From: Vitis vinifera
Lineage: Eukaryota; Streptophyta; Magnoliopsida; Vitales; Vitaceae
Reading direction: 5' to 3'
Length of the DNA stretch: 64,000 nucleotides
Assembly (NCBI RefSeq): GCF_030704535.1
Contig: NC_081807.1
Location: 3,141,001-3,205,000, forward strand
This document shows positions 1-64,000 of this stretch, piece after piece. A program made the position numbers and the translations under genes. The first letter of the stretch is position 1. Every line of letters begins with the position of its first letter. Under the pieces are notes generated by a model, which saw only the letters and a list, made by a program, of their open reading frames with translations, made no database searches and was not told the origin of the DNA.

Positions 1-1775
1 GGGACTCAAGCCTGGAACCACCTAACCCCATCCTAACCCTTACTTCTTGAGTCAAGCCTCAAAGGCATATTTTATTGCATCCATGAGTCTAAGCTAATGA
101 GGGAACTTATAAAAAGAAATTGATATGGATGGAAATCATGAGATATGCAATGGATGCAGATTGACTGAGATACTATTTAGCATTGGAAGAGGGAGTCGCT
201 AGAATCTCATACTCAAAACGGTCCTATGGAACAAGCAATTAGGGAATTGGATAATGTATTGTCTAATCACAACTTTTGGCAAACTATAAATTGCATGTAT
301 ACTTTATCCGGTTAGAGCTTGAACACCTACATAGGTGAATTGATACCTGCCATTAGCATCTACAATTTCATTTAAAAACACATCTACAATCCTTGCATAG
401 TGCTCTAAGGGATTTGCAAAAAATTGAAGTGGCTTGCTTATGGAAACCCTAGAGAACAAACCACACTCAGTGAAGTGGTTGATTGTCTATAAGGCCAAGT
501 CAAAGGTGGTTTAGGTGTTAGATCTCTCTCTTTGCTAAACAAAGCTCTTCTTTGCAAATGGAGTTGGTGTTATTCTTGTGAAAGGGATATGCTCTGGAAG
601 AAGGTCATAAATGGGAAATATGGGGAGGAAGAAGGAAGTGGTTGTGTTCTTGTGAGGAAAGAGATGCTTATGAAAAGCTATTTAAAAGGAATGAGATGTC
701 TTCAACACAAGAGTTTTTTTTTCTAAGGGTAATGAAAGTAGAGTGAAATTTGGAAAGGATAGATGGTGTGGTGAAGAGCTTTTATGTGTGATCTTCCCAT
801 CCTTGTTTGCCTTAGTTGAGTCTAAAGAGGTGTGGGTAGTCGATTTATGGGAGTAGAGGGAAGGAGGAGATAAAACTTTAGGCATGCAAGGAATTTAAAT
901 GATTGGAAGTTAGATATCATGGGAGTTTCCTATATAAACTCTAAGTATAGTCAGTAAATAGGGAAAAGGCAAATGGATTAGTTTGGAAGGGTGATATCAA
1001 AGAGAGTGTTTCTGTAAAAGCCTTTTACTTTCTTAAGGAGTCAAATTGTGTCATCCCTTTTCTGTCAGGGACATTTTGGAACTCTTCATTTCTGTTTAAG
1101 GTGAACTTTTTTGCTTGGGAGGCCTATTGGGGTTAAGGTGTTGACTCTAGACCAACTTCAAAGAAGAGGTTGGTCGTTAGGCAATAGGTGTGCTCTATAC
1201 AAAGAAGAGACAAAATCCATTTATCACATTCTACATTGTGATATCTAAAAAAAAAAATTCTTCTACATTGTGATAAGGTAGGATTTTACGGAAGCTATTG
1301 TTCTCTTTATTTAGTATTCCATGGGTTATTTTGCCTTGGTTAGGGAGACTTATCTCAGGTGACATGACCCTTTTGTAGGTACAAGGCAAAATAAGGTTTG
1401 GAGAGCCGCTCTCTTATGTATTTTCTGGATTATTTGGAAGGAAAAAAAAACTAAAGATCGTTTGAAAATGAGAAGATGTTCTGATATAAAAAAAAAGAAG
1501 AAAAAAAAGAGGGGATTTTAGATCAAAGACTCAAAGGCACTTTCTTTAACAATCTCTCTTTGTGGCTTCACATGTACATAGATGAAGGCTCTATACCTCT
1601 AATTGGTTTCATAGATTGTTTGTGTTCTTATTGAAGAAGGGAGTAGTTTTTTGTTTTTCTCTTTTTTATTTTGTCTCTCGACGCTGATTGTATATGTCCT
1701 ATGTACTCTCGTGTGCTAGTTCTTTTGACACTTTTAATATATTTTCTTATTTATCAAAAAAAAAAAAAAACAAAG
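1..1775 (+). mobile_element. LINE (non-LTR retrotransposon) 3' fragment
   Basis: Degenerate 3' portion of a plant LINE. The frame near 510-690 reads GGLGVRSLSLLNKALLCKW and then a tryptophan-rich stretch, which is typical of the region after the reverse transcriptase in plant LINEs. Frames near 975-1240 and 1380-1470 (NKVWRAALLCIFWIIWKEK) match the zinc-binding zf-RVT region. Many stops and frameshifts show it is dead. It ends in TTATTTATC followed by a run of about 15 A at 1757-1771, the expected poly(A) tail. The 5' end lies outside the window or is lost. By position it sits in the CSN5 intron that follows exon 4. Confidence 0.8.
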
Positions 1776-2044
1776 GATCGGCAAAAAATGTGGCAAAGAT
1801 GATACAGTATTTTTATGACCTTACTAGAATTCAGCAGGAATCAGTGTTCTAAATGGCTTCATGCTATCTCTAATCCAATATGTGTTTTTGTTATTTTGCT
1901 TAGCTTTGAGTGCCAAGTTGTATTGTACAACCTCATTTGGTTTGTTCTTTTTATGAAGAGATGGTTTAGATATTATACCGTGCTCGTAAATTATAAAAAA
2001 GAAAATATGAGTTATGATTTAGATGCTGTGAGTGATATTTTTTT

Positions 2045-2365
2045 TTTGATAAACAACCAAATATATTAGAAAAGGCTAAGAAGCCGCATGTATACAGGGG
2101 GTATACTGAACAGCCCAAAACAAGGCTGAAAAAAAACAAAAAAGGGGAAAAGCCTCACCCACCCTCAAGTGGTCCCAAGCCACTCCAAAAAGCCTAAAAG
2201 AGAGTAGGTTTCCTCACCAATGTACACCCTAGCCCAACTCCACAAGTTACATACAAATTTTTTTTTGAATTTCTGAATATCTAAAGACCCTCCCCTGAAA
2301 GCTAACCTATTCCTTTCCTTCCAAACCGTCCAAAATATGCACAACGGGATATTGCAAATTAGTAG
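2045..2365 (-). mobile_element. LINE 3' tail, opposite orientation
   Basis: On the minus strand this reads a decayed zf-RVT end (LCNIPLCIFWTVWKERNRL near 2280-2340) and finishes with TTGTTTATC plus a poly(A) tract, seen as the T run at 2039-2048. It is tail to tail with the plus-strand LINE fragment to its left, about 270 bp apart. It is a short 5'-truncated copy with no coding capacity. Confidence 0.7.
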
Positions 2366-2551
2366 TAGGTTAAGTTCTTCCCACTTATTTTTTTGTTTTT
2401 TCTTTCAACAAAAAATTAATTGCAAGAAGAAAACACAGAAAAATGAAATAATTGAGGTCAATATATCTTCAAATTCGCCAAGGTTAATAAAGCCGTGTCA
2501 AAATGATTTCAGGGTTGGTAGATCATAAAAAAAGGATAAATATACACTGAC

Positions 2552-5500
2552 CTCTTTCTTTCTTTGGGAAGGTGCTATTAGGGGTCCAAAGCGCGAATGA
2601 GCCAATTGATTCTCTGCCTGCTCCAGCTTTTCCGCTGCAAGATGCAAGGAACATTCATTAATCCCAAGGAAAAGTTAGCAGACAATGAAAAAAGTCAATG
2701 AATGAAAGAATGGTTAGTCCAATTATCTAACATGCAAACAAGATCATGCACTAAGGTATACTAAGTTTCAAATAGCCACAAGTGATTTTAATGAAAAGTG
2801 AAAAGCAACTAGCAAAAAAGAATGACAAAATTTACCTAGATCTGAAATTTGTCCTGCAACATAGTCTCCATTCCCCAACAAAGGAGAAGATGACAAAGTG
2901 TTGACCCAATATTTATTCCACAGAAGATCCAAGAGGTGACAATCAAGAGAAGACTTGAAATATGTTATGTCCAATGCATAATACTGCAGAATAAAAAAAC
3001 AAAAAAAGAACGGTGTTAGCCAACATTAAACCAAGAATTCTTGAAAGGAGGATCTGGAGGCAACAAAATAACCTGTTTACAATGTACACCAAAGTCTTCA
3101 ATCTTATTCAAAGGAATGGTCTGATATTCAGAGACAGGGTCATCTGGAGGCTTGTATCCTTCTGGGTATGTCCTGAATGCTCCAATCTCAACTTTTCCAG
3201 CAGAAACAGTCCTTGTTGGATCAATAACAACTGCGAGAAAGGGCTCCTGAAACTGTTGGTTGAGCATTTGTGTTGAAACATCAATACCCGAAAGCCAGCA
3301 TCCATAACCAGGATGAGAGTGGTACCACCCAACTACATTTTCCAGCCGTCCTGCCTACATCATCACATTTCATTTAAGAAAATGAAGCTATAGCAATGAT
3401 AGAAGCATCCATATAAAAGGACAAACTCTCAAAACATTTCCAGATATCACAAATAAAACCTGAATTAGGCTTCATCGACATAAAACATCCTATGAAAAAG
3501 AGAACTGCCATTCAATGAATAGATAAGGAAACAGTCATACAACATTCAGGGTCATTAAAAATAAAGCACCTTTGATGCAAGCAGATTTTCTGTAAATAAA
3601 TAGATATTCTAGGAATTCACATATTACTCAGGCATACAATTTCCAAAACAAATATCCACTGTTATAGTAACCCTAGTGACCAAAAAGGTGGTTTCTGAGT
3701 TTTACAATCTTGGAAATCCATCTTATGGAGATTTTCAATTTCCTTAATAAGTTTGAAAAACTCTCTGACCAAATAGAACATCTCGACAGCACAATGGGAT
3801 GTGGTTTATCCAATGAACAATGTTGGAGGAAAGGAATTCCACAATCAAAGGGCTATGATTTGTATCCATGGACTTTTTCTCCACAAGTTACAAGAAGGAG
3901 TTCAACCAAACAAGATGGTCCTCAACTGACTGGTTTATAGAAGTGAGACTATGATGTAGGACAACCCTAGGATGGTTGCCTACACTCAAGGGTAGGTGGG
4001 CTAGGGTTTTATTTTTAGGGTGTAAGGAGAGGAACAAGGAATAAACTTTATGGTAGAGAAAATTATAAGATAAGAAATAGAGAGAAAGAAGAAACAATGA
4101 AGAAAAGATGGAAAACCTTAGAGTCTCACTAAGGCCTTCTAGGAGTCTCACCTAGAAGAAAAATCAATGGAGTCTCACCATTGAGGGTTGCAACCTTGCA
4201 ATAAAAGAAAGTATAATATTATTCATCAAATTCATCCCTTTGATTTACATTGATTAGCCTATTTATAGGTTTCTCTAAGAAATCCAAAGTTTACTAGGAC
4301 TCTAATAACCTATTATGATTCTAATTCTAATTATAACATCCAAAGTCTACTAGGACTCTAATAACCTATCATGACTCAAATTCTAATTATATTATAACTC
4401 AACTAGCTAATCCTAATTAGACTCTAACAAATACTAATCCCTATTCAATTCTAATTAATATTAATCCTATTTAAAGTTTACTTAGGTCTTCCCTTTCTTC
4501 CTTGAATAAACTTTAAAAGGCTTTCCCCCGTCAGACTATGATGCCAAAAAATAATGACCAATAATCCACGCCTTGAATTACCCAATAGTACAGGACTGAC
4601 ATCCAACTTGGACTAGGGACTAGGAAGCATGATGAGCATCCAAGAAAGTATAGTTAAGAGAAGAGGACCAGGAGAAGACAGAAATTACAGGTGTAATACA
4701 AGATAACAAACCATTAACATATTGAGAAAAACATAGGCACATGAATTAGGATTTTGCAGATATAGCATTCCCGCACAGTCAGCAAACTCACTATTTACTA
4801 TAGCATAAATGATATGGTTCTTAAATTTTGGAACATTTAATGTAAGTAAACTACCTGACAATAAGAAGGATATTCGTAAGGGAATTAAATCTTGGTACAA
4901 AGAGATGAGAATCATACTTGCTTTAGAGATTTTTATAGGTGCAATGTAGCTCAAGATAAGTGCTACCAAGTACCATAGGCAGGGACAACAGAAAATAAAT
5001 AAAGAAAATAACAAAACTCATATACAAAGTGTCTGAAATATAAAAATCAATAGGGAAAAAGCCTCAAATATAATATAAAATGGTACTTGATTTAGGGTTT
5101 TTTAATATCCAACTAAATTCAACATGAGAACACAAAAAGAAAAGTGCTCAAAAGTTGGAGTTTCATAGCTGCAATGTTCGCCCTAAGAAGACTTATGAAA
5201 AAGAAAAAGAACAGAAAAGAAAAGGAAATCAAATTTTGAATCATGTGCAGCCACCTCGCAATCAATTGAGCAACATACATGCACTAGGATCAGGTGAGTA
5301 GAGGAAAAAATTATCATATTCACGCGTATCCATACATGAACATAAACTTCTATGTATGTATCCCTCCTTTTTTTTTTAGCTTTTTTTCACCCTAGCGAAA
5401 ATCTCTCACCTAAAGCCAAGAATGATCATTGTAGGGCTTGCTTCTAGGTTCCCAAACGATTGAAAATTAAACATCTAAAACTTTGTTTTCATCTTTTTCA

Positions 5501-6121
5501 GAAGCCAAAGAAAGCCTTAAACACCTAACTTAGGGTTTTGGTAATTTGGAAGTTAAATCTGAACACTGATAGCACGTTATATCAACACGGCGCTCCGATC
5601 CCAAACAACTAACACAAAACCTAATCCTTATACAGTCACCAAACACGTTATATAGAATCGTGCTCCTCCCCCTCCCTCTGATGAACCAAACAAAAAAGCA
5701 GCAAAAAAAGGCCACTAACCTGCTTGTTGGTCTGGGAATAATCAACCATATACTCATAAGCATCGGCCTGAGCATTAACCCTAGTTTCGGTGCCTTCAAC
5801 GGGCAAAGCGAAGGCGTCCATGACAATAATGGCGTCGCCGTCGGTCTTGCCCTGCATAAGGCCCATGACCTCGATGTTGCCGCCGGAGCGGGCGTGGACG
5901 ACCATCTTGAGGAGAGCTAGGGCAGAGATCTTGACGCGCTTGAAGTAGTGGGGGTCATTGGCCCAGGGCTTCTCCTGCTGGAACTTTGCCTGAGCAGCAT
6001 CGTCGTAGAAGAAGATGGAGTCGGAATCGGCTGAGGGGGCGTCCATGGAGGCAATGTTGTTCTCCAGTTCCCATGTTTTCTGGGCTATGCTGGCTGAGGA
6101 TGTGAAGGAGTAGGGTTCCAT
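2552..6121 (-). CDS. CSN5: COP9 signalosome subunit 5 (JAMM deneddylase), 3' end missing
   Basis: Catalytic subunit of the COP9 signalosome. It removes NEDD8/RUB from cullins and so controls cullin-RING ubiquitin ligases in nucleus and cytosol. Visible exons: 6121-5720, 3354-3073, 2983-2836 and 2634-2552; all junctions are GT-AG and in phase. They encode 305 residues of a family usually near 360. The MPN+/JAMM metalloprotease site is complete: Glu84 in GNIEVMG, then His146, His148 and Asp159 in [16 protein letters not shown]. The start MEPYSFTSS is the first ATG and fits the family. The last visible exon ends QRKKE at a donor (GAG/GTCAGT). The remaining C-terminus of about 55 residues is not recognisable between 1 and 2551, so it should lie left of the window beyond a LINE-filled intron. 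Loss of the end by TE insertion is the less likely alternative. Confidence 0.95.
3952..4533 (-). mobile_element. Solo LTR, copy 1 (CSN5 intron 1)
   Basis: A 582 bp element beginning TGATGTAGGACAACC and ending CCCCCGTCA, with the TG...CA ends of LTRs. It is flanked by a perfect 5 bp duplication GACTA (3947-3951 and 4534-4538). There is no internal domain and no second LTR. It is highly similar to the reverse complement of 39375-39955. A TATAAATA box lies on its minus strand, so the LTR is read as minus here. A solo LTR forms by recombination between the two LTRs of a full element. Confidence 0.85.
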
Positions 6122-6149
6122 TGTGGAAGAGCAAAACGCACAAACCGTC

Positions 6150-6440
6150 CCAACCTCTTCACTTCTCTCAGTTCTCCCTGCGTGTAACCCTTGCTATGTA
6201 GTGGAGAGAGTGGGCTCCCAAATATGGGCCATCCGGGTTATGGGCTATTTTTGTCCGGATTGTCGTTACAGGCTACAACGTCGGCCCAATCTAGAGGATA
6301 AATCGGGCTGGCCCGTTCAAACTCCAGACGACAATGTTTTTCCTTTCTAAACCGTATAAAACGACGCCGATTGGTTGTTTTTACGTTTTCAACCCTTTGA
6401 GCATGGTTCTCGGTGACACCTACAAAACGACGTCGTTTCT
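6150..6440 (-). promoter_or_regulatory. Probable CSN5 promoter: site II motifs and ACGT palindrome
   Basis: Upstream of the CSN5 ATG there are several TGGGCC/TGGGCT (site II, TCP-binding type) motifs: 6211, 6225-6230, 6240 and the reverse form GGCCCA at 6283-6288. A perfect 14 bp palindrome AAACGACGTCGTTT lies at 6425-6438. Site II elements are known from housekeeping and growth-linked plant promoters. Functional use here is inferred. Confidence 0.5.
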
Positions 6441-6539
6441 TTCCTACTTCGCATGTATTGGCTTGGGTTGCAAACCGGGGATTCGTAATAAATTGAACCA
6501 TTCACTCCGGATGGTATTTACCCAAATGGAATATTGAAA

Positions 6540-7538
6540 AAAAATTACAGTTAATTTTAAAATATAAAGACTAAAAAAATATTTTCGACCGCAAATCCAA
6601 TTAAAATTTCAGTTGCATTTTGAAAAAATAATTTTAATATTTAAATTAAAATTGTATTTTAAAAAAATACATATTTATAGGAGTACAACTTGAATGAATT
6701 GGTCTAATCTAACTTGAATTCAACATGATATTTTAACGGGTTTGAGTAAACATTTTTATTACTCAAGTTGAATTTGAATTAAATTTTTTTAACTCGAACT
6801 TAATTTGAGTTGGGCTCCTACCAAAATTCAAACAACCCTAACATAATCCGAGCTTGATTTAATATTTTTATAATATTTATAACATTATTGTCTTTTATGA
6901 TAATGTTCAAATTTTTTTAGATTTTAAAGAAAAAAAATATCAAATTTTAATTATATCATATACTTTTTCATTAAATTTATTTTTACTCTTATATCATACA
7001 TTTTATTATTATTTTTAAAGATATATAAGTTTATTTTCATTTTTTATTGTTATCTTAAAATTTTGTGTTATTTATTATTTAAATTTTGACAAAAAGTTTT
7101 TTAAAAGCCACTATATATAGATTTTGAATCATGCAACTCAATCAATTCAATCAACCCAAGTTTAACTCAATCAATACAAATTTTAAAAAAATGAGGTTGA
7201 CTTGGATTGAAAACATCGAATTAAAGGTTGGGATGGGTTGAGCTTGGATTAATTGTTCCTAGTTCAGGTTGGGTTCGGGTTAGCCATTAACCTGACAAAT
7301 TAGCCCAAGTTATAACCCTACATATTTGGAAGCATTTATGTCCTCCCATTGTTTGGCCATACAAAATGTCATTTGTTTGCCAGTTTAATTTTGTTCATTT
7401 ACCAGGAAGAAGGCCAATCTCTGAAACTGTTTCTCAGTTTCTTCCTCCATGTCTGTGGGTTTTCTTGTCTGAACAACAGATTTAAATCTCTTGAATCTTT
7501 TTAGTATGAGCTATTACCGTGTGTTGTGGGCAGGGCCC
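6540..7538. other. AT-rich intergenic DNA
   Basis: No gene recognised. AT-rich, with long homopolymer A and T runs. The stretch 6690-7310 has diffuse repeat character (AACTTGAATTCAA and GGTTGGGTTCGGGTT motifs), probably an old transposon remnant without clear ends. Confidence 0.5.
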
Positions 7539-7548
7539 TTACAAAGGA

Positions 7549-8571
7549 GGACTTTTCACAATAGTACGGTAATTTTAAAAAATTATTCTTAAATTGTTAT
7601 AGTAGAAGAAGTTATTACAAATATATGATAGTTTTTGTCACCTAAGAAAGGGTGAACAGATAAATTTTTTTTTTAACCAAAATCGTTTTTTCAAAAGATG
7701 ATTTTATTTCCATTTAAAAAAAAAAATCAAAAGGGAAATCGTCTCTTGAAGAGACAATTTCCCATTAAAAAATTTTAATATTTTTTTTTAAAAAATCTCA
7801 AATTTTTTAAAAAAAAATCCTCAAGGGAACTTGTCTCTTGATGTCTCTTCAAGAGACGAGTTCCCATGAAAAAAAAATTAATATTTTTTTTAAAAAAAGT
7901 AATATTTTTTTTTTAAAAAAATCCCAAATTGTAAAAAAAAATAAAAAAAAATTGGGAAATCGTCTTCTTGAAGAGGCGATTTCCCTTGAGATTTTTTTTA
8001 ATGGGAAGAGACGATTTCCCTGGAGGATTTTTTTTAAAAAAAAATATTAATTTTTTTTCATGGGAAATCGTCTCTTGAACAGACTGATAATTTTTTTTCT
8101 TTTTTTTCTTTTTTATAATTTGGGTTTTTTTAAAAAAAATAATAATTTTTTTTCATGGGAACTCATCTCTTTCAAGAGACGAGTTCCCTTGAGGATTTTT
8201 TTTTGAGTTCTCTTGAGGATTATTTATTTATTTTATAATTTGGAATTTTTTTTATAAAAAAAATATTATTTTTTTATAAAAAAAATATTTTTTTTTTCAT
8301 AGGAACTCGTTTCTTCAAAAGACGATTTCCTTAGGGATTTTTTTTTTTTATAATTTGTAATAAATATTAAAAAAAATATTAACTTTTTTTAATGAGAAAT
8401 CGTTTCTTGAAGAGACGATTTCCCTTTTAAACTTTTATTTTTATTTTAAATGGAAATGAAAATAAAATCGTCTTCTAGGTGACAAAAACTACCATATATT
8501 TGTAATAACTTCTTCTACTACAATAATTTAAGAATAATTTATTTAAATTACCGTACTATTTAGAAAAGTCC
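7549..8571. mobile_element. Fold-back DNA transposon, MULE-like, with internal hairpin array
   Basis: 1,023 bp flanked by a perfect 10 bp duplication TTACAAAGGA (7539-7548 and 8572-8581). The ends are inverted repeats starting GGACTTTTC. The outer 95 bp or so match closely, sharing AGTACGGTAATTT and GTAGAAGAAGTTATTACAAA, and looser pairing continues to roughly 200 bp. The interior is made of short palindromes of the type GGGAAATCGTCTCTT / AAGAGACGATTTCCC, separated by A or T runs. No transposase is visible. A 9-11 bp target duplication with long inverted ends points to the Mutator superfamily. It is non-autonomous. Confidence 0.85.
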
Positions 8572-8888
8572 TTACAAAGGAAGAATCCCTTTTTCTAGAC
8601 CAAAAGAAGGGTCCCCAACATGAGCTAACATTGAAGATTAGGCCTTATATGAAACCGAATCTACCAAAACCCAACTTGAAATCGAAGAAACTTAAATAGG
8701 TGGATTGAGAACTAAAGATACACCGACAGAAATAATTGAAGGTAGGGGAATCATATGCTTGTTAATAAAGTTCTACATTTGATAAATAAACATTGCTTTG
8801 CTACATGTCTGCTGCTTCCCTCCTTCTATAGGTCCATCTTCAATAGGGTACACCCATGAACCATGCTTGTTTCCCATGAATGTGAATC

Positions 8889-11800
8889 TTACTGCCATTG
8901 CAATGAATCTAGAGCTTGCTGGTGAAGCTCTTCATCTCCTGCGGCCACTACATTAAAACCTGCAAGATAAAACCCATTAGCAAGAAGTGATCATGTGGAA
9001 ATGCTTACAGTACAGGAGCAATTAAATGACTGTTGACTGCACAGCAGTTGGATTTATGAATTGATTATCAAATTGGCTAGGACAATATTCAGACAGTTCA
9101 TGAGAAATAACTGAAAAAGAGGAGTGTAGTTCATGGAAAGTGATCATACTTGGGGCATGTGAATCTGAGGAAGCCTCCCAATAAAGCTGTTGCCCTTTCC
9201 AGTCAGTTATGACTCCCCCAGCACCTTCTATCACGGGTACCAGCGAAAGGAAATCATATGGCTAATAAGGAAAAAAGTTACAACCATGATTAGACAAAAT
9301 CAATGAAGCTTATTTAACACTTCATGTTCCTCACAGGACAACAAATGAACATTACAAGATTTTGCATTGGATTATACAGTCCATAGTCACACAAGGGCAT
9401 GACCAAGTGGAAAGGCAAAGGGGTGAAGTATTAAATGTAATGACATTGCCAAAACAAAGGAAAAAAAATCACTTTTGGCTCAATTTGTTTTCATGGAACA
9501 AGTCCTGTCAGGAAGTCACTTGAAAAAATTGCTGTTATGTCATGGACACTGCCCGTTTCCTATTTCCATTGCTACAAAGACTTCCTCATGTCCATGGAAA
9601 GTAAATTCTAATTCATGTCTACTGCATAGGAAAAAGTGACTACAGCTAGCTTACCTTGAGACCAGACTCAATCACAAGATCCACATATCCAGATGCCAAA
9701 AGGGCATAAGCATAACAGTCACAGCCATATAATGGCACTTTCACCTGTACACCAAAGAAACACGGAGAAGAAGATTTAGACTATCTATAAACCTAGGCCC
9801 CTGGTTTTCACATCAAACAGACGTATATCATAATTGCTTGATTTAGAAACCATGCAGTTTCGGTCTAAGTATCAGATTCATTCACATTATTGATGAACCT
9901 TGATAAGGTTAGGTATCCTACCACGTCAATTGGGATTACAAGAAAAAAATAATCACTACATTGAAATAAGCAAGTAATTTCATACATAAGATATGATGCA
10001 AAAAAATCACTACATGATCAAGTTTATTAGACTGATTTATGGTTCATAAATTCTAATCCAAAATCTGAGATAAATTAATTATGAATGTAAACCTAAATAT
10101 GTCCATTTAGCATATTATCTATCCATCAATATATATCATCCAAAATTCAAAAATTGCTTGAAAAAAATACACCCAATTATTATTTTAATCTAGCCTTGGC
10201 ATGTATTATGAAAAAATAAAGAAGACAAAAATTCAATGAATAAAGAATGCAGATCCAACAAATTGCATGTCAACTTCACAAAAGCAAATATAAGGAAAGT
10301 GTAGTAAATAAGAAATATGAAGTCATTTTAACCATAGACTTTTAAAAAAAAAAAAAAAAGATATTTTTTCTTTTATTATCATTTTTATTATTTTTTCCCA
10401 CTTTTCGTTATGTCCTTAGACTCCTTACCTCAGTTAAGCAATCCCTCCCAAAAGATCCCCAAATCCTCAAAATTTTAAATATTTGATGCAATCCTCTCAA
10501 AAAAAAAAAAAAAAAAAGGTCTTTCCATTCAGTTTTAAAGCTCATAGAGTCCTAAACTTCAAAACTAAAGAGGAAAAGTAGAGAAAAAGGAACTCGATTG
10601 GATATATAACGCTTCACAAGCTATAGGTTTATACCATGTGACCCTGGACAACAATATAAAGGTATTGCAAACTTGAATCAACACATTGTCAAAGTTATTG
10701 AGATTTTCTTTATGCTTCTATCACATTGTACATCTGAAATTGGTAATTAATACCAAAATATACATATCATTACTTGGTATGAATCATACTTAAAGAAACC
10801 ATGCATGGAACCTTTCATTGAAATCAATTGAATGAACAGAAAGACACAGACCTTATTTCTAACACGGGCAAATGCATCTTCAGCATCTCCACTGAACAGG
10901 TGAGGACTTGTGGTGTACCTAAACAGAGAAAGAAAACAGATTATAGATGCCTGCCACATGCGGGGCTTGCTTGCAAGGGGTTAAATAGCTTTGCCAAAGG
11001 GGAGTGAATGCTTAAATATGGATCAATCTTCACCACAACCTCTAATGTTTTACAAGAACAATACTAAATAAATAAGGAGGACATACAAATACGCTTGTGC
11101 TAGTTTTGCACAATCCCGTGTGGCTACTTCTTGTCCATTCAATGTAGTTTTTCTTCCACTCATCCCAATCCATCTTTCACGTAAAACAGGCTGATCAATT
11201 ATGCCAAGAATCTGCAAAGGCATGCTTCTCAGTTAAGGGAAAAATTAAATAAATTTCATAAGCCCTGCAACAAATGAACCCTTCCTGCAAGTTGTTCAGT
11301 CAAGTTTGATTTAATGTAAAAAAATAAATTATTAGAATGTCAATATGGATGAAAAAATCCCAAGTTATTTTTTACAGGTAGCTCTGAGAAGCATTGAAAC
11401 AGAAGCAGAAGGACAGGAATTGTTTGTCCTTCAAGCCTCAATAGCAGTTACAAAAGCTTATTGGAATCAATACAATGGAGAGACCAAGGAGGGGAGCTTT
11501 GCTATGATAGTTATAAACACCTCCAACCAGGAGAAGAATTCAATGCAATTCTGTAGCTACTAAAGGCCTAATGAGGGTAAGGAATTACATGTCTGATATT
11601 TAATTGTTAATTCTAGTTTAAGTCTTTTCAAAGTAAGGTGATGCAGGTTTATGTCCTTCTATCAAATAATGGATTAGTTTATCATTAATTATTTTGTTGG
11701 TTTACAATATGATTATTAATTGTCTGTTTTGAAGAATAAAGCTAATTAAATGAAGATTAAAGACTTCATAGTAATTAAGGTGGATAATCACTCGATTAGG

Positions 11801-13326
11801 CAATCATGTTTCATCCATTTTCTATCTTTTTCTTTATGTTCTCTTCAACTGACAACTCATCAGGATCCTTGCATAAGAATTTACAATGCATCCAAGTAAA
11901 GCCCTCCAGTTTCCCCAGAAAATAAACACAAATAACAGGACATCTGCCATAACAAACATCTCACAAAAGTTCTGTTTTTTGCTACTTGGAAGACAAACCA
12001 TTCTATTTGAAATATCCAACTACAAGGAAGGTGATTCTTACCGGTCTACCCTTGTGCAGAAGAGCAATTAAAGTGCCAAACAATGGTTTGCCTGGAAATG
12101 GTACAAATATAAACAGATGAAGATTACAGAGCTTACTCGTGGAACCAATAATTCTAGAAGAATAAAGAGGGATAAAAAAAAAAAGGATCAAAAAGAAGAA
12201 AAATACCAGTTATGAAACTCTTTGTCCCATCTATTGGATCTAAAACCCAAACATAGTCTGCAAACTTCTCTTTACATCTCCACCCATTCTCCTCTCCATA
12301 ACTACAATTGTTCTTGTGCATTCAATTAAAAAAAAAAGTGAAACTAAATGATTTCAAATATAACATCTAACATAAAACAATTTTTTAATTGTGAGGAAAT
12401 CAAAAGAAATAAATAAATTTTGGAATATGAAAATCATCATTTTTTTTTTGGAACTTGAGTCTCCAATAAACTGAAAATATATTTACAAATATTCAGCTGA
12501 GCTGCAATTCAAACACAGATATACATTTTTAAATTTTCTTTTCTTTCCCTTCTCAGCAATCAAGTAATTTTTTTTAAAGAAAAAGGGAGGAGAGAAGATA
12601 GTGTCCAATCACATATATGACTTACATTGCATGAGAAGGAAAACTCTCTAATAAGATTGAAACCATAGATTCCTCTGCTGCTTGATCTGCAATTGTTACA
12701 GGACCTGCAGCAAATCAAGTAAATACCCAAAAAAATATCACACTGAAAATACAAATGACAAAAAAATTGCCAAAAAAATGTTGGAAAAGATAAGAAATCA
12801 TAATTTTGAAGCTTTAAATTTTCACTATGCAACTACATGCTGAATTCATATGAGAGCTCTACCGCCTTCAACCACGCCAAATCAATCCTAAAATCTATCA
12901 TTCATCAAATTTCTCAACTAAGCCATATAGATAAATATATAATCTTCAGAAATCAAACCAGCAAAAGCCATACACTGTCCCTTTCCATTCACAAACTTTT
13001 CTCAGCAAACAAACAAACACACCCTTCTGAATCAGCAACTTACTTAAATCCTCCTTCTGGAGAATGTCAAACTTTTTGCGAAAATACCCGCGAATCACTT
13101 CTCCGGCGGCATCAGCAACTTTGTTGCCGACATCGGCGAACCTGTCGAGTTCAGAGTCATTGAGCCCTAAGCTGATGTTCTGGATTTGATTTGAGAGCTT
13201 CGAATTAGAAGCCATTGGAAGACTGAGTGAGGTTCGGCCAACGGCAGAGGTCGAGAGATTGGCAGAGAATCGAACACTTCGAAACTCAGAAGAATATGAG
13301 ACGAATGCTGAGGTTTGCGATAGCAT
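8889..13326 (-). CDS. HISN7: Histidinol-phosphate phosphatase, IMPL2 type, plastid
   Basis: Inositol-monophosphatase-family enzyme. Its plant IMPL2 members remove phosphate from histidinol phosphate in histidine synthesis in plastids. Nine exons: 13326-13044, 12704-12626, 12301-12207, 12091-12042, 11211-11087, 10918-10852, 9744-9655, 9261-9150 and 8959-8889. All are GT-AG and in phase, giving 323 residues. The Mg-binding motif WVLDPIDGTKSF places Asp142 and Asp145, with GEE at 123-125; the late Asp266 lies in PYDF before EGAGGVITDWKG. The N-terminal 40-50 residues are rich in Ser and Arg, like a transit peptide. I start at MLSQTS; an upstream in-frame TTG is ignored. MASNSKL at 13215 is the next in-frame Met. 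Orthology to Arabidopsis IMPL2 is from memory of the family; IMPL1 is less similar. Confidence 0.93.
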
Positions 13327-13346
13327 CACTATGGCCAAAATGAGGG

Positions 13347-13354
13347 TTTATATA
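13347..13354 (-). promoter_or_regulatory. TATA-box-like site just upstream of HISN7
   Basis: The minus strand reads CCTATATAAACCC here, a good TATA box. It lies only about 21 bp before the first ATG (13326). Normal TATA-to-start spacing of about 30 bp would place the transcript start at or just past that ATG, so either the box is not used or a downstream Met serves some transcripts. Confidence 0.4.
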
Positions 13355-13449
13355 GGCGCCAAGAGAGAAAGTAACAGCTTTTTCTGAGCCAGGGAAGAAC
13401 AAGAGAGCGAGGGACCGGGGGTTGACGTGTGTGTCACCGTCAGATTGTG

Positions 13450-15300
13450 GCTGATGCAATTGATTCCTAATTTCCTACTACACCAGTTTGGATACCCAGA
13501 AAATTTGAAGAAATATCACGGAAAGGGAATTTTGAACGATCATAAATGAGAGATTTTTGGAATCATCTAAGCATAAATTCTTCATTAAAAAGTTAATTAA
13601 TTAATTAATTAATTATAAAAATATAAATATTTATTCAGTTTGGACCTTCTTTAATGCTTTGAGAGGTATTATTTTTAAATTTAAATAAAGTAAAAATAAT
13701 AATAATAATAATAATAATATTATTTTTTAGCTCAAAAGCCAAAATGACATTTTTATGTATTTTTTTTTAATTTGAGAAAGATTAGAAGTATTAAGAGAGA
13801 AGAAAAATAAAAGACAAACACCCATGGTAATAATTTAATATCATATATTCTTTTTCTATTTTTGAAAATTATGTCTTTTCATGTATATGTTTATGGTTCT
13901 TACAAATTTTTAAGGAAAAGGGAAGAAAAAAAAAATTAGAAAAATTAAAATGATTTTACCTAAACTCATTTTTATTCTTTTATAAAAATTTTAATAAATT
14001 TTTATTAATATTAATTATTATATATATTTAGATAATAAATTAAATATAAGAATTTTTTTTCTTTTTTAATACTTCTCCTTTATAAAAACTAAAAATAATT
14101 TACATAGTGTATTTTATTTTAAATTTTATCAAAAAGTCCAAACTACTACTAATGGATTGCTTGCGAAATATTAAGATATGTTTAAAATAGTAACATATTA
14201 AAATGTTTGATGATAATATATTTTGATTATTTTAGTTATTTTTGTTTTAAAATACGAAGAATAATGAAAAACAAAACACCATATATAAATGCATATAAAC
14301 ATTTAAAAAAATTTAAATTTTCAAACAAATAGCTCAAGAGATGCAAATATCACATAAATTTACGATAACTTGACATTAGAGATTTTTCTGTTGTAAACTT
14401 AAAAAACTTTAAAAAAATATTTGTACAGTTAAAAAGAGTTCAGACATATATATCAGTAAGAATTTTTTCTTTCATTTGACATGAAATATAACACTAACTA
14501 TTCAAGACCGTAGGTTAAAAATAACATTTTCACCCAAATAAACATGGTTGTGGTTTTTTTTTAAACTTAGGTTCATAATGATCTCTTTTTCTCTTATTTG
14601 AAATTGTACGTTGAAAATGCTACAAATACAAATGTTTTCAATTTCAATAAAATGACAAAAACCACTTCCTCTTTGCCTTAAGAAAAGAAAAGGAGCTGAA
14701 ACTGCTTGTCTCAGAAAGAAGCAAGGATAGGGCAGAGTGGAGTCCAGAGCAAGCATGAAAAGGGATGGAAAACTATATAATAAAAGAGAATAATGGCTTC
14801 CAGCAGTAGAAGTATGACTCCACACCCATTTCCAACAGTGCAGTGATTCCATGATGGAATATCCCATGGCATACCAAATCAGCATCACCTTTCACCACTC
14901 TTTAAAATGCTTCTACACCAACTGTATGTTGGATGGATAACCAAACTTCCTATTTTTCCTATTATGAGTTGACTTCAAGTCCCTCAACTAAAAGTAGATA
15001 AATCATAAAATGTCATTTGTCCAAGTATATCTAAAGTAAAATATCGAGTTGCCTATAATGAAACACTATCAAAATAGCATAATAATTAAGATAGTGTTTG
15101 TTTTTTTTATTGAATAAAAAAAATTAAAATATTTGATTTTTTCTATTCAACTAAAAGTAATATGTTAACATCATTTAATATAACTAAATTGAACATATTG
15201 ATAACAAGTTAGTTTTAATTATATTGGACGATGTCAACAGATTACTTTTAACTTATACAATTTTTCTCTTTTATTAATTTTATCATCAGAAGAAATTCAC
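13450..15300. other. AT-rich intergenic DNA
   Basis: No gene recognised. Simple tracts include (TTAA)n near 13591-13611 and (AAT)n near 13697-13718. Open frames near 14500-14890 lack any recognisable protein character. Confidence 0.5.
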
Positions 15301-15304
15301 TGAG

Positions 15305-15650
15305 AATACCCTCGACATCCCTTTTGATTGCAGGTTATCTTTAATTTGTTAAAAAAATGAGGATACCCTCGACATCCCTTTGTTTGCAAGCCACCTTTAT
15401 GATTAAGTTTTTGCCTAGTTCCAACTTTTTCCACTCTCCTCAATTCTCTTATTGGCACTTGCTCCAATTATACCGTGGGATACCCTCAACATTCATTTGA
15501 TTGCAAGCCACCTTTAATAAGTGAACCAAGTGTTTGTCAAATTCCTAACATTTTTCACTTCCTTTACTCTTGCGCGGACAATTGAAAGAAGTGTTTGTCA
15601 AATCCAACATTTTTCATTTCGTTTATTCTCGTATTGACAATTAAATTAAA
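15305..15650 (+). repeat. Imperfect direct repeats
   Basis: The motif ATACCCTCGACATCCCTTT plus TTGCAAGCCACCTTT occurs three times in diverged form, starting near 15305, 15363 and 15480. A second motif, AAGTGTTTGTCAAAT followed by CAACATTTTTCA, occurs at about 15529 and 15590. This looks like decayed tandem duplication; no coding content is seen. Confidence 0.6.
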
Positions 15651-15654
15651 AACA

Positions 15655-16950
15655 CCTTAATTTTTTTGTTTTTTAATTTGAAGGATTGAAAATTTGTTTT
15701 CAACTTCTAAGACAGGCCGATATCTGTGACGTGAGACATAAAAATTGAAAATCCTATAATGGGATGGGAGAAGATAGATTAATTTAGAAGAGAAATGGAA
15801 AGAAAGAGGCAAGAAAGTGGAAGTGCATGCATATGTTCCCTTGTAATTTAGCGGACATGTGGGGTACATTTGCATGCACAACATGAAACATTAGTGGCCT
15901 TTGCGATGTTCTACTTTAAACCAATCTTAAATATGGAGTGTATAGTCTTTATCCAAGTTGCCCATTTAATCTCTTCTTGAATCCCCTTTTAGTGGAGAAC
16001 CTTATTTTATCATGTTTAGACATCTCAATATTCTCTAAATAAGAGAATCATAATCCTTGAGTCGTTAATCATAATGATTTAAGTGGATTTTAAGTTAAAT
16101 TATTTATATATTATTAATTTAAAGTTTATATTTAATTTTTTCTTTAAGTATTAAAGTTATTCGATAAAATTAATTTTAAATTATTAAATTAATATGTTTA
16201 CTTTCATTAATTTTAACTAATATCTATCTTATTTAATTTTAATTAATTTTTACTTTCACTAATTTTAAACGTTAAATTTATTTATTAAACATCTAGATTT
16301 AAATTAATATAGATGTATAGAATAATTACAAAATTTTTACTACAAAAGACGAGTCATGGATGTGGACTCATTGTTATAAAATACCCTCACTAGATATAGG
16401 CAAATGAGGTAAAAGAAATTTAAGATTAAGAATAAATTAATTATTTTGATTTAATATTTAAAATTATTATTTTTACTTTAAATTATGATATTAAGTTATT
16501 TTATCAAACACGTTCAATTTATTTAATAATTTAAATTAAATTACTAAATCATATTAAGTTATTAAATTGATTTATCAAATACCCATTAAGTTAAATATGG
16601 TCAAGCTAGATAGGCAACATCAAAATGCATTTATCTAATCAATGAACGAAGGTTTATCTTAGCTATATAAAACATTCTTCTAAGGACTTGCTTTGCTCTT
16701 CTCATCTTGAACACTACACTTTGTCCTTAGCAAACTTCACCTCCATCTACAAGAAACCTTGATGCTTAATTTCACATAGCGACCTTGATACCCTCACCAC
16801 ATACTCTCTTTTGGTGGTTTATATAAATGGCAATGCTATTGAACCCTGAGCATCTTCTTTTTTATTTGTAAATGGAAAAAGGGGTGGTCTCCTATTACAG
16901 AATTTAGTCTTTTTTTAAAGTTGCAACCTAGGATCCAACTACGAAGGAAA
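15655..16950. other. AT-rich intergenic DNA with MITE remnants
   Basis: No gene recognised. 16080-16330 and 16430-16600 carry AATTTAAGTTATTAAATT-type sequence resembling the dispersed element seen at 27150-27500 and 33187-33550. Confidence 0.45.
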
Positions 16951-17604
16951 CAACTTTACAAACTAAAAGTGAATGAACATCTCTTCTAATTGGGATGCCT
17001 AGGAGTGCCTTCACATTCTAAGAAGGTGGAACAAACTCAACCATAAAGAATACAAAGTGGGCGATGACTGGATGAATATGAAGCAAAGAACTCGCTTCTA
17101 ACCAAATTTAACACTATGCTTCCTCCGAACCTTTCATTCCAATATGACATATTGAATCATCGATAATGCATCCTTATATGTATAAGAGGACTTTCCACTC
17201 ACATAATTACATGTGTTTAGATTGTGATATGAGCACTATGACACACCCCATGTTATGTTGGGAGATATGCTTGAAAGAAGCAACTTTACAAGCTAAAAGT
17301 GAATGAACATCTCTTCTAATTGGGATACCTAGGAGTGCCTCCACATTCTAAGAAGGCGGAATAAACTCAACCATAAAGAATACAAAGTGGACGATGACTG
17401 AATGAATATTAAGCAAAGAACCCGCTTCTAACCTCGTTTAACACTATGCTTCCTCCGAAGCTTTCATTCCAAAATGACATATTGAATCATCAATAATGCA
17501 TCCTTATATATATAAGAGGACTTTCCACTCACACAATTACATGTGTTTAGATTGTGATATGAGCACTATGACACACCCCATGTTAGGTTGGGAGATATGC
17601 TTGA
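16951..17604 (+). repeat. Tandem duplication, 330 bp unit, two copies
   Basis: CAACTTTACAAACTAAAAGT at 16951 recurs as CAACTTTACAAGCTAAAAGT at 17281. The two units stay highly similar up to GGGAGATATGCTTGA, with only scattered substitutions. The period is 330 bp. No coding potential was seen. The copies are too alike to be very old. Confidence 0.9.
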
Positions 17605-18830
17605 CACATTGTGTCTATATCATTATTTTAGTGGATCCTTGCTCATAGAAGATGTTGAGGGAGTACTCATTACTTTCCAATTAAGAACATAATTACAAAG
17701 TGAGATAACTATTTCACTTGCGTAAGGAGGGAAGAGGTGTGACATCTTTAAATTGGAAAAATAAAGAGGAAGAATGCACCATCACCTTCCAATTAGGAAG
17801 ATACTAAATGAGACATCGATCTTTTGTTTGCATGAGGGACAAGGTTATGACCTCTTTAAACTCGTAGAGATGGTCTCACAAGGTTAGCTGACCTAGACCC
17901 CTATAAAGTAATATCCCTTGGTACAAGAGTTTGTTAACATATACAAGTATGTGAAGACCTCTCATAGGTTAGACCTTACCGCCCGCCCCTCTTCCCCCAA
18001 GCCTTGACACCTCAGCACCAACCCACCCTCCAACATCACACCTCACTCTGCCTGTGGCTCCTGCCTCTAATCCTACTAAGCAGTTATTTTTTAATAATAT
18101 TGTTAAAATAATTATATAAATATAAAGAGTGATTAAAAATAAAATTATTACATATGAAAATTATTTTTACTTTTAAAATATATTTAAAAATATAAAAACC
18201 AAATTAAAAACATTTTATTTCAGGTTTTAAAACTATTATATTTTTTTCTAGTCCCACCATTATTATTTATTATCCAATGAATCAGCCCAGATTTTCTTTG
18301 ATACCCCAAGAAAGTCGGAAAGGCATTAATTGTATTGGAAGGGCCAAAGCATTTGACTCCAATATGAAATAAGGCGAATAAATATTGCAGGACATATAAT
18401 TGGTACCATGGCCATGCAGAAAATTAATCAACTGTTCAATTATGTATAGAGAGTATGCATGATGGATGGCAAAAAGGAATAGGCCATGGAGTTCAAATTT
18501 GGATGCCGAGGAAGAAGACCCTCTGTGATAACTGATAAGGACCCCCTCAAAGAATAAGACTGAAATTGTGAGACTCTGAAAGAAGCGGTGGTACCAAATC
18601 ATCAACTCTCTAAGGAGAATAACATAGGAAATAGTAGCTAATGAAATCAATACATGGATACACATCATCCACTAGGGATATTACACAACCTCCAAACTCT
18701 CACAATATGTAAGTACATAAAAGAAACACACAGCATACCCATGAATTCAAATTCTAACAGAAGTAGAAGACAACCAACCGCATAGACTATATAGAAGCCT
18801 AGCAACGAAGCCATTTGTACATATGGAGGT
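17605..18830. other. Intergenic DNA and probable dehydrin 3' flank
   Basis: No gene recognised. 17640-18000 is mixed-composition unique-looking sequence; 18060-18260 is very AT-rich. The part next to 18834 probably contains the dehydrin 3' UTR. Confidence 0.4.
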
Positions 18831-18834
18831 AGGT

Positions 18835-19536
18835 TCAGTGGGAGGTGTGGTGGCCAGGTAGCTTGTCCTTGATCTTCTCCAACATGCCCTTCTTCTCATG
18901 CTGTTCATGGTGATGCTGCACAGTAACGGGTGTGGTGGCGCTCCCAGTGGTGGTGGTGGTGGTGGTGATCGCCACCCCTGTGGTTGGTGCATGCCCCTGC
19001 TCCTCCTTGTGCTTCCCACCTGTTAGTTTCTCTTTTATTTTCTCCTTCAGCCCCTTCTTCCTTCTCCCACCTTGTCCGTCATCCTCAGACTACAAAATTC
19101 AAACAACAAAACACAGTTCAAAGCCTCAACAATTACTAATGATCCTAACTTCAATAAAACTGAAAAGAGAAAGTTATGAATGAAGAGGTAATTAATTAAG
19201 AATTTCAATATTCACCGAGCTGGAGCTGGAACTGCTCTCGCGCTTCTCATGGTGAACCTCACCACCTCCACCTTCGGCCGGCTCAGCGGCCACTGGTGCA
19301 CCACCGTGCACGGCTTGATCAGCGATCCCGTGTCCGGAAGTGGGCGGGTGAGATTCTCCAGTAGTTTTGAGGGCATCAGCGTCATGCACTGGAGCGGTGG
19401 TGGTGGTGATCGGGTGGGTGCTAGCAACGCCGGTGAGGTGCATAGGGTTGCCGTGCTCGTCGGTTAACTGAACTGGGTTGCCGTGTTGGTCCGTCAACTG
19501 AATGGGGTTTCCATGTTCGTCCCGCAAATCCGCCAT
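18835..19536 (-). CDS. Dehydrin, Y3SK2 type (LEA group 2)
   Basis: Hydrophilic stress protein that protects membranes and enzymes during drying, cold and seed maturation; it is disordered and mainly cytosolic or nuclear. Two exons, 19536-19216 and 19089-18835, give 191 residues. Three N-terminal Y-like segments read DEHGNP, DQHGNP and DEHGNP, with His where most have Tyr. An S-segment of eight Ser followed by EDD is split by the intron, the usual intron place in YSK dehydrins. Two K-segments follow: [16 protein letters not shown] (near 117-132) and [15 protein letters not shown] (near 172-186). A Thr-rich linker (ITTTTTTTG) separates them. The protein stops HHTSH. An ABRE-like G-box lies 180 bp upstream. 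I do not assign a specific DHN number. Confidence 0.95.
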
Positions 19537-19714
19537 TGAAGCAAAATCTATAGACCCACAAAGTCAGTAGTTTTTCAAACGGAGAATGATGTTAGAAATT
19601 AGGGAATGTGGGGAAGGGACTGAAATAGAGGAGATAATGAATGGCTTTATGCGCATGTAAGAAGGTTGTGACACGTATCATGAAGGTTGCAAAAAAGAGA
19701 AAGGGGGGTGAAGG

Positions 19715-19720
19715 CACGTG
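19715..19720 (-). promoter_or_regulatory. G-box/ABRE upstream of dehydrin
   Basis: CACGTG inside CCACCACGTGCC on the minus strand, about 180 bp before the dehydrin ATG. Two more ACGT cores lie nearby (GGAACGTGTT at about 19732 and GACACGTATC at about 19670). Clustered ACGT elements are the classic abscisic-acid response arrangement, which fits a YSK dehydrin. Function is inferred. Confidence 0.55.
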
Positions 19721-20010
19721 GTGGAGGCCAGGGAACGTGTTGTGTGAAGAGAGTGACAAATGGGTAATGGCCGATGGGCCTCAATGGCTTCGGTGATTGA
19801 GATGGATCATGGATGACGATGTTCTGGTTAATCTGTTCGGGTTCCAAGTCTGTTTTTGTTTGGATTCAAAACAAATTGGCGGTGGGATTTGGAAGCTTGA
19901 TGTTTCCCCTCTCCAGTGCTCCTCGTGCCTCCTCCACAAATCAACCATATGGAGTCATAATTTTGGAAAATAATTTCCCATCACCTAACATTTTTCCTTT
20001 GAAATTATAA

Positions 20011-20210
20011 GGTCCTGTTTGAAAAATGTTTTATAAAACAATCGTTTATTTAATATGTTTTAAAAATAAAATATTTTATTTGTAATCATTTTTATATTTA
20101 AATAATTATTTTTAAATCAACACCCAAACAAGAAATGAAACAACCAGAAAATGTTTTCTACCAAAACATCTGTTTATTCCTAAGAACAAAAAACTGTTCC
20201 AAACAGAACC
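20011..20210. mobile_element. Small MITE, about 200 bp
   Basis: Ends are inverted: left GGTCCTGTTTGAAAAATG, right (reversed) GGTTCTGTTTGGAACAG. The flanks are TAA on the left and TTA on the right, compatible with a 3 bp TWA-type target site (Tourist/PIF-Harbinger). AT-rich, no coding sequence. Confidence 0.55.
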
Positions 20211-20833
20211 TTAGCTCTTTTACCCTAAAAAAAAAGAGCTTTATAATCCATCATTTGCAACAAAGTGGAGAGAACTGCTCAAACCACACCTTATCTTTTC
20301 CTCAATAGCTCAAGGAATTGGAAAGTCATACATCAACGAGAAAAGCACATTCTTTATCATAGGAGCAAATTCCGAAATAAATCTCTTACCTTGAAATTTC
20401 AATATCATGTCATATAACATAGAAGAACAATATAAACTATTATAGAGAAAACATAATCCCATTCACCAGAATCACCACCACCCTTTTACCATAATAGGAA
20501 GTAAATTTCCTAAAGAAATTAAAGGATAACTAATGTGATAGACAAATCAAAAGCCCTCAAGAGTCGAGAGTTGGCTCAGCAATGTGTTTCTTGGCAGACT
20601 CAGCTTGGCTCTCTAGTGGTAGTAGTCATATGGAGTTTCTATGAATCAATTCATGTATGTTTCAAGAGGCAAGAAACAAATTCAACTGTACAAAACAAGA
20701 ACAGAATACTAGTGTCATAATGCTTTTCCATTCTACTATTTTTTTATTATTTTTTTTTCCTTTTTTGCTTCTTCCATCAACATGATGGATTGTTCTTTTA
20801 TATATTTCTCCTTTTTCTTTCTTTTCTTTACAG

Positions 20834-20984
20834 TGTAAATTCACTAGCTAAAGGCCTGCTGGTTGAAACATATGAAGATCCACCAATACAGATGTTTCTT
20901 AACAGGATATGTGATGAGTGCCGCCCTGCTCCCTTCACAATTCGGGTGCCCAACCGTGATCGCAGGCTGCATCTGTATACATAG
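20834..20984 (+). other. Exon-like fragment, unknown
   Basis: After a long pyrimidine tract ending in TTTCTTTACAG there is an open frame with coding-like composition, reading GLLVETYEDPPIQMFLN, then RICDECRPAPFTIRVPNR, then DRRLHLYT and TAG. It looks like the last exon of a gene or a captured gene fragment. I do not recognise the family. The upstream open stretch 20535-20720 may or may not belong to it. No start or promoter was identified. Confidence 0.3.
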
Positions 20985-20999
20985 AAGATGGTGAGTCTA

Positions 21000-21700
21000 G
21001 CAAGAGTTCAAAGAATCTCCTCCTAGGATTTAAGAGGCGAATACAGTTCTCAGAAAAAAAAATTTAAAGGAGTTTTCAAAAACAATTATTTCTAGAACAA
21101 AGATCATTATGAGAATTTAAAATATTTTCAAACGGTTTTCTATATTTCTAAATACTTCTTGAAAGTAACTTTCTTGAAAGCAACTTCTATGTAACACTTT
21201 ATTTTTAATCCTTCTATATATTTATACAATTATTTTTTAAAAAAAAACTTGAAAAACAATTAAAATATGTTGAAGAAAAAAAAACTTTGATTTAAAAGAA
21301 ATTTTTAAAAACCTATTTGCTGTCAAAAAAATCATGAAACTTTGCTTGTTCGAAAGTAATAATAGAAAATGTTTCTAATATTTTTTTATACTTGAAAGAT
21401 AAAAAGTATTTTAAGTGTTAAAAAGACTAAAAACACTTTCTAAAATCACTATCAAAACAACTCTTATTTTTCAATTGGAAAACAATTATCAAAACTCTCT
21501 AGGTATTTTGGTGATTTGCTCTTAGTAATTCCAATTCCACAATAATAAAAAAATCTCCATCAGATTTGGAGGTAATTATGGCATAAAGGTATGGGGCTCA
21601 GGAGTCATTAGTGGTGCAGGAGAAAGGAGAAACAAAAATTTCCTGTAATGTGAATTTGACAAAGTCTGACATTTGTGAGAGGCAAAGATGCTCACCTCTT
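21000..21700. other. AT-rich intergenic DNA and RING gene 3' flank
   Basis: No gene recognised. 21050-21470 is AT-rich repeat-like sequence (TTTTCAAACGGTTTTC and AAAACACTTTCTAAAATC motifs). The part close to 21717 probably includes the 3' UTR of the RING gene. Confidence 0.4.
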
Positions 21701-21717
21701 AAAAGCTGTGAAGAAGC

Positions 21718-24700
21718 TCATTCCCTGCTAGATTTTGCCCAGAAAAATCCCTTCTTTCTAGTAGATTGATGACTCTCTGAGAAGGATTTAGTCCCCTTGG
21801 ACCCAAAGGAGAAGTGCCGCCTCAAGAAAGGCTTTCCTAAGGAGCTCTTCATGCTGGAACTGGAGCCCAGCTTGGGTCCTTTACCTTCACGTCCACTACT
21901 TTTTCGATGATCAAATACAACAGTTTCGCCATCAAGATCACTATCCACAACTCTGTTCCTTGATCTCTTGTTTTTAGCCTTCAAATCCATTTCTGCTTTC
22001 AGAGCTTTCTCAGACAACTTTAGAGTCTGCTTCTCTCCAAAAGTACAAACCGGGCAAGCTGGGTCATACTTGTTGATTTCAGCTGTCATATTCTCCAAGC
22101 ACTCCGCATGGTAAACATGGCCACAAATTAAAACCGCCACCACTGAGAGCTCGTTACTGGCAATAATTTTCTGGCCGCCCCATGAAGATCTCTCAGTCAA
22201 GAGCTTTGCGCAAACACCACAAGTTTGCAGATCGATAGAGGGAGATGCTGAAATTCTGCTACTAGACCTGGTTATCTTATCACGGTTGAAGCCCAAAGAT
22301 TCACTATCAAAAGACCACCTTTCTCTACGGGAAGTAGCCATGAGTTCAGAAAAAGCATGCATAGACCAACCATCTGAAGACCCACCATAAGAGCCCCTAA
22401 TTGAATCATTGTTCCATACAGGGAGCACAAAGGGTGGTCTTTCTTCAGAAATTGAGTAGTTTGGTGATTTCAATCCTGGGATTCGGCTATCAGATACCTG
22501 CCGCAATAAATGATGCCCTGGAGAGCCTCTGGACCACCTTGATGGGGTTGAGGTGGCAGGGAGAATATGACTTTGGGATGACACAGGGGATGTTGACAAA
22601 GACGAAGGTGAAGGCAAAGTTGGTGAAGGTGAAGGCAAAGCGGGTGAGAGTTTAGCAGGAGACGGATCTGAAACTCCTGGGGATCCAGTTGATTCCTTCA
22701 CCTAGAACATGATTATAAACACAGAAGTATATCATATTAAGGAAAAGAAAATATTAAATCCAGAATCATAAACCACAACAAAAGGGTCTTTTACAATAAC
22801 AAGCTCCAGATGTTCCACACTCACTTCCACAGAGATATTCCTTGAGATAGATTGATCTGCCAGACATGTAGAGAGGTATCAGATACAACAGAACATGGTA
22901 CACTGAAAACATAGTACAGGTTAAGAAGCCAATAAGGGGTGTAAAGAGCAGAAAGTTCTTCCTAGCCAACCTTTTCAAATAGTGACTAGTGAATTGCTTC
23001 TTAAAATAAAGGTAAAAATAAATATGAGATGAGTAGAAAATGAAAATTCTGTCAATGATATGATGACCCCAAAAATGCGTATCAGACCAATGCTCAACCA
23101 CATGATGCTATTTTAAAACATTAGAAAAAACACGGTAATACATCAGTAATGAAAGAACAAAAGCAGAAATTAAAGTGTGAAATCTGCGACTTGTAACATA
23201 AACCAGGAAACCATATATCTACCAATAAACAAACTCTTTATAAATGTGAAGAGCTTCTACACAAGCCCTAGCCCTTTCTTCAGCAGCATCGAAATATATT
23301 ATCTATCATCTATGAGGATCAGAAATTAGCTTGAAACCTACAAACCATGCAATTGTAAAACTCCAATTTCTGTGCATCCAGCATGAAAATTGAGAATGAC
23401 ATGTACATTTTAGAGATCATAAAATGTCACGTTGAAATGTCATCTCGCTTTGAACACTTGCTAATGAAGAAAATAAAAGCAGAAGGACATATGATGAGTA
23501 ATTTGCCAGTTTCATGCAGTCACTTGCAGCCAAAACCAAATGCTTCTCCAAAACTGGACTGGAAAGGAACAATATTTATAACCATGTTCTAATTCCCAAA
23601 TGGAACCTAAAAAAGAACACGGTGAGAATCATCTGCTTCACATCCTAGAAAATTAAAAATGGGAGAACCTAAAACTCAGAGAAATATAACCATTTGCCAA
23701 CAGAGGGTCCTTTTTATTGCACATAAAATGAGGGACATGAAACTCTTGAAGAGGCATAAACTACTTCACCTTATACACCAAAACTGCTTGATTATTATCC
23801 TGACCATTTTAATGATTAGCTGTACAAATCCTTTTTCTATCATTTCACTTTACTAGGATCACATTTTCCATTTGATTGTAAGACTATTAAACTCCTATTC
23901 ATCTCCTTCTAAGCCATCTTTCATTCCTTGAGAACTTCTAACCTGTATTTTCATAGGTACAGCCACAGATCTTTCATGTGCATGTTTTGGTCATTTTGGT
24001 CAACAATCCCCTACCATATCTTCTATTAAGGTTACTCCCACATGCCAACCACTGTCACATGTAACTTTTAAATAGCTCTCTTAAATTCATCATTGCTAAA
24101 GGTTCTTCAAAACATGCTACGCTAAACAAAGGTGCAGGACAAGTACACAAGAGCCTAATTCACTAATCACAATAAAAAAATTATAAAAACAAACAAACAA
24201 ACAAAAACACACACACATCCATAATAGAACATTAGCGTGTCCACCAAATCCAAGCAAACTAGACCATGAAATTAAATTTTCAATAACAGCTCTCTCTATA
24301 ACAAATATTAAAAGGCTAATGCTAATCAGATGGCCATTGCAAGGCAAGGAAGAACCATGGCATTTTTATCCCAAGTCCACGGAGAAAAAAGACACTTCTA
24401 AGAAACTCAACTGACCCCATCATAGCATACTAAACAAAAACAAAGGAGCTAGATTCTGAAGGTTCACCTGAAGCAGGAGTCGTCAAATTCCCAGCAGTTC
24501 CTTCAGAAACCGGTGACTTCTGCCATGTAAGCGTTTGAAAGTTTTCTAATGGACTTCCCCCATCTGATGCATAAGTTGTTTCGGATTTGTTTTCCAATCC
24601 TCCGTTCCTGTTCAGGCCATCAGCAAACCAACTAGCAGAAGTATCAACTTCACCTGCTACACGCCCTCGGTTGTCCCATCGGAAGCTCCATGATGGTGAA

Positions 24701-24789
24701 TATCGAACATTTCTATGCTGCATAACTTCACAGCTTGGTCCATTTGTTATTGTTCTATCTCTAGCAGCAACACAACAAGCAGACCCCAT
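21718..24789 (-). CDS. RING-finger protein, probable E3 ubiquitin ligase
   Basis: Exons: 24789-24468, a short exon from 22856, and 22701-21718. The protein starts MGSACCVAARDRT, a possible N-terminal acylation context (MGS plus Cys-Cys). An ATG two codons earlier does not exist (it is GTG). A conserved RYSPSWSFRWDNRGRVAGE stretch follows, then a Ser/Pro-rich region, then a RING-H2-like finger near residues 279-336: CGVC, CGHVYHAEC, CPVC. The C-terminus is basic and Ser-rich (RRHFSFGSKG; KKGFFWAKSSRE). The middle exon reads DQSISRNISVE and can end at 22825 (strong GTGAGT donor) or at 22801 (adding VSVEHLEL); both keep frame, giving 445 or 453 residues. The family resembles an uncharacterised plant RING/U-box group; the substrate is unknown. 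Confidence 0.85.
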
Positions 24790-24795
24790 GCCCAC

Positions 24796-26200
24796 TCAGA
24801 TACATATAAAATTGACAGAAGTTTCCAGCAACTACACCATTCACATCTGCAGAACTTTACATTTGACCGATAGACCCATTATGGTTACCTCTAAGAATAA
24901 TATTCCAAAAGGTTGTCTTTCCTCTGAAATTATGGTAAATGAAATGAGACCATCAATTAGCTAACACAATAATTGTATAAGCAAGCATAAAGTTTAACAA
25001 ATCAAGAAATTCCAAAATGTTCTCAATGAAGGTAGAAAATCAAAAGGAACCAAAACGACAATAGAACATTTTACACTATTGAATTAAAAATTTAGGGGTA
25101 AAATCATAACATCTTTTTGTCAGAATTGCTATTTCAACCACTGATAAGATATACACTTATTATCTGGGGGGTATAACCCTTCCGGTGGATGCAGTAAAAT
25201 AAAGCAAAAGATTGCTTAGAGAATACAAATATGAAAATTATTCTTGATCAAAGAATGAAGATTTTGTCGTTCTAACTTCATGATCATACTAAACAAGTTC
25301 ATAACTAAGAGCACCAAAACTCAAAAGATGCTCCACGTGAAAAAACCAGATTAAATGACAAAATTAAAACAAAAAATGCAAAAACACATTATAAACTACT
25401 CTTAGTCTCTTGCACCTGAAAACTGCTCTCTCACGACTTACACAAATTCACTCCGAATTCCCAATTCAAATGGATTCTAGGGTTTCGTCACCATGCACAT
25501 CCCCAATTGAATATAAAAGGAAAGCAGCCAGAGCAAAAAAAAAAAAGGTTTTCTTAGTCAAAAACAATAATGGCAGTCAAATAGCCATCACAGTTGAACA
25601 CCAAATGATTCCACCAGACTCAGAAACTGAATTCCAAAATTCCAACACTCACCTTTTCGAAACCATGGAGTTCAAAAGCACAAATAACAATCAACATACC
25701 AAAAAAAATTTTAAAAAAAATAATACATATATATATAGAACCACGAATTGATTAAATCTGCTGATTTTCAGGAAATTTAGAGTGAGTCCAAATCGTAACC
25801 CTAGAAATACGAAGACGAACCATACAGAAGTCACAGAGATCCGAATTCAGTGCCACCAAACCAGAATTCACAGTCAAGACACCCAAACCAAACCCTAGAA
25901 ATCGAAATTTAAATAATAAATCAAACATCTTCGGTTATTGAAATTTCATCATTCCACAACACGAGTCTCCGTATGGAGACAAAACCAGAACAAAATACCT
26001 CAACATGACGCAATCGAACCATACCTTTCCACGCTAAGATCGTCACAGACGAGAGAAAGAGAGAAAACACGCGAAACCTAGAGAGAGAAACCACAGAGAG
26101 TTCTGAAGGGGAAACACAGAGACCTTTGGAGAGAGAAGTTTTAGAGAGAGAAACTGATTCTGCTGCTTGTTCGCTGAGAAAGAGAGAAAGGAGCGAAGTC
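24796..26200 (-). other. Probable 5' leader and leader intron of the RING gene
   Basis: No coding exon is recognised here. On the minus strand a CT-rich stretch (26050-26190) is followed by CGTGGAAAG/GTATGG at about 26026, a good splice donor. This suggests a non-coding first exon and a leader intron of about 1.2 kb ending just before the ATG at 24789. Open frames in this stretch have no protein character. Confidence 0.4.
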
Positions 26201-26216
26201 GTTTTTGACGGCTTTT

Positions 26217-26283
26217 AATAACTCCGTTACTGTGCTTTTTCGTCTATCTTTAGTTAAGCGCCGTTCATTATAACGGAGTTATT
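26217..26283. repeat. Perfect 13 bp inverted repeat upstream of the RING gene
   Basis: AATAACTCCGTTA at 26217-26229 pairs with TAACGGAGTTATT at 26271-26283, with a 41 bp loop. It sits just upstream of the likely transcript start of the RING gene. It could be the ends of a tiny insertion or a regulatory palindrome. Confidence 0.6.
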
Positions 26284-26559
26284 AACTTGGAGGGGTGGGA
26301 ATATTGCAAAAAAGCAAACACCTTGGGGGGTTCCCGGTAATTAGAGCGGGATAGCGAGTGAGCATCGGTGCATAAGGTAGTAGTACCTTTCCGGGCTAAC
26401 AGTTCTGAAATTCACGCTATGAGAGGATGGTACGTTGTTGTCCTTTAAATATGTGGCAACGAGACGAGAGGGGGGTGGAAAGGGAAACCAAATGGTGACT
26501 TCTGCAGTACGCGGAGTGCGCAGTACGCATTCCAAAGCTTTTCACTCTCACACGGAAGT

Positions 26560-28280
26560 TGAAGGGTATTTAATATTTATTAATGTTTTTAATTTAATTA
26601 AATCATTTTATAAAGAATTCTCCTAAATTCCCTTTTTAAAATTATTCGTTTTTGAAAGGCTGTTTTTAATGTATTTTTGAAAAAAAATTTAAAATTTTAT
26701 TTTATTTTAAGAATTTAAAAAAATATTTATTATTTTTAAATGATTTAATTATTAAAATATTCAGTATAAAAGATCTCTCTTCCGTGGTCAGAATCAAATA
26801 AATGCAGTAGAAGAAGGTAGAAAAATCCAAATTGGAATTAAGAGTTGACACGAGGTTGAAATTAACATTTGGAAGATTACGGGCCGATTTCCTCCAAGGA
26901 CGCACGACTCTCACCTTGTGTGTTCACATGCCATATGTTGAATTCATGGTAGGACAAAATTGTAAAATTGGAAATTGAAACTTAAAATTACTTATAAAAT
27001 TAAATGTAAATCAAGATAATTAATGTGATAATCGGGTATGGAACTTGGAAGAGTTGGTCTGATTGAACTCAATCCTCTGTTGAAGAGGATTTGTACAAAT
27101 ATTTTTACTATTTAAGTCGGACTTGAATATGAGTTTTATTTTAATAACTTCTGACCTAATAACTTAATGATATAATTTAAAATAAAAAATAACTTTAAGT
27201 AATAAGTAAAATTAATCAATTCATTTTTAAGTTTACAACTTTATATTATTTTTTTACCTTCATCTGGTTATTTTTACAATCTCCTCTGTGATATCTTTTG
27301 TTACTGCATAATTTCTATTGTTACTCGACTTCTTTTGTCAAAATTATAATTTACAATGATAAATATATCATTTTGATGATTTAAAATATGTTTTAATTTA
27401 ATTTTATCAAACAACCTTAATAATTAAAATAAAAAATTAAGTAATAGTTTTTAAATTAATAATTTAAGTATAATTTAATTTTAAATCAACTTAAGTTGTT
27501 AAGTAATAAATTCAAACACTTTAGTGCAATTCATATGAAAATAAGTCGGTGATATATATTATTATTAAAAAATTAAAAAAAATCGTCAAATATCCGGAGC
27601 AATCAAACAAATGACAAGGGTCGGCTATCATGACTCAATAGGTAGCCTTGAAGACTACAAATGGGGACATTGAGTAATGCACGTAAATGACTATATTTAT
27701 AATAAAACATGTGGTTCAACCCCCCAACCATTTAGCTCCAATTGTTAGGGTAACCATGAAATGTCAATTATGCCCTGGCACCCCTCCATCTTTGCACCCA
27801 AGAGTTTGAGGGTGGAAGTGTAATTCACTTCATAAAAGCCTCATTAAAGTGAATTTAGTCTCTATCAAGCGGTGGCGTGTGGAATAAAGGGACAAAAGCA
27901 ATCATATATTAATATAAGTGAAAGATTAGGCAAATCAATAATCATCAAAGTAAGAGGGTTAGAGCTACAAGCTAGACCTCTTGATGTGTTTTTTCTCGAC
28001 CTTTGTCTATGCCTTAAAAATACACGCTTGTGCAAAGAAATAATTACTTTTTTGGGAAGGGAGAACTTTTTTTATTTAGGTTTTTTTTTTTTTTTTTTTG
28101 GTTTCTTCTCAAGTTCAATCATGTCACTTTTGCAAAATCAAGAGATCTATTTGACATTGATATGTTGGAAAAATGTTGTTGAATTATTTTTATTTATTTT
28201 TTCAAATATAAAATGGTTTTTTAACTCATAAAACACATTTGGGAAACTTATAAAAAAATTAATTTTTGTATATTTATTCT
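26560..28280. other. AT-rich intergenic DNA with dispersed repeat copy A
   Basis: No gene recognised. 27150-27500 is a dispersed AT-rich element also present at 33187-33550 in the same orientation; shared pieces include TTACTCGACTTCTTTT versus TTACTTAACTTCTTTT and AATATATCATTTTGATGATT versus AATATATCAATTTGATGATT. A T run of about 20 lies at 28081-28099. Confidence 0.55.
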
Positions 28281-28600
28281 AAAGATGGTATGTTTTTAAA
28301 AATAATTTTGATGTGTTTTTGGGTGTTTTATTTCGGAAATCCAAAAAATTTAAAATGAAAAAAAAGGAGAAAAAAAAACGAACTCTTTCTAAAATAGGTA
28401 TAATATAAAATGGAATTTAAATAGATTTAATGAAAGAAAATGAAAAAGACTGATTTACCCTTATCCTAAAAAAGATAATAATATTAATAATAATAAAATA
28501 AATAAAGATGGTTTGTTTTTAAAAATAAAATTGAAGTGTTTTTTGTTGTTTTATGTCGAAAATCTAAAAAGATTCAAAAGGAAAAATTGAGAAAATAAAA

Positions 28601-29198
28601 GTATGTTTGGTTCATGTTTTTAAGAACTGTTTTATGATCTTGAAAATAAAAAACACAAAAAACTTATGTGGGGAAGGGGGTATATTTTTGTTTTTTGTGT
28701 TTTCTGTGTTCTCAAATATCACTTTTTTTTTAAACAATAAAAAGATGTTTTTCATTATTTTTTCACTTATCAAAGAATAAATTATTTTTTGTATTTTCTC
28801 TTCTTTCTTTTTGTATTTTCTTAGTTATTTTTTGTGTTTCCATAAAGGTGAGCTTCACCTAACCACTACACCCTTACCCGCAAACCCTTTTTTTTTTTCT
28901 TAAATTATTGAAATTAATATACGTACACATGATGACAAAGTCATTTTTTTTAATTTAAATGAATTGTGCATATGAAAATTATTTATATATGTATGATATC
29001 AAGTTAATGGAAGAAAACAACACTTTATTAATTAAAAAGAAATAACTTTCAAACATGTTTTTTGTTTTACTTAAGAACAAAAACTATTTTCCAAAATTCA
29101 GTTTCCAAACACAATTTTTTTTCTTTTGAAAACATAAAAAATTGTTTTCAAAAACTGTTTTTCATAACAGTTTTCAAAAACAACAACCAAACAAGCCC
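28601..29198. mobile_element. MITE 1 inserted in tandem copy B
   Basis: 598 bp. Left end GTATGTTTGGTTCATG; right end read in reverse GGGCTTGTTTGGTTGTTG. Further inward the two arms share an AACTGTTTT-type motif. Flanks are TAAAA on both sides. The TTTGG ends and the A/T-rich target resemble Tourist/PIF-Harbinger elements, but the class is not certain. No open reading frame of note. Confidence 0.65.
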
Positions 29199-29473
29199 TA
29201 AAACTTAGGTTTCTTGTTATGAATTCTTTCTAAAAATGGTGTAACAAAAAATAGAATTTAAACGGATTCAACTAAAGGAAATAAAAAGGAAAAGACTAAC
29301 TTACCCTTATTTTTTAAAAATATAATAATAATAATAATAATAATAATAAAATAAATATGGTATGGTTTTTAAAATAAATTAGAAGTGTTTTTGGGTGTTT
29401 TATGTCTGAAATCCAAAAAGATTCAAAAAGAAAAAAAATATGAAAGGAAATAAAAAAAAAAGGAAAAAACTAA

Positions 29474-29835
29474 GGGCATATTTGGTAATTGTTGTAGAAA
29501 ACAATTTTAAAAAATAGTTTTCTAATTTTTTTAGAATAAATATCTGTTTGAAAACCTAAAATATTTTCAACTTGTTTTCAATATTTTTAAAAATAATTTT
29601 TATATCTTGTATTTAATTTTTTTAAATTATTTTACATATTTATATAATTATTTTTTTAAATAGTTCTTAAAAATAAGTAAAAATAATATAAAATAATTAA
29701 AAGATATTATCTGAAAACATCATGTTCTGTACTTAAAAATATAAAATAAAAAATAGTTTTTGATTGACAAATGTATTTTTTATACTTTTTATTTTGAAAA
29801 ACAAAAATTATTCTAAAAAAATAATTTCCAAATAG
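29474..29835. mobile_element. MITE 2 inserted in tandem copy C
   Basis: 362 bp between TAA duplications (29471-29473 and 29836-29838). Left end GGGCATATTTGGTAATTG; right end reversed CTATTTGGAAATTATT. A TAA target with GGGC...TTTGG ends fits Tourist-like (PIF/Harbinger) MITEs. Its excision would join AAACTAA to CTTACC, as in the intact tandem unit. Confidence 0.65.
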
Positions 29836-29879
29836 TAACTTACCTTTATTTTAAAAAAATAATAATAAATAAATAACTT

Positions 29880-30938
29880 TAACATTTTGTATAATATTTT
29901 AAGTAATAATTGAAAGTACAAAGAATATTTTAAAACCTTTTATATTGTAGATAGAAAAATAAGTTAAAAAGGTTATTTTTTCATATTTAAATTTCTAAAT
30001 ACAATTTTATTCTTGAAAATTTATTATCAAGGATTATTCTCTAAAATTATTTTTTAAGAAATATTCTAAAAGATCATCTAATCATACTTTTGTAACTTAA
30101 TGTTTTAAGGGTTTATAATAATATATTAGAAGAAAAAGAAATAAAATTTAATGAAAATTTTAAATTCACAACTTCAATTCAAATTTGAAATTCCAATTAG
30201 TCCATTACATTTTGAGTATTTATCTCCGAAAATTCAATTTTCTTATCTTATGTTTCGATGTTGACTAACCAAACACGTTCTTAGTGGCTTTGAAATCAAA
30301 GATGAAGAATAACGTGCTTTTGAAAAGTATACTCAAAACATACTTTCAAAGATTTTAATACAAGGATATTTTTCCTCAACTTACAATGAATTAAATTTCA
30401 ACTTTAAGATTTCCGAAATTAGTAATGAAAAAAATAAAGGAAAATCGTATTATGAAAAAATTAAAGAAAAACAAATATAATTAAAATTAATTAAAATTTT
30501 ATGTATTTTTAAATTATTTAATTTTTATATAAAAGAGTTAAAACAATTAAAATACATTTGAAGTAGTATATAAAAATAATTTATTAACTTTAAATATACA
30601 TTTTATTTTTATTTTTTATTTTGTCTTCCTTCTATTTTTCCTTTTTATTTTATTTTCGTCGTATATTTTGAGAACCAAATATAACCAAAGAGATGGTGGA
30701 AAATCCACGAAATTTTCTAAGGCATATTTGATTTGAAAAATGGAAATACTATATATTTTCAATTGTTTGATACAAGTTTTTCAACAAACAAGATTCAATA
30801 TTCGACAATTTTCAATTGTTTGATATAAGTTTTCCCAACAACCAAGATTCAATATTTGAATTCTTTCGTGGGAGATTGGGATTGATAAAATAAGTTGGCT
30901 GATTTTTTCAAAGTGTATTTATAAAATACATTTAGGTA

Positions 30939-30983
<45 letters not shown>

Positions 30984-33180
30984 ACCGAAATTGAAATCAA
31001 TTTAAAAATTAAGAGTTTTAGAAGGATTTGGAAAGATTTTATATTTTAAATTAATTAAAAAATATTTGATTTTTTTTTTTAAAAAAAAATCTTAATTTAA
31101 AATCATCAATTTAAAATTTATTTTCAAATTATTTTAATTATCTAAAAAGATTTTTCATTTTAAATTCTTAATTTAAAAAATTAATTAAAACATTTAACTC
31201 AATTAAGACTTTTAATCTAACACTATCTTATAAAAAAATTAATTTATCTTTACTCAACCAATCTTAGACTTAGCTTTCTGTTGAACCACAACTTTGACAA
31301 CTTTGAATTTTGAATGGAGAGTAAATCAACAAAAATGCTAACAAATATAGTAGACTCGTTGACCCAACAAAGTCTTTATTTTGAAACTTCAAATTTAAAA
31401 GAAAAAAAAATCTCAAAAAAATTATTACCTTTTAAAACAATATTCCTTTTAGAATATTTCAATGGTGTGTGAACGTGGCTGCAGTGTAGCATATTTTTAT
31501 GGGGACCAATTGTGAAAGTATAGTATGTGATAGTGTGAATGGATGGTGACTTTGAATAGAAAATTAACATCATAGAGAATAAATTTAAAATGAGGAAAAA
31601 AAAATTGAAAATTTTAAGTACTTAAGACTATGTTTGATAGTCGAGATAAAATAGAATTGGATATATATATATATATAATATAATTTCCATGATATATGAT
31701 ATTTTAAGATAACATATTTAATAAGATATATTATGTTATATTTATATTTAGCTTGTAAAAAAAAAAATCTAATAATTTTATGAGCATAATCTAAATATAC
31801 ATAGGTTACGTTTGGTTCTCATAAAATTTGAAGAAAAATAATAAATTGTTTTTATATACTTCTTTAAACTTGTTTAATTTAGGTGTTTGTTTTTTTGGTT
31901 TTTTGCTTAAAGTAATTTGTTTTCAGAATTTAGATTATTTATTTTTTTACTTTTTGATGACATTATAAACTTTTTACTAAATAGAAAAGCCAAAATATGT
32001 AGTTTTTTTTTAAATAGAAAAAAATAATATATTGTATTTTTTTTACTTTTTAATACTTAATAAAAATAAAATACTACAAAAACAAACAACTTAATATTTA
32101 ACACTATTAAACATTAAAGTTAAAATTAAGTAAAAAAACAAACACCACATTTTTTTATTAGTATATTAAGATTAAATAATTTCACATTGTATAAAGTTTT
32201 AATTAATTTTAATTATATTTAATTTTTTTATAGTTTTATAATGTAATCAAATATTAAAAAATTATTATTTTTTATTTTTTTAGTACTTTCGGAGAGCCAA
32301 ACGCACCCATAATGTATGGACGCACATTAGTTATACTCAATTGGATTGTGAAGGTTGATTGTAAGACGAGCATGAACTCTCTAAAGTTGCCTCGTTCACT
32401 TGGGTGAAGACTTTTTATTTTTTCTCTTTTTGACTTTGTTGATCCTTTTACTTTAGCAAAAAAATTTCAGAATGATTCGACCCACTTTGATACGTTTTGA
32501 TCATGCTTTATTAAAATTTTCTACTGAAAAATAAGCCGTCCAAAAGTGTTAAAAAAAAGAAGAAGATAGTTTTAATATTATTCTTGATATAAGCCATATG
32601 AGATGGAAAATTATGAGTATTCAAAAATAGGTATAGACAATGTTTTTAAGAACAAGATTTTATTTAGGGACTTAACTATGAAAAATGATTTTTTCAATTT
32701 ATTTTTCTTAAAAATATTGTACACTTATATATTGTATATATAAAAAATAAATAAAAACACTTCAAATGTGTTTGAAAAACTTTTGTTTTTCAAAACAAAT
32801 TATTAAAAATCTATTTTCCGTCGTAGGTTGATTGATATTTTATTTGGGAATGTAAGTACGAAAAAATAAATTTTCAACTTATTTTCATGAAGATGTTGTA
32901 CACTTATACATAGTATGAAAATTGTTAAATTAATACTCAAATCATTATATATAAAATTAAATTAAATTATTTTAAATATTTTCAAATCAAATTATTAAAA
33001 AAATATTTTTTGTCTTAGGTTGGTTGATATTTTATTTGGAAACGTAACTACGGAAAATGATTTTTTCAGCTTTTTTCCATAATTACATTAAATAAAAAAA
33101 CCTTTAAATATTTTCACTACAAATTATCAAAAAAGTATTTTCCATCACAAGTTGATCAATTCTTTCTTAGTGTCGATCTA
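29880..33180. other. AT-rich intergenic DNA, MITE-dense
   Basis: No gene recognised. A (TA)n microsatellite lies at 30940-30976. 30480-30700 and 31803-32310 resemble a MITE family with AACCAAACATA-type ends found elsewhere in the window. 32640-33130 contains about three diverged direct copies of a block ending TTGATATTTTATTTGG. All is very AT-rich. Confidence 0.5.
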
Positions 33181-33186
33181 ATAACT

Positions 33187-33550
33187 TAATTTAAGTTATT
33201 AAGTAAATTAAGTATATTTGATAAAACAATTTAATAAAAATATAATTAAATAATAAGTAAAAACAATTAATTTATTTTTAAGTTCACATCTTTATTTTTT
33301 TTTTCTTATTTATCCTAATTATCTTCATGATCTCTTTTATTACTCCACAACCTCTATTGTTACTTAACTTCTTTTACCCTAATTATGATTTAGGGTAATA
33401 AATATATCAATTTGATGATTTAAAATAAATTTTAAGTTAATTTTTTCAAATAACTTTAATACTTAAAATAAAAATTAAGTAATAAGTTAAATATAATTTA
33501 ACTTAAAGTTGACTTAAGTTATTAAGTAATAAATATTAAATTTTATCAAA
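33187..33550 (+). repeat. Dispersed AT-rich repeat, copy B
   Basis: Same family and orientation as 27150-27500. Ends carry AATTTAAGTTATTAAGTAA and CTTAAGTTATTAAGTAATAA motifs, so the ends are partly inverted. Probably a degraded MITE. Confidence 0.55.
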
Positions 33551-33980
33551 CACCCTTGGTTAAAAAATAGTTTTCTATTATAAAAAACAACAGACTACTC
33601 ATTAGAATCTCATTCATAAAACATTCTAGCATTACTCACATGAGATATTCAAGCAATTAAGTTCCCATAACTACACATATATAAGATACTTTCAACATAT
33701 ACATAAAAAAAAAACCCGGTTCATGTACTTCACTATTGCTATATAACAGATACACACCATACCATCCTCTCGCTTAAGACACTATATGACACATCATTAG
33801 GGCTATGCAAACCCTAATATATCCATCGATATCTCCAAAACTTACTATTATTAACTATATGCCTTATAATATACTGCATGCGGAGCCATACTATATTGTC
33901 CATTGCTTCTTTATTTTATTGACGTATTTGTAACATCCGAGGGTGCATGCCCATTGCCCAACATCAATGGCTAAGCCATC

Positions 33981-35252
33981 TCAGTTGGGTATGAGCTTGA
34001 AAGGAGGCTTCCCAAGAGCTGGTGCAGGATCATAGTTCCCATAGTCTCTGGTGTTTGCTCTGAGAAGCCTTTCATGGATGGCTTCTGCTCTCCTGTATTG
34101 GTGTGATGGCTTCCTTGATATTTCCTGCAATTGAAGCAGATATTGGAATGAAATATCATGTGGGTGTAATTAAGTGAAGTGAATGATGGTTTCTTTTCTG
34201 ATATGGTTGATGTTTTCTGCAGCATAGGTAGGTAATGAAGCACTATAACAACAGCAATGATGGTGAGGGAGAATTGATTATTCATCCACCATGTTAATTC
34301 ATCCGACATAAGGTTTGACGTTGAGATCGATTAAAGTATAACAATCTTTAAAACGAAGCAAACTTAAATCTAAATAATTTATTAATTTTGAATCTATTTT
34401 TATTTTCCTTCGTTTTTTCTTTCTTTTACATTTTCCCATCAAATTTTCTTTGAACCAAATGTGGCCTTCGATTATTGCGTGAAATGATTCTAGGATAACT
34501 GGGAAAAAACACCTTTTTGTCACATAACGGGTTACTAAAAACATTATTAAAGTAATTTTTTTATAGTTTATATCTAAATACTAAACGATTTTCTTAAAAA
34601 TGCTTCTAATGAAAGCTTTACGCTATGTTTGGTTGAAAAGTACTAAAGAAAGAAAAAAATGTTAAAAAAAATTATTTTCTCTTATTTGGTTTCATTATGA
34701 AAAATATGAAAGAAAATTAACTATAATTAAAATTAGTTAAAAATTTATGATTTTAAATTCATTTAATCTTGATATATTTCTTATTTTTTCTTCCCACAAA
34801 ATTTTCAGCAACCAAACATAGCCTTACTAGCAAATACACTAAAGTGAAAAGCACTTTAACTGGAATCATTACTCTAAAAGGGGAGCATGGCCGAGGGACA
34901 AACCTTAAAAACTGCATCCGCTACGTGAATTGACTTGCTCGCGAGCTTCGATCGTCGGCCTGCTCGGCCTGCAATTAAAGGCAATGAGGATGTTGAGCAC
35001 GTAAAAGTTTTACGAGGAAAGCTACGTACTGTCATCACACAAGGGTTGGAACAAAGATTATTGACGAAGAAGCTGACAAAAGACTTAATAATCTATGAGA
35101 ATTTAAGCTTTCTTTGTAATGCGAGTAGTAGTGGTGGGATTTCTGCAGAAAAGACTGAGCTGGGGAGACCCACCTGCAAATGAAGTAGAAAGAAACGATG
35201 CTGAGATGAGGAGGAAGAGAAGGGAGATCTTCTTGAGAAGCATGAGACCCAT
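33981..35252 (-). CDS. Casparian strip integrity factor (CIF)-type peptide precursor
   Basis: Small secreted peptide precursor. The final exon encodes KPSHQYRRAEAIHERLLRAN, then TR, then the mature-peptide region DYGNYDPAPALGK followed by PPFKLIPN and the stop at 33981. CIF1 and CIF2 share the DYG start (Tyr sulfated by TPST) and the PPFKLIPN end; they act on the receptor SGN3/GSO1 to seal the root endodermal barrier. A matching first exon at 35252-35174 reads MGLMLLKKISLLFLLISAS then FLSTSFAG, a clear signal peptide ending at a donor (CAG/GTGGGT). The best acceptor is TTGCAG at 34125, but these two sites are out of phase. The donor at 35170 (GG/GTCTCC) with the acceptor at 34114 (CAAG/GAAG) closes a 71-residue frame. 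A middle exon or an inactive allele is possible. A MITE sits in the intron. Confidence 0.68.
34622..34822. mobile_element. MITE in the CIF-like gene intron
   Basis: About 201 bp with inverted ends GCTATGTTTGGTTGAAAA and CAGCAACCAAACATAGC. The flanks CTTTAC and CTTAC suggest a short or decayed target duplication. This family recurs at 58485-59331 and in diverged form elsewhere in the window. No coding sequence. Confidence 0.7.
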
Positions 35253-35399
35253 GTTGGAGAGACTGATGAATATCTTTTCTAAGATGTTATTCTTCTCCTT
35301 CAAGAGGGAACCTTTCTATAATGCAAAGAACATTTGCTTTACTTGGAGCGCTGGCAGTCTTAGGGATAAACTGAATATATTGATTAGGGTATTATAAAT

Positions 35400-38060
35400 A
35401 AAGAAAGCTTCATGCTTTGCAGTTTAAAATTTCAAATTAGAAAAGGTGAGAGGAGACCACTTTGCTGTTGTTGGGGCACTAAAGTCTAAGAAGTTAGTGG
35501 GATTGACTTATTTAATTAACACTGATGACTCTGAACCCTAGTGGAAGTTATCAAAGTGCCCATCAATTTTGGCACGAGAGTTTCTACTAATTTTTTGCAG
35601 TATTTGCTTGTATTTTGACATGAAAGCCCTTGTTCTCGTAGATTTTGCCTCATTCTACCGGTGTCTAACTTTTGTAGGGTTTTTTTGGGATTATATGTTT
35701 GCATTATAACAAGTAAAACAAATGTTTGACATGTTTATTTGTGCTGATCAACGAAGAAAAACCCGTATGTATTATCTATTAGGGTTTTACTTTAAGTAAG
35801 TCGATCTGATATATATTATCAATCCCTAATTTTTTATTTCTCGCAAAAAAAAAAAATCAAGAGAAAATGACTTTAATCCAACTTAATATATATGATTGGA
35901 TCTTAATTTGAGAACTTAAGGTTTTAAGTTAAATTGATAGTTTAATGATAATCATCAAAAAAATTCATATTTAGAGTTAAGTGAATGATTTTGGAAACAC
36001 CCACATCAGGAATTGAGCATATTTATGACTTGAAGCCCAAGATGGTTTGAGCCAATTATGATTCCAAGTGATAATTGGAGGTGGCAATGAAGACAAGCAC
36101 AAACACTCTAGGGTTGGATTTGTCATTTTCTTTTGTAAAATACCATGTACTACCAATATAAGCAAATTAATACCAAGAGGCTAGATTTGAACATGGTGGT
36201 CATATGTTTGATAGCCTAAAAGGGCTGCAATGTCAACTTGAGAAGGATGCTTGGTGATTAGGGAATTGTTTGTGTTTGATTGTGCTAAAAAGATGAATTC
36301 GTTGGCACAAAATCCATTTAATAGATGACTAGTGCTTTCAATTATCCCTAACGACAAGGACAACCCACCAAATGCCACCACTGAAAGGACAGTGGTGGAG
36401 AATAAAGAGAAGCACTGTGGGATTTTTAATATTCATCTCTCTATCTCTCTCTCCCTCTCCCTCCCTCCTTCTCTTTATCTCTCTCTCTCTGTTTCGCTTT
36501 TCTCATAAAGTGCCACCTTTCCCATAATTTAAACTCTCTCTCTCTTTGTTTAGCATTCAATCATTGGTTAGTCTCCTCCCCTGCCACTTACGATATCTCC
36601 AAAGTTTATCTACATTTAGGTTTAGGTCTCTGCTCATGAACATTGATTGAATGATTTCAGATATATGTATACATATTAGTGGCTGCATTATGAGTGGGAG
36701 AAAGCCCTAATTTTCCTGATAAATATGGAACAAGTTGAATTATTTGGAGCAACTTGGGCATAGGATTCTGATAGAACTATTTTTTAGGATCAGTGTATGC
36801 CATATAGGTTCGTTTTGCTGGCACAGATAGTGACAGTGGCATAAACTAAGGGCTCTGTGGAAAAATGCAGGAAGTGGGGTAGGCAACATATTGCAGCAAT
36901 GTTGATGGATACCATGGTAGGAGCCAACTCAGTTGCATCTGAAGAGACTTGACATAGGCAGGTGTGGTTTTCTCGCTGCCCAAACAGCCGCTGGACTTCA
37001 AATCAAACCTGAGTGTTGCCTGATGTTCAGACGGGACAGGATCGGATCTATTTCATTTCAACAAAAAGATATCCTCGAATCATCAACCTCAACCCGGAAA
37101 ATCTTTTCCTAATGTGGTCTGGATGACTATGACCATTATTAAACAATCAATTCTTTAAAAAATTTAAGCTTTTCACGAGCTTGGATAAACAAATGTGATG
37201 AAACAATCAATTTTTCTATAAGCTTAAGTTTTTAAGAAAATTGATAGTACAATGTCAAAGATTTGTTTGGTAAGTCATGTATTCAAACCATTTTCCTCAT
37301 TTGCATATTTGTTCCCCAATTTGCAATTGTTTGCCTATTGGTCTGTCTCTCTACATGTGAATATGGGTATCCCATGTGAGAGAGGGTGTTAAAAGAAGCA
37401 TGAACCCGAATCTTACTAGTTTAAACTTTTAAGAAAATTAATAATTTAATTGATAGTTTGACGGCCATAACTAAGATTTTTCTCAGGGGACTTAGGCAGC
37501 TCCACTGGTTTTCCCAATCAGCTACTCATATTCCTAAGCATGGATTCCCACAGATCTGAAAACATGTGATGATCTATCGCTTTTTCATTGAGATAAATAA
37601 GGGAAGGATTCATAAGGATCTTAGAGGAGAAATTTTGTTCAACAAAAGGATTGATACTTTTGCATCAAACACCATACAATCGATTCAATTGACTTGGAAC
37701 TCAATAATAAAAGTTGTTGTCTTAAAGATACAGTTGAATTGAAGGCTAAATACAACTCTTTTGGCCAAAGCATCATCCATAACAAACTTGCAATAAAGAA
37801 TTCAAGGCTGATGATATCAAGAAGGGTTTTCACAGTCTAGACATTTTCTATATGGCAGATTAGGTTTTAGGAACTGAAAAGGGTAAGCACCAACCTTGGA
37901 AGTGTTATGGTAGAAGCAAGTCAAGGAACCAAATTCAGTAATATAAACAAACCAGTACACATATCATTCAAAGTTTAAGATAAATCTGAAGCTATAGGGA
38001 CAGCATCCACCACTAAAAATACACCATGCACATACATTGATAAAAAGCAGGATTTTGAGA
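35400..38060. other. Intergenic DNA with CT-rich tract
   Basis: No protein gene recognised. 36437-36545 is rich in CTCTCT repeats, and 36600-37120 has more balanced base composition than its surroundings, so a non-coding transcript on the plus strand is conceivable. I found no known plant miRNA sequence in it. 37140-37490 has diverged internal repeats of AAGCTTTTCACGAGCTTG-like sequence. Confidence 0.35.
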
Positions 38061-38073
38061 AACATCAAGATGG

Positions 38074-41000
38074 CTATGATGATGGCCCAGCTCCTGGGAT
38101 TTTATCGTTTTCATGGCGCAGACTGTTTTCTCTACTGTAAAGAGCCTTGGCACCCTGAGAAAGTCATGGAGAATGGTTCTTTATTAGATATAAAATAGAA
38201 TGATAAACAAAGAATGACATTAATTTCTATGGCATCCGTGTCAAATACATAGAAATGCAAATTATATGAAAAGCATAAAAAAATTTCATAAAATTTGCAT
38301 AAAGTTGATGTCATAAAAAATGAATATGCTATACATTTTACATGGTGAGCTTGTTGCCGTTTCAATCAACAAATTACGTCAAGGACTCCAGTTACCTCCC
38401 AACAAAAAAGCTAGGGAATGAATCAGACCCAAACCATAAACTACAGTCAACCTTTGGATGACAGCATCTATGGCAGTAATAACTAATAACTAGTCCTGAA
38501 GGAACTCATTCTCTTGTTTGAAGTTCAACTTTTTTTCTTTTTCCTCTCTTTTCTCTCTCTCTTGCATGCTGATATACCCCAACCATAATATGTCAGATTA
38601 GGTACAAAGCAAAAATAGTTTCTCCAGTACTTTTAAAAGCAAAATCAAAATTTAAAAGCTCATTAAAAAATACTTTCTTCTACAAAATGATTGCCTCACA
38701 GGCAGAATCAACCTAATGTCATTAAATGGTACAGAACTTAAAAAAATGATTGACCCTAGACAAACTCAGTATCGTATAAGTACTGTATAATCAAGATGAC
38801 AAGATTTTTAGGTATGATGGTAGATAATATTATATTGCCACTTGAAACTGAGCCAATCAATTTACAGCATTTTACCAATATTCCTTACAAAGGGAAGAGA
38901 ACTCAAACATATATTTAAATTGGGATTCAGAAATTTTATGTAAATGAACATTTCTTTCCTTGGGTCTTTTTCACCTTGTTTCCTTCTCTTTAGAAGATTA
39001 ACCAGTGGCCCCATGGTTTCCTTGATTAATTTTCTTTGTTAGCAAAGTTTCAGATCAATCATATCCATTGATGAGAAGATTTTGAAGCAAGAATGAATCG
39101 AGAAAAAGGAACATCTTATATGTGCAAATCATAACCCGAATAATTTAATTTTTAATGCAAGTAGTAGGAATATCACTACAAAATGCGCACTAACATGCTG
39201 AGGAACCAAAACTCACTTGGAAAATTGTTCCTAGTTTTTTTAATGCTTTGGCCCGTAGCTTCAGAACATCCTTTGAAACACTAGGGTCTTTAAGAACCTG
39301 CAGTAGAAGCACAAAATTGACCATCATTCCTTGAAATGAAAATATCTATATAAAATATTCTCCACATACATGAGTGATGAGGATGAATCTTCAAGAAATA
39401 TATCAAGAAAGAGAATTAATATTAGTTGTAATTAAAGTAGGATTAATATTATTTGGAATTAAATTAGGATTAATATTTGTTGGAGTCTAATTAGGATTAG
39501 CTAGTTAAGTTATAATATAATTAGAATTTCAGTCATGATAGGTTATTAGAGTCCTAGTAGACTTTGGATGTTATAATTAGAATTAGAATCATAATAGGTT
39601 ATTAGAGTTGTAGTAGACTTTGGATTTCTTAGAAAAACCTATAAATAGGCTAATCAATGTAAATCAAATGGATGATTTGATATGAATTATATTATATTTT
39701 CTTTCATTGCAAGGTTGCAACCCTCAATGGTGAGATTCCATTGATTTCTTCTAGGTGAGATTCCTAGAAGGCCTTAGTGAGACTCTAAGGTTTTCCATCT
39801 TTTCTTCATTGTTTCTTCTTTTCTCTCTATTTCTTATCTTATCATTTTCTCTACCATAAAATGTATTCCTTGTTCCTCTCCTTACATCTTAAAAATAAAA
39901 CCCTAGCCCACCTACCCTTGAGTGTAGGCAACCACCCTAGGGTTGTCCTACATCAATGAGAATGGGAGATGGATGTTCAAATTGGAAATGGGTCATGAAT
40001 GTTTTGAGCTTGTGTCAGAATTGAATGTTAATTGCAAAAAAAGCAAGATACTTCTTGATTGGTGAAGTGGAAGATTTGGGCATTTTGGCATATCATTGTT
40101 TGGGTGCAAGGCTAGGACCCACCCCCCCCCCCCCCCCCCCCCCCCACCATCTCTCTTGGGCTGCCTTTGAGAGCATGTCTTAAGTCTTGTGAGGTGTGGG
40201 ATTCAATTGAGGAGAGGTTCAAAAGGAGGTTGGACCCTTGGAAGAAATAGCATTTGTCAAAGGGAGAAAGATAAGAGGACTCTCACTAGCCTTCCCATAT
40301 ATTTCATGTCCCTTTTTGTGATGCCCAAGAAAGTGACAAGCAGGTTAGAAAAATATCAAAGACTTTTTTTATGGAAGTGTCATTTTGATGAGATAGAAGT
40401 ACATCTCTTGAATTGGAGAACAGTGTATGACACTAAGGGGGTGTTTGGTACGTTGGAATAGGGAATAGAAATAATATTTTGTTTCCTTTCTTATTTTTTA
40501 GTGGAATTGAATAAATTTGATGATTCCATTTCTAGCATTTGGATGAACTTAGGAATGCAAGATTGAAATGATTATTTGTTTTCATTCCAATGTTTGATAA
40601 TAATAGGAATGGAAATGACAAAAAAATAAATTTACAATAATATCCATACATATAATTTAAAATATTTTTTTATTTTTACTTTTATTTAAAAAAAATAAAA
40701 TTTGAGAGGTTTTTTGTTATTAAATAATAAGACTAAAAAATATATATATACTCAATAGATAAAAAATTAACCATAAAAAATCGTATAACCCTAATGCACA
40801 AATATTCAATTATTATTTTTATTAAAAATTTGAATAATTTGTCATGCTTAAGTAGTTATAAAATTATATTTTTCAAAAAAAAATTATTTATTATAATATT
40901 TAAACTCTCAAAGCTAGCAAATGTTTTTCCTATTTTCAAAAGAGGAAATAAAAGAATTCTAATTTATTCTAATTTTCAACAAGTATCATATCCGATAAAA

Positions 41001-44000
41001 TCCATAACCTTAAAAAATTTTAAATATTGTAAACACGTGAAATCGAAAAATCTTTTTCCAGCCATATCAATTTTTCTCTCCAGTTTCCATTAATACAAGA
41101 TAAAGAAACATAAATTAATAAATAAAAAATTAGTTGATTTATAGAGAAGAAGAAACACATATAAAAAAGTAGAAGAAGAAAGAGAAAATAAGGTAAACCT
41201 GATCGAAGATGTAGAAGAGAGTTTTCAGAACCTAGTTGCAGCAAACAATGACGAATCCTAGATCCAACAATCAAAATGAACATCCAAAACCCTATAAATT
41301 AGAAATTGATTTTTTTTTTTTTAAATATCGTGGAAGGTTTAATTGATTCAATTTGGAAGAATCACTTGTTGCAGAGAATTAGATGATGAGTGGGTCTCTA
41401 GCTTTGCAAAGAAGATAAGAAGTGGATGATGAATGGATCTCTACCTTTGCAAAGAAGATAAACATCGGCTTTGAAGAACAAGATAAGAGGGTAAAATAGT
41501 AATTTCGATTATTTTATATTATCAAATAGGTTTAATGAATCAGAATACCACCTACTTTTAATGAATGCAAATCCGACTCATAAGTTGGATTTGATTTCTG
41601 CCGGAATAATTTTTTATTTCATTTCCGCCTTCTTAACATTTATCCAAACATAGAAATAAGGGAGAAAAGGAATGAGATGTCTATTCCCACTCCCTATTCC
41701 CATGTACCAAACACCCCCTAAGAGGAATGGGGGATTGGGAATTAGAAACTTAGATGTTCTTAATGATCCATTGTTAGGCAAATGGTTGTGGAGATATGCC
41801 CTTGAATGCAACTACCTGGGGAGGAAGATAATCCAAGGCAAATATGGAGAGGTGGAGGGAGGGTGATCTATTCTAGAGGGTAGAAAAGCTTTTGGTATGG
41901 CTTTATGGAAGGCAATTAGAAAAGGATGGGAGGAATTCAGCCTTAGAACCTCTTTTCTGGTTAAGAACAGCCTTGGGACAAAATTTTGGTCTCGATAGAT
42001 GGGTAGCTAAGTGTGCTCTTAAAGAGAAATTCCCTCAGTTGTTTAGGACTACCTCTAATAGGAATGCTACAGTAGCTGACTTATGGGTGGAAAGGAAGGA
42101 AGAAGGTTCTTTGCCCCTTCTTTTCAGAAGACATTTTCAAGATTGTGAGTTGTGATGCAATCCATGGAACTCATCAACAAGGTGAGTGTGCAAGAATTGA
42201 GGGAGCATAGTTTACTTTAGAGGGAGGAGAAGAATGGGACTTTCCAGGTGAAATCTTTCAATATCTACTTCCATTATGATAAGCAAGCCATGTTCCCCCT
42301 CAAAGAAATTCTGCCACTTATGCCCTATGAGATTTTTCTTTTCTTTTCTGTTGGGAGGCTGTGTGGGGAGAAATTTTAACCATTGATATTCTTATGAGGA
42401 GAGGACGGTTGATGACCAACAGATGCAGTCTTTGTAAAGTCAGTAAGCAGTCAGCAAACCACATTCTTATCCATTGTGACAGAACCAAAAAGTTGTGGCA
42501 TGTTAACATTTTTGGGTTGCAATGAGTATTTCCAGATTTTGTGAAAGAGCATGGACAAAAGAAGGGTGTGGAGTATGGCTCCTTTCTGTTTGTTTTGATG
42601 TGTGTGACATTAAAAAATAGAATGATCTTCAACAGGGAAGAGCTCAATGACTAAAAGCTGAAAGAGATCCTTATGAGGTGTCTCATGGAATGGTCTAGAG
42701 CCCTGCTGGAGAGGGAACATAAAGAGTTTGGTTCCTAAAATCTTGCAATGTCCATACTCAAAACAAATATCAAGGAAAAGAGACAAGGTCATTCGACACA
42801 GTTAAAAACAAATGAGTCATTTTAGTCCCTGAATTTGGTTTCTTGAACCCTGATTAAATGTGATAATTATCTGGAATAGGGTTGCCTGCTTGCTTAGTCA
42901 AAAATGATCTTAAAGACAGCCATAAAACTATGTGCACGAGATAAATTAAGGGAATAACTTAATATTTGCCACCATCATGCCAATGCAATGACAAACTGTC
43001 ACAAGTAGCCCATCATAGTCCGACACTTTAAAGGTAAAGAAAGAGAAAAAAATATTGTACTTACAGCCTGGCAGACATGTGATAAAGTCGACTCAATATC
43101 AACGACATTGATCTGCCAAAGTGAATTAAGCATGGCATCTTTCTTATCATCAATGACTTTCATTATGTTCTCTTCTTTGTTTTCTCCTTGGTTCAATTTT
43201 TTCAGCTCTTCCTGTATTTGAATTAAAGACACGGCACCTGCACATTTCAAGACATATGAACTTCTGCAGCTCATCTGAGGGCTTGACAAACCAAATGGCT
43301 TCACCTAAGAGAACTATCTAATTGCAGTTTTGTACCTGAAGCTGCCATCACTTGCGATTTTATCTGGTGTCCTTTGTTTCTTACCCATTCTGCTAAAAAT
43401 GGCACCTTCATATATTTTATGTCTTTCCCAAGCTCTTTTGCCGCTTTCCTTGTGTATATATATCCAACAGTGTGTAGCATAGCCTCACCAAAAGCTAATA
43501 ATGGTAGCAAATATGAGTCTCTATACATTGAAATAGGAAGTGAAAAGCAGAAAGAAAATTTCCAAGCCGTTTATATACACACAATCATTTTTATTCCTAG
43601 CTCCCTATATAAAGAGAAATTCAAAAATCAGCAATTATTAAAAGCTTATTTGAAAATCAAGAATTTGAATGTATGTGGTAAAGTTAATGCTTTTTTCCCT
43701 AAGAAAAAAGATGAGAAAGAGAGGGAGCAAAGGCAAAGAGAAGAGTACAAGATGCCATTCTCAGATCATTCAACATAAGAACCTAGTGGTGACCTTCTCA
43801 GATGTGTCAATATAACTCAGAAGTTCACAAAATAATAGGAAACCATGCAAGGGAACATCCATGAATATGTTGCTAATGGCTGAAATGCACATGATAAATA
43901 CAGGTACAGGCACACAAAAGAAGCTGGGTATACTATGAAGAATTTTGTCACAATGCATACAGACTATCAGCACTTGAGAGATCATGGCCTTGTGAGGTCT

Positions 44001-46141
44001 TGTTGGCTTACCAAGAATTGTATGAAACTAAGAAAAGCATCTTAAGATCAAAACAATCCAGGTTATTCTCATGACTCTTTTATGAGGAAATGAAGGTCAG
44101 CAACTTGATAAATTTGCCTCCACAAAAAATAGCTTCAACTAAATTACAAATTTATCTTCCAGCCTCTAGGCATATTCTGGGAAACAACTTGTGGTAATAG
44201 ACGCCTTGTATTAATTATTGCGTGGAAGTACTCCAACACAGAAGGATTCTATAGATGATGTATGGCACAAAAACACCCTCCCAAGAAGATGATAGAGCTT
44301 TGTGCGCTAATTATTCTTCCTCCTTCATTAATGTAGGCACTTATCTACCATATAAATCTTGTTGGCTTATGAGTGTGCCATGCTGCTCTGTTAAGGCATG
44401 GTTTGAAGTCATAATGATTATTGGTCTTTGTTAAGGCATGGTTTTCTAAAGTCCTCCATTTTAACTAGTATATAAAACTATTACAGAGGTTAGGAAAAGT
44501 ATACCAGCTTTTGAGAGACGGCGAGCTTCTGACTTTGCCCAATTCACAAACTCATCAGTTTGACCATCAATGAATAGTTCAAGGCGATTTTTCAGAATTG
44601 TTATGAGCTTTTCTTCCCTTTCTTTTTGTAATGCCTAGACATCAAATATGGGCAAGAGGTTTTCAACAAGTTGTTAAGAACAGATGACATTTTTAGAACA
44701 CCAGTGGATGAACATACCCTCATCTTGTCTCGAATTTGCTGGGTCCGGTCTTCTGTGTTCTCTTCAACCTCCACAGATGCCAAAGAAGCCAATGCAAGTT
44801 GCCCAACATAGTCTTCAAAGAGGTCACTCCCGAAAACCATGCCAAAGACAGCTGATGGATCCAGCATGGAGTCTCTGACAAAGGAAAATTAATCAATTGA
44901 TACTAGTATCCCTTTTACACCCATTTCCTATTTTGAAAAAACAAATTTTTAAAGAAGAAAATAAAGCATTACAGATAGAACCAGTAGAGAATAGCTCTCT
45001 TGCTAAACATTTCCAAACAAGTGACGAAAAGTAACATCATTGTGTATAATAATGGAAGGTTCCAAATGTATGCTCAATGATGTCCCCTTTTTCTTTTCCC
45101 GGTATTTTTTTTCCCCTTCAAGTTTGTTATATACTTACTCCTGTACTCCTGCCTTTCCATGCTTGTCATAGGCTTCACGCTTCTCAGGATCACTTAGAAC
45201 CTGATAAGCCTCCCCAAGCACCTTCACACATGTACCAAAACAGAACATTAAATCCCCAAAACTAAAGTCAACAAGAGTTGAAAATAGCAGAAAAAGTTCA
45301 TTCTACATCAGCCGTCTATATAACTCAAAATGAAGTAAAGATTTCACATCCACAATGCCACAAAAGGGAAATTTTTTGAAGCACAAAACAAAAAAAGCCA
45401 AAAAAATCTGTAGTCCCCTTAATATTATCACTTCACAAACATCCACTGGATTCAAAATGAACACCCATTTAGTTGATCTATTGAGCTTCTCTGTTCAATG
45501 ATTCGAAACAACCAACACTAAGGTAATGAATTCTTGTCTGAATAACTATACATTTAAATTTATTCTTATGTAGAGAATGAAATCTAATAAACTACCTGGA
45601 AGTTTTGGGCTGCTCTGGGATCTCCAGGATTCTTATCTGGGTGAACTACCCTCGCCTGCAAACAAATACAAACACATTGTGATCAAAAAAACATCAACCT
45701 TATCACGGAGCCTTTTACATAAATTTCTGATCTAGCCCAGACCCAGTTCAGAGTTCCAAAACAGGAAGCAGAAACAAAAAACATATACGTTCAAAAGCAC
45801 ACCAAACTCAAGCAATGAATTCGAAACCCAATTTCAAAATACCCAGACCCAATTTCCATCGCCAAGCCAAAAAAAATTCTCAACCCCAGAGAGTTAACAT
45901 TTTGAATTCTGGACACCCACCAGACATCAGAGCTGGGTTTTGAGCTGGAACGGTTTCGAATTTGTATTTTGCTTCCATTTCAAATATTATAAAAACAGTT
46001 TTGCTCCGATTTCAAATTCAAGGAAAGTGCGAAAACAGAAAAAGAATTCTGAACCTTGATATAGTAAGCCTTTTTTATATCGGAGGCAGAGGCGTCGATA
46101 CTGACACCCAGAATATCGTAGTATTCAGTTTCCTTCACCAT
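38074..46141 (-). CDS. DnaJ (type III J-protein) of the ATJ10 type
   Basis: Hsp40 co-chaperone with an N-terminal J-domain and a C-terminal X-domain (DnaJ-X), probably cytosolic or nuclear. Nine exons: 46141-46055, 45655-45596, 45221-45139, 44874-44718, 44634-44505, 43494-43336, 43237-43065, 39297-39217 and 38154-38074. All are in phase, giving 336 residues. It starts [13 protein letters not shown]; an upstream in-frame Met at 46234 would add 31 unlikely residues. The HPD tripeptide that stimulates Hsp70 ATPase is His34-Pro35-Asp36. There is no Gly/Phe or Cys-repeat region. The X-domain includes [20 protein letters not shown] and [20 protein letters not shown]. It ends IPGAGPSS. Intron 7 is 3.8 kb and holds a solo LTR, a LINE and a MITE, yet the exons are intact. 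ATJ10 similarity is from memory. Confidence 0.93.
39375..39955 (+). mobile_element. Solo LTR, copy 2 (DnaJ intron 7)
   Basis: 581 bp with TGATGAGGATG...CCTACATCA ends and a perfect 5 bp duplication ATGAG (39370-39374 and 39956-39960). It is the reverse-complement twin of 3952-4533; most of the length aligns, and the first 50 bp or so are more diverged. A promoter-like CTATAAATAGGC lies at 39639-39650. No internal region. Confidence 0.85.
40122..40145 (+). repeat. Poly(C) run of 24
   Basis: An uninterrupted run of 24 C inside the LINE fragment, just after GGACCCA. Such a run is rare in this AT-rich DNA; its true length is uncertain because such tracts are error-prone in sequencing. Confidence 0.9.
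40437..41718. mobile_element. PIF/Harbinger-type MITE inside the LINE
   Basis: 1,282 bp between TAA duplications (40434-40436 and 41719-41721). The ends are inverted: left GGGGGTGTTTGGTACGTTGG and right, reversed, GGGGGTGTTTGGTACATGGG; both then carry GAATAGGGA-like sequence. The interior is AT-rich with no transposase. Removing the element and one TAA joins the LINE frame as [13 protein letters not shown], so the empty site is directly visible. Confidence 0.88.
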
Positions 46142-46261
46142 GGCTTCGAAGAAACCGAAAACAGAAGCACGGAAAACAGAGAAAGTGTGTACGAAAACAA
46201 AAGCAAAAGGAATTGAGGAAGAGTGATTCTCCAAGGATGGATCTGAGTGAATGATGACAAT

Positions 46262-47768
46262 GATCGAAACGACGCGTTTTGGTGGGGAGTTGTCTGAATT
46301 CTTATAAAGTTGAAGGGCGGTTTCGCAACGTGTGCCTTTCTGCTTGCCTTAAGAATCTTTCCTGGTGTGGCCCATCAATTTTTAATTTTTTATAAATTTT
46401 AAAAATTTTGGTTAAATTATTGTGAAAACATTCGAATTAATTTATAATAAAGCTTTTCATAATTTTGATGGGTTCACGACCATTTGATAAATTTAGATAA
46501 TATTTCTTTTGTAAAAATATTATGATATAGGATATCGAGAAAAATCTTAATACAATATAATTAAAACTAGTTAAAAACTTGTATATTTTAAAATTATTTA
46601 ATTTTTATATTGATGAATTAAAATAAATAAAAAGAGTTTGAAATAGTAAATAAAAATAATTTATTAAATTTTAATATATTTTTTTCTACTTTTTATTTTT
46701 ATTTTTATTTTTTACCATTACATTTTCCCCCAAATTTTCTATAACCAAATATAGTCTTCGTAATATTTTGTAGAGTTATAACTAGCTAAATATTATTTTT
46801 TATATCTCATTAAATCTTGATTTTAATTAAGTAAATTATTTGAAAAGAATTAGAAAATTATTCAAATATAATGTTTTCAATCTATATATAAATAACCATT
46901 AATTTAAATTTCTCAAATATAAGTCAAAAAAACCAAAAGTTAGATGGGGCTCCCTAAGAGGAATAAAAGATTCTTCAAATCTTTAGGAAAAAATTTCAAT
47001 TCTTTTTGAAATTTTGAAGTTTCTTTAAAGAATCTTTAATTTCTTCCAAACGTGCTCAAATGAATTATCAAGAACTTCAAACCTTCAAGATCAAGATCTA
47101 CAAAATACATGTTTGATCCAAAATCAAATTGTTCGAGACTTCTATTAATGTTGTTCAAGCCAATACACAAATCACACTTAACCACAAGTCCAGTTAATAA
47201 CTAAGTACTTCCAAGACTTAAACCATATCAAGTCAATGTCAAAGTAAGCTCACATGACATCAAATCTTCAACAAATACTTGAGAACAAGTTTTTTTTTTT
47301 AAACCCTTGATTAACAACTATGAAAATAAAAATTAATAAAAAAATTGAGATTATGCTTCATTCTTCAAATTAATAAAATCTCAATTTGACGCAATTTTCC
47401 TTTAGGAGAAATTTATCTATATCTATCGTATCTATATTACTTATGAAAGTACTTTTTTTTTTTTTTTCTTAAAAATGACTTTATAAATACCCACAAACCC
47501 AATAACCTAGCTCATTATATGTACCTCGATCATATCAGCCCATTATATATAAGCTTATCCAAACCTAACCAATTATTAATTAATGTTAATTTTTGTATGA
47601 GGGCCACCAAGCCTAAAAGCTCAACTCATAATTTATACAAAACTAATTTAAAACTTATTCAAACCTTTTAAGCCCCATAGTCTATCAAAACTTACCATAC
47701 CCTTGTGTAGAAGTTCAAGTGGAACAACTATGTAAGAAAGGTTTTGGCTCTTGTTGAGACTCAAATGC
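46262..47768. other. DnaJ promoter region and AT-rich intergenic DNA
   Basis: Next to the DnaJ start lies AAACGACGCGTTTT (46267-46280), similar in form to the palindrome upstream of CSN5, and a TTATAAG box near 46300 on the minus strand. Beyond about 46370 it is AT-rich with a MITE remnant (46490-46760, ending ATAACCAAATATAG). No other gene seen. Confidence 0.45.
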
Positions 47769-48016
47769 CTCCTACCAATCTTCAAATGGTCTCACTTTCG
47801 ATCTATCATAAAAGCTAATTTGAAATTCAAGGCAATGAGCAAAATTTAGCCTCTTAGCAATTGTTTGAATAAGCTCACCTTCAATCTATCATAAAAGTTA
47901 ATTTGAAATTGGAGGTGAATAACGAAATTTAGCCTCCTATCAATCGTTTGAATGGTCTTACATTCAATCTATCATGAAAACTAATTTGAAATTTGAGTCA
48001 AATAACAAAATTTAAC
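47769..48016 (+). repeat. Minisatellite, 82-83 bp unit, three copies
   Basis: Units 47769-47850, 47851-47933 and 47934-48016 each start CTC[CT]TA[CGT]CAAT, contain ATCTATCATAAAAGCTAATT or variants, and end AAATTTA[GA]C. Spacing is nearly exact with scattered substitutions. Confidence 0.85.
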
Positions 48017-48019
48017 GGA

Positions 48020-49330
48020 CAACATAATTCTTCTTGCCCATGACTTTTACAACCAACAATGAATTCTTGTGAGTGGAACCTCTGATCTCTAACTCCCTAC
48101 CATCTTCAGGCCTAAAACTCCCTACCTTCACCAAGAACACAAAAACAATTTCTTGGAAAAGGAATTATGTAGTAAAAGTGGGGTTAGATTCGAATTCTTG
48201 ACATGAGTGAATATAAATCCATTATAAATTTTCTAGAAAATCTAAATTTTAGGGGGAAAATGAGTAACGGGTGGTAATTGAGGGAAAATAATGAGAGAAA
48301 AAGAAAGTTTGTAACGTATATGCAAAGAAGAAAATAAAAGAGTATAAGAAAAGTTATTGTATATCAAAGATGACATGTTCTTAAATAATATTTTATGTGA
48401 TGAAAAGATCACTAAGGTAATGGTAGAAAAAATAATTTCATCCTATAACAACCTATTATAAATGGTAATAGACATGAGAATTGTGAGACTATAATTATTG
48501 AGATATTAATGATATAACAACTTATTAAATCCATAATAGATAACACATAGAAGAATGGGATTTAGGCTCCTTGAAATATTAAGAATAACAACTTTTATTC
48601 TTTATATTACTTTGAAGATGTAATTTAGATGTTATTTGAATTTTATATGTTTTAATTTTTTTAAGGTTTTTAATTATTTATTAAGAATGAGTTGTTTTAT
48701 AATTAAAGTTTAATTTTGTTAAACTATTTTATCTTTTCTATTTTTTTTTAAATTTATATGAGACTTTTTAAAACTAATTCTTTAAATTATTCAATCTTTA
48801 TATAGAAGAGTTAAATAAGTGAAATGGGTTTGTAGTACGATATAAAAATAATTTATTGACTTTAAATCTATTTTTTATTTTCTTTAATTTTTTCATTTTT
48901 TTTATTTTTCTTCTTTATTTTCATTCCCTTGTATTTTCTTTTAAACTTTTTAGGAACCAAATATAGCACAAAACTTCTTTTAAAAAAATAAATAAATAAT
49001 AATACTAGAAAATCTATTAGGGTTCCTCTAATTGAATATATACCTAGTTGTCACACATGACTTGAAAGAAACAACTTTAAAGGAGCAAAGAAATCATAAA
49101 ATCAGTAAATAAAAAGTAAATTTCAAGATCAGTAAGCAAAACAAATGCAAATGGAACACCTTAATTAAGCAATTTAAAAGACATTAACAACATTTAAAAA
49201 TCACTTAATATCTTGACATAATATGAATACATGACATAATAGGTTAACATCCTATGAATACCTTCAACTTTAACCACCTAAAAAACCTAAAGTAGTATGA
49301 AATCAAATCAGAATAAAAATTTTAAATAAA
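48020..49330. other. AT-rich intergenic DNA
   Basis: No gene recognised. 48590-48970 resembles the AACCAAA(C/T)ATA-ended MITE family (GGAACCAAATATAGC at its end). Confidence 0.45.
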
Positions 49331-49336
49331 TAAAGG

Positions 49337-49805
49337 TTTAATACGATTTTATCCCTCAACCTATTACATGTTTTGCACATTGTCCTCTTAGGTTTAAAAT
49401 CGAATAAATTAACTTCCAAGCATCTTAAATTTTTTGTTGGCCGATATTAGTTTCAATGGACGAAAATGTCACGTGTTGTGCATGTAATTGAATAAGTAAA
49501 GATAAATTTGTAAATTCAAATACCCAACGGCAAAAATTGATCTTAGGGTTTTAGATGAAGAACAAAGAAGAGAATGAGGGAGAACTCTTTTTGAGGCTTT
49601 TAGTCGATTAAATTTACAAATCTACCCCTACTTCTTTAGTCATGTGCACAGTACGTGACATTTTCATTCATTAAAACTAACACTATTCAATAAAAAATAA
49701 CACAACACTAGCATTTAAGAAGCTTGAAGAACAATTTGTTTAATTTTAAACATAAGGAGGCAATGTGCAAAACACGTAATAGGTTAAGGGTTAAAGTGTA
49801 TTAAA
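49337..49805. mobile_element. Fold-back MITE with long inverted arms
   Basis: 469 bp that is mostly two inverted arms of about 200 bp. Left arm: TTTAATACGATTTTATCCC, then CATGTTTTGCACATTG, then AATGTCACGTGTTGTGCATG. The right arm read in reverse gives TTTAATACACTTTAACCC, CGTGTTTTGCACATTG and AATGTCACGTACTGTGCACATG. No clear target duplication is seen. It could fold into one long hairpin if transcribed. Confidence 0.75.
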
Positions 49806-49809
49806 GTTG

Positions 49810-51785
49810 TGGACTTACATTTTTTTAAGTGTTTTCCAACTTGATGGCGAGACTCGTCTTTTATTTGTAAAAAATTAATTTTTATAAAAAAAAAATGGAG
49901 CCGTCACTTATTTTTGTTTCATTTTAAAAGAAAAATAAAATAAAAAAGAAAAACGTAAGTGTAATTTCATGAAGGAAATACGAGTCCATAAAAACCAAGT
50001 CGAATTCAAAATTAGATTACTTAATGGGAAGCTACGATAATAAGCCATAACACCCTTCTAAACTTTAAATAAATGTCTCTACTAATTAAATTAAAGTAAC
50101 TATAACAACTAACTAGTTAATCAATGAATAACGATGATGATCATTATAACAATAAAGAATAGATAAATAAATAGGGTAGAAATATGCACACACCTTAGCA
50201 ATGAGCAATAATATACTTTAAAATGACACATGGTTAGTACATAGTAATGAACATAAAATCTCATATATATCAAAACAAGTCAAATCAATCATTTATTCAA
50301 TAAACCCAATGACCAAAATCAATTAACAAAGGAATACATCATATATGCTAGGTCTTATTACCACCTCCTATTTTATTTCTGCATTGATTAATTATATAAA
50401 TTTCGCTAATATAGAAATTATAAAATCTATTTATGTTTATAAAACTGGAGTTGATGAAGCAACGCATGGAATATTTGAAGCAATGGATTGCGAGTAGAAT
50501 AGCCAACTGTGCTGCGTCTAGACATTGTAACTACATCTATGGACCCTTGTTTAAAGCACTCACGCTAGAACACTAAATTGGCATATACTTTTTCTTAACT
50601 ATCTATCATATTTTTTTCTCTAGTGTAACCTTTGTGAGGTGGTATAATAAGTATATAAATAATACTTTTAAGTTATTGAAAATGTCCATTGGATTCTAAG
50701 GTATCAAAGCATAAAGAAGAATGGTTGAGAATACCCGAGGGGAAAGAGCTAGAGGACGCCACATAATCGGCTTTCCTAGCCATAGTAAAATCAGCATTGT
50801 TTGCAATCTTTTTCCATTATTCTTTTTGGTTTTATCACTTTTCTTTCATCATTTATACTCATATATTACTCATATTAAGAGTCGTTTGATGGTAATTCTA
50901 GTAAAAGTATATTAAGAGTCGTCTGATAGTAATTCTAGTAAAAGTGTTTTTATTGGAAGTGTTTTGTTTTACAGTGTTTCTTTAAAAAACACTTTTACGA
51001 GAATCAGAAAAGTGAATGAGGACTATTACCTAATTCACCATCTTTTATCCTACTAGATGATTACCTATAACAAAACTTCTCAAATTTTTGTATCACACTC
51101 TAATTTACCATCCTAAAAATAATGCATGTCATGTAGGGATGACAATAGAGGGTCCGAGATGGATTATCTCATCCCAACCTCATCCCCTTTATATAAACCT
51201 ATTCTTATCCTCATCCTAATGAAAAGTTTAAACAATGTGAGGTAAGATTGGATTGTGATAGGTATGAAAATTTTTCATATATCCCTTCGTACCCAATTTA
51301 CTTTTTATTCTTAAATTTTTATAATGTACTTTTTAAAAACATAATTTTTATTTATTTAATACATATTTAACATTTATTAAAGGGGGAAAGTGAAAATCAT
51401 TAAATTAAACTATGGGGGGTATAACAAAGTAACACCCAAACCTGTTCTAGTTTTTTTGAAAAAGAAAATCCTAAACCACTCTTAAACCATATATTTTCAT
51501 CCCAAAATCCATCTCTTACGGCAAAGCAGCATGAGTACCAAATAAATTCACCCCATTGTGATCCTTAAAAGCATGTTACTATTATTTTTGTATATCAAAG
51601 GGCAAATTTGGTACATGAAATAGCATTGCTGTTGTTCCGCCCCTTGTTTGTGGCTTGAGACCTTTTTCAAAATGGATCGGGTATATTACAACTTTGGGTC
51701 ATTTATTAGCAATTAGGAGGCCTCCATTCCGAGATGGGCCTGGAATAGGCAATTCTATTTCACTGGTCATTCAAAAATTGGACCG
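49810..51785. other. AT-rich intergenic DNA upstream of the PPR gene
   Basis: No gene recognised. 50880-50945 has a short direct duplication (AAGAGTCGT[TC]TGATGGTAATTCTAGTAAAAGT type). 51120-51300 resembles a common plant repeat starting GGGATGACAATAGAGG. The in-frame extension of the PPR frame back to 51655 begins with TTG and is probably untranslated. Confidence 0.45.
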
Positions 51786-51789
51786 GTTA

Positions 51790-53577
51790 ATGACCCAAAT
51801 CTTCGTACAAATATCCAAATCCATCCTCTTTGCGTCAATCCCCCTCCTGTGTCTCTCTAGCATGGAGATCACCAGCTTGAGCCAAGCCATGCAGCTACAC
51901 GCACAAATCCTCAAATCACCTGACCCGAAAAAGCAGACCCGGAACCTCACCCCACTCTTCACCTTCGCTGCACTCTCACCGGCCGGCGACCTCACCTACG
52001 CCCACCTCATCCTCAACTCCCTCTCCACTCAAAACTCCTTCTTTCACAACACCATGATTCGAGCCTATTCTCAAACCCCCGACCCGACCCAAGCTCTGCA
52101 CCTCTTCCTCTCAATGCTCTGCCAACCCACGTCACCCCGACCCGACAAGTTCACGTACCCATTCCTCCTCAAGTCATGCGCCCGATTGAAGCAACCCCGG
52201 GTAGGAAAGCAGCTCCATGGGTTGATATACAAGTCGGGCCTAGAATCGGATCGGTACGTGTCGAACGGGTTGATCCATATGTATTCGAGTTGCGGGAAGT
52301 CGGGTCGTGCGTACAAGGTGTTCGGGAAAATGCGTGACAGAGATGTGGTGTCTTGGACATCGATGATCGATGGGTTTGTTGATGATGATCGGGCTCTTGA
52401 GGCTATAAGGTTGTTTGAGGAAATGGTGGAAGATGGAGTTGAGCCCAATGAGGCAACTGTAGTTTCGGTTCTGAGAGCTTGCGCAGACGCTGGAGCAGTT
52501 GGTATGGGGAGGAGAGTTCAAGGGGTTATTGAGGAGAGAAAGATTGGTTTGGAGGCCAATGTGAGAACAGCTCTTATTGACATGTATGCAAAATGCGGGT
52601 CCATTGGTAGTGCGAGGAAAGTGTTTGATGGGATTGTGAATAAGGATGTTTTTGCTTGGACTGCTATGATATCTGGCCTTGCTAACCATGGGCTGTGTGA
52701 GGAGGCTGTTACTTTGTTTGATCAGATGGAGTCTTTTGGCCTAAGGCCGGATGAGAGGACAATGACTGCAGTTTTATCAGCTTGTAGGAATGCAGGCTGG
52801 TTTAGTGAAGGTTTTGCTTATTTTAATAGTATGTGGTGCAAATATGGAATAAAACCGACAATTCAGCACTATGGATGCATGGTAGACCTCCTTGCTCGAA
52901 CTGGGCATCTAGATGAGGCTGAGGAGTTTATTAGAAAGATGCCCATTGAGCCTGATGTGGTTCTGTGGAGAACCTTGATATGGGCTTCTAAAGTTCATGG
53001 TGACATTGATAGAAGTGAGCAGTTGATGAAAGATCGTGGGCTCCTAAAGATGGATTCTGATGATTGTGGGAGTTATGTACTTCTTGGAAATGTCTATGCA
53101 TCTGCTGGGAAATGGCATGATAAGGCAAAGATGAGAGAGTTAATGAATCAAAAAGGGCTTTCAAAGCCACCAGGGTGTAGCAGGATTGAAGTGGATGGCT
53201 TAGTCCATGAATTTGCAGCAGGAGATTCAGGTCACATTGAAGCAGAAAAAATCTATGCAAAATTGGATGAAGTGGAAGAGAGATTGAAAGCAGAAGGGTA
53301 TCATCCAAAACTCTCAGAGGTTCTGCTTGAAATTGACAACAAGGAGAAAGCTTTTCAACTGCGTCACCATAGTGAAAAGCTTGCTGTTGCTTTTGGACTA
53401 ATCAAAACTAGTCCAGGGACTGAAATCCGCATTGTGAAAAACTTGCGATCTTGTGAGGACTGCCACTCTGTTTTGAAATTAATCTCAAAGATATACCAAC
53501 AGGATATAATTGTTAGAGATCGGATCCGCTTCCATCATTTCATTAATGGGGACTGCTCATGTAAGGATTACTGGTAG
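51790..53577 (+). CDS. PPR protein, PLS class with E and DYW domains
   Basis: Intronless, 595 residues from the ATG at 51790; MEITSLSQ at 51862 is the next in-frame Met and may be the true start. Pentatricopeptide repeats bind specific organelle RNAs, and the DYW domain is the cytidine deaminase for C-to-U RNA editing in plastids or mitochondria. PLS repeats run through the middle (for example YVSNGLIHMYSSCGKSGRAY, DVVSWTSMIDGF, ALIDMYAKCGSIGSARKVF). E and E+ motifs follow PGCSRIEVDGLVHEF. The DYW domain has the HSE catalytic signature (HHSEKLA, residues 526-532), the zinc ligands of CEDCH (555-559), and CSC plus the terminal DYW (589-595). The target editing site cannot be read by eye. No paralogue sits nearby. 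Confidence 0.95.
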   Translation: MTQIFVQISKSILFASIPLLCLSSMEITSLSQAMQLHAQILKSPDPKKQTRNLTPLFTFAALSPAGDLTYAHLILNSLSTQNSFFHNTMIRAYSQTPDPTQALHLFLSMLCQPTSPRPDKFTYPFLLKSCARLKQPRVGKQLHGLIYKSGLESDRYVSNGLIHMYSSCGKSGRAYKVFGKMRDRDVVSWTSMIDGFVDDDRALEAIRLFEEMVEDGVEPNEATVVSVLRACADAGAVGMGRRVQGVIEERKIGLEANVRTALIDMYAKCGSIGSARKVFDGIVNKDVFAWTAMISGLANHGLCEEAVTLFDQMESFGLRPDERTMTAVLSACRNAGWFSEGFAYFNSMWCKYGIKPTIQHYGCMVDLLARTGHLDEAEEFIRKMPIEPDVVLWRTLIWASKVHGDIDRSEQLMKDRGLLKMDSDDCGSYVLLGNVYASAGKWHDKAKMRELMNQKGLSKPPGCSRIEVDGLVHEFAAGDSGHIEAEKIYAKLDEVEERLKAEGYHPKLSEVLLEIDNKEKAFQLRHHSEKLAVAFGLIKTSPGTEIRIVKNLRSCEDCHSVLKLISKIYQQDIIVRDRIRFHHFINGDCSCKDYW

Positions 53578-53579
53578 CG

Positions 53580-55210
53580 GGAAGATTTATGTTTGAATAA
53601 TGATTCAAACAGAGCTTTACGGCACATGTCATGTATCACATGAATAGAAAAGCAAAATTTGTAGAGGTAACTTCTTAATTTCAGAGCTTATGACAAATTC
53701 TTTCATTTGATGCAAAGTGTATGCTTCAATTTCATCAGTTAAATTGTTGGTTTCTTGTTCTTGTGTCATCATGAATAGCACATATTTTAGTTCATTAAAA
53801 TCCAGAAAATCCAGAAAGATAAAAGAAAGCAAAGAACTCTCTTCATAAGATGCTACTAGATAAATGAAAATTTTGAACGTATAAGCCTCATAAATTGCTC
53901 TTAGGAGAGTTGAAAAAAGTTCCAATAATACTGCTATCTAGCACTGACTATTACTCCCAAATTTGAGAGTAAGAGTATGAACACTATTCAAATGGAAATG
54001 TTCTGCCTGCTTCTGAGCTTGGAGGTATTAATAGGCGTAAAATCAATCATCTCCTGAATGACCTGCAGGGACTAAGTCTCGGCCTCATCCCTAGCAATCT
54101 TGTTCAAAACTTTCTTTCATGTCATATTGATAATCTTATGTTGTAGGTAGGGCTACATATTGGCCCAGGTGGCCCACATAGCACCTTTTGTGGCTTTTCC
54201 AGACCATGCTTGGTCCTCTGAGATCCTCAAATAATTGGACAAAAGACAAATATTTAAACTGTGATGCTTTTCTGGGGCGAGTGGCATATAACCAACCATA
54301 CGATATGTTCATGAGAAGTATATATCTAGCATTAAATTGGCTTGAACCTGATTTTCCTTGTCTGTCACACCAATTAGGAGATGATAGAAATTTTAGTACT
54401 TTTGTCCACCATAAAATTTTTAGGGGTGAAAAGAGGTTATATCAATGGATACCCTTGTGGTGAAAGAAGCTGTGCAAATTTGCAATAGAAGGTTATATCA
54501 ATGATAGTTGGACTGTTTTAAGATTGGTAATTTGATAAGCATGGGTATCTGATTCCATCTTGGCATGGCTTTTGACATGTGTGCCAGCTGTTTTAAATTT
54601 ACTGAAGGATATAACCAAGGTTAGTGGAATAGTTTTCAATCTGTGAATTTCCAGAAAACCAATTCCCTTAGGGACCTTAGCTTGTCCAAGTTGCTGAATT
54701 AATGAGTGAATTTTGACAACCGACTTCATTGACTTTTTTCAACCGACTTTCTGCTTTTGTGTCCAAATATTTGCTTAAAAGAACCAAATATTCCAAAACT
54801 TTTCTTTTATTGTTGTATTTTGCAAAAATTTGTTAAAGGAGAATAGACTTGTAAATTCAATTTGATTCAAAACTGCTATGAGGTTAATATTTAAGGATCA
54901 ATGTATAATTAGTAAGCATTAAAAGTCCCACTTTGACATATAATTAAGCAGAAGAATAGAAAAGTGATACTGATTGCTTTGCTTTTCTTTCTTTTTAGTT
55001 GCATTGGCTTGATGACCTTTTCTCCCTTCCTTTTTCATTGTATTGGCTGAGTGATGTAAGCATAACATATTCACTTTTTTGTTATTGTATTTAGATGATC
55101 TTAACATATACTGTTCTCCCTTGACTACCTTAACAGTCAGGGAGTGGTATCAAACCAAGGCTTGTGGTGTCAAGAGAAATGAACTTAGGACTATTCTCTT
55201 ACCCGTGAAG
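53580..55210. other. Intergenic DNA 3' of the PPR gene
   Basis: No gene recognised. Composition is more balanced than in most of the window. Small open frames (54188-54463, 53629-53925) show no family resemblance. The first few hundred bases should include the PPR 3' UTR. Confidence 0.4.
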
Positions 55211-55217
55211 TAATAAC

Positions 55218-55250
<33 letters not shown>

Positions 55251-55338
55251 TGAATATTTAATTGTGTTGCTAAAGCTCTCTCCACCCACCATCAATATTC
55301 AACCAGTGAGACAATACTCTCAAGTTAAGCTCTTCCTT

Positions 55339-55370
<32 letters not shown>
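55218..55370 (+). repeat. Two (TC)n microsatellites
   Basis: (CT)n at 55218-55244 and (TC)n at 55343-55370, about 100 bp apart. Both are perfect and likely length-variable. Confidence 0.9.
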
Positions 55371-55376
<6 letters not shown>

Positions 55377-55867
55377 GTGATTCTCTGATTGTCATGATCA
55401 AATCTCAAAGAGGCAACAAAGTTCTTCATCAATTCCTGGCTAACATCATCGCTGTTGCTTTACTCAAATAAGATTTGATTTAAAAATGGTAATTCCCCCA
55501 CTAAACAAAACAAGGAAAGAACACTTTTCCTCATTTCATGTGAGCCATTCAATTGCATGGCTGGCCACATGCTCTTCACCATCCCTTAACTAATGTCCTT
55601 GCAGTTCTTTTTCTATCATGCAATCAAATCCAAAAGGAAAAAGGTAGGACAGGAGATTGGCTCATCCTTGTTCCCTCTTTATATTTTGATGATGGGCCTA
55701 TTAGAAAATTACTACCACCTTTTTCTTCTTTTCAATTTTTTCAGGCAGAAGATTGGAGACCACCATGCCTAAACTCACCGACTTCTTACTTTACCTGTTG
55801 TTTAGTACTTTTTCCTGATATACAAAGCATATAGTGGCAGAAGAATGGGACGGGCTCACAGTCATTA

Positions 55868-56030
55868 CAGATACTATGCACATGTTACTTGTCGAAAATT
55901 AATTAGCTCAAAAAGGGAGTCAAATAATCTAAAATCTTTAAATTATTATAAATACTATGCACATGTTACTTGTCGAAACTTTATTGGTTCCTATGAGTTA
56001 AATAACCTAAAATCTTTAGGTCAATCGGTA
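55868..56030 (+). repeat. Tandem duplication, 81 bp period, two copies
   Basis: ATACTATGCACATGTTACTTG followed by TCGAAA occurs at 55871 and 55952. Both units continue with AAATAATCTAAAATCTTTA or AAATAACCTAAAATCTTTA. Confidence 0.8.
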
Positions 56031-56195
56031 CTCCAATTGTTTCTACAAAATAATTAGACTAGAAATGTTTTATTTTTATTGGATGAAGCATGTATCATTT
56101 GGTCTTTGACATGTAACATTATTATTATCCCACCAATATGCTATGACATTGTGGTATGTGAAGCATGCAAGACAAATAAATCATGGGGAAAGTAC

Positions 56196-56285
56196 ACCTT
56201 GTGGCCAGGCTCAAGTGGGGCAAGGCTTGGGGTTGGGGAGGGTGAAGTTCCAGGTTCAATTCCATGTAAGAGCTGAAAAAAACAC
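56196..56285 (+). mobile_element. Possible tRNA-derived SINE head
   Basis: Contains an A-box-like TGGCCAGGCTCAAGTGG and a good B box GGTTCAATTCC (56253-56263), separated by a G-rich stretch. This is the RNA polymerase III promoter layout of plant SINEs. It lacks cloverleaf pairing of a real tRNA. The 3' end is unclear. Confidence 0.45.
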
Positions 56286-57317
56286 TCTACATATCAAGGA
56301 AAAAGAAAGGAATCATGAGCAAAGTTCCCTTTTCCAGGAAAGCAACTTCCTACAACAGAATATATAAGAATGGTTACTCTTTGACTTTGTACAGCACAGA
56401 ACTTGGTTTCAACAAATTTCATTCTTATTGCTCTGCAAACTCACTGGTTACCTAAGTTTTCTTTAATTATTTGACCTCGTTTTCCCTGATGCCAAACAAA
56501 CCTAAAATATATACAATTATGATCAGCCCCTTGGTAGTTATGACGGTCTTGACTAACTCCCTATTGTTTCAGGTATTCCATGGAGCCAAAGAAAAGATAG
56601 GCATTGCCTTCTTTCCATCCATCTTTGTTTTATTTGTATGAAAGTGGAGGAATATGGGCACCTATAAAAACAAAAGGTGAGGAAACTTAGAGGGGAAAAC
56701 CATTAAAGAAAAAAAAAAGAGTGAGAAAAGACACAGAAAGATAAGTTTCTTAGTATAAGAAAGGATCTTAAAAAAGTTATTCTCAATGCTAAATATAATA
56801 AAAAATTTCAAAGCGGGTTCTTATGCTTATTGCTTTTAAGATTTTGAGATTGCTTTCTTTACTAGCTCTCCGTCAAATCCTGTTTACTTAAGATAAGTCA
56901 TGCCTACCTACCTTTGTGTACCATAGATCACCATTATTGCTTATATCTTTAGTTCTCCAGCCTTAATGTAAAATGCTTCAGCGATCATCATCTAGGCCTT
57001 TTGCAGGCCAAATTTTTCTTTTTAACTGCAAAAGCTATAAGACTTATTGATCTGATTTCTACACAATTCATGCCATTTGTGTAAGCATCGATCATTAAAG
57101 TGAAAGCACCATATACTTGCTTCACCCATATCTAATGCATATTTGGCAGGGGATTGACATCAGTTGATTGATCTAGAACACACTGTGAAGGTCTTGTATT
57201 TCATTACCTAACACCATATCATGTGATACAGGAGGCCTGGAAAATTTTTCTTTAATTCGTTTCAACTTTAGATGCCACATTTTATGTTATGCTGTCTACT
57301 GATTTCAATTTTTTCAG

Positions 57318-57427
57318 GCTAACCTGATAGAATGGCAAGATGGTCATTACAAATGGGCATGTTGCTTTTCTTGTGGTGGGCGATCATCGATTGCCTTACA
57401 TGCTACGCTTGAAAAGGGTCAAGGAAA
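57318..57427 (+). other. Orphan internal-exon-like fragment
   Basis: Starts after a strong acceptor (TTCAATTTTTTCAG) and ends at a strong donor (AAA/GTAAGT). The 110 bp between is open in one frame and reads ANLIEWQDGHYKWACCF, then SCGGRSSIALHATLEKGQGK. Composition is coding-like. I do not recognise the family and see no partner exons, so it may be a captured or relict exon. Confidence 0.35.
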
Positions 57428-57439
57428 GTAAGTGACATG

Positions 57440-58245
57440 AGCGCTTACGAAACTATGATTATATGCATGAAATTGTGACTAAAACATGACAGCTCTTGTC
57501 CCCTTATAATGTCTTGTATTTTATAGAAGTAAAAATAAGGCATTAGGACAAGTGGGAGATTGAATTTTGCAAAGAATCTTTAATCACATTGCTTTGGTTT
57601 TGCTTTCTTTATTTGAGATGGAAGTACAAAAGTTATTGGAATCTTAAGAAAACCAGAGCCTCCATTTCTCTATAAAAATCGAGTTGGAGCCCATTTGCCT
57701 TGTACCATTGGCTCTTTCTGCACATGGAAAGTTTCAAGTTATTTTTTTTCCTTTGCCCTTTGAGGTAGTTAGTATTCCTCTGTGGACATTCTCTGCTTTG
57801 TTTCAGTATCTGAAAGACTTGGATTATTTCTATTGCCTTTTCATTGAATGCATATATACCTCAGATATTAGAGTTCATTTTTAATGCTCCAAGTTCCATC
57901 AATGATGAATTCTATACCTTGAAATGCTGTTGTAGACAAGTTGAAGTTGTTTATTTCTTCCCAAAACATACTTGCTGTCTCATTAAGTATTATTTTTGGG
58001 CAATAGTGCAGGCAGATCTTATAAAACTAATAGACTACTCTTTCTAGCTTTTTTTCTGAGGCATCATGTGTTCTAGTACTTGTTTTCAAAACATGGTTCC
58101 CTGCACGTGGGCTTTACTCCACCACTACAACAACACTTCTCCTCTGCAAGATCATGGGCCCCTTCCTTTTTTTCCACTTTTCATCTTCATACTCCTGTAG
58201 CATTTGAGTTTTAACATGTCTTAATCTTCAATCAACTTGTTCCTT
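57440..58245. other. Intergenic DNA
   Basis: No gene recognised. Small open frames only, with no protein character. Confidence 0.35.
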
Positions 58246-58249
58246 TAGG

Positions 58250-59331
58250 CAAAGTTTGGTTCCTGGAAAATTTGAGAGAAAACGCAAGGGAAAGAAAATA
58301 GAGTGGAAAAGTAGGAGGAAAGAAAAAGTAAAAAAAAAATATTTAAAGTCAATAAATTATTTTTATTTGTTAATTTGAACTTATTTAACTTATTTTGACT
58401 CATCGATATAAAGATTAAATAATTTTAAAACATGTAAATTTCAAATTAATTTTAATTATATTTGATTTTCTTTAGTATTTTATTATGTTTGGTTACATAA
58501 AAGTACTAAGAAAAGAAAAAAAAATACAAAGAAAAATAATTTTTTGATGTTTGGTTTCATTATGGAAAATACAAAAAAAGAATCAAATATATTTAAAATT
58601 TATACATTTTAAAATTATTTAATCTTTATATAATAGGAAAAAATAAGTTGAATGAGTTTGAAAAAGCATATACAAATAATTTGTTGTTATTTTCTTTTAT
58701 GTTTTCTTTCCTTTTACTTTTCTTCTCTATTTTATTTTCTTTGTATTTTCCTTCAAATTTCTAAGAGCCAAACATAGTCTCAAGGAAAGAAAAAAAATGT
58801 TGTAAAAAATAATTTTCTTTTGTTTGATTGTCTTATGAAAAAAAACAAAGAAAATAAAATATAATTAAGACTGGTTAGAAACTTACGCTTTTTCAAATTA
58901 TTTCATCTTTATATCAATAAGTTAAAATAAGTAAAATGAGTTTGAAGTAGTATATAAAAATAATTTATTAACTTCAAATTTTCTTTTTCTTTGTTTTTCT
59001 TTCCTTATATTTTTTTCTCTCTATTTTCTTTCTTTTACATTTTTCCCTAAATCTTTCAAGAACCAAACATAACATTAGGTTATCGGGTTCCCAAAGAAGT
59101 GCTAAAGAAAAAAAAATGTTAAGAAAATGATTTTTCTCATATTTTATTTTAGAACTCGTGTATTTTCAAATTATTAAATTTTATATCAAAGACTTAAAAT
59201 AAGTGAAACAAGTTTGAAGACTTTAAATCTTTTTGTTTTTTTTTTAACTTTTTCTTTCCTTTTACTTCTCTTCTTTATTTTCTTTTTCTTATATTTTTCT
59301 TCAAATTTTTTGATAACCAAACATAGCCTTA
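58250..59331. repeat. Cluster of AACCAAACATA-ended MITEs
   Basis: At least three adjacent copies of one 250-300 bp AT-rich element: 58485-58772 (TATGTTTGGTTACATAAAAG to GAGCCAAACATAGTC), about 58780-59072 (ends GAACCAAACATAACAT) and about 59080-59331 (ends ATAACCAAACATAGCC). A further inverted piece precedes them. The same family is at 34622-34822. Each copy shares the block TTTATATCAA(T/A)GA(G/C)TTAAAATAAGT or close variants. Confidence 0.65.
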
Positions 59332-59864
59332 GTTTACTCCTCCATTTTCTGAGTTTTTCTCAACAATCAACACAACTGTTTGGCATCAACCTCCTTGAGA
59401 AAGTAGGCTGAGATTTGTGGGTTAAAGAGCCTGGAAGGTTAGAAGTCCTTATATCTAATGAAGATCAAAGTGAAAACTCCATGAACAGTCACCAACTCAT
59501 CTGACAAACCAGGAAAATCATAGGAAGTAGGACCATGAATCACTGTCAAGAAGGATAACAAAACTTGATTATGGAGAATTTCTTGAACATACACAAAAAC
59601 ACAGATGTTGTAATGGATGAACTGGTGCAAGATGAACAGTTCAAGACAGGAATTCAACTGATATTATTATATATAAAGCAGAGAGACCAAGTACATTTAT
59701 AGTTCTTAAGTCCATATTTTATATGGCAACCCTATTTTTACAGACCATGAACTGATTACCCATATGCTTATTCCTTACCATCCTTTGATGGAGATTTGCC
59801 TTTTTTTTTTTTCCTTTTTTTTTTATATCTCTCTCTCTCTTGAAAACCCAGACGCTCATAAAGA

Positions 59865-60338
59865 TCAGTACTGAAAGATATCAGAAGCCATGATGGGTTG
59901 ACTCAAATATAGCAAACTCAAAGGGTTCATGAGGCTGTCAGGAGTGGTAGGCTCAGGAAGGGTCCAGGGCTCCCCACTTTCAAAGCCACCATTGCTTGTA
60001 TTCAAGAAACTTATGATCTCAACCAGATACTGCAGTCTGTTGCTGAGCTCAGAGAATTGAGCTCTGAGTACTGAATTTTCAGCCTCAATGTTAAAGTAAT
60101 GCTGGGTGGTGACATTCATGCTTGTGATAATCTGGCTGTTCTCCTTCCTCAGCTGAGCAGCCTGAGCCATTAGATCATCCAAGTGCTTCTGCTTCCTCAT
60201 CCTTGACCTTCTTGCAGATTCTCTATTGGATATCATTCTTTTCCGCTTTCTCTGATCCATCAAAGCCTGCAAATCTTCTTCAGAACCAGAGTTCTGAAGC
60301 AAAGTTGACCCTGAAGATGTGCCACTGGAGGAAGCCAT
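59865..60338 (-). CDS. Group S1 bZIP transcription factor, bZIP11/bZIP2/bZIP44 type
   Basis: Single exon, 157 residues. The basic region RKRKRMISNRESARRSRMRK has the invariant Asn38-x7-Arg46 that contacts ACGT-core DNA. A leucine zipper of several heptads follows (LDDLMAQAAQLRKEN; IEAENSVLRAQFSELSNRL). The acidic or Ser-rich N-terminus and the short C-terminus are typical of S1 bZIPs. These factors reprogramme amino-acid and sugar metabolism under low energy and pair with group C bZIPs. Assignment to the bZIP11 subgroup is strongly supported by the leader uORF at 60505-60630. The start MASSSGTSSGS is the only sensible ATG. Confidence 0.95.
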   Translation of the reverse strand: MASSSGTSSGSTLLQNSGSEEDLQALMDQRKRKRMISNRESARRSRMRKQKHLDDLMAQAAQLRKENSQIITSMNVTTQHYFNIEAENSVLRAQFSELSNRLQYLVEIISFLNTSNGGFESGEPWTLPEPTTPDSLMNPLSLLYLSQPIMASDIFQY

Positions 60339-60504
60339 GAAAACTCAGAAAATTATGCAGTTTTGGGATTAATCTTAGGTTCAAAGCCTCAAAGAGAGAG
60401 ATTTAGCAGGACCCAGACACTGATTAACTCTAGTACTTAAAAGATAACAGTAATATGTAGCTATATATTAATACCTAATTATCAGAGCCAATTTGAGAGC
60501 AAAA

Positions 60505-60630
60505 TCATGAAATGTAATAGAACCAGTAGAGGAACACAACTGAGAATGACTGAACTAAGTGGGTCCTGCGTCTGAATGTGGAATTTATCATAAACCCCAG
60601 AAGAAGAATTTCACTGAGAATTGGAGACAT
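60505..60630 (-). CDS. Sucrose-control uORF (SC-uORF) in the bZIP leader
   Basis: 41-codon upstream ORF ending 166 nt before the bZIP ATG. It starts MSPILSEILLLGFMINST and ends in HLVQSFSVVFLYWFYYIS. Its C-terminal part matches the conserved peptide of bZIP11-type leaders as I recall it. In Arabidopsis this peptide stalls the ribosome when sucrose is high and so represses translation of the main ORF. The start ATG and stop are clear; the cDNA leader has not been seen, but the peptide is conserved and placed as expected. Confidence 0.88.
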   Translation of the reverse strand: MSPILSEILLLGFMINSTFRRRTHLVQSFSVVFLYWFYYIS

Positions 60631-60664
60631 GAATCTCAAACATCAAGAACAAAATGTTGAGCAT
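60611..60664 (-). other. Second uORF overlapping the SC-uORF start
   Basis: A 17-residue ORF (MLNILFLMFEIHVSNSQ) in another frame. It starts 34 nt upstream of the SC-uORF and ends inside it. Overlapping uORFs are also known in bZIP11-type leaders. It could affect how many ribosomes reach the SC-uORF. Confidence 0.5.
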
Positions 60665-60811
60665 GAAGGTGGACTTAGACGGAAAAAAGCTATTTTTCCT
60701 GAGAAAATTTGTGGATTGAAGCTTGAAACAGTCACAAAAACTCCAACCCAGAAGACAAAAGTAGAAAACCTTTCAAGCTATGAGCAAGAAACTGAAAATT
60801 TTGCAAGAGAA

Positions 60812-60917
60812 CTAAAAACTGGAGCAGCAAAACAAACCAACCCAGAAACCAAGAACCATAGAAGATTGACTATGGATCCAATACAAGACCCTGGAAGAAA
60901 AAACAGACGAAATACAT
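60812..60917 (-). other. Two further short uORFs in the bZIP leader
   Basis: ATG at 60917 opens 15 codons (MYFVCFFFQGLVLDP, stop at 60870). ATG at 60859 opens another 15 codons (MVLGFWVGLFCCSSF, stop at 60812). Both precede the SC-uORF. Their inclusion depends on the transcript start, which I place near 61030. Confidence 0.45.
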
Positions 60918-61062
60918 CTATGATGAAGATTGGTAAGGGACTGGTGGAGGAGGAGGAGGAGAAGAGGCTTGTGAGTGTGTTCTGGATGGAATTTATAGAT
61001 CAATAGGGGGACAACAGGTGACTACAAAAATTATGTAAAAAATATGAAAATTTGAAATAAAA

Positions 61063-61073
61063 ACTATATAAAA
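61063..61073 (-). promoter_or_regulatory. Possible TATA box of the bZIP gene
   Basis: The minus strand reads CTTTTATATAGTTTTT. It lies about 145 bp before the first uORF and would give a leader of roughly 700 nt, as expected for bZIP11-type genes. Confidence 0.35.
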
Positions 61074-61239
61074 GAGTGAGAAGGAAAATTAAAGGAGAAA
61101 AAAAAAGGGAGTTTGGAATCTACTCTGAGAAAAAGATGTTGGGAAAGATGATGGGACATGTGGGGTGGGGAAGAAAACTCCACAACTGCCCAGATCCAGC
61201 TGGTGGCAACCACTATCATAGATTGCATAGTGACAGGGT

Positions 61240-61259
61240 TTTTTTTTTTTTTTTCTTTT

Positions 61260-61314
<55 letters not shown>

Positions 61315-61332
61315 TAGAGCGAGAGAGAGAGA
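61240..61332 (+). repeat. T run, (AT)n and (GA)n microsatellites
   Basis: A T run at 61239-61263, (TA)n at 61267-61290 and (GA)n at 61291-61332 with few interruptions. They lie upstream of the bZIP gene. Confidence 0.9.
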
Positions 61333-61339
61333 TGTGTCA

Positions 61340-62712
61340 TGTGGCACAATTTTTTAATATTATCTTTGTGGTCAGGTGGCATTTTATTTTTGTTTTAAAA
61401 ATGGGTTTATTTGTTTGAGATAGAAATAAAAATAGAAATTAGTATAATTTTTTTAAAAAAAACTATATATTTTAAATTAAAAAATGAGGAATGCTAAGTA
61501 AATAAATTAAATTTATTTTACTTATAAAAAATATTTACACCTCATGTCTAATATTTTAATTTAATACTAATAATTTAAAAAAAATTAATTTTAGACACCA
61601 AATTTTGGTAAAATTTTATTTGTTATGTATTTTTATTTTTTACAATAATTTCATATTTACAAATTTGCATTAATTTAATTAAAATGGAGTAAAAGTGCCC
61701 CTCAATACGACGTCGTATAAGAAACTTGCATAGTATTTGTACTTCGGAATATGATTTGATATGAAATGAAATGACATGATATTCTAACGCAAGTGTCACC
61801 ACCTGAAATTGTATGGAGGGCATCTAGGGATGTAGGCCACTATTAAATTAAAATAAAATAAATTATTTAATTAAATTAAAAATAAATTAAATTGCCTTTT
61901 GAGAGTCTTCAACTTGAAGGAGTGGTAGCTGGGAGTGACGGACTATAATATTTAGAAAAATATTTACAATAATGTTAATTTAATTGGTTTGACGGGGTGA
62001 TGATGTTGGAATTGTCTGAAATGGTCATGGTAATTTGATAAAATGGTTGAGATTTGGAGGGCTAATTTGTCTTTGAATTTGGAGACAATGAGAATCCACT
62101 TCTCTGCAAATTGGTCTGTCCACCCTTGTGATATTCTCAAGAGATCTTGTAGTACTATATGCCAAATTGGTTTTCTAATGGACCATGTTACTCAATTTCA
62201 ATTTTTTTTATTATTATTTTATGATTATATTATTGAATGGGCGATCTATGGTGGAGATGCCACAAATGTACCATATCCCCTTTTTATAGACCTTGAATTA
62301 TTTGGATATTAATCTAGGAATTTAATAATTGAAATTTTGCAAGTATATATGTTAGTTTTTTTCCACGTGGCTTATTTTATTATTAATTATTTTTTATTTA
62401 ATTTAAAATATAATTATGATGGGCTTATTTTATTATTAATAATCTTTTAATTGATTTAAAGTATAATTATGGTCAACAATATTAATTGCTAAAATCTTAC
62501 TGATGGGTCGAGGAGATGTTATCTAAATAACCATTCGAATTGATGGAACATAAGAAAAAAAGAGATCCTATTATACTCATAAGGGAAAAACCACAAACTC
62601 AAGTTTATAAAATATAAATTTCATTTCATACACTTTTTTTAGTACAAGATATTACATTTTCAATTATATAGGTACTATATTTTTCCTTATAGATTTAATC
62701 CTCTCTCTGCCC

Positions 62713-62716
<4 letters not shown>
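61340..62716. other. AT-rich intergenic DNA
   Basis: No gene recognised. A TACGACGTCGTA palindrome lies near 61707-61718. The open frame 62043-62312 shows no family resemblance. Confidence 0.45.

Positions 62717-62745
<29 letters not shown>
62717..62745 (+). repeat. (AT)n microsatellite
   Basis: Perfect AT dinucleotide run just before the copia fragment. Confidence 0.9.
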
Positions 62746-62748
<3 letters not shown>

Positions 62749-62869
62749 TGGAAAAATGAATTTCCACATGCTCATGTAAAAATAATTGTAAAATAGGAAT
62801 TTTTTAAAAATAATTTAAGTTTCATGCACTTAAAGAAAGATAGTACCTATATCAATTTGGTGGAAGAGG

Positions 62870-64000
62870 CTTTTGGTCTCAAAACAAATCTCAATGTCAA
62901 CTTTGTGGAAAGATTGGGCATGTGGTGATGAACTGTTATTATCGTTTTGATCAGAGTTTTATAGGACCATCTCAATTCCAGAATCAATAGTCTTATGTTC
63001 AAAGCCACTTACAAGGTGCAGGAAGCCAAATAACAGCCATGTTTGCTACACCACAAGTTGTCAATAATACCAATTGGTATCTAGACTTAGGAGCTTCCAA
63101 CCATGTTACTTCTGATGCTACAAACCTGATGACTAAGGTTGAATATTATGGATCAGATCAAGTTCATGTTGGAAATGGTATGGGTTTATCTATTAAGCAT
63201 GTTGGTAAGTCTGCCTTTTCCTCTACTTATACTTTTAAAATTCTCTCTTAAGCAACTCTTACATGTCCCAACTATAACAAAAAATTTACTTAGTGTTTTG
63301 AAGTTCGCCCATGATAATGATGTTTTTTTTTAATTTCACTCACATTCTAAACTGTGTTACTGAAGGGAAAACTTAAAAATGGATTATATGTCTTTGACCA
63401 CACTCAAATTCATCTCAACAAGTAGTTGCAGCCTCCGTTGTCTTCCTCAAAGGTCTCAATTCCAGCACCATCTATCCTTGCCTTACATGTACCTGTTCTC
63501 TCTCATTCTTGTTCATCGTATGATTTGTGGCATGATAGATTAGGCCACCCTTCTAAGAAAGTTGTAAAAGTTGTACTCACAAATTGCAAAATATCTCTTC
63601 CTGATTCAAATTCTCATTCTTTTTGTTCAACTTGTTGCCTTGGTAAAATTCATAAGTTTTCTTTTAGATTGTTTGATACAACCTACACAAAACCTTTACA
63701 ATTGATTCACTCTGACTTATGGGGACCCTCTCCAATGTTGTCATCTAGTGGCTATAGATATTATATCAACTTTATAGATGCATTCTCTCGTTTCACTTGG
63801 ATTTTTTTGTTAAAGCATAAGTCATATGCTCTTCAAACTTTCACAAATTTTAAGACACAAGTTGAGTTGTAGCTTGATTATAAAATAAAGGCTATTCAAA
63901 CTAATTAAGGAGGGAAATATAGAGCTTTTACTGATCTCTTAATGTCTCGTGGTATAATTCATAGAAATTCTTGCCTTCATACTCATGAACAAAATAGAGT
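62870..64000 (+). mobile_element. Ty1/copia retrotransposon fragment, running off the right edge
   Basis: Decayed gag-pol in copia order. A gag zinc knuckle CQLCGKIGHVVMNC (C-x2-C-x4-H-x4-C, from 62895) ends at a stop near 62988. A protease region follows, with the active-site triad changed to DLG in WYLDLGASNHVTS (63070-63110). A pre-integrase motif LWHDRLGHPS and a zinc motif CSTCCLGKIHKF come next. The start of the integrase core reads LIHSDLWGPSP, then YYINFIDAFSRFTWIFLLKHKS. Several in-frame stops and frameshifts show it is not active. No LTR is visible in the window; 5' gag and the 5' LTR are missing or too worn. Confidence 0.9.

Follow-up and report, generated by a model that had tools for sequence, protein, structure and literature searches.

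The CIF-like peptide encoded on the minus strand of this locus raises the question of whether it belongs to an intact gene. The window, that is, the whole stretch of 64,000 nucleotides of Vitis vinifera DNA that was analysed, carries a signal-peptide-like exon upstream of the peptide and on the same strand, with its ATG at 35252, just as the initial annotation had claimed. It also holds that the best donor and the best acceptor are out of phase, an observation which had left three options open: an unusual splice, a three-exon gene or a damaged allele. The sequence scores support the three-exon gene. We propose, with high confidence, that an intact gene with three exons, of the CIF1/CIF2 type and probably orthologous to tomato SlCIF1, lies at this locus and encodes a 95-residue pre-pro-peptide; its splicing, expression, secretion, processing, receptor, function and orthology are what we infer from the sequence.

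The last coding exon ends in the predicted mature CIF peptide DYGNYDPAPALGKPPFKLIPN (34046-33984, minus strand), whose PPFKLIPN end and following stop were found as they had been described; the TGA at 33981 stands directly after the peptide, which has no C-terminal extension. The C-terminal 21-mer was compared with PDB chains and with published peptides, and its proposed likeness to CIF1/CIF2 was borne out in both. In a PDB sequence search it aligned end to end with the proven CIF2 of the solved Arabidopsis entry 6s6q at E=2.2e-5, which was the sole PDB sequence listed for it at E up to 10, and the 95-residue model as query found the same CIF2 chain at E=0.002. Against peptides taken from papers, the longer AtCIF4 and TWS1 being left unscored, the identity is 18 of 21 residues to SlCIF1, 17 to GmXAP3, 15 to AtCIF1, 14 to AtCIF2 and 7 to AtCIF3. 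CIF peptides are described as C-terminal domains of 21-24 residues that start with DY and end with Asn or His (PMC11534595, PMC11855783), and DYGNYDPAPALGKPPFKLIPN followed by its stop has this start and this end. Its Asp-Tyr context provides a putative sulfation site, and its prolines 7, 9 and 14 align with Hyp7, 9 and 14 of the GmXAP3 forms. The PPFKLIPN end is identical to that of the CIF1/CIF2 subgroup, which is our own grouping from published peptides, marked by this end and by root-stele expression. Because the identity to AtCIF1/2, GmXAP3 and SlCIF1 is 14-18 of 21 residues against 7 to AtCIF3, the predicted peptide sits with CIF1/2.

Could such a string arise by chance, with no gene behind it? 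In an ungapped six-frame BLOSUM62 scan of the whole window, DYGNYDPAPALGKPPFKLIPN scores 79 against AtCIF2, whereas the second-best 21-mer of the window reaches 27. When the window was dinucleotide-shuffled 12 times, the maxima ranged from 22 to 34. These scores, together with the E value of the 6s6q match, make a chance origin of the CIF match very unlikely, and the reading of a peptide-like string without a gene has a negligible probability. Neither of the two precursor models had a Pfam match at E up to 10. Run against viral and prokaryote contigs, the 95-residue model gave 23 and 250 pattern-matching stretches, respectively, with no confirmed relatives among them, as expected for a plant gene. 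Separately, BRE1 matches of the pro-region (E of 0.37 and 0.8) were dismissed as chance. A report on this particular gene was not found among the open-licence papers listed in the literature searches, which is weak evidence of absence.

The proposed gene is read entirely on the minus strand. Coding exon 1 (35252-35174, 79 nt) carries the ATG and the predicted signal peptide MGLMLLKKISLLFLLISASFLSTSFA, the latter suggested by hydropathy. Its donor, CAG/GTGGGT after 35174, leaves phase 1 and has the top score among the 51 donors between 35252 and 33981. Among acceptors preceding the last exon, the strongest is CAATTGCAG/GAA at 34124, which ranks third of the 73 in the region and needs phase 0; the direct junction of 35174 to 34124 is out of frame and leads to a premature stop. 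Between the two lies a predicted coding exon 2 (34968-34904, 65 nt), whose acceptor TTTAATTGCAG/GC is joint best among the 73 and whose donor AAG/GTTTGT is second among the 51. As 65 nt equals 2 modulo 3, this exon restores the frame between 35174 and 34124. The predicted introns on either side, intron 1 (35173-34969, 205 nt) and intron 2 (34903-34125, 779 nt), are both GT-AG. Coding exon 3 (34124-33981, 144 nt including the stop) encodes EISRKPSHQYRRAEAIHERLLRANTR, the mature peptide and the TGA, so that the full three-exon reading is MGLMLLKKISLLFLLISASFLSTSFA-GRAGRRSKLASKSIHVADAVFK-EISRKPSHQYRRAEAIHERLLRANTR-DYGNYDPAPALGKPPFKLIPN followed by the stop, 95 residues open from ATG to stop. A motif search placed an AATAAA, a possible poly(A) signal, 61 nt past the stop (33920-33915, minus strand); the same motif is also present twice within intron 2 (34404, 34383).

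We scored 1802 frame-closing GT-AG models (1782 three-exon and 20 two-exon) that share the same ATG and stop, keep the hormone end and fall within set length limits. The three-exon model ranks first at 21.92 bits, against 4.53 bits for the best two-exon model; these totals use approximate dicot frequencies as splice-site weights, not fitted ones, and they can run higher for three-exon models, which sum four sites and are also far more numerous. The means per splice site are 5.5 and 2.3, respectively. The base composition of exon 2 differs from its surroundings: its G+C is 0.554, while the introns on either side have 0.405 and 0.281. Of 2000 shuffles of the intron core, one produced a frame-restoring exon that scored as high or higher, and when the core was replaced by 252 stretches of the window, the score of exon 2 (10.81) was reached by one of them, namely the stretch that contains exon 2 itself (34473-35500, minus strand), with the runner-up at 9.85. 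A literature search for the exon number of CIF1/2 turned up a single figure, 'two to six exons', which concerns the patchouli family (PMC11855783) and allows three exons but is no proof of them.

A gene of two exons joined at weaker sites would also account for the two ends of the precursor, since the pairs 35170/34114 (71 residues) and 35174/34084 (60 residues) both close the frame and keep the signal peptide and the hormone. The former had been put forward as the only pair to do so; it does close the frame, but it is one of 20 two-exon pairs that do and stands 11th among them at -8.44 bits. All 20 have at least one site below zero, and compared with the 21.92 bits of the three-exon model, these models use weak sites and pass over stronger ones, even at their best of 4.53 bits. 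Their longest product, 71 residues, is moreover shorter than the 76-102 residues reported for five Arabidopsis precursors (PMC11534595), and we consider a two-exon gene improbable. Slightly lower still we place a damaged allele or pseudogene, caused for example by an indel or a MITE-like insertion. The premature stop that follows when the best donor is joined directly to the best acceptor would suit such damage, as would the MITE-like element in the intron; however, the three-exon model has strong sites and a reading frame uninterrupted between ATG and stop, its mature peptide is complete, and the element lies wholly within intron 2. Considering that exon 2 restores the frame, neither an unusual splice nor a damaged allele is needed, and the apparent splice anomaly fits a 65-nt middle exon that the first reading missed.

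The intact three-exon gene could in principle be regulated through this middle exon. If the 65 nt of exon 2 were skipped, the frame would shift and the protein would end after 43 residues, ahead of the hormone; alternative splicing might then turn the hormone off without a change in transcription, with iron or acid stress as a conceivable trigger, an idea which we regard as a long shot.

The element in the intron, which had been called a MITE, is 201 bp long, has perfect 14-bp terminal inverted repeats GCTATGTTTGGTTG and lies inside intron 2 (34622-34822, no strand assigned). We call it MITE-like rather than a proven MITE because its flanks, GTAAG and GTAAA, agree at just 4 of 5 positions, which makes for a weak target-site duplication. 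It touches no exon of the three-exon model and has no bearing on the frame. With two mismatches or fewer allowed, the window contains five matches to the end motif, where 0.5 would be expected; two are the element's own ends, and the other near matches are at 48954, 59060 and 59314.

The 95-residue pre-pro-peptide, with a predicted mass of 10,622 Da, would consist of a predicted signal peptide (residues 1-26), a basic pro-region (27-74) and the hormone (75-95), and its length falls inside the Arabidopsis range given above. The N-terminus shows KK, then a hydrophobic core and S-F-A ahead of the proposed cut site, as judged by eye and by hydropathy with no control, and the hydropathy of the exon 1 product peaks at 2.66 over residues 11-21. 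By analogy with the known CIF family, the precursor would be secreted, TPST would sulfate Tyr2 of the DY motif, prolines 7, 9 and 14 (positions by comparison with soybean) would be hydroxylated, and the pro-region would be cleaved off before the Asp. The peptide would be made in the root stele and leave it to activate GSO1/SGN3 and GSO2 at the endodermis, and this signalling would last until the Casparian strip is sealed. The scheme is that described for CIF1/2, which are made in the stele, sulfated, hydroxylated and cleaved, and which act through endodermal GSO1/SGN3 until the strip is closed (PMC11534595, PMC6024017, PMC11757151).

Known CIF peptides offer a direct comparison at the level of single residues. 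Mass spectrometry of xylem fluid is reported to have found the soybean peptide GmXAP3 as the full 21-mer with Hyp9 and 14 and in shorter forms with sulfated Tyr2 and Hyp7, and the tomato SlCIF1 21-mer with sulfated Tyr2 and Hyp9 (PMC9369194, PMC9028419). The residues modified in the soybean and tomato peptides are all present in DYGNYDPAPALGKPPFKLIPN. GmXAP3 (Glyma.13G201100, Glyma.12G235600), which shares 17 of 21 residues, including Tyr2 and prolines 7, 9 and 14, has been detected as a xylem-sap peptide, whereas the grape peptide is known here from its DNA. SlCIF1 (Solyc01g109895 / Solyc01g109900) shares 18 mature residues and differs at three, but its precursor is larger, at 13,357 Da against 10,622 Da for the grape model. 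Tomato is reported to have a single CIF1/2 homologue, whose promoter is active in stele or vascular tissue (PMC6024017, PMC11757151). Arabidopsis CIF1 (AT2G16385, 15 of 21) and CIF2 (AT4G34600, 14 of 21) have the DYG start and the PPFKLIPN end in common with the grape peptide, while their precursors have 83 residues instead of 95, and the mid-peptide YDPAPALGK of grape is closer to the tomato and soybean forms than to those of CIF1/CIF2.

The surroundings of the gene provide a further point of comparison. A bZIP open frame (60344-59868, minus strand, ATG at 60338; Pfam bZIP_1, E=1.2e-10) lies 25 kb from the CIF gene and is possibly a conserved neighbour. An upstream ORF on the same strand (60630-60505) reads MSPILSEILLLGFMINSTFRRRTHLVQSFSVVFLYWFYYIS, which we take to be a putative sucrose-control uORF peptide. 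Upstream ORFs of the sucrose-control type occur in AtbZIP1, 2, 11, 44 and 53 (PMC3310857, PMC2075485). In Arabidopsis, AtCIF2 is AT4G34600 (PMC11534595, PMC6024017) and AtbZIP11 is At4g34590 (PMC3310857, PMC2075485). The tomato CIF is given as Solyc01g109895 (PMC9028419) or as Solyc01g109900 (PMC6024017, PMC11757151), presumably one gene, and a tomato bZIP, Solyc01g109880, is numbered near this locus. Conflicting identifiers also appear in print: PMC11757151 lists AtCIF2 under At4g34300 and has Solyc01g099895 as the older name of the tomato gene. The adjacent numbers in Arabidopsis and tomato and the 25-kb spacing in grape suggest an old linkage of CIF and bZIP, taken from locus numbers in papers, not maps, and lend some support to orthology.

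Of the 29 open frames in the window with at least 110 residues, 10 were run through Pfam; eight had matches and two had none. The matches are two JAB pieces, a dehydrin, a PPR-DYW protein, the bZIP and a gag_pre-integrs fragment, while a RING-like and a DnaJ-like frame matched below Pfam's cut-off. Dehydrin and PPR-DYW proteins are indicative of a land plant. A COP9 signalosome subunit 5 gene lies in pieces at 6193-3019 (minus strand), with the piece 5651-6193 matching PDB 9is6 at E=2.9e-67 and a JAB domain also present in 3019-3354 (minus strand). The stretch 12949-13347 (minus strand) is inositol-monophosphatase-like, with no Pfam match and 5eq7 as its sole PDB match (E=6.3e-8). At the window edge, 63426-63869 (plus strand) encodes a GAG-pre-integrase domain and presumably derives from a copia-type retrotransposon. 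Three successive 2-kb blocks at 28001-34000, reaching the 3' end of the CIF gene, have 19.5, 20.2 and 22.8% G+C, and the next-lowest 2-kb block of the window has 25.7%. Rfam at gathering scores and ARAGORN returned nothing within the window.

The mechanism of CIF signalling is already known; what is new here is one further family member, whose gene looks intact and ordinary. In Arabidopsis and rice, CIF mutants are reported to have defective Casparian strips (PMC11756074, PMC11534595), and an interrupted strip is seen in SGN3 mutants of tomato (PMC11757151). Vitis vinifera was one of the species used in PMC6024017 for its trees, a CIF tree among them. Where reading by eye had come to a halt, the present analysis resolves the model of this small gene on paper, and it provides a testable precursor for work on the root barrier in Vitis vinifera.
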